Source: Methanobacteriota archaeon
Lineage (GTDB): Archaea; Thermoplasmatota; Poseidoniia; Poseidoniales; Poseidoniaceae
Length of the DNA stretch: 40,254 bases
Direction of reading: 5' to 3'
Assembly (NCBI GenBank): GCA_018667575.1
Contig: JABIUA010000089.1
Location: 1 to 40,254, forward strand
Position 1 is the first letter of the stretch, and each line of letters opens with the position of its first letter. The notes under the pieces were generated by a model. The model did not search any database, had not been told where the DNA came from, and saw nothing but the letters and a program-made list of their open reading frames with translations. The position numbers and the translations under genes were made by a program. Below are positions 1-40,254 of the stretch, one piece after another.

Positions 1-2
1 CT

Positions 3-773
3 CTGATTTCACTACTTGAAAATCCCGAAACACCTACATTTACCGCCCCGCCATCATATAATGAGCAGAAATGGACCTTAGAGACCACTAGTGGCCAATT
101 AAAACTCACAATAACTTCTGATTCATACTGGGGTTTTGGACTTTTCAATTCCGGTTATTTGAACACAATTACACTTGAAGGACCGATAAATCTGAGAAGT
201 CGAATCATCTATGATTTGACATCTGCGCTGGCGTATAAGCCATGGGAATTCAAACACTTGAGTTCTGCTCGCAAATGGGTTAAGAGAAAATTTCCAGGAC
301 TGGATGAAAAGAAGAATCAAAATAACTGGTTAGAACTGATAGAATATTCTAATCAAAGATTCCAAGAAATAATTCAAGTAATGAAAGAAGCAAGAGAAAA
401 AGTATCTCAAAAGGTGAAAATTACTGAATCAACCGAATACTGGAATAAACAAAAGGCTGATGTTTCACTCGCTGCAGCAGATTTCGATTTGGAGTTAGCA
501 AAAGGAGCATTGGCAGATAATAATGCGCCGGCTGTTGAAAGAGCAATTGCAAGAATTGAAGCATCGTTAATTGAAGCAGACCCGGAGACTGGAGTTCATG
601 ACAATGAACAAAAGGAAGATTTAGAAAAACAACGAATTATCATTTCTGAAATAACCATGGATGATGGAAATCATTCTGAAGTTAATGTCGATTCAATTAA
701 CCAAATTAATTCTGTATCCTTCGAAGAAGACATTCCATTCGTCGATTTAACCATCGATTCAGAACAAGAATGA
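3..773 (+). CDS. Hypothetical protein, partial (5' end outside window), coiled-coil/acidic C-terminus
   Basis: Frame 3 is open from the window start through the listed 204 aa ORF (upstream reading LISLLENPETPTFTAPPSYNEQKWTLETTSG...YLNTITLEG), so the listed TTG start at 159 is probably internal. Confidence 0.7.
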   Translation: MISLLENPETPTFTAPPSYNEQKWTLETTSGQLKLTITSDSYWGFGLFNSGYLNTITLEGPINLRSRIIYDLTSALAYKPWEFKHLSSARKWVKRKFPGLDEKKNQNNWLELIEYSNQRFQEIIQVMKEAREKVSQKVKITESTEYWNKQKADVSLAAADFDLELAKGALADNNAPAVERAIARIEASLIEADPETGVHDNEQKEDLEKQRIIISEITMDDGNHSEVNVDSINQINSVSFEEDIPFVDLTIDSEQE

Positions 774-833
774 GTGATTTCAATATTCTACTAAGCCGCG
801 TCGCGTTGATAAAGGGGGGGCTACTCGGAAGGA

Positions 834-1034
834 ATGGTCCAAATGGCATCTAAGAAGAAATCCGACGGAAGTGGAATCCAGCAGGCTGCTGGTTTGATTA
901 GATATTTCGATGAAGAATCAGAAGATGCTTGGAAGATTACACCTTTCCAAGTATACGCTGCATGTATCTTCATTGGAACCTTCTTTTACCTTGTGAATCA
1001 AGGTGTTGTAAGTGCAATTTGGAATCTATTTTGA
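834..1034 (+). CDS. Preprotein translocase subunit Sec61-beta (SecG-type); start may be 846
   Basis: Small protein with Lys-rich N-terminus, GLIRYFDEESEDAWKITPFQV motif and a single C-terminal TM helix, typical of archaeal Sec61-beta. Confidence 0.85.
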   Translation: MVQMASKKKSDGSGIQQAAGLIRYFDEESEDAWKITPFQVYAACIFIGTFFYLVNQGVVSAIWNLF

Positions 1035-1043
1035 TTGAATAAA

Positions 1044-1433
1044 TCAAAGTGGCTTGATCATAATAATTTTATTTTCTTTTGTAGCCATGCGCTTAGCAAC
1101 TTGCATTGCTGTCTTCAGGTCAATAGTAGCACCAAGTGTCTTTTCACCTTCAGAGTCATGGACTATCAATCTATGAGTTAGATTTTGTAAAACGCCATCT
1201 TCTATTCTCTCAAATACCCAATGTTCATTTTCAATTCTTATCATTGCTGGGACATCGACTAATGGGCCCATCTGGTTACCAGTAACTGTTGTTCGTGCTT
1301 TCAATCCTCTCAAATCTCTGATTGGATTCCAAGTTCTCATGCGAACTGGGGCTCTTACTTTTCTTTTATTTTCTACTCCGTCTCTAAACGCTCTAGTCAT
1401 TAGGGTCCCATCCCTTGAAGTCATTGACTTCAA
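1044..1433 (-). CDS. Hypothetical protein, basic N-terminus
   Basis: 129 aa ORF filling the gap between Sec61-beta and the membrane protein; no family recognised. Confidence 0.6.
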   Translation of the reverse strand: MKSMTSRDGTLMTRAFRDGVENKRKVRAPVRMRTWNPIRDLRGLKARTTVTGNQMGPLVDVPAMIRIENEHWVFERIEDGVLQNLTHRLIVHDSEGEKTLGATIDLKTAMQVAKRMATKENKIIMIKPL

Positions 1434-1494
1434 ACACAGGTTTGCCTATTCACTAATAAGAAGCGCGACAGAATCAAGGTTTAAAATACCGATT

Positions 1495-2892
1495 TCAAAC
1501 CATTTCGGCAGATTTCAATCGCTTGATGTGAAACTCAATACTCTTGCTGGCGAATAAACCTAACATCCAACCTGTAGCCAAGAAGCTCATCAAGGGCCAA
1601 TCGGTAGAGTAAGAGACAATTAGGATTGCTAAAGTCAAACACAATAATGGAATAATTGTGTAAAGTAAAGATGGTGATTGAACATCTGTTTCAATGAACC
1701 ACGGTTGAATCACACTAATAGCAAGCAATATCCAACTTGCTGGAAGTAAGAATAATGCGTATGGAGTAATCATGAATAGAATACTTGGAGTAAATATCAG
1801 CGACATCCTCAACCACCATATCTCCGGCCGAGATGCACCATCAAAGCCAAAATTCGGCAATATTAGAGAAATCGCCATGAAAATAACCATGCCAATCACC
1901 AACCAAATAGACTGTAAAATATATCCATTCCCTTGGTCAAATGGCTCACTATTTCTGAGGTAATTTGCTGTTATTAAAAATAGAAGAAGGCAATTAATTA
2001 CCAACTGGAAAGTCAACGAATTACTTCGACCCTCTCCATGTTGTAAATTTGCTTCAATCGATTTACTTGGTACTGTGATAAATGTCAAACCGATGGAATT
2101 GGATAAGAAAAATAGTAACATGGCAAAAGAACCGTCTTGGGAAATATTAGTCCACCAGGAATTAGTTGATTGGAGCGAATTTGATAACAAAAATATCATT
2201 ATTGGTAAGATTACATACATCTTCCATTTCGTTCTCTTTGAAAGGGTGTTTAGTCCTTGATCTGTTTGAGGAATCGTGGTGACTGCGAATAATTCACTAC
2301 TGACTAGAATCATGGCCCCTGTAGCGATTACTAGAATTGGTGAATAGATGCCAGTGGATGAATTAATAGTTTGTAAGGGCAGAGAATCTGGAGAATAATA
2401 AGAAGACTCCGGAAATAAGACCCAATACGAAACTAATGCACAAAAAGAAATGTATGTCATTATTCTATATTGAACCAGTTTTCTAATTTCTGCACTTGAT
2501 ATTGAAATACTCGGCAATTTATGACTCAAGAGGGCAAAACAAAGCAGGCCAAAAAGAATCATTTCTGAAGCGCCATCACCTGTAATCAGTAATTTCAAAT
2601 CTAAAAATTCAAAGTCGCCTGGCCCAAGTCTTTGGGCGATTTCTAAATATGACATGTCACGCTGTACAATGGTTCTTATACGGTTTAAAATCATAATTCC
2701 AACTACTATCAAAGGTCCAAATCGATGAATATTTAGGATTGACTTACCCACTGGTTGTGAGAATTTTTGACTATAAGATTCAATTTTTGAAGGAAGAAAC
2801 CATCCGACTAAAAGAAGTAGTAAAATTGGGAAGAGTAACGGTGCAGCATCCCCCAGCATATTCGAATCTAGGGGGCGAAAGCCCTTGAGCAT
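1495..2892 (-). CDS. Polytopic membrane protein of unknown function
   Basis: 465 aa ORF with about 12 hydrophobic segments; ORFs antisense to it are short. Confidence 0.75.
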   Translation of the reverse strand: MLKGFRPLDSNMLGDAAPLLFPILLLLLVGWFLPSKIESYSQKFSQPVGKSILNIHRFGPLIVVGIMILNRIRTIVQRDMSYLEIAQRLGPGDFEFLDLKLLITGDGASEMILFGLLCFALLSHKLPSISISSAEIRKLVQYRIMTYISFCALVSYWVLFPESSYYSPDSLPLQTINSSTGIYSPILVIATGAMILVSSELFAVTTIPQTDQGLNTLSKRTKWKMYVILPIMIFLLSNSLQSTNSWWTNISQDGSFAMLLFFLSNSIGLTFITVPSKSIEANLQHGEGRSNSLTFQLVINCLLLFLITANYLRNSEPFDQGNGYILQSIWLVIGMVIFMAISLILPNFGFDGASRPEIWWLRMSLIFTPSILFMITPYALFLLPASWILLAISVIQPWFIETDVQSPSLLYTIIPLLCLTLAILIVSYSTDWPLMSFLATGWMLGLFASKSIEFHIKRLKSAEMV

Positions 2893-2930
2893 GGCGGAAG
2901 CAAGATAGAGAAGATAGCAAACCGACAGTC

Positions 2931-4709
2931 ATGGCCAATGCTGGTTGGGTGGAGGAAGACCTCGATGAAATCTCGAGGGCGTCTTGTTTAACCAAACTGG
3001 CTTTAGAACTTGGAATGGACCTTGAATCTTGGATAAATACTACTACGTCGCCTCTTCCTGAAACACTTAGAGTCACAAAATCTCGTAAAGATAGAGAATG
3101 GACTATTTTGGAATTAGAAAAAATGGGAGCGAAACCAATCTCTTGGATGCCAGATAATAGCGCTTGGCAAATGCCATTTTCTCGAGGCAAGGTTCCAGAA
3201 GGCTACAGTAAGAGAATTTTGACAATACTACATGATTCAGGAAGAATCACTCGTCAAGAGGCTGCAAGTATGTTACCTGTAGAATTACTCAATCCAAAAG
3301 ACGGAGAGATGATCTTAGATCTATGTGCAGCCCCTGGTTCAAAAACCACTCAGTTAGCGGAAAAAATATTTCCTGAAGGTTTTGTAGTAGCAAATGAACC
3401 GGTGTCGGGAAGAGCAAATATGCTAATCTCAAATAGAGCTAGGCTCGCATTGCCAAATATTCTGATAAATCAGCAAGATGGCAGACATATTGGTAGAATC
3501 CCCCCTCCAGGGTTTGACGCAGTTCTTACCGATGTGCCGTGTACGGGAACTGCAACTACCCGTAAGAATCGTAAGATTTGGAAGAAGTGGACACCTAAAT
3601 CAAGCCGTGGATTATTCGAACTTCAAGTTTCAATAGTTTCAAGAGGCGCTAAACTGTTGAGACCTGATGGTAAACTAGTTTACTCGACATGTAGCATAGA
3701 TCCATGTGAAAATGAAGCAGTTGTCGCTGAAATTCTTCGTCAATGCCCATGGCTTGAATTGACTGATATCGATGAATCACTCGTTGATGGATTAGTCATG
3801 AAACCTGGCCTAAGTAAATGGAATATTCTTGATGAAAGTGGAGATAGAGTAGAACTAGGCGAAGAGTTGCCAAGACTACCTAATTTGAAACTCAAACATT
3901 TGTGTTCAGAAGATAGAGTCAAATTCGACCTCGAGTTTAATAACGAACTGGAAACTAAAATTTCTCAGGACCTAGTGAAATGTCGTAGACTACATCACAC
4001 CGATAATGATACTGGGGGCTTTTTTGTAGCAATATTTAGACATAAGCCCGAATCTACTCCTGAAGGAATTGCAAAGGCCTACATTCCAAAGCGGAAGCCT
4101 ATCGAAGGTTCTACTTGGGAACCGAAACTCATGGAACGCCCCAAGGCAAATCGGCATTCAGTATTCCTTGCTGATGAAGAAACGGTAAACCAAATATCTG
4201 AAGGATACCAAATCGATGCCAATAAATGGTCTTGGTGGAGCAGAGGAAAGAGATTAAACATAGCACCAAAATCTGTTGTCGATAGATTGTACAATCGCGT
4301 ATGTCCAAACAAAAGAGGAGATTTATGGCCTGCGGGTACATTCCATCCACTAAAGTTAATTCATGTAGGAATGCCAACTTTTGTTCAAAATAAAGGAACT
4401 TGGAGAACTAGGCAAGAAGCAATTCCTGCCCTAGAGTATGATTTAGGAAAAACTTGTATTGAGGTTGAAAAAGAAATTGCTATTCAAATGTTAGAAGGCT
4501 GGGTACCAACTGTTGAAGAATTTCAAGAAAAACTGGAGTTAGATGAATTGAGTGAAGGCCCGCTGCTACTGACTTGCCAACTTAGTGGGTCGGACTCCCT
4601 AATTTCTGCCTGGGCGGGAGTTAGAGTTAGTTTGATGATAAATACTCTTGAAAGAGATATACTCAGAGCAAAACTTGGAATTGAGTTTGAAAGTAAGAAT
4701 GGTGACTAA
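2931..4709 (+). CDS. NOL1/NOP2/Sun-family RNA (cytosine-C5) methyltransferase with C-terminal extension
   Basis: LDLCAAPGSKTTQLAE (SAM motif), TDVPCTGTATTRKN and YSTCSIDPCENEAVV (catalytic Cys motifs). Confidence 0.92.
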   Translation: MANAGWVEEDLDEISRASCLTKLALELGMDLESWINTTTSPLPETLRVTKSRKDREWTILELEKMGAKPISWMPDNSAWQMPFSRGKVPEGYSKRILTILHDSGRITRQEAASMLPVELLNPKDGEMILDLCAAPGSKTTQLAEKIFPEGFVVANEPVSGRANMLISNRARLALPNILINQQDGRHIGRIPPPGFDAVLTDVPCTGTATTRKNRKIWKKWTPKSSRGLFELQVSIVSRGAKLLRPDGKLVYSTCSIDPCENEAVVAEILRQCPWLELTDIDESLVDGLVMKPGLSKWNILDESGDRVELGEELPRLPNLKLKHLCSEDRVKFDLEFNNELETKISQDLVKCRRLHHTDNDTGGFFVAIFRHKPESTPEGIAKAYIPKRKPIEGSTWEPKLMERPKANRHSVFLADEETVNQISEGYQIDANKWSWWSRGKRLNIAPKSVVDRLYNRVCPNKRGDLWPAGTFHPLKLIHVGMPTFVQNKGTWRTRQEAIPALEYDLGKTCIEVEKEIAIQMLEGWVPTVEEFQEKLELDELSEGPLLLTCQLSGSDSLISAWAGVRVSLMINTLERDILRAKLGIEFESKNGD

Positions 4710-4710
4710 T

Positions 4711-5874
4711 ATGAAAAAAATAGCCATATTGCTAGTAATCGCAATAATGGTAATTCCATCTATTAGTGCCGAAGATGAAAATTATACTGCTCATGCAAGA
4801 ATCACTATACCAAGTGCTGAACCAGTATCGACTATACTCTATGAGTGCTTCGTAGAAATAGATACTTCAGACACCAACTGTAATCAAGACCAGGATGAAA
4901 TTTCACTGTCATGGTGGACTTGGAGTGACCAAACAAATTCAGATTGGCCTGATGATGATGCTAAATCTCGTGCTAGTATTTACGACCTTGATTTGAATGA
5001 ATCATTTGACTCAATTTCCTACTCTAATCAACACTCTATGGAAATTGATGCTACCAATAACTCATCTAAAATCGTCGACTTAATGCCCATTATTGACTTG
5101 ACTGGAGAAGTCATTATTGCAGAAGGTGATAATGAAATATGGTACATTAGAATGCCTATTGAAATGACTCCTTTGTTCAATTTAACCGATGACACGTTAT
5201 TGTATATTTTCTTGAGTCAAAAGAATGCTGTCGACCAGCACGGCAGAGAAATAAATAACCTGATCTATGATATGAAACCTGAAGTCGGCTTTGGAATTAA
5301 AGCCGGAAATACAACAACTGTTGAGTGGATAATAAGTTCGGAGCACCTTGAGGCAGCAGGTGTAGACCTAGAGCAAAACCCATATGGATGGCAGTTAACT
5401 ATGGCATTCTTTGGTGCGATTGAAAGTGATAATAGTTCAGAACAATTACTCTCTTTGCATCAACTAGATCTACCAATTAAGTCACAAACAGTAGATTCTA
5501 CCTCATTCTATATCCCCACATTAATCGGTGTAGTGCTGGTTATAGTCTGTTATGCATTAGTATCCCTATCCTACAAAGCTGAAAGAGGCATGCCTAAGAT
5601 TTCATCGACTTGGAAAAATCCTACTACTCTTAATGTCGAGATTCAATCATTCTCTCAACGTATTGAAGTCAAATCGGTGAAAGTGGATTCACCTTGGAAG
5701 ATGAAAAATAATCCAAAGAGCAGATTTATTGAGCCTGAGCAAATTGTCAATATGGAATTACGTTTCAAAAATCATGAGCCAACTGGATGCCAGATTGGAA
5801 TTCAATTAGAAGTCGAAGAACTCGGAGCATGGACACAATATCTAATGATGGACAGTTCAAAATTAGATGAGTAG
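4711..5874 (+). CDS. Secreted/membrane-anchored protein of unknown function
   Basis: Start MKKIAILLVIAIMVIPSISAEDEN gives a clean signal peptide; TM segment FYIPTLIGVVLVIVCYALVSLSY near the C-terminus. The listed ORF start at 4648 overlaps the upstream gene. Confidence 0.75.
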   Translation: MKKIAILLVIAIMVIPSISAEDENYTAHARITIPSAEPVSTILYECFVEIDTSDTNCNQDQDEISLSWWTWSDQTNSDWPDDDAKSRASIYDLDLNESFDSISYSNQHSMEIDATNNSSKIVDLMPIIDLTGEVIIAEGDNEIWYIRMPIEMTPLFNLTDDTLLYIFLSQKNAVDQHGREINNLIYDMKPEVGFGIKAGNTTTVEWIISSEHLEAAGVDLEQNPYGWQLTMAFFGAIESDNSSEQLLSLHQLDLPIKSQTVDSTSFYIPTLIGVVLVIVCYALVSLSYKAERGMPKISSTWKNPTTLNVEIQSFSQRIEVKSVKVDSPWKMKNNPKSRFIEPEQIVNMELRFKNHEPTGCQIGIQLEVEELGAWTQYLMMDSSKLDE

Positions 5875-6394
5875 TAGTCGAAGTGTTGAAGAATTAGAAG
5901 AGTTACCGAATGATGGTGCTGATATGGAACTGGATAATACCGACCGAGCAATTCTTCAAGCCCTCTTGAAAGACTCAAGAGCGAGTCAGAGGGAATTATC
6001 CCGAATCGTTGGGGTGGCACAAGGCACCATTACTAATCGTCTCAAAAGATTGGAAAATAATGGAGTTATCAGTGGATATAGTGTTGTACTTGATCCTGAA
6101 AGTGTTGGATGGACTATGACTATTATGGCGGGCTTATGTATTGCTAAAGGAAAAATGATTGATGTTCAACAAAAAATTGCGGCCGACTCAAGAGTATTCT
6201 CGGTATATGACGTAACAGGTGACTGGGACTCGATGGTACTGGCTAGAGTAAGAGATAGAGCCGACCTTGACGACTTAACAAAGACTGTTTTCACATTAGA
6301 AGGAGTGACTCGCTCGTTCACTCACGTCGTTCTAAACACTGTGAAGGAAGATGGCTTTGCTAAGCCTGCTCCAGATAAGAGCATGAATGAATAA
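5867..6394 (+). CDS. Lrp/AsnC-family transcriptional regulator
   Basis: LDNTDRAILQALLKDSRASQRELSRIVGVAQGTITNRLKRLENNGVISGY HTH plus C-terminal RAM-like domain. Confidence 0.93.
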   Translation: MSSSRSVEELEELPNDGADMELDNTDRAILQALLKDSRASQRELSRIVGVAQGTITNRLKRLENNGVISGYSVVLDPESVGWTMTIMAGLCIAKGKMIDVQQKIAADSRVFSVYDVTGDWDSMVLARVRDRADLDDLTKTVFTLEGVTRSFTHVVLNTVKEDGFAKPAPDKSMNE

Positions 6395-6425
6395 GCCCTT
6401 TGAATGATGGGTTCTAGCCCCAATC

Positions 6426-8948
6426 ATGTCTTCTAGACTTAACCTGACATTTTTCGCGGCCTTAGCTATTCAAATGTTGATGATCGGGGCTACCGCTGCT
6501 CCACTCGCTGACGGCCTAAATCCGATGGGTGATTATGAAAAAATGGATAAATCTCTTAGAAATTCTTTGAGTTCCTCGTCAGAAGAAGAAATAATTCCTG
6601 TCATTTTCCAACTCAATTCCGAAGTGACCGCAGAAGATTTGGAAACACTGGAGAGTTTTGGTGCCTCAATACTTGGAGAAGCACCCTTAGTCGATGGCGG
6701 ACTGTTAGAAGCTTCAATTAGAGATATTAGAATCATTTCTAATTGGGAACGAGTCGAATATCTAGAACTGGATAGAATCCTAGATTTCTTCTATTTGCCT
6801 TCTGAGTGGGGCGGAGACCCAATCACTGAACCTGGAATATTGATGCATGAAACCACACACGTAGTCAAAGCAACCGATACTTGGGATAGAGTAATTATAT
6901 CGCCTTCTGGAGATATTGAGTATGATTCAGACCTAGCGTTCAGCGAGTGGGATGGCGATGGAACTGCAATAGTCGACCTCGATACCGGAGTTGATGCTGG
7001 ACATCCTGATTTCGATTATCTAGAACCTTGGACCGGTGAGAAAGTCATCTACTCAGCAAAATGGGATGGTATCTGGACAGAAACTCGTAATTCAGATACT
7101 TCATCAGGACACGGCACTCACGTTGGTGGTACAATTGCTGGAAACGGAGACGCTTCGGCTGGTAGAAGGGCAGGGGTTGCCAAAGGAGCACAAATGGTCG
7201 CCCTTGGCACTGGTGATGGCGCATCTATCTTTGCAGCAGAACAAGGACTAGAGTGGACATATTCTCATTCTATGCCAAGTCAAAATCAATATCACATTAG
7301 AGTTGTATCCAACTCTTGGGGAACGGATGGCGATTATGACCCGAATGGAGTTATTGCTCAAATGACTGATATGCTAACTTATGATAACGGCGTAGCAGTA
7401 ATATTTGCTGCATCGAACTCAGGTGGTAATGGAGGGGAGTGTTCAGGAGGACTCAAAACCAATGTGTACGCTAATACTCCTTCTGCAATATCTGTAGCAG
7501 CACTAACTCATGATGGTACGGCTGTGACCTCATTCTCATCACGTGGATGTATGAATCAACAGCACACATGGCCGGATGTTGGCGCACCTGGCAGAGATAT
7601 TTGGGCAACAGCACCAAGAGGTACAGCAATCGATGCAAGTACCAAACTGCAAGGAGATTTGTACTATATGGCAATCTCTGGAACTTCAATGGCGACACCG
7701 CATGTAGGAGGAATGGCTGGACTTATTATCGATATTGCACCGTCTTTAGGTGTTGCAGATTACCACAGAGACGACCATGATTTTGGAAATAGTTTAGTCG
7801 GCGGTGAAGGGACTGCTGCATATGGTCAATATGAGAATTGGAACGAAGAAAACTTCACCAGAGTACACGAACTGGAACTCATATTGGAATTGACAGCGAA
7901 CTATGAAGGAATGGCTAACTCCTGTGAAGATGGAAATGATGATGATGCATGCTCTGACATTCCTGAACAGTGTTATATCAGTGAAACTGGACAATGTCAC
8001 GATTGGCGTATCGGTCATGGATTAACAAATGTTGATGCTGCAGTTGCACTTGCTAGAACATTACAATTAATGAGAGATCAAGATGGAAATGGAATCGTAG
8101 ACCACCCTGAATATACTGTATGGGATGCTTGGGAAATCTATGAGGCTATGCTTGATGAACAAACTATCGAATTAGATACTGATAGAGTAAAACATTCCTG
8201 GAAAGGAGATTGGAATCATTTCAACAATGGAGACTCAGGCTCATTGTATTACACCGATGATTCTCATTATGTTTGGATTCCTAATGGTACAGATAGACTA
8301 GAAGCAATGTTTACTGCTACTGAATTTGAACTTGACTCATTACAAGTAGGTTCAATCCAGCTGGAAATTGATTTGGGCGATGATGGCAGTAATGACCAAG
8401 GACAAGGAAATCGAATTGCTGACACATGGTATTATGACTTAGACGTTGAACCTTCTCAATGGGGCAAGTGGGCGAGTTTTGATGTGTCTGGGCAAGCGAT
8501 GACATTCTTAGGAATCGTAGATGACCAAGAATTCTTTGAATCCAGAATCCCCTATACTGTCGACGTTATATTGACTCTAGAACTTGATTCAGTAATAGAT
8601 ATCGCATTTGAACAAAGATTGGACTTCTATTCAGATTTAGACCCTGCTACACCTTCAGATGACTACGATAGTTCAATGGATGGAATGCTGGTTTTTACTC
8701 GCAATGTCTACAACCAACAAGCCGTGGTCAAACTAATAACTCCAAAGGGTTCCACTGATGAATCTAGTACAGAAGGATTCTTTTCATCTCTGGGTGATAT
8801 GTTTGCTGAGCATGGCTTATTGATGGTCCTGTTTAGTCTATTCATCTTACTACCTGCAATCGGATTAGGATACATGATTCGCTCTTGGGAAAATCCTGAA
8901 GATGAAAAATCGTATTTGTTAGAAGCGGAATTAATCGATGAAGATTGA
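6426..8948 (+). CDS. Subtilisin-like (S8) serine protease, secreted, C-terminal TM anchor
   Basis: Catalytic motifs VDLDTGVDAGHPDF (Asp), SGHGTHVGGTIAG (His), SGTSMATPHVGG (Ser); N-terminal signal peptide; C-terminal hydrophobic helix GLLMVLFSLFILLPAIGLGYM. Confidence 0.95.
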   Translation: MSSRLNLTFFAALAIQMLMIGATAAPLADGLNPMGDYEKMDKSLRNSLSSSSEEEIIPVIFQLNSEVTAEDLETLESFGASILGEAPLVDGGLLEASIRDIRIISNWERVEYLELDRILDFFYLPSEWGGDPITEPGILMHETTHVVKATDTWDRVIISPSGDIEYDSDLAFSEWDGDGTAIVDLDTGVDAGHPDFDYLEPWTGEKVIYSAKWDGIWTETRNSDTSSGHGTHVGGTIAGNGDASAGRRAGVAKGAQMVALGTGDGASIFAAEQGLEWTYSHSMPSQNQYHIRVVSNSWGTDGDYDPNGVIAQMTDMLTYDNGVAVIFAASNSGGNGGECSGGLKTNVYANTPSAISVAALTHDGTAVTSFSSRGCMNQQHTWPDVGAPGRDIWATAPRGTAIDASTKLQGDLYYMAISGTSMATPHVGGMAGLIIDIAPSLGVADYHRDDHDFGNSLVGGEGTAAYGQYENWNEENFTRVHELELILELTANYEGMANSCEDGNDDDACSDIPEQCYISETGQCHDWRIGHGLTNVDAAVALARTLQLMRDQDGNGIVDHPEYTVWDAWEIYEAMLDEQTIELDTDRVKHSWKGDWNHFNNGDSGSLYYTDDSHYVWIPNGTDRLEAMFTATEFELDSLQVGSIQLEIDLGDDGSNDQGQGNRIADTWYYDLDVEPSQWGKWASFDVSGQAMTFLGIVDDQEFFESRIPYTVDVILTLELDSVIDIAFEQRLDFYSDLDPATPSDDYDSSMDGMLVFTRNVYNQQAVVKLITPKGSTDESSTEGFFSSLGDMFAEHGLLMVLFSLFILLPAIGLGYMIRSWENPEDEKSYLLEAELIDED

Positions 8949-9146
8949 TTACTCCTCTTCTTGTAAAGTAAGTGCTTGGAGATATTTACCACTTCCATAG
9001 GATACTCCGCCTTGTAGTACCCATCCCTCACAAATTAATTTCGATACTTGCGCAATAAGTCCTGACTTCTTATCCAAGAATTTCATATTCAAAGTACCGA
9101 ACTCTTTTGGTTCCAAAGTTTCATCTGAAATCACAGTATATTTCAT
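8949..9146 (-). CDS. DUF1737-like small protein
   Basis: MKYTVISDETLEPKEFGTLNMKFLDKKSGLIAQVSKLICEGWVLQGGVSYGSGKYLQALTLQEEE resembles DUF1737 (xYxVI...EGWxxQGGV...YxQA). Start taken at 9146 rather than 9299, which would overlap the methyltransferase. Confidence 0.7.
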   Translation of the reverse strand: MKYTVISDETLEPKEFGTLNMKFLDKKSGLIAQVSKLICEGWVLQGGVSYGSGKYLQALTLQEEE

Positions 9147-9180
9147 GACAGTATGCATATTCCACACTGTATAAAGAAAA

Positions 9181-10119
9181 TTATTCTTCCAACTGGTCAA
9201 TTCTCTGTCCAGCGAGTTCAATGTATTCTTGACTGATATCATAGCCGATATAACTTCGACCAGTACTCTTGGCTGCACATGCGGTGGAACCTGAACCAAT
9301 GAATGGATCTAAAACTACATCCCCTTTGAAAGTATAAAATTCGATACATCTGCGTGGCAATTCATTCGGGAAAGGGGCAGGGTGTCCGATTCTTTTAGCA
9401 GATGCTGTTGGAAAACGCCAGATAGATTTTGTTAAATCGATGAACTCTTGTTTCTCAATAGTGTCATCTCTACCTTCTGCTCTCTCTTGTTTTGTTCTAT
9501 CGAGTTTGAAAGAACCTTTTGAATATATCAAAATATATTCATGTACGTCTCTAAGGCATGGATTTGAAGCTGATTTGAATGAACCCCAAGCGGTACTCGA
9601 ACCTGCAGATGCGGATTTATCCCAAATTACTTCGCCGCGCATCAAAAAACCGAGTTCAAGCATTATCATATTGACGTAACTCGTTAGAGGAATGTATGGT
9701 TTTCTTCCGACATTTGCAATGTTGATTACTGCTCTTCCACCAGGCGCTAATACTCGGTAAGTTTCGCTAAAAACGCCTCTTAACATGTTTAGATATTCTT
9801 GAAGACTGAGATCTTCATCATACTCCTTGGTCACATTGTATGGAGGTGAAGTGACCATCAGTTGTACACTATTTGGTGGAATCATACTCATATCTCTTGA
9901 ATCACCACAAATTAGGCTATCTCTGAGAAATTCAGGGAATTCTTGAGGGTCTCCTACATCGCTTTCTCTCGGTATTCCTTGATACATTTTAGTATCATAA
10001 TACTTTGAAGAATCATGCCCTTCACGTTTGGAAACACCAAAACTCGAAGTCTGACTAGAGGACGCCTTTTTTGTCCCCTTTTTTCTTGTCATAGAAACAT
10101 CTGCGTCGCGCGGCTTCAT
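9181..10119 (-). CDS. Site-specific DNA methyltransferase (SPPY type, beta-class motif order)
   Basis: Motif IV VTSPPYNVTKEY precedes motif I VVLDPFIGSGSTACAAKSTGRSYIGYDIS. Confidence 0.92.
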   Translation of the reverse strand: MKPRDADVSMTRKKGTKKASSSQTSSFGVSKREGHDSSKYYDTKMYQGIPRESDVGDPQEFPEFLRDSLICGDSRDMSMIPPNSVQLMVTSPPYNVTKEYDEDLSLQEYLNMLRGVFSETYRVLAPGGRAVINIANVGRKPYIPLTSYVNMIMLELGFLMRGEVIWDKSASAGSSTAWGSFKSASNPCLRDVHEYILIYSKGSFKLDRTKQERAEGRDDTIEKQEFIDLTKSIWRFPTASAKRIGHPAPFPNELPRRCIEFYTFKGDVVLDPFIGSGSTACAAKSTGRSYIGYDISQEYIELAGQRIDQLEE

Positions 10120-10181
10120 AATTCAATCGGATAACAAGTAGTACTAGACGCGCGTTTAAGCACCCTAAAGAAAATCCCAAA

Positions 10182-10490
10182 TCAAGATATTATACTATCA
10201 ATCCAATTTTGATAATCTTGGTTTGCTGATGCATTTATCTTCAAAATTGCTGGTATCTCATAAGGATGATTTTTCGAAATATATTGTTCTAAACGCTCAA
10301 TCTTATGTTGACTGGTTTTGAATAGTACTAACATTTCATCATCTTCATTTTCTTGACCATCCCAAATATATGAAGAATTGACTTTACTACGTAGTATACA
10401 TGCTGCAAGTTTTTGTTGCAACACTTTTGCAATAATTGATTTAGCAGAATCATCGTTAGGGAAAGTCACCATAACAAGTACTAGGGTCAT
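10182..10490 (-). CDS. cutA: CutA1-family divalent cation tolerance protein
   Basis: LAACILRSKVNSSYIWDGQ...E...LFKTSQHKIERLEQYISKNHPYEIPAILKI matches the CutA1 signature. Confidence 0.93.
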   Translation of the reverse strand: MTLVLVMVTFPNDDSAKSIIAKVLQQKLAACILRSKVNSSYIWDGQENEDDEMLVLFKTSQHKIERLEQYISKNHPYEIPAILKINASANQDYQNWIDSIIS

Positions 10491-10530
10491 AGACTCCGTA
10501 GAGGATTCTGATTATTGAATCGTTGCTGGA

Positions 10531-13203
10531 TTAAATCTCTGTGATATCGTTACGTTGTGAACTAACTTTGAATTTCTTTACTGCTTTATCGTAAACCTTA
10601 CTGTCAATGATATTATTGCGTACAAGTCTAGAGATAGCTGCTAGGGTGATTGATTCACCGTCAATTTCGAAAAATCTTCTCAATGCTTCTCTGGTATCTG
10701 AACGCCCAAAACCATCGGTCCCTAGAACTGTGAAATCATTAGGCATCCATTGTCTTACCATATCTGGGACTGCTGCCATATTATCTGATACTGCAATAAT
10801 CGGATCTTTAGTTGAGCCAAGCATTTGTTGAACCCAAGATTGTTTCTCTGGTTCACTTGGATTTAGACGATTCCAACGCTCACATTCGAGCCCGTCTCTT
10901 CTTAATTCGCCATATGATGTAGCCGACCATATTTCGCTTCGAATACCGAATTCTTCCAACTTCTCTACAGCATCAAGAACCTGTAACATAATTGGACCTG
11001 AGCCAAGTAAACGAACGATTGGCCCGTCGCCCTTTGGTGCACCTCTCAACTTATACAATCCTCTGATAATCCCCTCATCAACGTTTTTTGGTTTAGCAGG
11101 CATTGGATAATTTTCATTGTACACGGCGATGTAATACATGACATCTATGTCTTGCTCAAACATTTCCTTGATACCATGTTGGATGATAGTTGCAAGTTCG
11201 TATGCAAATGCAGGGTCCCATGCCCTAACTGATGGATTGGTATGAGCCATCAAAAGTGAATGGCCATCCTGATGTTGAAGCCCTTCACCATTCAATGTAG
11301 TTCGGCCCGATGTTGCGCCCATCAAGAATCCTCTAGCACGTTGGTCTGCTGCAGACCAAATCAAATCGGCAACTCTCTGAAAACCAAACATAGAATAGAA
11401 GATATAGAAAGGAATAGTAGGGCAACTGTGTGTCGAATAAGATGTTGCAGATGCAATAAATGTTGATGTTGCCCCAGCTTCGTTTATCCCTTCTTCGAAT
11501 AGTTGACCAGCTTCGGATTCTTTGTATTTCATGATAACCTTGTGGTCAACTGGAGTGTAAAGTTGCCCCTCTGGATGGTAAATACCAAACTCAGAAAATA
11601 ACGGGTCCATACCAAATGTTCTAGCCTCATCTGGAATTATAGGCACTATAGTAGGACCTAATTCTTTAGATTTCATCAAACCTCTAAGCAACCGTACAAA
11701 TGCCATTGTGGTCGATACTTGCATCTTCCCTTTGGTTCCATCATCAAAATCCGAGTAAACATCGCTACTAGGCATTGTGAGGTTGGATTTAGGTGAACGG
11801 CGCTCTGGAACATATCCATGTAGTACTTCTCGCCTTGACTTAGCATACTCTACTAATTCCGGAACATCTTCTGGGTTGATGAAAGGATAAGTCTCTAAAT
11901 CTTCATCGCTGAATGATAAGTTCATATCATCCCGCATGAATTTCATACTCTCAATATCTGCTTTTTTCTTCTGATGCGTGGTATTCTTACCAGCAAAAGC
12001 AGGACCAAGCCCATAGCCTTTGATTGTCCTAATGATGACTGCAGTTGGTTGCCCTTTGTGCGCGGTTGCCTGCGCATATGCGGCGTGAAGTTTTACAAAA
12101 TCATGACCGCCAACATCTTCGCATAGTTTTTCTAAATCTTCATCGGTATATTGTGATACCATTTCAGATAACTCTGGGGTATTGAATAAGTCTTTACGGA
12201 TAATTGATCCCCCTGCAGTCATAATTCGTTGCTCATCACCATCGACAAGTGAGTTTAGCCTTGCTGCAAGAATTCCTTGGCTATCTCTTGAAAATAAATC
12301 ATCCCAACTACTTCCCCATAGAACTTTGATTACGTTCCATCCAGCACCTCTAAACCTACCTTCTAATTCTTGAACAATCTTTGAGTTTCCTCTAACTGGG
12401 CCATCGAGTCTCTGTAAATTACAGTTCATTGTCATAATGATATTGTCCAAGCCCTCTCTTGCTGCAAGCGATAATTGTGAGAGAGATTCGGGTTCATCTG
12501 ATTCACCATCACCCATTGTATACCAGACTCTAGAACCTGTAGTGTTGCATAATCCTCTAGATTCTAAGTATCGATTAAATCTGGCTTGATGAATCGCCGT
12601 CATTCCGCCAAGGCCCATACTGACACTGGGGAACTCCCAAAAATTTGGCATGAGTCTTGGGTGAGGATATGATGAGAGGCCTTTGCCACCGGTTTCTTGG
12701 CGGAACATCTCTATCTCGTCTTTGGATAGTCTTCCTTCGAGCCAAGCTCTTGCATAAACTCCAGGTGAAGCGTGTCCTTGCCAGTAAACATGGTCGCCTG
12801 AGCCATCTCCATCTTTACCTCTAAAGAAGTGATTAAATCCTGTTTCCCATGCGTGCGATGTGGATGCATAGGTTGAGATGTGCCCGCCAATTCCTTCGAA
12901 ATACTTGTTCGCTCGAGTGACTATCATCATTGCATTCCAGCGGATTACTTCGTGTAATCGCTTTTCCATTTCGAGATTTCCAGGATATGACCCTTGGTTA
13001 GTCGGCGAAATAGTGTTGAGATAAGGAGTGTTGATCGCATCGATATCGACTCCTGCTGATTTGGCAGCAGCTATAGTTGCTAAGAGTAAGCGTCTTGCTT
13101 CCTCATTACCTTGTTGGCCTTGAACTGCCAAAATTGAATCAATCCACTCCCTTGTCGAAATAGGATCAGGGTCAGGTAAAACGCTGTCAGACTCAAAGCC
13201 CAC
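10531..13203 (-). CDS. aceE: Pyruvate dehydrogenase E1 component, homodimeric (AceE-type)
   Basis: 890 aa; TPYLNTI, GGHISTYASTSHAWETGFNHFFRG, TPP-binding MGDGESDEPES...NCNLQRLDGPVRGN, GEGLQHQDGHSLL, SDNMAAVPDMVRQW...TDGFGRSDTREALRRFFE. Confidence 0.95.
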   Translation of the reverse strand: MGFESDSVLPDPDPISTREWIDSILAVQGQQGNEEARRLLLATIAAAKSAGVDIDAINTPYLNTISPTNQGSYPGNLEMEKRLHEVIRWNAMMIVTRANKYFEGIGGHISTYASTSHAWETGFNHFFRGKDGDGSGDHVYWQGHASPGVYARAWLEGRLSKDEIEMFRQETGGKGLSSYPHPRLMPNFWEFPSVSMGLGGMTAIHQARFNRYLESRGLCNTTGSRVWYTMGDGESDEPESLSQLSLAAREGLDNIIMTMNCNLQRLDGPVRGNSKIVQELEGRFRGAGWNVIKVLWGSSWDDLFSRDSQGILAARLNSLVDGDEQRIMTAGGSIIRKDLFNTPELSEMVSQYTDEDLEKLCEDVGGHDFVKLHAAYAQATAHKGQPTAVIIRTIKGYGLGPAFAGKNTTHQKKKADIESMKFMRDDMNLSFSDEDLETYPFINPEDVPELVEYAKSRREVLHGYVPERRSPKSNLTMPSSDVYSDFDDGTKGKMQVSTTMAFVRLLRGLMKSKELGPTIVPIIPDEARTFGMDPLFSEFGIYHPEGQLYTPVDHKVIMKYKESEAGQLFEEGINEAGATSTFIASATSYSTHSCPTIPFYIFYSMFGFQRVADLIWSAADQRARGFLMGATSGRTTLNGEGLQHQDGHSLLMAHTNPSVRAWDPAFAYELATIIQHGIKEMFEQDIDVMYYIAVYNENYPMPAKPKNVDEGIIRGLYKLRGAPKGDGPIVRLLGSGPIMLQVLDAVEKLEEFGIRSEIWSATSYGELRRDGLECERWNRLNPSEPEKQSWVQQMLGSTKDPIIAVSDNMAAVPDMVRQWMPNDFTVLGTDGFGRSDTREALRRFFEIDGESITLAAISRLVRNNIIDSKVYDKAVKKFKVSSQRNDITEI

Positions 13204-13398
13204 AATACTCCCTCATGTTACCCCTAATGCGCTCGGCTTTCAAACCCTTCTAGAAATGGTACTGGCGGAAAAACTAAAATTTCACAATGAAATCTTGGTT
13301 TTTGAATCAAAAAAGCCATACTGAAGGCTATTCAAAGGATATCCGTGAATAACCATGTCGGCAAAACACATAAAGACCGTTTTCACTGGGGGGGCTTT

Positions 13399-13578
13399 AT
13401 GTCTGTCGAGGCCATGGTACAAAATATGATTGAAGAATTGAACTCCGCTCTAGTTGATGCTGTAAAGCACGACAAGGGTAACTCCGCTGCTGGTACACGT
13501 GTACGCAAGGCTATGCAAGACTGCAAAGCTACTGCTCAAGCAATACGCGTTCAAGTTCAAAACGACAAGAACAACTGA
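13399..13578 (+). CDS. Histone H1/Hc1-like small DNA-binding protein
   Basis: 59 aa MSVEAMVQNMIEELNSALVDAVKHDKGNSAAGTRVRKAMQDCKATAQAIRVQVQNDKNN; core GNxAAGTRVRKxMQDxKxxAQxIRxxVQ as in bacterial histone H1-like (Hc1) proteins; G-rich SD-like tract just upstream of ATG 13399. Confidence 0.78.
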   Translation: MSVEAMVQNMIEELNSALVDAVKHDKGNSAAGTRVRKAMQDCKATAQAIRVQVQNDKNN

Positions 13579-13695
13579 ATCCGGACTTAGTTCCTGATTT
13601 CCTTAAGCCATCAGCGAAAGCAAGGCTTAGAGAAACTCGGCTATTACCGTTTGATTATGAATAACGCTCAAAGGTAAGTGCGGTGACAACTTGCT

Positions 13696-15114
13696 ATGCA
13701 AGAGAGGCGGATTTGGTTTTCAATTCTCGCTTTAGGGGTTTTACTTCAAATTCTTGCAGCTGTTTTCATGCCACTGGGCCTTGATGCTCATGTTCATTCA
13801 ACCTATGTTAGCGATAAAATCGCCGATGGAGATTCCACCCTTGACTGGGGGCACCTAAGAATCGATGGTTCAAATCAATCTATTGCTGAAGAGATTCCTG
13901 CTGATGATAAGTGGTTCGTTTGGCATGAGATCATTGAAGTATGGTTCCAGATATTTGGTATCTCTTTGATGAGTTTGCATATTCTTAGTCTAGTTTTGTC
14001 ATTTTCAGCTTTAGGCGTTGTCTATTACTGTACTAGGAAACTATGGGGTGAGCAAAACGCTATCGCTCTTACCGCAATATTATCGATATATTCCCCGTTG
14101 GTTAGGTCGACTGGAAGATTGTATCAAGAAAGCATAGTAATCTTATGTGCAACCATCATCTTGTATTCTATTGTCAAAATATTGCGTAAAGAGAATCATA
14201 AATTTTGGCATTTTACTTGTTTGATTTTCCTCGCATCTATTCTCTCAATCAAAGGGCTACCTGCCAAATATGCACTTTACCTATATCTTCCAATCCTATC
14301 TTTGGAAATATACCGCCCGAAGTACAGGCCGGTTAGTAAACCTACTTTGCTAGCGATTATTGCCATAATAACTAGTGTTCTTGTCTGGATAAGGTTGGAT
14401 AAAATTCCATCAGACTTGCTTGTAATTCTACCGATTACAGTATTTGTATCTGGAATAATATACCTTTACATCGGAGTTCTTTTGTTTAGTACAAACTCTA
14501 AGGAAAGAAACTTAGAATCTGATTATCTCTCGCTACTATCTCAACTAGTTTTTGCAGGATTATGTGGCTATATCACAATGCTATTCTTGGTAGAAATGAA
14601 TACATTAGAGGCTACAAGAGAAGTAGTTCAAGACCGTTTTCGTTACATATATCGATACGTCACTGTACTTGCCGTACCACTTTGGTGGTCCCAGATGGCT
14701 AAACAAAAGAAGCCTGCTCTCAAGTTAGAGGGAAATAAAAATAGAAGTGTTATGTCGATAATGATAGCATTAATGATAATCATAAATTCATACATCTTGA
14801 CTTTGGACCGTGGGATTGAAGAATTAGGTGAGGAATTATATGAAGAAATTGAAGATGGCGAGAACATCCTGTACATTGCAGACCCCCCATTAGCAATGCA
14901 CCGTTTGTATACTCTTCAGATAACTACTGACCCAGGGCATGATAGAAACATCACCGCTTACTGGGCTGATGAAGATATAGACTGGAGTTCAATATTGGTA
15001 GAAAATCAAATCTCATGGGTCATCATGACTGATGATACAGCTAATTATCTCGACGATAAATGGACTATTTTCGAAACACAGACCTCTCATGAAGTATATC
15101 ACTTAACAGAATGA
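13696..15114 (+). CDS. Polytopic membrane protein, GT39/PMT-like glycosyltransferase candidate
   Basis: 472 aa, many TM segments, first-loop acidic/His motif LGLDAHVHSTYVSDKI, GRLYQESI; overall architecture like PMT_2 proteins. Confidence 0.65.
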   Translation: MQERRIWFSILALGVLLQILAAVFMPLGLDAHVHSTYVSDKIADGDSTLDWGHLRIDGSNQSIAEEIPADDKWFVWHEIIEVWFQIFGISLMSLHILSLVLSFSALGVVYYCTRKLWGEQNAIALTAILSIYSPLVRSTGRLYQESIVILCATIILYSIVKILRKENHKFWHFTCLIFLASILSIKGLPAKYALYLYLPILSLEIYRPKYRPVSKPTLLAIIAIITSVLVWIRLDKIPSDLLVILPITVFVSGIIYLYIGVLLFSTNSKERNLESDYLSLLSQLVFAGLCGYITMLFLVEMNTLEATREVVQDRFRYIYRYVTVLAVPLWWSQMAKQKKPALKLEGNKNRSVMSIMIALMIIINSYILTLDRGIEELGEELYEEIEDGENILYIADPPLAMHRLYTLQITTDPGHDRNITAYWADEDIDWSSILVENQISWVIMTDDTANYLDDKWTIFETQTSHEVYHLTE

Positions 15115-15151
15115 TGGATTAGTTCAACACATGGGACTCTGTGCCACACAC

Positions 15152-16177
15152 ATGAGCGGAATACTTGATGGTGTGAAAATTGTTGACCTTTCAAGAGTGT
15201 TAGCAGGGCCTTATGCTACTCAGATGTTATCTGATATGGGTGCTGAAGTAATCAAAATAGAGGCTCCATGGGGCGATGATACAAGAAAATGGGGGCCTCC
15301 TTTTACCACAGGTTTTGATGGGAAACAAGTGGCAGCATACTTTCTATCTTGTAATAGAGGTAAGGAAATTATTAATCTAAATCTCAAAAACCAAGCAGAT
15401 GAAGTGAAAAAAATGATTCAAGATGCTGATGTTCTGGTTGAAAATTTCCGACCGGGTACACTGGAAAGATTACTCGGCAAATTACCAAAGGAACTGATCG
15501 TTTGTTCAATTTCTGCTTATGGTTCAACGGGCCCACGAAGAGATGAACCGGGATATGATATCGCCCTGCAAGCACGCTCTGGAATTATGAGTATCACTGG
15601 TGAGGCTGAAGGACAACCTGCCAAAGTAGGAGTTGCATGGATAGATGTCATCACAGGATTAAATGCATCTAATGCCATATTAGCAGCATTATTTCATAAG
15701 ATGAAAACTGGAGAAGCAAAAAGAATCGATATCTCACTTTGGGATTGCGCAATTGCTGCTCTTGTCAACCAAGCCCATAATGTTCTAGCAAGTGGAAAAA
15801 ACCCAACTCGAATGGGCTCAGCGCACCCTAATTTAGTCCCCTATAGAGCTTTTGAAGTTGAAGATGGATGGTTTGTTATCGGAGTCGGCTCAGACCCGCA
15901 ATGGGAAAATTTAGTTCAACTTCTTGGTATAGAGTCAAAAGAGGAATGGGCGGAAAATACTGGGCGAATCGCAGCAAGAAGCGATGTCGAGGCGTGTATT
16001 GCTAATAAAATCAAACATAGGTCAAGAAAAGATTTAGAAGATTTATTGCAAGGAATTCCTTGTTCTCCTGTCAATACAATAAGCGAGGCGCTAAATGACC
16101 CACAATCTATCGCTAGAGGTTTAGTTTCCAGTTACAACAACGTTCAGGTGCTGGCTAGTCCCTTGAGATTTAAGTAA
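15152..16177 (+). CDS. CaiB/BaiF (family III) CoA-transferase
   Basis: MSGILDGVKIVDLSRVLAGPYATQMLSDMGAEVIKIEAPWGDDTRKWGPPF...NRGKEIINLNLK...VENFRPGTLERL; start set at 15152. Confidence 0.95.
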   Translation: MSGILDGVKIVDLSRVLAGPYATQMLSDMGAEVIKIEAPWGDDTRKWGPPFTTGFDGKQVAAYFLSCNRGKEIINLNLKNQADEVKKMIQDADVLVENFRPGTLERLLGKLPKELIVCSISAYGSTGPRRDEPGYDIALQARSGIMSITGEAEGQPAKVGVAWIDVITGLNASNAILAALFHKMKTGEAKRIDISLWDCAIAALVNQAHNVLASGKNPTRMGSAHPNLVPYRAFEVEDGWFVIGVGSDPQWENLVQLLGIESKEEWAENTGRIAARSDVEACIANKIKHRSRKDLEDLLQGIPCSPVNTISEALNDPQSIARGLVSSYNNVQVLASPLRFK

Positions 16178-16179
16178 CC

Positions 16180-17208
16180 TTAGAAAGAAAATAATGAGGT
16201 CTGTCCGCCTTCTCTGATAAGACCTGCATCTCTCAATTTATCTAGTGCATTATCCATTCTACGTTGACTGAATTGTCTTTCAACTTGTAGGAACTGTTTC
16301 AGTCCTGCAAGGTCAATAGTTCCTAACTCTAGGCTCTTGGTATCTACCTCATTAGAAGGGTGATTATGGAATATTTCTCGAATTTCGTCAAGTCTTTCTG
16401 GAACTTCTTTATCCTTTACAGAACATATTTCCTCAATTGTGCCATGAAGTTTGATTAATTTCAAACCAGTTTTAGGTCCAATTCCGCGTATCCCCGGATG
16501 AAAATCAGTTCCTATCATTATTGCTAAGTCTATCAATTGTGATTTACTTAATTCATGCTCTTGTAATAGTTCTTCAAGATTTATTTTCTGAGCGTGAACT
16601 AGTCTACCGTGTTGTTTGGTGCCATCTGTCATCATGTTTCGAATTAAAATTGGTGTTCCGTAAAGCAGGGCGTCCCAATCTTGTGTTGCAACTGCATCCA
16701 ACTGACCTAGAGCAGCCATTACCGCTGCTTGACCCTCTCCTTCGGCTTTAGCATCAACCCATGGCACCCCGAGCAAGTCGAGTAATTGCTTGGTTTCTTG
16801 CACCATCTCTGGAGAATAATGCATTATTCTTTGAGCCATCTTTTGAGCTAATGCAAAATCTCCAGCTGCTAATGCTTCTTCATGAATTTTTCTCGACTCC
16901 TCTCTACGAGCTCTACGGGTTGCTAATTCATCTGCTTTCAGATCCGGAGATTTTCCGTCAAAGATGAAAACTGGCTTGATTCCTTTTGATAATAGCATAG
17001 TAGTCCTGTTTAGAAATCCCATTAAGTGCGAGACTACTTTACCGTTTTCAGCCTTCAGTGGACCGCCATCACCCTGAGGAGACCTGTCTCTAATAGTCGT
17101 CAAAAATTGGAAGGCTGTTAGAAAAGCATCGACTCCTACTCTTTTTCCAGCGAGTGAATCGAGTTCGATATTCTGTGGCGACGCTAGGTCGCGAAGATTA
17201 CAGCCCAT
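16180..17208 (-). CDS. fen: Flap endonuclease 1
   Basis: GKRVGVDAF, KPVFIFDGKSPDLKADELATRRARREE, AKAEGEGQAAVMAALGQLDAVATQDWDALLYG, GTDFHPGIRGIGPKTGLKLIK; C-terminal PIP-box-like QTSLFSF. Confidence 0.95.
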   Translation of the reverse strand: MGCNLRDLASPQNIELDSLAGKRVGVDAFLTAFQFLTTIRDRSPQGDGGPLKAENGKVVSHLMGFLNRTTMLLSKGIKPVFIFDGKSPDLKADELATRRARREESRKIHEEALAAGDFALAQKMAQRIMHYSPEMVQETKQLLDLLGVPWVDAKAEGEGQAAVMAALGQLDAVATQDWDALLYGTPILIRNMMTDGTKQHGRLVHAQKINLEELLQEHELSKSQLIDLAIMIGTDFHPGIRGIGPKTGLKLIKLHGTIEEICSVKDKEVPERLDEIREIFHNHPSNEVDTKSLELGTIDLAGLKQFLQVERQFSQRRMDNALDKLRDAGLIREGGQTSLFSF

Positions 17209-17294
17209 GTCTTACACTAAAGGTGACAGTATGTGTATATTCGCATTAACAAGAAAGCCGAATTTGTCAAGAAGGGGGAGGTTGAGCCGGTAAT

Positions 17295-18458
17295 ATGGCG
17301 GGTAATATTGCGTGTTTGCGCGGTTGGCATCCTGCTCTAGCCAAAGCAGAATTATCTGCGCTCTTTCCAAATAATGAAATGATATCTCTAGATTCCCAAA
17401 GATTAGTAGAAATTTCTGGTAAGTTAGATATTGAAAAGGTCACTGATATAATTCAGTATAGTAGCGGAACTCAAGCGGTATTACTTGACTGTGTAGTGAT
17501 GAGTTGGAATGAAGAGAGTTCGTTAGATGAATTCATCTCTCAAGTCTCCAATAAAATCGAAAATTCGGATAAGGCCGGTACTTTTGGTGTTGTCCACTGG
17601 CGTCAGGAAGGAAAGATCAAAGATTTGAGCGGTAGTAAACTTGCAGGTATGATTGGTGGAATTGCTGGAAAAAAGGGCTTCACGATTGATTTAGATAAGC
17701 CTGACAATAAACTCGGTTTAGTATTGGATGGTTCGTCCAATCAGGTGGTTTGTGGATGGTTAATTGATTATGAGTCAATAGAAGGCAACTCGAATACTAG
17801 GCGGGCGACTGAAAGGCCCTTTTTCAAACCGATAAGCCTAGACCCAAAACTTGCAAGATTGGCTGTCAATCTAGCCGGTGGTCCACTAGATGAGTATGCA
17901 GTACTAGACCCGATGACTGGAACTGGTGGTTTTGTTATTGAAGCGGCATTGATTGGAAGAAATGCTATCGCACTCGATTTAGAACAAGAAATGGTCAATG
18001 GGGCTATGAAAAATGTACTTTGGGCGTTGGGCAGCGAAGAAATTACAACTGCAGAACATATTCAAATTATTCGAGGTGATGCTACTGACCTAGCCAATTC
18101 GATACCCCGAAAATGGCATCAGAAAATATCTGGTTTAGTTCTAGATCCGCCTTATGGTAGGAATTCTCACGGCTCTCTCTCTCATTTTGATTTAATTAGA
18201 AACACTCTCATTAGTTACCGTGATGTTGCAAGTGAGGATGCCACAATTGTACTAATTCTACCTATTAAACCACCACAGGTGAAGAAACTTGAATTACAAT
18301 CAGATGGTGATGAAATTATCTTACTGCATGGTGAATGGGATGGCTTCAAACAATTATTGTCTGAATGTAATTGGAGAATAGAGGGTTTGTGGGTCGAACA
18401 TGTTCATTCAAGTCTTGGGCGACTCATTCTCCACGCATCAAACGTTCCTCTAAATTGA
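17295..18458 (+). CDS. Trm11/TrmG10-like tRNA (guanine-N2) methyltransferase
   Basis: RRATERPFFKPISLDPKLARLAVNLAG, LDPMTGTGGFVIEAALIGRNAIALDLEQEMVNGA, LDPPYGRNSHG; THUMP-like N-terminus. Confidence 0.88.
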   Translation: MAGNIACLRGWHPALAKAELSALFPNNEMISLDSQRLVEISGKLDIEKVTDIIQYSSGTQAVLLDCVVMSWNEESSLDEFISQVSNKIENSDKAGTFGVVHWRQEGKIKDLSGSKLAGMIGGIAGKKGFTIDLDKPDNKLGLVLDGSSNQVVCGWLIDYESIEGNSNTRRATERPFFKPISLDPKLARLAVNLAGGPLDEYAVLDPMTGTGGFVIEAALIGRNAIALDLEQEMVNGAMKNVLWALGSEEITTAEHIQIIRGDATDLANSIPRKWHQKISGLVLDPPYGRNSHGSLSHFDLIRNTLISYRDVASEDATIVLILPIKPPQVKKLELQSDGDEIILLHGEWDGFKQLLSECNWRIEGLWVEHVHSSLGRLILHASNVPLN

Positions 18459-18828
18459 GAAGAGTCATAGCATCGTCTTCTGTTGGTTGAGGAAAACTTT
18501 CCTTGAAAGGACAACCCAAATCTAGTATCACTTGGTCGTTTTTATCCAAAACATATGGATAGGTTGTACAACCCTTGGGTCTGATGTCATAAACTGAGCA
18601 AAGGCCCTCTGCATCTTTATTTGAAGAGTCTGTCAATAGAAAAACACAAGCCTTGGTATTTTCATTATTTAGTAAAGTTAGAATCCCATTATTGGACCAA
18701 GTGAACTGCTCTAATGTCATACCTGTCCTTCTAGCAAGACGTGAAGCCTCTGATTTAGTAATCGGCATCGTAGTTTCTCTACAACACGCGGAACAGCTCT
18801 GCGGAATACATGGCAGAGAGCGACCCAT
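18424..18828 (-). CDS. YkgJ-family Cys-rich (zinc/iron-chelating) protein
   Basis: PQSCSACCRET...CSVYDIRPKGCTTYPYVLDKNDQVILDLGCPF. Confidence 0.88.
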   Translation of the reverse strand: MGRSLPCIPQSCSACCRETTMPITKSEASRLARRTGMTLEQFTWSNNGILTLLNNENTKACVFLLTDSSNKDAEGLCSVYDIRPKGCTTYPYVLDKNDQVILDLGCPFKESFPQPTEDDAMTLLNLEERLMRGE

Positions 18829-18940
18829 GAACCCGCTAAAAGGTATTACTTATTCAATAAAAGGGTAGAATAGAAAAGAATCATTCGATTTCTAAATCAT
18901 CCAACTTATTCAAGAAGGGTAGGCATGTGGGAAGACCATC

Positions 18941-19017
18941 GGGCGATTAGGGTAGTCTGGATATCCTTCCGGCCTTCGGAGCCGGAGACGTGGGTTCGAA
19001 TCCTGCATCGCCCGCCA
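18941..19017 (+). tRNA. tRNA-Arg(TCG)
   Basis: Acceptor GGGCGAT/ATCGCCC, anticodon stem-loop CCGGC-CTTCGGA-GCCGG, T-arm GTGGG-TTCGAAT-CCTGC, encoded G-CCA. Confidence 0.93.
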
Positions 19018-19056
19018 TAACATGAGATACTAGGTTGTTAGATTTATATTTGAGAT

Positions 19057-19500
19057 TCAAGAAATAAATTGAGTGATTTCATCTATCGACATAACTCCAG
19101 AACCCCTTGCTAAGATGCTTTTTGTAGGCGTGTTAACAATGAACCAGTGAATTTCTTCTTCATTTTTTATTCCTAGTTTTTGCTTGAATTCTTCTTTGTC
19201 AGTATATACTGTAACTGTTCGCTCCCGTATTGTATAATCTCTTATCCCAACCCGCATAATGGCGTCTAAGCGCATTCTTCTGAGCAGTGAAAGTTGTGAA
19301 ACAACAGGAACTTCAATTATGTAATGAGTATCATTGACATTGAGTTGTTCAAGGTTACTAATCATATTGTCTACTAATTCTTGATGCCATCTTTGAAATG
19401 CAGTAATTACAACTAGATTTTTATCAGTGTAATCATCTGGAATAGATTTCTTTTGTTTATTGAGGTTCTTACCACAAATAGTAGGGAATAACTCAACCAT
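19057..19500 (-). CDS. Hypothetical protein, possibly thioredoxin-like fold
   Basis: MVELFPTICGKNLNKQKKSIPDDYTDKNLVVITAFQRWHQELVDNM...; start placed at 19500 to avoid overlap with RibD. The fold assignment is tentative. Confidence 0.6.
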   Translation of the reverse strand: MVELFPTICGKNLNKQKKSIPDDYTDKNLVVITAFQRWHQELVDNMISNLEQLNVNDTHYIIEVPVVSQLSLLRRMRLDAIMRVGIRDYTIRERTVTVYTDKEEFKQKLGIKNEEEIHWFIVNTPTKSILARGSGVMSIDEITQFIS

Positions 19501-19523
19501 GGTAGCACCTAAACCAGTCAAAA

Positions 19524-20543
19524 CTATTCTTTTCGATTCCACACTGAAACAGTTTCTTCGCCCCATTGTTCGTTGGAAACATGAATTAGGCCAGAATCAA
19601 GGAGACGCTTTGAATCGATATTCGATGGTACTGGTTCGACATGGGTTTGTGGACTTTGAACCAAATAAAATTCATCAACTAGCCCTTGGTCAAGAAAATG
19701 ACCGATTGTTGTAGGTCCACCTTCAACCATCAAACGTTGAACCTCTTTATCGCCAAGTAAATTTAGCAAGGCAGGAAGAGTACGAAACTCTTCATCCATA
19801 ACCAATGTCTCTAAACCGTCATTAAGCAGTTTAGATGATTTAGGAATTCTATGATTGGGGTCAATTACAATTCGTAGAGGTTGCCTATTACTTTCCACTC
19901 TTCTCACAGTGAGAGAAGGGTTGTCTCTAATTACGGTGTCTACTCCGACTAAAATCGCATCACATTCCCGCCTCAAATAGTGCACTTTGTCTAAACAACC
20001 CTCAGAAGTAAATCGGCCTGCATCTTCACTTCTATCATCTACAGAACCATTAGAGTCAACTGCTAATTTGACGCAAACCAAGGGTTTTCTATTTTTGCAC
20101 CAATGTAAGAACGGGTGCATTTGTGATGCCGCTTGTGATTCTAAGAGCCCGTGATTAACGGTGATTCCTGCATCTTTCAAAGCCTGGATTCCAGCGCCTC
20201 TAACTGTTGGATTTGGGTCTTTATGAGCAATAATTACTTCTTTAATACCTGCCCACATCAAGGCTTCTGTACAGGGCGGAGTTCTACCAAAATGGTTGCA
20301 TGGCTCTAATGTAACATATGCAACTGCTCCATTTGGCGAGTGCCCATTAGTCTCTGCGTCATGAATTGCCATTTGTTCGGCATGCAATCCTCCTAAATGG
20401 TCATGCCAACCTTCAGCAATCACTTTTCCATCCTTGACAAGTACGCATCCAACAAGTGGATTTGGTGAAACCTTACCTCGACCGCGGTCGGCTACTTCTA
20501 GAGCCCTAGTCATAAATTCAACTTGCGATTTTGACCAATCCAT
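19524..20543 (-). CDS. ribD: Bifunctional riboflavin biosynthesis deaminase/reductase RibD
   Basis: HAEQMAI...AYVTLEPCNHFGRTPPCTEALMWAGIKEVIIAHKDPNP (deaminase) plus VCVKLAVDSNGSVDD...EGCLDKVHYLRRECDAILVGVDTVIRDNPSLTVR...LMVEGGPTTIGHFL (reductase). Confidence 0.95.
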   Translation of the reverse strand: MDWSKSQVEFMTRALEVADRGRGKVSPNPLVGCVLVKDGKVIAEGWHDHLGGLHAEQMAIHDAETNGHSPNGAVAYVTLEPCNHFGRTPPCTEALMWAGIKEVIIAHKDPNPTVRGAGIQALKDAGITVNHGLLESQAASQMHPFLHWCKNRKPLVCVKLAVDSNGSVDDRSEDAGRFTSEGCLDKVHYLRRECDAILVGVDTVIRDNPSLTVRRVESNRQPLRIVIDPNHRIPKSSKLLNDGLETLVMDEEFRTLPALLNLLGDKEVQRLMVEGGPTTIGHFLDQGLVDEFYLVQSPQTHVEPVPSNIDSKRLLDSGLIHVSNEQWGEETVSVWNRKE

Positions 20544-20644
20544 GAAGACCCTCTAATATAGCCCAGAAGCCATCTATTGATGAGTTCTTGGTTTAATCCG
20601 TAAAATGGGGAAGAGTTCATGCGGGTGAGTAATGGTCGCCAAAC

Positions 20645-21715
20645 ATGGCCTCTGCTGATGACGGCACTTCTAAAGATTCAAAGTCGCCTCTAGAGATTGA
20701 TTTCCAACCCGATAAAGATAGTAAAAAACGCAAAGGTATCCATAAGCCAATACCTGCAAAAATATTTACACAACAGGTTATTCAAGGTGATAAACCATCT
20801 AAAGTATTTCTACTCGTCAATCCTTATTCTGGGAAAAAGAAGGGACTGAATATTGCGAAAGATGCAAAGCACTTACTAGAACAGTCTGATATTGAAGTAG
20901 AAACCCATGTCTCAGAGCACTCTGGGCATTTGATTGAGATTACCAAATCTCTGATAGTCAAACCTGAAGAAGCCATTGTAGTGGTGGGGGGAGATGGAAG
21001 TCTTTCAGAGACAATTAGTGGTTGGATGATGAAATCCGAAGATAATTCTAAAATTCGATTTGGACTAGTTCCGGCTGGAACAGGTAATTCACAGGCTAAT
21101 GATCTAGGGATTAGTAGTACAGAAGATGCTGTGTCGAGGATTACTAACGGCAATAGTCAGTGTATTGATTTGGCTAGAGTTGAACTGACAGAAGGACTTC
21201 CTGGGGAAACAAAGGGCAGTATTACTAGATTCAGTCATAACTTGGTAACATGGGGGCTTGGTGTAGATTCCACTATCAAAGCAGAAAAAATGCGTTGGAT
21301 GGGAAGTATTCGGTATGACATAGGGATTTTAATGGCGATTATGGCTAATAATCGAAGGCATGCAAGCCTATACTTAGACGGCCATAAGATGGAAGATGAT
21401 TATACACTATTTTTAGTTCAAAATAGTCAGACTGGTGGGTCGCTGCTACCTTTGGCACCGGGTGCGTCTTTAGATGATGGTTTAATGGATATTGGAATTC
21501 TGAAAAAGATGACACGACGAGGTATTTTGAAGGCTTTTGGTTTGCTTAAGAAAGAAGGTAGACACGTTTTTCACCCAAGGGTAGCATATCATAGATTCAA
21601 GCAATTGAGAATCGAAACACCTGAGCCTACTGCAATAAATATTGATGGCGAAAATATTGGTTCGACGCCACTAACAATGGAAGTTCTACCTTCGGAAATA
21701 AAAATATTTCACTGA
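20645..21715 (+). CDS. Diacylglycerol kinase-family (YegS/DagK-like) lipid kinase
   Basis: LLVNPYSGKKKG, IVVVGGDGSLSETISGW, GLVPAGTGNSQANDLGI. Confidence 0.93.
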   Translation: MASADDGTSKDSKSPLEIDFQPDKDSKKRKGIHKPIPAKIFTQQVIQGDKPSKVFLLVNPYSGKKKGLNIAKDAKHLLEQSDIEVETHVSEHSGHLIEITKSLIVKPEEAIVVVGGDGSLSETISGWMMKSEDNSKIRFGLVPAGTGNSQANDLGISSTEDAVSRITNGNSQCIDLARVELTEGLPGETKGSITRFSHNLVTWGLGVDSTIKAEKMRWMGSIRYDIGILMAIMANNRRHASLYLDGHKMEDDYTLFLVQNSQTGGSLLPLAPGASLDDGLMDIGILKKMTRRGILKAFGLLKKEGRHVFHPRVAYHRFKQLRIETPEPTAINIDGENIGSTPLTMEVLPSEIKIFH

Positions 21716-21716
21716 T

Positions 21717-23294
21717 TCACATTGAGAAGTCGGAGAAATTATCCTCTTCGTCAAAACTACTTTTCTTTGGCTCTTGCTCGGGAACTGGCTCAGGAGTGGC
21801 ACTCTTGACACTCTTACGCTTTCTCACCGTTTTCTTTTTCTTAATAACTGGATTAATATCGCCAGATATTGCACTGTCTTGAATATTATATGTTATATTC
21901 TGTACAATTGTCTTACTTTTGGCAACACTAGAGAAATGCTCTCTCTTAGGCTTGACTGGCTCACTACTAACCACATTGCTAGAACGTTGCTCCATGCGAG
22001 GTTCTCTCTTTGGAGGCTGCCAAGCAGGCTTCTCTTCTTCTTGGTAAGAGTAATCTCGAGATTCACTATTTCCTGATTCCTGCTGGTCATCTATTTTTAT
22101 TGATTCTGATGTTGCTACGACTGAAGAACCACTACCTCCAAATTCGGATGTTTTTCCTTGGGATGGAGAAGAAGAAAGTACGCTATCTAAATCAAAACCT
22201 GCAATTGTACTTTCTTGTTTTTTAGAAGGTTTACTAGATTTTTGCTCGGCTTTGTTTTCTTCTTTGGCTTGTCTATCGAGTTGTTTTGTTCTCTCTTTAG
22301 GAGATATCATTCCCGACGCTTTGGACCTACGCAAATCAGAGGCGACTTTCTTTATTTTATCCATCCCTTCTTTCCCAAGTAAAGTCTTCATTGTTGACCT
22401 GGCGCCATGTAAAACAAATAATTGTGACAGAATGAAAAGGCCAAATCCTCCGCCTAAACCAACGACTAAGAAGAATATGATGTACCCTGCTCTACCAAAA
22501 AATGGAACATCGCCGTAAGTCCACTCATCTTTAGATTCTCCATCATCACTAACAACTGCACCATCAAGAATTATTCTATCGACTAGAACATATACACTCT
22601 GTCTGTGTGGTTCACCAATTACAAGATTACAGTTAGAGTCAACTTTGTGGCTAGAAGATGAATTTCCTGACTTAAAATATCCATTTGACGTCACATTTTC
22701 GATTGGATTGACTAAGTACCCTTCTATGGTAACAGGTTGATGCCACTCATCTAATGAGCGCATTCCATCATGTATGTTTTCAGTGGTTGGAATTAAAGCT
22801 AGTACATACCAGTAGTCATCACTTTCACTATCTACTTCATCTAAATCGAAAGGTGTTGCTCCTGTTTGCGGGTCTAAAGGTCTATACCACTCTTTGAGGT
22901 CAACCCTAGGACTCTGGCCCTCGAGAACATTACTGGCTTTATCAAAAGACATTGATTGAATTGCTACTGAGGTAGTCACTGCTAATTCAAGGTCATTAGC
23001 GCCGTTAATTTCGTCGTGAGACTCATAGAAATAACTCGATGAAAGTAAACCGGTAAAGGAGATAGTTGAAGATGAATCTGTTGTAAGATAATTGGTAGTT
23101 CCTTCTTCACAACCCACGGGTAAAACATTTTCATATTCAATGGAAGAAGCGCCAAGATCTGAATCGATTTTTGTTCCTTCTTGGGAGAAGTCAACCTCTA
23201 CTCCGTCAGAACCCCAAGAAGCAGTTTCAGGGCCAAGACAGCCAGCCAAGGTCATCAGTGCAAGGAGATAAACCGCCAACACTACTCTTCGCAT
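21717..23294 (-). CDS. Lipoprotein/membrane protein with cytoplasmic disordered tail containing the QNITYNIQDSAISGD motif
   Basis: N-terminal lipobox MRRVVLAVYLLALMTLAGCLG; TM segment GYIIFFLVVGLGGGFGLFILSQLFVL; charged C-terminus with TIVQNITYNIQDSAISGDINP. Confidence 0.8.
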   Translation of the reverse strand: MRRVVLAVYLLALMTLAGCLGPETASWGSDGVEVDFSQEGTKIDSDLGASSIEYENVLPVGCEEGTTNYLTTDSSSTISFTGLLSSSYFYESHDEINGANDLELAVTTSVAIQSMSFDKASNVLEGQSPRVDLKEWYRPLDPQTGATPFDLDEVDSESDDYWYVLALIPTTENIHDGMRSLDEWHQPVTIEGYLVNPIENVTSNGYFKSGNSSSSHKVDSNCNLVIGEPHRQSVYVLVDRIILDGAVVSDDGESKDEWTYGDVPFFGRAGYIIFFLVVGLGGGFGLFILSQLFVLHGARSTMKTLLGKEGMDKIKKVASDLRRSKASGMISPKERTKQLDRQAKEENKAEQKSSKPSKKQESTIAGFDLDSVLSSSPSQGKTSEFGGSGSSVVATSESIKIDDQQESGNSESRDYSYQEEEKPAWQPPKREPRMEQRSSNVVSSEPVKPKREHFSSVAKSKTIVQNITYNIQDSAISGDINPVIKKKKTVRKRKSVKSATPEPVPEQEPKKSSFDEEDNFSDFSM

Positions 23295-23367
23295 AGTAAA
23301 GCAAGAGAGGCTTTAGTTTGATAACCCTTCTATCAAATATACTCATCAATCAACAAATGAAAGATTT

Positions 23368-23453
23368 TGGCGCAGAGAGAGGGATTCGAACCCCCGAGTC
23401 TGAAAGACAGTGGATTTCAAGTCCACCGCACTACCGAGCTATGCGATCTCTGC
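23368..23453 (-). tRNA. tRNA-Ser(TGA)
   Basis: Reverse complement: acceptor GCAGAGA/TCTCTGC, anticodon arm GTGGA-CTTGAAA-TCCAC, long variable arm, T-arm GGGGG-TTCGAAT-CCCTC, encoded G-CCA. Confidence 0.94.
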
Positions 23454-23505
23454 ACTAAACCATCCGAGAAGTTCCTATATGATTTGTTTTCCCCTCGACA
23501 GGATT

Positions 23506-25074
23506 CTAATTTTCTTCTTCATTCGACGTGCTGCGGACATTTATTGCAATTGCAGCAGTACCTAAAGCAATGAACGCCATGGCAAAGGTAAGACCAGGAA
23601 TTCCTTCGCTTGAATCGTCGATTAAACCTTCAATTTCGGCTAAGGTTTCTATGTCCTCTATAAATTCCGAAGGATCCCAATTATCTCCGGTCCAAGCTAC
23701 TCTTGGTTTACGCTCTCTATCTAGGATGAAAGTTGTCGTTGAGTGTCCAACCGAATATTCTTCTTCCGCCTCTACTGCCACACATGACAACATTGTTCCT
23801 TCAGGCCACTCATAACCTCCATCACACATGCAATGCTTTCCAGAACCTGAACCCATTTCCCAACCGTGGCCATCACAAACTTGGCTAGATTGTTGGTCAA
23901 TCATACTTTGAACTGCCCCCGGAATTGGGATATCAGAATCTGCAGTCGTATTTCGTGCCCATGCTATATACTGAGGTTCTTTTATCGAATCAACACCGAG
24001 TTGGGAGTATTCCCAAGACATATCGGATTCATTCCATGTGTGTAGTTCCCAGTACCAAGACCAATTATCCAAAGCAGGATCCTCATCATTGAAAGAAGAG
24101 AAAAAATGACCGAATTGAGAATGTTTTGAAGAGGAATAGTTCAAATCTGCTCCATCAAATGCCCCAACTGTCAAGTGCCAAGCGGTCAAATCACTTTCAT
24201 CAAAGGTATAACTCTCAGAAATATTTTCTGGATAAACAATCGACATACCATACGTATCATCGGTAGGAGTTTGAAGTAAGTTTTCATCGGCATTTGATGC
24301 GATATAAGCGATGTTTGGATATTCTTCAACATCTACGAAATCAACTCCAACATTCGATTCTTGCCAAGCGCTAGAAGTTTCATTATAGGTCATAAATCGC
24401 CAGTACCAAGACCAATCCGCAGGAGACTCTGTACCATTAATACCAGAAATCATATGTCCATATTCTGGATGCTTGGAATAGTTCAGTGAAATATTGTTTT
24501 GGTCGACCACCGCATTAGTCAAAGACCATGCTGTTGGCAAAAACATCAATTCTGATGAATTACCCTCGCCATCGACAAATGTAACCGTTGAATCATTAGA
24601 CTGATGTCCATTTCCATCAGCAATATGTGCTTCGATTACATTCTTTTGTACTACAAGTCCAAAACTGTTCCAGACTTCTTCCATCACTTCTAATTCGCCT
24701 GTCAAGTGAGACCAATTTGCATCGTGTAATTCACTGAAATCTTTCAGTCTCTCAGGAGTATCATATTCAGGGTCAACTGATATTGAAATAAAACCCACAT
24801 CATCGCTATATTCGGAGGAAAGTCCATCTTGAACTGACCTCAATGATTGAGTGATTACTGGGCATACATCAGTACATCGAGTAAATATGAAAGCAACAAC
24901 AAGAATTTCACCATTTGTGAGACTCAAAGTTACGTTATTCTCATCTTGGTCGATCAAAGTAAAATCGGTAACTGAACCTCGAGATAACTGATATCCTTTG
25001 TATGCCGAAGTAGTTGGCACAAGGGAGACCAATAGTATACTAATCAAGAAAAATGCTACTACTCGTACTTTCAT
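23506..25074 (-). CDS. SCO1/SenC-family copper chaperone with large insertion and C-terminal TM
   Basis: Signal peptide; VVAFIFTRCTDVCPVITQSL, ISISVDPEYDTPERLKDF; later YSVGHSTTTFILDRERKPRVAW...FIEDIETL; C-terminal hydrophobic helix. Confidence 0.88.
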   Translation of the reverse strand: MKVRVVAFFLISILLVSLVPTTSAYKGYQLSRGSVTDFTLIDQDENNVTLSLTNGEILVVAFIFTRCTDVCPVITQSLRSVQDGLSSEYSDDVGFISISVDPEYDTPERLKDFSELHDANWSHLTGELEVMEEVWNSFGLVVQKNVIEAHIADGNGHQSNDSTVTFVDGEGNSSELMFLPTAWSLTNAVVDQNNISLNYSKHPEYGHMISGINGTESPADWSWYWRFMTYNETSSAWQESNVGVDFVDVEEYPNIAYIASNADENLLQTPTDDTYGMSIVYPENISESYTFDESDLTAWHLTVGAFDGADLNYSSSKHSQFGHFFSSFNDEDPALDNWSWYWELHTWNESDMSWEYSQLGVDSIKEPQYIAWARNTTADSDIPIPGAVQSMIDQQSSQVCDGHGWEMGSGSGKHCMCDGGYEWPEGTMLSCVAVEAEEEYSVGHSTTTFILDRERKPRVAWTGDNWDPSEFIEDIETLAEIEGLIDDSSEGIPGLTFAMAFIALGTAAIAINVRSTSNEEEN

Positions 25075-25113
25075 GTATTAGCCTCCAGTGGGCCATATAT
25101 TACACATTGTGTA

Positions 25114-25500
25114 TCAGCGGGTAGCATAATCCCAATCCGGAGTACACCATGATGGTAATTCAGTCACTGCTTCTGGATTGGAAAGTCCAATTCCCCAAAG
25201 CATCAATAATACAAATAATACTGGAAATAATGCAGTTCTAGTATAAATTCGTGGATCGCCGCGTAAGTGCATAAAGTAAGCAGCAATTCCGTAACCCTTT
25301 ATGATTCCAACGCCAATAAGGACGCCCCATACCATCAGTCTTGTAATCTCTATTTCAGTACCTGGTATTTTCTCGAAGAATACCGCGCCTACTTCAAAAA
25401 GAGTGAAGAACATCAAGACTAAAAAGTTCCAGAAGTAGATGTCTTTACCAGTTTTATCCAAAAGCCATTTTTCGATTCCTGTTGTTGCATGTTCACCCAT
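25114..25500 (-). CDS. Cytochrome c oxidase subunit IV-like protein
   Basis: Three TM segments, KGYGIAAYFMHLRGDPRIY (prokaryotic COX4 signature), immediately downstream of COX III. Confidence 0.85.
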   Translation of the reverse strand: MGEHATTGIEKWLLDKTGKDIYFWNFLVLMFFTLFEVGAVFFEKIPGTEIEITRLMVWGVLIGVGIIKGYGIAAYFMHLRGDPRIYTRTALFPVLFVLLMLWGIGLSNPEAVTELPSWCTPDWDYATR

Positions 25501-25509
25501 TTAATCACC

Positions 25510-26793
25510 TCAATACAAATAAAATGCTGGGAAAATTACCACCCACGCCAAATCTACAAAGTGCCAATAAAGACCGAAATATTCGATTCCTTGGCCATTG
25601 TCTTCATCAAATCCAACTGTATCGGATTTGAAGATTAAGTAAAGCATTACTAGAAGACCAACGAAAACGTGAAGTCCGTGAGCACCAGTAGCAACATAGA
25701 AGATAGAACCTTGAGGGCTACCTATATCGAAGCCTTCTGCGACAAGGTGGCTCCATTCTACAAGTTTCAGAACAATGAACAGAGAGCCGAGTAGAAGAGT
25801 TGCTATCAAATAATTTCTAATTGCTCTCTTCTTATCAGGTAGAACAAAGCGCATAAAATTTGTAGGTGCTTCCCAATTCTTATTCTTGGCTGTCTTCAAT
25901 GCTAATACAATGGTGTATGATGAAACAATTAGCGCAAAGGTGTTTATTGCTCCTGGCATTAAAGTAGCAACATCATATCTTAACAGATCTGAAGCGGTTG
26001 TGACATTTCCTTCTGCAACTCCATAACACTTATCGCCGCTCTCTGATGCACGGATTGCCCAATCAGTACACCATTCCGTTCTGACACGAAGATATGAGGA
26101 GAAGAAAGTTGCGAAAACCATAATCTCAGACATAATGAATACCCAAATACCTGCTTTTCTGATGTGTTCACCTTCGAAAGGTGCAGAAGTAGCGATTTGC
26201 TCACCATGCCCAATGAATGGTAAATCTTCTTTCCACCAATTTGCTATACCAAGCATAACGAAATTCAAACCAATGAGGCTTAGAAGAATATCTCCGAATG
26301 CAAATGTACCGCCTTGAGACATAAGTGCTTTACAGGCAACTACGAAACTTGGGAAGCCCATCAAGAATAACATTATTCCTAAACTGAAAACAATAGGAGA
26401 TGCTGACCCATGATGCTCTTCATGCCCGTGGTCATCATGTCCATGGTCATCATCTGATTGTAAAGCATTTACAAACCCACCAATTCCAAGGAATATGGCA
26501 TAGATGCTGAACATCACCAAGATAGTTACTCCTGCTACACGATAAGTCAAGAAAGATAGATGTGCTTCTTCTTCAGCATGATAAAGGTGGTCCAGTTCTT
26601 CACTTGTGGTCAAAGGATCTTCTTTGGCATCATGATAGGCATGCTTTGCATCATCATAGACGTCATGCTTCTGATTTGCAACTCCTATTCCAAGAGCGGC
26701 GAAAGCAATTATTCCAATGACTGCAAAAATTCCAGCCATCATTACGGCATGCATCCATGTCGAGTTTTCAACATGGTTGTTGTGTGAACTCAT
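25510..26793 (-). CDS. Cytochrome c oxidase subunit III with N-terminal extension
   Basis: GIWVFIMSEIMVFATFFSSYLRVR...PGAINTFALIVSSYTIVLALK...GSIFYVATGAHGLHVFVGLLVMLYL...EYFGLYWHFVDLAWVVIFPAFYLY. Confidence 0.95.
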   Translation of the reverse strand: MSSHNNHVENSTWMHAVMMAGIFAVIGIIAFAALGIGVANQKHDVYDDAKHAYHDAKEDPLTTSEELDHLYHAEEEAHLSFLTYRVAGVTILVMFSIYAIFLGIGGFVNALQSDDDHGHDDHGHEEHHGSASPIVFSLGIMLFLMGFPSFVVACKALMSQGGTFAFGDILLSLIGLNFVMLGIANWWKEDLPFIGHGEQIATSAPFEGEHIRKAGIWVFIMSEIMVFATFFSSYLRVRTEWCTDWAIRASESGDKCYGVAEGNVTTASDLLRYDVATLMPGAINTFALIVSSYTIVLALKTAKNKNWEAPTNFMRFVLPDKKRAIRNYLIATLLLGSLFIVLKLVEWSHLVAEGFDIGSPQGSIFYVATGAHGLHVFVGLLVMLYLIFKSDTVGFDEDNGQGIEYFGLYWHFVDLAWVVIFPAFYLY

Positions 26794-29108
26794 TCTTCAG
26801 CCCCCTTTGCTTTACCTTTCCATAATTTATCTGAAAGCGAATCCTTGTCAGAATGATGCCCGTACAACTCATTCATATCTCCCTGTGTAGGAATATCATG
26901 GAATGATGGAGTTGGTGGTGGCGAGGTAGTAGACCATTCAAGCGACCATCCGCCCCATGGGTCTTTGCCAACAGGCTCTCCAGACCTTCTGGAATGGAAT
27001 ATATTCCAAGCTAGCAGAAGTTGACTTAGACCGAAAATGAATGCAAATATGCTGACTGCAAGGTTATACTCGGCAAATCCAGTTTCCTCTAGATAAGAAT
27101 GAGTTCTTCTTGGCATACCCATAATCCCTAGTTTGTGCATTGGCCAGAAAGCGGCATTGTAAGAAGAAAATCCAATCAAGAAATGCCACAGCCCTAGTTT
27201 TTCGTTCAACTTACGGCCTGTCACCTTGGGATACCAGTAGTAAACCCCAGAGAATAATGCGAAGACAGTACCGCCAATGAATACGTAGTGGAAGTGAGCC
27301 ACAACGAAGTATGAATCGTGGAAGTGAATATCAAGTCCTGCAACAGGGAAGAACATTCCAGAAATTCCACCAAGTGTGAACGTAACTAAGAATCCAAGAG
27401 ACCAGAGAGTGTGAGTCTTCATTACTAGACTTCCACCCCATAGAGTTGCCAACCAATTGAATATTTTAGCACCGGTAGGAATTGCTACTGCCATTGTGGT
27501 TACCATGAAAGCTGCACGCCAGAAAGCGTCCATACCCGATGTTAACATGTGGTGGCCCCAAACAATGAATCCTACAACACCGATTCCAGCCATTGCTAGA
27601 ACCATTGACTTGTATCCAAAGATAGATCTGCGCGCACTTGTAGCAAGTACTTCAGAAACTATTCCGAATGCAGGAACAATCACCACGTATACCTCTGGAT
27701 GTCCGAAGAACCAGAACAGGTGCTGGAATAGTAATCCATCACCACCACTAGTGAAGAAAACCGTTCCAATCGTGTGGTCAAAGAGCAGGAATACCAATCC
27801 TATGACCAATGCTGGAAGCGACATATATAGCATGAATACGCTAACGAATACTGACCAAGAGAACAATGGCATCTTCATCCAAGTAACACCAGGAGCGCGC
27901 ATTGTAAACACTGTAGTGATGAAATTTACACCACTGAGTGTAGATGATGCACCAAGCATCAACATTCCCGAAAGAAAGGCTGTTGTTCCAAGGTTAGAAC
28001 CATATTGAGCCATTCCTTCGCCAAGGTTAGCTTCGGTTAATGAAGAATAAGGCGGGTACATAACCCATGTAATATCTGCTGCCTCTCCTGACCAAATTCC
28101 AGTGTAAATCAAAGGACTGGAGAACACAAGTAGCCAAAGACCCATTGCATTGATTCTAGGGAATGCTAAGTCTTTAGCACCAATCTGTAGTGGTAATACA
28201 TAGTTCATGAATCCAGCAATCATTGGCATTGCTGCTAGGAAAATCATTGTAGTACCGTGAAGGGTAAAGAAAGAGTTGTATTCTGTCTCGGTCAAGAAAG
28301 TATTCTCTGGAATCGCCAGTTGTATTCTAAACAATAACGCAAGGAAACCACCAACGAGGAAGAAAATGAATCCATATAAGAAATACATGACACCGACTTC
28401 TTTGTGGTCAGTTGTAGTTAACCACGGTTTGAGGTAAGCCCAGAAATTACCCAGTGTGAATGTATCAGGAGAACGGGAATAGTAAACCCACAAAATTCCA
28501 AGTAAAACCAGTCCCAAAGCAAGCCCTATAGCAGTTAAAAGTAATACAAGTGCTCTAACACTTGGCGCTAAATCTCCAGCGTTAATTCCTGATACAGTTG
28601 TTTGGTACGAGTTCCACATGTCTCCTTGAGAGCCAGAACCTCCATTTACTGCATTAGCATTGATAGTGAATTCTGTAAACACTGTATCATCTGCTGGAGC
28701 AACCCATTCGAAGTCCCATGTTCGGAATTTATTACCTTCATCAGTATGAGTTAAGCCACCCTCTTTCTCTTGACTTAAGGTCGGGTCAACTGAAGTCACA
28801 GTACCTTTTGAAGCAAGTATTCTAAATCCACCAGCACGAGTATTCCAGCCATCTTCTTCAATACCATCGGCCCACAGAGTCATAGCGTCATTGGTGACAG
28901 TGACAGTGAATGGGTAGGTTTCGCTCGCATTGAATTGTTCAGGTAATCCAGTAACAGTAACTGTGGTATCTGCTGAAGGACTTCCGTGACAAGAACATCC
29001 GTTATCTCCAATGTTGCCAATTCCTCCCGGGGCTGCAGTAAATTGAGGGATTGCAAACATTGATAATAATATCAATCCCAAAATTCCAATTGCAAGTTTA
29101 CGCATCAA
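26790..29108 (-). CDS. Cytochrome c oxidase subunit I with N-terminal secreted domain
   Basis: FTLHGTTMIFLAAMP, WFFGHPEVYVVIVPAFGIVSEV, VWGHHMLTSGMD, HFHDSYFVVAHFHYVFIGG; first ~190 aa are a signal peptide plus a beta-rich domain. Confidence 0.97.
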   Translation of the reverse strand: MMRKLAIGILGLILLSMFAIPQFTAAPGGIGNIGDNGCSCHGSPSADTTVTVTGLPEQFNASETYPFTVTVTNDAMTLWADGIEEDGWNTRAGGFRILASKGTVTSVDPTLSQEKEGGLTHTDEGNKFRTWDFEWVAPADDTVFTEFTINANAVNGGSGSQGDMWNSYQTTVSGINAGDLAPSVRALVLLLTAIGLALGLVLLGILWVYYSRSPDTFTLGNFWAYLKPWLTTTDHKEVGVMYFLYGFIFFLVGGFLALLFRIQLAIPENTFLTETEYNSFFTLHGTTMIFLAAMPMIAGFMNYVLPLQIGAKDLAFPRINAMGLWLLVFSSPLIYTGIWSGEAADITWVMYPPYSSLTEANLGEGMAQYGSNLGTTAFLSGMLMLGASSTLSGVNFITTVFTMRAPGVTWMKMPLFSWSVFVSVFMLYMSLPALVIGLVFLLFDHTIGTVFFTSGGDGLLFQHLFWFFGHPEVYVVIVPAFGIVSEVLATSARRSIFGYKSMVLAMAGIGVVGFIVWGHHMLTSGMDAFWRAAFMVTTMAVAIPTGAKIFNWLATLWGGSLVMKTHTLWSLGFLVTFTLGGISGMFFPVAGLDIHFHDSYFVVAHFHYVFIGGTVFALFSGVYYWYPKVTGRKLNEKLGLWHFLIGFSSYNAAFWPMHKLGIMGMPRRTHSYLEETGFAEYNLAVSIFAFIFGLSQLLLAWNIFHSRRSGEPVGKDPWGGWSLEWSTTSPPPTPSFHDIPTQGDMNELYGHHSDKDSLSDKLWKGKAKGAEE

Positions 29109-30085
29109 TTACCGCCTCCTTCTTTTGGAATGCCGGAATCTTCATCGCAATTTGTGTAAACTCCGTCAATGAATGGCGATACAACATCTACCTTTCCAAT
29201 CATCTTCGAATGGTCCATTCCGCAGTATTCAGCGCAACGTATGTCATATGTTCCTGGGTCATCAGGGAGGAACCACATCATTGTCCCGCCTTCTAGACCA
29301 GGGACTAGGTCTTCTTTAACGCCCCATTCTGGTAACCAGAATGAGTGTTGAACGCCCCAGTAGGTGCTGTTTAATTCGCTGTAATCACTTGTTAAAGAGA
29401 ACAGTGAAAGTACTACTTCATCATCGCATGGCACGATCATATGTTCGCCCAGTGCAGTAGATAATTGATGATTGATTGGAATATGATTCCAAGTATGCAA
29501 TACATTTCCTTCCAAATCGGTCACCTCAACTGTGGAATGACTGAAATTATCGAAACTAGATGAGATTGTCTTTACGCCTAACTGTGAGTCTAGCGAATAA
29601 TCCAAAACAACTGTTCCAATGGTGATTGTCATATTGGTGGCATCAGGATTACTCGAGAACTGAACTACTAAGTCTTGCCCCCAGTTAACATCTATACCTG
29701 TGACACGTGGGTCATCTTGCCAGGTCAGCTCTTCGTTGTAATTAAACTCCCAAAACCACTGCTTTCCAATGACTTCCATATTGAAAGATTCATCTTCATC
29801 TGGTATTACCCACACTTGCGTATTGGACGATAAGGACAAGACCACTAGCCAAACAACTAAGATTGTAGGGACAACATAGAATAAAACTTCTAATCTGGTA
29901 TTATGTCGCTCCACAGGGAAAGAACCGACAACGATATGGTCTAAATCAGTGGTGTCCGGGACAATGTTTTGCCGGTACCTTGCCATAGCATAAAACATCC
30001 ACGCAAAGGTTAGAATTCCAACTAAAATTCCCCAAAACAGGAACTTCTCGTAAAGCACAGAAAAAACGGTGTCGTCTGCTGGCAT
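29105..30085 (-). CDS. Cytochrome c oxidase subunit II (CuA)
   Basis: VIGKQWFWEFNY, VQHSFWLPEWGVKEDLVPG, CuA motif YDIRCAEYCGMDHSKMIG; two N-terminal TMs. Confidence 0.96.
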   Translation of the reverse strand: MPADDTVFSVLYEKFLFWGILVGILTFAWMFYAMARYRQNIVPDTTDLDHIVVGSFPVERHNTRLEVLFYVVPTILVVWLVVLSLSSNTQVWVIPDEDESFNMEVIGKQWFWEFNYNEELTWQDDPRVTGIDVNWGQDLVVQFSSNPDATNMTITIGTVVLDYSLDSQLGVKTISSSFDNFSHSTVEVTDLEGNVLHTWNHIPINHQLSTALGEHMIVPCDDEVVLSLFSLTSDYSELNSTYWGVQHSFWLPEWGVKEDLVPGLEGGTMMWFLPDDPGTYDIRCAEYCGMDHSKMIGKVDVVSPFIDGVYTNCDEDSGIPKEGGGN

Positions 30086-30230
30086 GGTGTTGACCTATTG
30101 TGCCGCCCGAGTTGTACCCCTTAAGGATTTGTTGAAAAATAGACAAGGCTAAATGTATTACTACACCTGTGAGTACTTAGCAGTACATCACTTTACGTGA
30201 AAGTATATGAACCTTAGTTTTTCCTTTACA

Positions 30231-30247
30231 ACACGCGCCGAGCGTGT
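30231..30247. promoter_or_regulatory. Inverted repeat ACACGC-gccga-GCGTGT in divergent intergenic region
   Basis: Perfect 6-bp arms, 5-nt loop, between divergent coxII and DUF167 genes. Confidence 0.35.
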
Positions 30248-30299
30248 AAAATAAGGCTACTTTATGGAAGTAATATCGAACCCCCTAAATGGTGAAATT

Positions 30300-30617
30300 A
30301 TGGATATTTCTTCTTGCATACAAAATACTCTTGATGGAGATTTTTTGATTGATATTGAAGTTCAACCCGAATCGAAACGCTCTGGAATCACTGGATTTAA
30401 TGAATGGAGAAGTCGATTAAGCGTAGCTGTAACTGCGCAAGCCAAAGATGGGAAGGCAAATCAGGCTGTAATGCATATTTTATCGAAAGTATTTGCACTC
30501 GAAAAATCCTCAATTACGATAGTTGGCGGGCATACTTCTCGTATGAAAAAGGTCAAAATAGTAGGCAAAGATGTGAAACAAATCATTGATTCTATCATCA
30601 CAGAGATAGGTGAATGA
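30300..30617 (+). CDS. DUF167/YggU-family protein
   Basis: IDIEVQPESKRSGITGFNEWRSRLSVAVTAQAKDGKANQAVMHILSKVFALEKSSITIVGGHTSRMKKVKI. Confidence 0.92.
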   Translation: MDISSCIQNTLDGDFLIDIEVQPESKRSGITGFNEWRSRLSVAVTAQAKDGKANQAVMHILSKVFALEKSSITIVGGHTSRMKKVKIVGKDVKQIIDSIITEIGE

Positions 30618-31095
30618 AATGCATTCCAAAGGTCGTGCAAATGGTTCTAATGACCCGAATAAAAGGTTCATGCTCGCCGGTCAGTCAATCGGAGATGAAA
30701 GGAGGCGTAATCGTGAACTTAATTGCCCGATACTAGTGGAAGGAAAAAGAGATAAAATCGCTCTTGAAAGTTTAGGTTTTACAGGAACTATAGAGGTATT
30801 AAACAGAGGATGGAATATTGAAAGAGTAGTGACACTCCTTTTCGAAGTCTATGGAACTAGAAATAAAATTGATGGAGGGGCAGTGATATCTGTTTTGATG
30901 GATTGGGACCGAACCGGTGGGCGACTACAAAGGAGGATTGTTGATTTGTTTGAGAGTTTTGATATGAAAGTAAGTCAAGAAACACGCACTGTTCTAATGA
31001 AAGCGCTGAAACCAGAAACTAGAGTTGTTGAAAGTTTGAAGGGACTCGGTTACGCTCTACTACCATACATCGAGGATTATGATTCAGAAATTTAA
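30610..31095 (+). CDS. Toprim-domain protein
   Basis: CPILVEGKRDKIALESLGFTGTIEVLNRG...VISVLMDWDRTGGRLQRRI: toprim Glu and DxD motifs. Confidence 0.85.
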   Translation: MNEMHSKGRANGSNDPNKRFMLAGQSIGDERRRNRELNCPILVEGKRDKIALESLGFTGTIEVLNRGWNIERVVTLLFEVYGTRNKIDGGAVISVLMDWDRTGGRLQRRIVDLFESFDMKVSQETRTVLMKALKPETRVVESLKGLGYALLPYIEDYDSEI

Positions 31096-31967
31096 TTCCT
31101 TTGACGCCAACTTCCAGATGGTATTTCTTCTCCACTTTCGCCGTTGAATAAATAGGTCCAAGCCCAAACAAATTTCCCTTTCACCTCGATTTTGGAAATT
31201 ATTCTAAAAAATAATGAATCATTAAAACCATATCCATAAAAGCCCTCTATCCGGTCAAGTTCCAAAAGAGTTTGAGATATTGCTTTGCATCGATATAATT
31301 CGCCGAGTACCTTGGAATTGTAATCACATATCAGACCCGGGAAATCCGAAATGTGTAATAATTTACCTTTAGATGATGCCTCTTCAAGGTATTTTATATT
31401 CGGGTTTTCGATAAAATGATGGCGGGATTCTCCTTTCATCAAAGTTCCATAGACAAAAATTTCATTCAGCTCCCTAGGAGCAATATTAGAATCTATTGCT
31501 GCTTCAAGAAACAAGGTTGGTAGCCCGCGCTTTTCAAGTCCGTTTCGGATTAATTCGGAGTAATGCAGCGTTGGCTCTACGAATCTATTTTCAATACGTT
31601 CTTGACAAACTACGTATGTTAATACCTCGACTACTCGGCCTTCTAAAGTGAGAACATGGACATGTTTGCGTTGGTATGATTCACTCTTCACGCCTTCTTT
31701 ACGGTCCATGAGACCGAGTGTGTAATCATCCATTTCAAATAGAACTCCGGGTACAACATTTCCTGAACCAGCCTCAACGATATCAGCAGCCCCTCCTTCT
31801 CTGCCACCAGAGTAATAGTGAAATTTCAAACTGTATCCAGGGAGAAAAGCGGATTCAACTTCGATTAAACCAGAAGGGTTTTCTTTCCTTTCATGACACC
31901 ACTCTGTCCAATCTTGTAAATCAAGATTTGAGCCGTAGGCAAAGTAAAGTGTTTTTTCAGAAGTCAT
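31092..31967 (-). CDS. Tandem gamma-glutamylcyclotransferase (GGCT/AIG2-like) protein
   Basis: YFAYGSNLDLQDW...LMDRKEGVKSESYQR (domain 1) and IFVYGTLMKGESRHHFIE...LLELDRIEGFYGYGF (domain 2). Confidence 0.85.
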   Translation of the reverse strand: MTSEKTLYFAYGSNLDLQDWTEWCHERKENPSGLIEVESAFLPGYSLKFHYYSGGREGGAADIVEAGSGNVVPGVLFEMDDYTLGLMDRKEGVKSESYQRKHVHVLTLEGRVVEVLTYVVCQERIENRFVEPTLHYSELIRNGLEKRGLPTLFLEAAIDSNIAPRELNEIFVYGTLMKGESRHHFIENPNIKYLEEASSKGKLLHISDFPGLICDYNSKVLGELYRCKAISQTLLELDRIEGFYGYGFNDSLFFRIISKIEVKGKFVWAWTYLFNGESGEEIPSGSWRQRN

Positions 31968-32016
31968 AAAATCAACGTTGAATAAACGTTTCGAGATTAT
32001 TTAAACAATTACGGCA

Positions 32017-32607
32017 TCAACCGCCAAAAGAAACGGCTAGCATTAAGAATGCTATCCAAAAGAAGATGCCTACTGCAAACAACCCGATATTTATCCAACC
32101 GAGAATGAGTGCTGCCTTAGCAGTGCCTGCATCTGGATGGTTTGGATTTTGATCGGTTATTTCTAGTGCACCTTTCGCCACAATTACTGCTGGAATTGCA
32201 GTTATAATTCCGCACATAACATACGAAAGTGCAGCGAGGACAATCGCTGTAACTGCTGAAGTCTGCGGGTAATAGCCTACTGCAAAGCCTTGAGAAATAG
32301 GAATCGTTGATGGTTGTCCGTGTATTTGATTGGGCATTCCTTGTTGTTGGTTGGAGTAATACTGTTGTGTCGGGGAAGATTGAGTTGGCATACCTTGCTG
32401 ATTATTGTCATATTGCGGTTGTGAAAGTTCTTGATTGATATTCATTTGTGCTGGAGGAGGACTTTGTTGAGTTTCAACATCTGGCTTAGCTGCGCCATTC
32501 AAATCTCCAGATATTGCACTATCTTGAATATTATAAGTTATATTTTGAATAATATTTTGACCTTTGCCCTCGGTCTGACTCCAAAAGGTATCATTTTCAT
32601 CAGTCAT
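32017..32607 (-). CDS. DUF4190-like small membrane protein with N-terminal QNITYNIQDSAISGD motif and Gln/Pro-rich linker
   Basis: Two C-terminal TM segments (AVTAIVLAALSYVMCGIITAIPAVIVAKGALEI..., AALILGWINIGLFAVGIFFWIAFLML); N-terminal NIIQNITYNIQDSAISGDLN. Confidence 0.8.
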   Translation of the reverse strand: MTDENDTFWSQTEGKGQNIIQNITYNIQDSAISGDLNGAAKPDVETQQSPPPAQMNINQELSQPQYDNNQQGMPTQSSPTQQYYSNQQQGMPNQIHGQPSTIPISQGFAVGYYPQTSAVTAIVLAALSYVMCGIITAIPAVIVAKGALEITDQNPNHPDAGTAKAALILGWINIGLFAVGIFFWIAFLMLAVSFGG

Positions 32608-32608
32608 C

Positions 32609-32752
32609 TTAATATCGCCTATTGATTGCTACAGCCTTTTTTAATAAAAACTCTATCTGTGCATTGATAGAACGGAAGTCATCATCTGCCTATTTTCTTA
32701 ACTCATCATGGAGTTTGGGGTCGATTCTAAGAAGTAACTTCTTTTTTGTCAT
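32609..32752 (-). pseudogene. Arc-like ribbon-helix-helix DNA-binding protein interrupted by in-frame TAG
   Basis: Codon-by-codon reading of the reverse strand: MTKKKLLLRIDPKLHDELRK*ADDDFRSINAQIEFLLKKAVAINRRY-stop. TAG at 32690-32692. SD-like GGGGAG upstream of ATG 32752. The stop lies 1 nt before the ATG of the 32017..32607 gene. Confidence 0.75.
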
Positions 32753-32777
32753 TTTTACTCTCCCCGAATTATGACAA

Positions 32778-32966
32778 TCATCGGTTATAATAAGTATACA
32801 ATCTAAATATAATGCTAGCCAATGAAAGTAAAGAAATGAAAATCATTATTCCAAGAGTGAAATAGTATGATTTAGGGTAATCTTTCTTACTCTTCCAACC
32901 AATTCCCCTAATATGAGTTCCTTGTTTAAGAAACGTGTATACAGCATAACCTCCACAAAATGCCAT
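32778..32966 (-). CDS. Putative small membrane protein (62 aa)
   Basis: Two hydrophobic stretches; in an otherwise unexplained intergenic region. The 5' end may be truncated (the hydrophobic reading continues upstream of the ATG to a TGA). Confidence 0.4.
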   Translation of the reverse strand: MAFCGGYAVYTFLKQGTHIRGIGWKSKKDYPKSYYFTLGIMIFISLLSLASIIFRLYTYYNR

Positions 32967-33051
32967 CCCAATTAAATTACCAAAAAGCGATCAAAACACA
33001 CCTGAATCTAAATTAAAAATCACTCAAATATCCACTCCTCATAGATCAAAC

Positions 33052-33666
33052 CTAATTCTGAGGCGGTGAATATGACCATAGTTTGGTTGTGATTAAAGCC
33101 ATAACTACAATCTTGGCAAAGTCCCAAATCAAGAATGGTTCAACACCCCACTCAAATGCTTGAGCCATGTCAACACCATAGGATTCCGCTAACCATATTG
33201 TGCCGATTATGTAAACTGGGATCATTGCTAATATCCAGCAGGTTATTTGCGCTTTGAAGTCGGCAATACCTGCGCTTCTTGAACGATCTAATCCTTCAGC
33301 AACTAGTGCAGAAGCAATTGGGAAAGAAATCAAATATCCGCCACTAGCAATCAATTTACCACTATCAAATAGCATATCTCCACTTTCAGCAAATACTGGA
33401 GCGCCTATCGCACCGACCAATAGATACAGGCAACCCGACAAGAAAGCATCATTTCTCCTCAAGTATACCCCAGTTGCTAAGACTGCAAATGTTTGGAAAG
33501 TATAGGGCACTGGAGTCCAAGGGACTGCAAATGCAATTTGCGCACACAATGCTGTTAAACCAGCAAAAAATGTAATCGATATTGCTCGCTCTAGATAATT
33601 CAGTTTATCAGAACTTAACCCTTGATGCCATAGAGTTGGTTTATCCCATGCTACTTCATTGAACAT
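33052..33666 (-). CDS. bioY: BioY-family biotin transporter S component
   Basis: VPWTPVPYTFQTFAVLATGVYLRRNDAFLSGCLYLLVGAIGAPVFAE...GGYLISFPIASALVAEGLDR. Confidence 0.93.
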   Translation of the reverse strand: MFNEVAWDKPTLWHQGLSSDKLNYLERAISITFFAGLTALCAQIAFAVPWTPVPYTFQTFAVLATGVYLRRNDAFLSGCLYLLVGAIGAPVFAESGDMLFDSGKLIASGGYLISFPIASALVAEGLDRSRSAGIADFKAQITCWILAMIPVYIIGTIWLAESYGVDMAQAFEWGVEPFLIWDFAKIVVMALITTKLWSYSPPQN

Positions 33667-33712
33667 GAGTAGTGCTTTAATTGGCGGTTTTTAGTGATTC
33701 AGTATTAGTTTA

Positions 33713-34537
33713 CTAATTATCAAGAGAAAGTATATGCTTTGAAATCGGGGGTCTCCAGTTACCATTTTTCCTACTATGGTCAAGAATATGCCAATATACT
33801 GTAGTAATGTTGAAAGACGGGTTTTCAGGCGATTCCAGGGCTTCTTTTACCGATAAAATCTGCGGTATTTTTCTCCAAGCCAATTTCGATAAAACAGAGA
33901 GAGGAAACATCGATAGTGCAGGCCCATTTACCGGTAGGCTCCACTTGTTCAACCATTCTCGTTCAATAACTCCACTTTCCTCAATTGACTGCCTAACTTT
34001 ATTCCAGTTATTCCCCTTACCCGATTTTTTCTTCACCAGCCATGATGGATTGATGGAAGTGTCTACTGTAAAGCCCGTTTCTGCTATCACTTTAGCCATC
34101 CATGGAGCAATATAGCCGCCTGGCGCTCTAAACCAGGGACGCCAATTATCCCCAACATTTTGTTGGATAATCTCCGATGCCTGAGTCAATGCTGTCGAAA
34201 AACCAGAGATATCTTCTGGCCATGCAGACCATGAGCGATGAGTTAATCCGTGACAGCCAACTGTAATTCTATTCCCAAACTTAGTAATAATCGAGTCAAT
34301 CCATTCTGAAAAAACCTTTGATTCAAACATGTCTGCAATGATAAATAATGTAATGGGAGATTGATGAGCGTCCATCCATTTGTCAAAACCGAGCATTCCG
34401 CTTCTAAATTGTTGAGATAACTGTTCTTTACGACCCTCTGTTTTCGAATTACTTCTAGTTGGGTGACCTTGGTTTATTGGTACATGCCTAATATCGTCGC
34501 AGTCTATTGTTAACCACGTACGGTGCAATTGATTCAC
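33713..34537 (-). CDS. Polysaccharide deacetylase (NodB-like) family protein
   Basis: LTIDCDD, ITVGCHGLTHRSW, WFRAPGGYIAPWM motifs. Confidence 0.8.
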   Translation of the reverse strand: MNQLHRTWLTIDCDDIRHVPINQGHPTRSNSKTEGRKEQLSQQFRSGMLGFDKWMDAHQSPITLFIIADMFESKVFSEWIDSIITKFGNRITVGCHGLTHRSWSAWPEDISGFSTALTQASEIIQQNVGDNWRPWFRAPGGYIAPWMAKVIAETGFTVDTSINPSWLVKKKSGKGNNWNKVRQSIEESGVIEREWLNKWSLPVNGPALSMFPLSVLSKLAWRKIPQILSVKEALESPENPSFNITTVYWHILDHSRKNGNWRPPISKHILSLDN

Positions 34538-35100
34538 TCCTGCTTGATATCAATGATATGGATGCGGTGCGGGACTGTTCTATTGCCGATTTCTATTCCA
34601 ATGAATTCGTCAACTAATTCACCTTGCCACTTTTTGCAAATAGACTGTGCTGTGGCTAGGCCTGCTTGATTATGAGGATGTACTGTGATTTCAATTCGGA
34701 AAAATTCATTTCGTGATTTCAGCCATGATAAAATCTCATCAACACACTTGATGGCTATATTTTGACGGCGAAAACCTAATCGAACCCAATACCCTAGATT
34801 ATAATTTGAATGTAATAATTGCAATTCATCTCCAAGTCCAATCAAACCCGCAAATTCTTGTTTTGGTCCCACAATAATACTCCAAAAATGTAGCTGGTCT
34901 CCATCGGCTTGAGATTCGACATCAAATAGCATATCTCGTAATTGTGTGCGGATATCTAGATGGCTATTGAGCCACGGAAGAGCCACTAATGCAGATTCTG
35001 GGTCTTCATTATACGCCTCAAGAAGTGATGAAAGAACTGATTTACTAACTGGAATCAATGATAATTCCTCGTCAATATTCAGCGTAGGAGTTAGTGACAT
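34534..35100 (-). CDS. GNAT-family N-acetyltransferase (RimJ/L-like)
   Basis: FAGLIGLGDE...YNLGYWVRLGFRRQNIAIKCVDEILSWLKSRNEFFRIEITVHPHNQAGLATAQSICKKWQGE; overlaps the deacetylase start by 4 nt. Confidence 0.8.
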   Translation of the reverse strand: MSLTPTLNIDEELSLIPVSKSVLSSLLEAYNEDPESALVALPWLNSHLDIRTQLRDMLFDVESQADGDQLHFWSIIVGPKQEFAGLIGLGDELQLLHSNYNLGYWVRLGFRRQNIAIKCVDEILSWLKSRNEFFRIEITVHPHNQAGLATAQSICKKWQGELVDEFIGIEIGNRTVPHRIHIIDIKQE

Positions 35101-35109
35101 TATATCCCT

Positions 35110-36384
35110 CTAGTTAGACAAGTGAGCAATTGCTGAAGTGACCCTCTCGTCGTTAGGATATACAGTTTGCGCCATTTTTAACATCCATTGTAGATGCTCT
35201 TCTCTTCCTAAATAACGCATTACTGTTCCTATGTGGATCAACATCTCCAAATTTATGCTTAGATGGGGACCTAGATTATCTAAAGTCTGAGCAGTTTGAA
35301 CTAGTTTTCCCGATTTGACCGACTCAAGCATCGACACGACTTCCCTGTAAACTTGTCTTTCGTCCCAAGGCTGCTTTGCAGGCCATGGCCAAATTCTACC
35401 ATTATGTTGTGGCGTTGGGGCTATAGCTTGCTTTGGTTGCTCATCTGTAACTGTTTTAACAACCTCTTTTTCAGGAACATCTGGGATTTCTGGAGTTGAA
35501 GTGACTTCAGGTACTTCTGGCACATCTGGGATTTCTGGAGTCGAAGTGGCTTCAGGTACTTCTGGAACATCTGGGATTTCTGGAGTTGAAGTGACTTCAG
35601 GTACTTCTGGCATATCTGGCACATCTGGGACGCTAGGCGTTGTGACTTGAGGCGGAGTAGTAGAGACTGTTTGTGCATGCTCTGAAATCTCTGGTACAAT
35701 CGGTGTTGAAACAATAGAAGGAGAATCTGGTATTTCGGGTATGTCAGGCGTATCCATTTTTGTAACAGCAGCATTAGAAGTTAAATCGGCATCGGACTCT
35801 TCGTTCATCTCATTGATTACTTGTGGCTCCATATTTGTCTTCCCCGGCTCACCGATAGCCGAGTTCTGAACTTCTTCCATACTGAAGTCAGATTCGGATG
35901 AAACCGAAAATAGTGAACCCTGTCCAGTATGAACTGGCTCAGCAACCTCTTCCAGAGGATTCGAATCGGGAACAACGAAATCGATATCTTTAGTCGGCGC
36001 ATCAGACTTTTCCAGTTGGACATCTTTGGGTGCTTGGTAATCTTTAGTTTCTGATAAAGTCGGACCCGAACTATCAATAAATTGAAAATCTTCCTCCTCG
36101 TCACTTGAAAGTTCAAATTGGTCTACTTCAACAGTGACGTCATCTAAAGTCAAAACTGCTTCTACAGCATCTTCTTCTTCAAATTCATCGAAGCCTTCAC
36201 TGAGCAATGTTGACATTATTTCTGAGTCTGTTGAGGAAGGAGGAGCCATTGGTTGGTCTCTGGCTGAACGTTTCAATTCATAATAGCACAAAGAGCATTG
36301 TTCCGCCCCTGGGGGATTTGGTGAATTACAATATGGACATAGGTTTTCTTCACTAGAAGCGTCCTTCTTACGCCACCCGAACAC
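35110..36384 (-). CDS. Zinc-ribbon protein with acidic disordered region and Pro/Glu repeats
   Basis: N-terminal CPYCNSPNPPGAEQCSLCYYE zinc ribbon; 15 aa repeat STPEIPDVPEVPE(V/A)T; conserved-looking C-terminal domain IWPWPAKQPWDERQVYREVVSMLESVKSG. Confidence 0.8.
   Translation of the reverse strand: MFGWRKKDASSEENLCPYCNSPNPPGAEQCSLCYYELKRSARDQPMAPPSSTDSEIMSTLLSEGFDEFEEEDAVEAVLTLDDVTVEVDQFELSSDEEEDFQFIDSSGPTLSETKDYQAPKDVQLEKSDAPTKDIDFVVPDSNPLEEVAEPVHTGQGSLFSVSSESDFSMEEVQNSAIGEPGKTNMEPQVINEMNEESDADLTSNAAVTKMDTPDIPEIPDSPSIVSTPIVPEISEHAQTVSTTPPQVTTPSVPDVPDMPEVPEVTSTPEIPDVPEVPEATSTPEIPDVPEVPEVTSTPEIPDVPEKEVVKTVTDEQPKQAIAPTPQHNGRIWPWPAKQPWDERQVYREVVSMLESVKSGKLVQTAQTLDNLGPHLSINLEMLIHIGTVMRYLGREEHLQWMLKMAQTVYPNDERVTSAIAHLSN
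35470..35605 (+). repeat. About three copies of a 45-bp tandem repeat inside the zinc-ribbon gene
   Basis: Repeated CATCTGGGATTTCTGGAGTYGAAGTGRCTTCAGGTACTTCTGG. Confidence 0.8.
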
Positions 36385-36497
36385 CTAACCCACCAAATAA
36401 CGGGCCTTGCAAAGAGGGTTTAAGTGATAGGGTCTCGCGGACAATATATACTTCAATTGGTGAGTTATATCATGAAGCGTCGCGGTGGAGATTAGAA

Positions 36498-38513
36498 ATG
36501 GGGAAAAGGGGCTCTATCAGGCGAATGAATAGCGCTCAAGATTTGATCCCCGAGCAAAAAGTTTCTCTGGATGATGAAATGCCTCATATTTGGAAAAGAG
36601 GCCAAGACCATTTTTCTAGATTTACCAAATTGATTAAAATTGAGCTAGATGATGAAACAGCAATGGTCGAAGAAAGATGGAAAAAATGGAATAAACAAAG
36701 GCTACTTGCTGCTGGATTAACTTTATTTGAACTTGATGCAAGGACTCAGGGACGATTCTTTGGCGACCCAATCGTCGTATTTGAGCAACCAGATAGGTCT
36801 AGGATGCCTTCCCATAGGTTTGGCCATGGCGATATCGTTTTGATCTCAAGAACCAAGCCTTGGGGTGAAAAAATATACGAGGGCATTGTATTAGACCGCG
36901 GCCCTACAAGAATAAGAGTTGTAGTAAATGAGAAACCAAAGGACCTCAAAAAAGGAAGATGGAGAATAGACCGTGGTGCCAATCGGGTCGCACATGATAG
37001 AATGCATGATGCTCTTATTTCATTTCATTCAAGTGAAGGTGAAGGAGGAACACCGCTCAGAGATTTACTTCTCGGCTCTCTACATGATTGTGCTTCCTCG
37101 GCTGAACGCCCCCCGGAAATAAAGGGTAAAAAGAAAATATATAATCTCAAGAAAATTGATTCTCTCAATGATTCACAACAGCATGCAGTGGAAGTCGCAA
37201 TGCAGAGGAGACTTACTCTGATACAAGGCCCACCCGGCACCGGTAAAACTCATACTGCAGTTCATTTATTGAAACAATTGGCGGACAAAGGACAGGGCTC
37301 TATTTTGGCTAGTGCTGAATCAAATGTAGCTGTAGATAATCTGCTAGAAGGTTTACTTGATTTAGGTGTGAAAGCAGTAAGAATTGGACGTCCTGTAAAG
37401 GTAAGAGAGAATCTACGCGATGCTACTCTAGACGCTCTGCTGGAAAACCATCCGCTTCAAGATGAACTGAATTTTATCAGGGATGAAAATGATGAATTAA
37501 GAAGAGGTTTATCGAAACTAAAAGGTAGGGAAAAAGGCCTAGCACACAAAGATATCAAACAGAATTTCCAAGAGATGAGGCGCCTTGAGAGTGAAATGAC
37601 CGCTTCGGTTTTAGATGAAGCTGAAGTTGTTTGCGCAACAACAATTGGTTCAGGCCATCAAATCTTAGGCAATCGAAAATTCCCGATAGTATTGATTGAT
37701 GAGGCGACGCAAGCAAGTGAACCAAGTGCCTTGGTACCGATTAACAGAGGATGTAGGCAGTTGATACTTGTCGGAGACCACAAACAACTCCCCCCGACTG
37801 TAATCAGCGATACCGCTGAAAATGGAGGTCTTGGTCAATCGCTATTCGAGAGGCTTCACAAGTGTGAGATACCTGCTCAAATGCTGACAACTCAATATAG
37901 GATGCATCCCTCTATTCGAGAATTTCCCAGCGCTAGATTCTATGAAAATCAACTCGAGGATGGTTGTACTAAGGAGCAAAGGCCTGCTCCTGCTGGGTTG
38001 TTATGGCCAGATTGGGACCATCCTGTGGCTTTTATCCCTGTAGAGGGGGCAGAAGAATTAGATGAAGAAGGAAGTAGTAGGTCTAACTTTTCTGAGGCAG
38101 CCAAGGTTCTTTCTATCGTAGATGGATTACTTCAAATGGGAGATATTCAAACCAATGATATCGGAATAATCACGCCATATAACGGACAAGTGAGGGTATT
38201 AAGTGACCTTTTTGAACAAGCCGGTGGACGAGAAGTTGGTGAAAAATATAGCGGATTAGAGATAAAAAGTGTTGATGGTTACCAAGGAAGAGAAAAAGAG
38301 GTAATCGTATTCTCTACAGTCAGAGCCAACGAAAATGGGCAGGTTGGATTCCTTAAGGATAAGCGCCGTCTAAATGTAGCACTAACTCGAGCCAAGCGCG
38401 GATTGATCGTCATAGGCCACCTAGCAACATTAAGGCAAGAACCCACATGGAAATCTTGGCTTGATTGGGTTGAAGAAAGCGGTTGCTTAGCATGGCATCT
38501 CTCAAATGATTAA
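36498..38513 (+). CDS. SF1B Upf1/IGHMBP2-like helicase
   Basis: LIQGPPGTGKTHTAVHLLKQL (Walker A), VLIDEATQASEPSALVPI, LVGDHKQLPPTV, TQYRMHPSIREFPSARFYE, VDGYQGREKEVIVFSTVRAN, RLNVALTRAKRGLIVIG. Confidence 0.96.
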   Translation: MGKRGSIRRMNSAQDLIPEQKVSLDDEMPHIWKRGQDHFSRFTKLIKIELDDETAMVEERWKKWNKQRLLAAGLTLFELDARTQGRFFGDPIVVFEQPDRSRMPSHRFGHGDIVLISRTKPWGEKIYEGIVLDRGPTRIRVVVNEKPKDLKKGRWRIDRGANRVAHDRMHDALISFHSSEGEGGTPLRDLLLGSLHDCASSAERPPEIKGKKKIYNLKKIDSLNDSQQHAVEVAMQRRLTLIQGPPGTGKTHTAVHLLKQLADKGQGSILASAESNVAVDNLLEGLLDLGVKAVRIGRPVKVRENLRDATLDALLENHPLQDELNFIRDENDELRRGLSKLKGREKGLAHKDIKQNFQEMRRLESEMTASVLDEAEVVCATTIGSGHQILGNRKFPIVLIDEATQASEPSALVPINRGCRQLILVGDHKQLPPTVISDTAENGGLGQSLFERLHKCEIPAQMLTTQYRMHPSIREFPSARFYENQLEDGCTKEQRPAPAGLLWPDWDHPVAFIPVEGAEELDEEGSSRSNFSEAAKVLSIVDGLLQMGDIQTNDIGIITPYNGQVRVLSDLFEQAGGREVGEKYSGLEIKSVDGYQGREKEVIVFSTVRANENGQVGFLKDKRRLNVALTRAKRGLIVIGHLATLRQEPTWKSWLDWVEESGCLAWHLSND

Positions 38514-38551
38514 ATGCGTATATTGACAAACTATCCACCCCACCCCTAATC

Positions 38552-39118
38552 ATGGCCGATGACATAGTAGAGGTTTACCAAGGAGGAGGAACCTTGGCTC
38601 AAGCAGTTCTTGGAAGTGCGCCTGAAGGCATGCTAATCGCCCCGGTTTGGAAAAGAATCTGTGCTTTTATGCTCGATGTTGTGATGGTCACCTTGGTACT
38701 AGAGGTTATTACAAGGTTCAAATTCCTAAGTGTTCTAATCAGTTGGAATTATCTTACAGAAACGGTCGACTATATGTTTCCCTTCTTGGTTACGTGGTTC
38801 ATCTTTTTCATGTCATTCTATCTTTATTGGAAATATTCTGGAAGAAGCCTTGGGCGTTCTTTTGGCCAGAGAGCCTTTAGAATCGCAATCGTCCACGATA
38901 ATGGAACTGTACTAGAATTACATCACTGGGGACCTAGGGCATTTGGAAAGTTACTGTACTTATTACCCATAATCGGGCCGCTTATGTTTGGACTTCGTGA
39001 TATATTAGCAGCACGCTCTCAAAATCAAGAACATAGAACTTCGCTGGATAAGAAAAATCACACCGTCGCCGCAGTAGACTGGTCTTTACCACTCGAAGCA
39101 AGGCAAAAATTGCGCTGA
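38552..39118 (+). CDS. RDD-family membrane protein
   Basis: VWKRICAFMLDVVMVTLVLEVI...YLYWKYSGRSLGRSFGQRAFRIAIV...RAFGKLLYLLPIIGPLMFGLRDILAAR. Confidence 0.88.
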   Translation: MADDIVEVYQGGGTLAQAVLGSAPEGMLIAPVWKRICAFMLDVVMVTLVLEVITRFKFLSVLISWNYLTETVDYMFPFLVTWFIFFMSFYLYWKYSGRSLGRSFGQRAFRIAIVHDNGTVLELHHWGPRAFGKLLYLLPIIGPLMFGLRDILAARSQNQEHRTSLDKKNHTVAAVDWSLPLEARQKLR

Positions 39119-39182
39119 GTTTTAATTCAAGAAAACATGTATTTCAAGTACAACTGCCTCCAGTGGTGGTTAGGCGGGATAC

Positions 39183-40254
39183 ATGTCAGATGAGTATATT
39201 CAACGAGTTGCGCCTCTAGAATGTCGTCTGTTACTATCAAAGATGGAAATAGATGATGATGACCAAGATGTTGTATTTGCGTCGGTAGAAATATCAAATG
39301 AAGCATCAATTCCTGTTGGTGGATTAGATATTTTTATTCAAACCAGCGACAAGAGGAAGGTAGAATCAGATGAAGGCATTTCGTCAATCGGGCCAGGTTT
39401 AACAAGAAAATTCACTTTTGAATTCCCCCTAGAAAATGGTGATTGGACTTTTATGGTCCGTTCAAATAATATTACCTTAGACTTGGGTCCTTATGACTTT
39501 GACTTTACGTTTGAAGCAGACAAAGATAGAGTGACTAAAAACTCAATTGGTGCAGGTATGTTCTCCAACGCTTTCGTATCTGACCTAGATGACTTTGGTA
39601 ATGTCGAAGAGCGTGGAATCATCGACGCCACCGAAATCAAAATGACAGACTACTTCGGGGAAAATTCGGCTGGTGGAGCAACTGCTATCTCTGTAGGAAA
39701 AGCACCTGAAGATACTGAAGACGAGGAGGATTCAGCTAGAGTCCCCCCCTGGCAATCAAAAGATCCGTTACTTTCTACCCCCATCCCTACTACTAGCCTA
39801 GAGCCTGCCTCAACGGCAGCCCCAGAAGTCCAAGCAAAGATAGAATCTGAACAAAGTCAATCTAATTCGAGCGACTTGCTGGCATTCTCCAAATCACTTG
39901 ATGAAGAACCTAGCGAGCCTACTCAAGAAGATACGTCTTCTGTTTTGACTGCTGCTTCCCCTCCGCCATTGCCTCCTACTTCCTCCAAGAAGGAAGAAGA
40001 CCCTCTATTGAAACAACCCCTTCCAGAGATTGAACCAATTACAGTTCCTCCTGCTCCTCCTGTTGAAGCTGAAGATTCTGCACTCAAATCTAGCCCACCT
40101 TCTGGCCCTCCGTCAGGTCCGCCTTCTGGTCCACCTTCTGGTCCACCTTCTGGCCCTCCATCCGGTCCACCTTCTGGTCCTCCGTCCGGTCCACCTTCTG
40201 GTCCTCCGTCCGGTCCACCTTCTGGTCCTCCGTCCGGTCCACCTTCGGGTCCGC
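39183..40254 (+). CDS. Hypothetical protein, partial (3' end outside window), with C-terminal (PPSG)n repeat
   Basis: Frame open from ATG 39183 (MSDEYIQRVAPLECRLLLSKMEIDDDDQDVVFASVEISNEASIPVGGLDIFIQTSDKR...) to the window end with no stop; absent from the supplied ORF track. Confidence 0.85.
   Translation, partial: MSDEYIQRVAPLECRLLLSKMEIDDDDQDVVFASVEISNEASIPVGGLDIFIQTSDKRKVESDEGISSIGPGLTRKFTFEFPLENGDWTFMVRSNNITLDLGPYDFDFTFEADKDRVTKNSIGAGMFSNAFVSDLDDFGNVEERGIIDATEIKMTDYFGENSAGGATAISVGKAPEDTEDEEDSARVPPWQSKDPLLSTPIPTTSLEPASTAAPEVQAKIESEQSQSNSSDLLAFSKSLDEEPSEPTQEDTSSVLTAASPPPLPPTSSKKEEDPLLKQPLPEIEPITVPPAPPVEAEDSALKSSPPSGPPSGPPSGPPSGPPSGPPSGPPSGPPSGPPSGPPSGPPSGPPSGPPSGP
40095..40254 (+). repeat. 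12-bp tandem repeat encoding PPSG, about 13.3 units to the window edge
   Basis: Units CCA CCT TCT GGT / CCT CCG TCC GGT alternate, giving a 24-bp higher-order period in the distal part. Confidence 0.95.

Follow-up and report, generated by a model that had tools for sequence, protein, structure and literature searches.

A copper chaperone of the SCO family with DUF4430-type domain insertions in marine archaea of the order Poseidoniales

The SCO gene and its surroundings

The window, a stretch of 40,254 nucleotides, comes from a genome of the Poseidoniales (Marine Group II), archaea which are amongst the commonest in the surface ocean and are uncultivated. The genome (G000) comprises 198 contigs at 88% completeness, and close homologues of the protein described here come from Candidatus Poseidoniaceae and Poseidoniales metagenome-assembled genomes (MAGs). 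The gene at the centre of the analysis is one uninterrupted open reading frame, 23506-25074(-), of which the stretch that first drew attention (23755-24642) covers residues ~145-440 (Table 1). It is the last of five genes on the same strand, in the order coxII-coxI-coxIII-coxIV-SCO, and the CuA site encoded by coxII is the likely client of the SCO protein.

Table 1. Features of the SCO gene and of the oxidase genes adjoining it (window coordinates)
Feature	Positions	Strand	Basis or remarks
SCO1/SenC copper chaperone with inserted domains, whole gene	23506..25074	(-)	522 aa + stop
Predicted signal peptide, residues 1-24 (..LVPTTSA|YKGYQ)	25003..25074	(-)	read from sequence: hydrophobic stretch, AxA-like site
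N-terminal half of SCO domain, residues 35-149	24628..24972	(-)	PF02630 match 36-149; solved SCO structures
C67-x3-C71 (CTDVC), two of the three SCO copper ligands	24862..24876	(-)	alignment to BsSco/TtSco
Inserted domain 1 (DUF4430/transcobalamin-beta-like), residues 161-271	24262..24594	(-)	iterated HMM E 4e-41 (small set of fetched loci); model pLDDT 79.7; Foldseek
Inserted domain 2 (DUF4430/transcobalamin-beta-like), residues 278-386	23917..24243	(-)	iterated HMM E 2e-37 (small set of fetched loci); similarity to domain 1
Four-Cys segment CDGHGWEMGSGSGKHCMCDGGYEWPEGTMLSC, residues 400-431	23782..23877	(-)	EGF-like spacing C-x14-C-x-C-x2-G-Y-x9-C
C-terminal half of SCO domain, residues 438-485, with Cu-ligand H444 (codon 23743-23745)	23620..23763	(-)
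C-terminal PG(L/F)-TM-basic tail, residues 492-522: putative PGF-CTERM-like archaeosortase signal or TM anchor	23509..23601	(-)
Cytochrome oxidase subunit IV (COX4_pro), next gene upstream of SCO	25114..25500	(-)	Pfam
Cytochrome oxidase subunit III	25510..26793	(-)	Pfam
Cytochrome oxidase subunit I	26790..29108	(-)	Pfam
Cytochrome oxidase subunit II with CuA motif CAEYCGMDHSKM	29105..30085	(-)	Pfam

Subunit I carries an N-terminal extension of ~235 residues ahead of PF00115, containing a GCSCHG motif and giving no Pfam match. In subunit III a His-rich stretch, DDDHGHDDHGHEEHHG, lies within an extended N-terminal part, and PF00510 covers only residues 320-426. Downstream of the SCO gene lies a conserved and syntenic gene for a lipoprotein-like product of 525 aa (21717-23294(-)), also with no Pfam match.

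Full-length homologues with 47-82% identity, the named ones all derived from MAGs, were found in 11 other public MAGs and in ~19 genomes of the same genus. The original prediction had allowed that an assembly artefact might have joined two genes at this locus. Such a misassembly was ruled out, as every full-length homologue, like the window itself, has an unbroken open frame, and these homologues come from independent MAGs and retain the synteny; a frameshifted pseudogene was ruled out likewise, the independent MAGs sharing an intact frame and conserved flanks. Nothing was found in favour of either, and we regard the chance of such an origin as negligible.

The C-terminal tail of a homologue, L037, scored 22.2 bits against the PGF-CTERM model TIGR04126 (cut-off 24.5), and the archaeosortase TIGR04125 was found above its cut-off in 12 of the 13 genomes searched, the exception being the source genome, which is 88% complete. 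A tail of this type together with TIGR04125 suggests that proteins of Marine Group II may undergo archaeosortase processing.

A split SCO domain with intact copper ligands

When the whole protein was compared with the Pfam SCO1-SenC family (PF02630), only residues 36-149 were matched (E 3.2e-27, 95.6 bits), whilst removal of residues 152-435 extended the match to profile positions 2-132 of 134 and raised the score to 107.2 bits. The SCO fold is therefore interrupted after residue ~149 and taken up again at ~438. The split by an insertion was part of the original prediction and is borne out by this comparison, although the insert proper, at ~287 residues (150-437), is slightly smaller than the ~300 extra residues first estimated; nor does the inserted region turn out to be ordinary SCO fold.

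The C-terminal segment was aligned by phmmer to the solved SCO proteins 1xzo (Bacillus subtilis Sco) and 2k6v (Thermus thermophilus Sco1). As the spliced sequence aligns through the C-terminal Cu-ligand His, the insertion sits in the loop just before H444. This closeness of the insert to the copper site is known along the chain only, the full-length model being poor outside the repeats. All of the 33 two-repeat homologues share C67, C71 and H444, and 68/68 of the SCO sequences collected have CxxxC. Domain match, copper ligands and linkage to a CuA oxidase all argue for membership of SCO1/SenC, as judged from sequence.

Two inserted domains of DUF4430/transcobalamin-beta type

Most of the insert is made up of two blocks. 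These are homologous to each other by BLASTP (41% identity over 74 residues, E 2e-17) as well as by iterated HMM searches, in agreement with the internal duplication proposed at the outset. As a single sequence the insert had no match in Pfam or NCBIfam, no DUF4430 (PF14478) match was reported by the Pfam scan of the window protein, and a sequence-based PDB profile search returned chance matches only. Amongst relatives the signal is marginal: 2 of the 19 members of the domain alignment match DUF4430 (best E 0.0019), and the insert of a same-genus SCO protein (G010:C39) lies at the DUF4430 HMM cut-off of 23.8 bits, scoring 23.2 bits by itself and 24 with its neighbours.

A full-length AlphaFold model based on 12 sequences was of poor quality (mean pLDDT 50.9) and usable for the repeats only, hence a separate model of one repeat was made. 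Repeat 1, modelled from 22 aligned repeats, reached a mean pLDDT of 79.7, and in a Foldseek search its 14 best PDB matches were all either beta domains of transcobalamin and intrinsic factor or 3u7z (protein RUMGNA_00854), which we take to be a DUF4430 structure. These 14 matches had probabilities of 0.85-1.00, TM scores of up to 0.53 and E-values of 0.02-1.0, none of them below 0.001; such modest E-values provide a fold assignment and not evidence of close homology. A DUF4430-type resemblance had been noticed from the letters, with a structure model and Foldseek search suggested as the check, and both the search and the marginal HMM matches of family members support it. We interpret the inserted domain as DUF4430/transcobalamin-beta-like and divergent.

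Conservation across all copies of the domain is limited to Trp and Gly/Asp/Ser positions. There is no invariant His, Cys or Met in all copies, thus the domain itself need not bind metal; a conserved metal site within the repeats was rejected on the lack of an invariant His or Cys, and metal binding by the repeats is not indicated by their sequences. In most two-repeat genera the first and the second repeat each fall into a clade of their own (100/99 and 88/91), which implies that the duplication is old and that both copies have been kept. For g12, a second group that has two to three copies, it is less clear how the copies correspond to repeat 1 and repeat 2.

A conserved four-cysteine segment

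Between the second repeat and the point at which the SCO fold resumes lies the Cys-rich segment already seen to follow the two blocks, now placed at residues 400-431 and containing four cysteines in the pattern C-x-G-x-G-x2-M-G-x-G-x3-H-C-M-C-x2-G-[YF]-x9-C. M407, H414, C415, M416 and C417 do not vary amongst the 33 two-repeat SCO proteins, and the second family and sister group f3 retain the M and HCMC. The segment occurs at most once per genome, and 34/34 matches in the source genome and its relatives fall in SCO reading frames. An EGF domain proper was rejected: the spacing resembles the last part of such a domain, but there are four cysteines rather than six and the EGF-type matches of homologues are sub-threshold (cEGF, E 0.0022; EGF_Teneurin, E 0.005), so the segment is not classed as EGF. 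The HCMC segment may bind copper or serve as a disulfide switch.

A few lineages are without the segment. Its loss is associated with His-rich linkers (mean 3.6 vs 8.7 His, p 3e-6), an association which should be considered suggestive only, as the regular expression used missed a few carriers of the segment and the losses are confined to ~3 lineages.

Distribution and phylogeny

The DUF4430-like repeat was found in 134 of the 146 genomes sampled from the order, and the number of copies per SCO protein ranges from one to three. A survey of SCO homologues in related genomes had been suggested together with the original prediction, and it reveals that the layout and the synteny recur family-wide with this range of copy numbers. 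The Poseidoniaceae loci retain the order coxIII-coxIV-SCO, as do two genera of the second family; in other genera of that second family the insert-bearing SCO gene is found in tandem with a plain one. In a tree of the SCO core, the reading of which is limited by midpoint rooting and long branches, six plain paralogues are set apart from the rest at 100/99, and the remainder is insert-bearing except for L030 (His-rich linker) and L051 (thioredoxin). At locus L050 the second SCO paralogue of a genome, a plain one, adjoins a gene for an LVIVD-repeat beta-propeller (L050:640-1296(-) and 1306-3096(-)).

No description of an SCO protein with domain insertions of this kind was found in the open-access papers searched, in keeping with the remark, made when the layout was first noticed, that none was known. 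The SCO protein with DUF4430-type insertions, conserved through a major order of marine archaea, is a new variant within the SCO family.

Other modules in the slot and other hosts of the domain

The position before the Cu-ligand His is occupied differently in other lineages. In a sister lineage (L051 and L151-L154) a complete TlpA-like thioredoxin lies there together with an EGF-like Cys element; L051 matches AhpC-TSA and Redoxin over residues ~264-380, besides its SCO1-SenC match, and an equivalent layout was read in L151-L154. A His-rich linker is found there in yet other lineages.

Conversely, the domain has other hosts. It is embedded amongst long His/Asp-rich linkers of ZnuA-type zinc-binding proteins (PF01297; L043-L049, L070-L072, L074, L078, L080, L093 and L100), one of which, L045, also has EF-hands. 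Two further proteins (L094:242-2080(-) and L136:931-2496(+)) combine a plastocyanin-family domain (PF00127) with one or two DUF4430-like domains after it and a TM segment at the C-terminus. Elsewhere in the phylum, in other Thermoplasmatota, the domain is joined to PQQ/BamB propellers and other extracellular proteins, and it may thus be a general module.

In the same genomes bona fide DUF4430 proteins, of which some have a BamB-like propeller, are encoded beside DUF6580 membrane proteins (L111, L112, L116, L118-L120 and L129), in L129 beside a putative EcfT/EcfA. In our reading these membrane proteins look like subunits of ECF transporters, Pfam naming only DUF6580 and an ABC ATPase, and it is possible that the loci serve vitamin uptake.

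Discussion

Little is known of how archaea deliver copper to their respiratory oxidases. Bacterial SCO works with partners of the PCuAC and TlpA types. An SCO core with an intact copper site, encoded in an oxidase operon, makes a role in CuA maturation the default, by analogy with the family. We give about an even chance to the proposal that the protein is a CuA-assembly chaperone which carries partner or ligand-binding modules in cis. An extracytoplasmic, membrane-anchored chaperone would then deliver copper to the CuA site of the oxidase encoded upstream, or keep that site reduced. The loop immediately before the Cu-ligand His would be a slot that took in accessory modules, here two DUF4430-like domains and the M...HCMC segment, which join the chain next to the copper ligand and would most likely act in cis. 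The repeats would presumably bind a partner or a copper-carrying ligand, with metal or electrons passing to the SCO centre, the Cys segment contributing copper or redox chemistry, and the modules as a whole might take the place of PCuAC, TlpA or other partners that are separate proteins.

SCO is known to work with TlpA, as seen in the mixed-disulfide TlpA-ScoI complex (4txo). Given the TlpA-like domain in the slot of the sister lineage, the simplest account common to both lineages is that slot modules serve the SCO copper/thiol site in cis. PCuAC, a partner of SCO in bacteria (PMC9145763), was not detected in 40/40 relatives, in which the positive controls were detected; this absence is no evidence on what replaces it.

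The same repeats could be docking or spacer modules on oxidase or cell-surface components, with no part in handling copper or small ligands. Tandem small beta domains with conserved aromatics and no conserved metal ligands would suit such a role, as would a copy number that ranges from one to three and the joining of the domain to unrelated extracellular proteins in other Thermoplasmatota. However, every host found in the present group other than the DUF4430 proteins is a metal protein (SCO, ZnuA or plastocyanin), the domain within SCO is located at the loop preceding a metal ligand, and the adjacent Cys segment is strictly conserved and found only in SCO; we therefore consider docking possible but somewhat unlikely. 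It could also be argued that a tolerant surface loop gained self-folding domains with no effect on function, which drift has kept, and the way in which the contents of the slot differ by lineage (one to three DUF4430-like domains, a thioredoxin or a His-rich linker) would fit. Neutral accretion of this sort is improbable, however, in light of the retention of both repeats as separate clades, an M...HCMC that is invariant from the Poseidoniaceae to sister group f3, and the presence of the repeat in most genomes of the order.

As the fold comes closest to that of the beta domains with which transcobalamin and intrinsic factor bind cobalamin, the DUF4430-like domains might be thought to bind cobalamin or another corrinoid or tetrapyrrole, tying B12 or haem supply to oxidase assembly. 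Transcobalamin and intrinsic factor, though, enclose cobalamin between an alpha and a beta domain, and the SCO protein has no alpha-barrel partner; the separate bona fide DUF4430 proteins beside ECF-like membrane proteins are the more likely route for B12, and the hosts of this DUF4430-like subfamily handle Cu or Zn, which leaves cobalamin binding highly improbable. A bolder idea, in which we place little confidence, is that the domains are lids that grasp organically complexed metal from seawater (Cu for SCO, Zn for ZnuA) and hand it to the site of the host, copper passing via M...HCMC; copper chaperone, zinc-binding protein and plastocyanin would then have in common a module with the fold of an animal vitamin B12 carrier.

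If the chaperone does carry swappable modules beside its copper ligand, it would show that oxidase assembly can proceed without PCuAC and would provide a function for a DUF4430-related subfamily, and the acquisition of scarce, organically bound metals by these archaea would become testable with purified proteins. The findings suggest a wider theme in which modules are placed at metal sites.

Comparison with known systems

With characterised SCO1/SenC proteins (BsSco 1xzo, T. thermophilus Sco1 2k6v and human SCO1) the window protein shares the thioredoxin-like fold, the CxxxC and distal His, membrane anchoring on the outer side and a gene linked to cytochrome oxidase; the known structures have a short loop at the point where it carries ~287 residues in three modules. 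The insert resembles DUF4430 (PF14478) and the beta domain of transcobalamin and intrinsic factor (3u7z, 5no0 and 2pmv) in fold by Foldseek, in marginal HMM similarity, in the arrangement of strand-strand-helix then strands, and in G and W positions. It differs in being mostly sub-threshold in Pfam, in being nested in a copper chaperone and in having no cobalamin-binding alpha domain. PCuAC, an external copper donor to CuA with Met/His ligands, is the proposed functional counterpart of the insert; none of the 40 relatives yielded a homologue of it. In the TlpA-ScoI system of Bradyrhizobium (4txo) an SCO protein and a thioredoxin-like reductant act together as separate proteins, whereas the sister lineages L051 and L151-L154 have a TlpA-like domain inside SCO itself, and in the window protein the same slot holds DUF4430-like domains.
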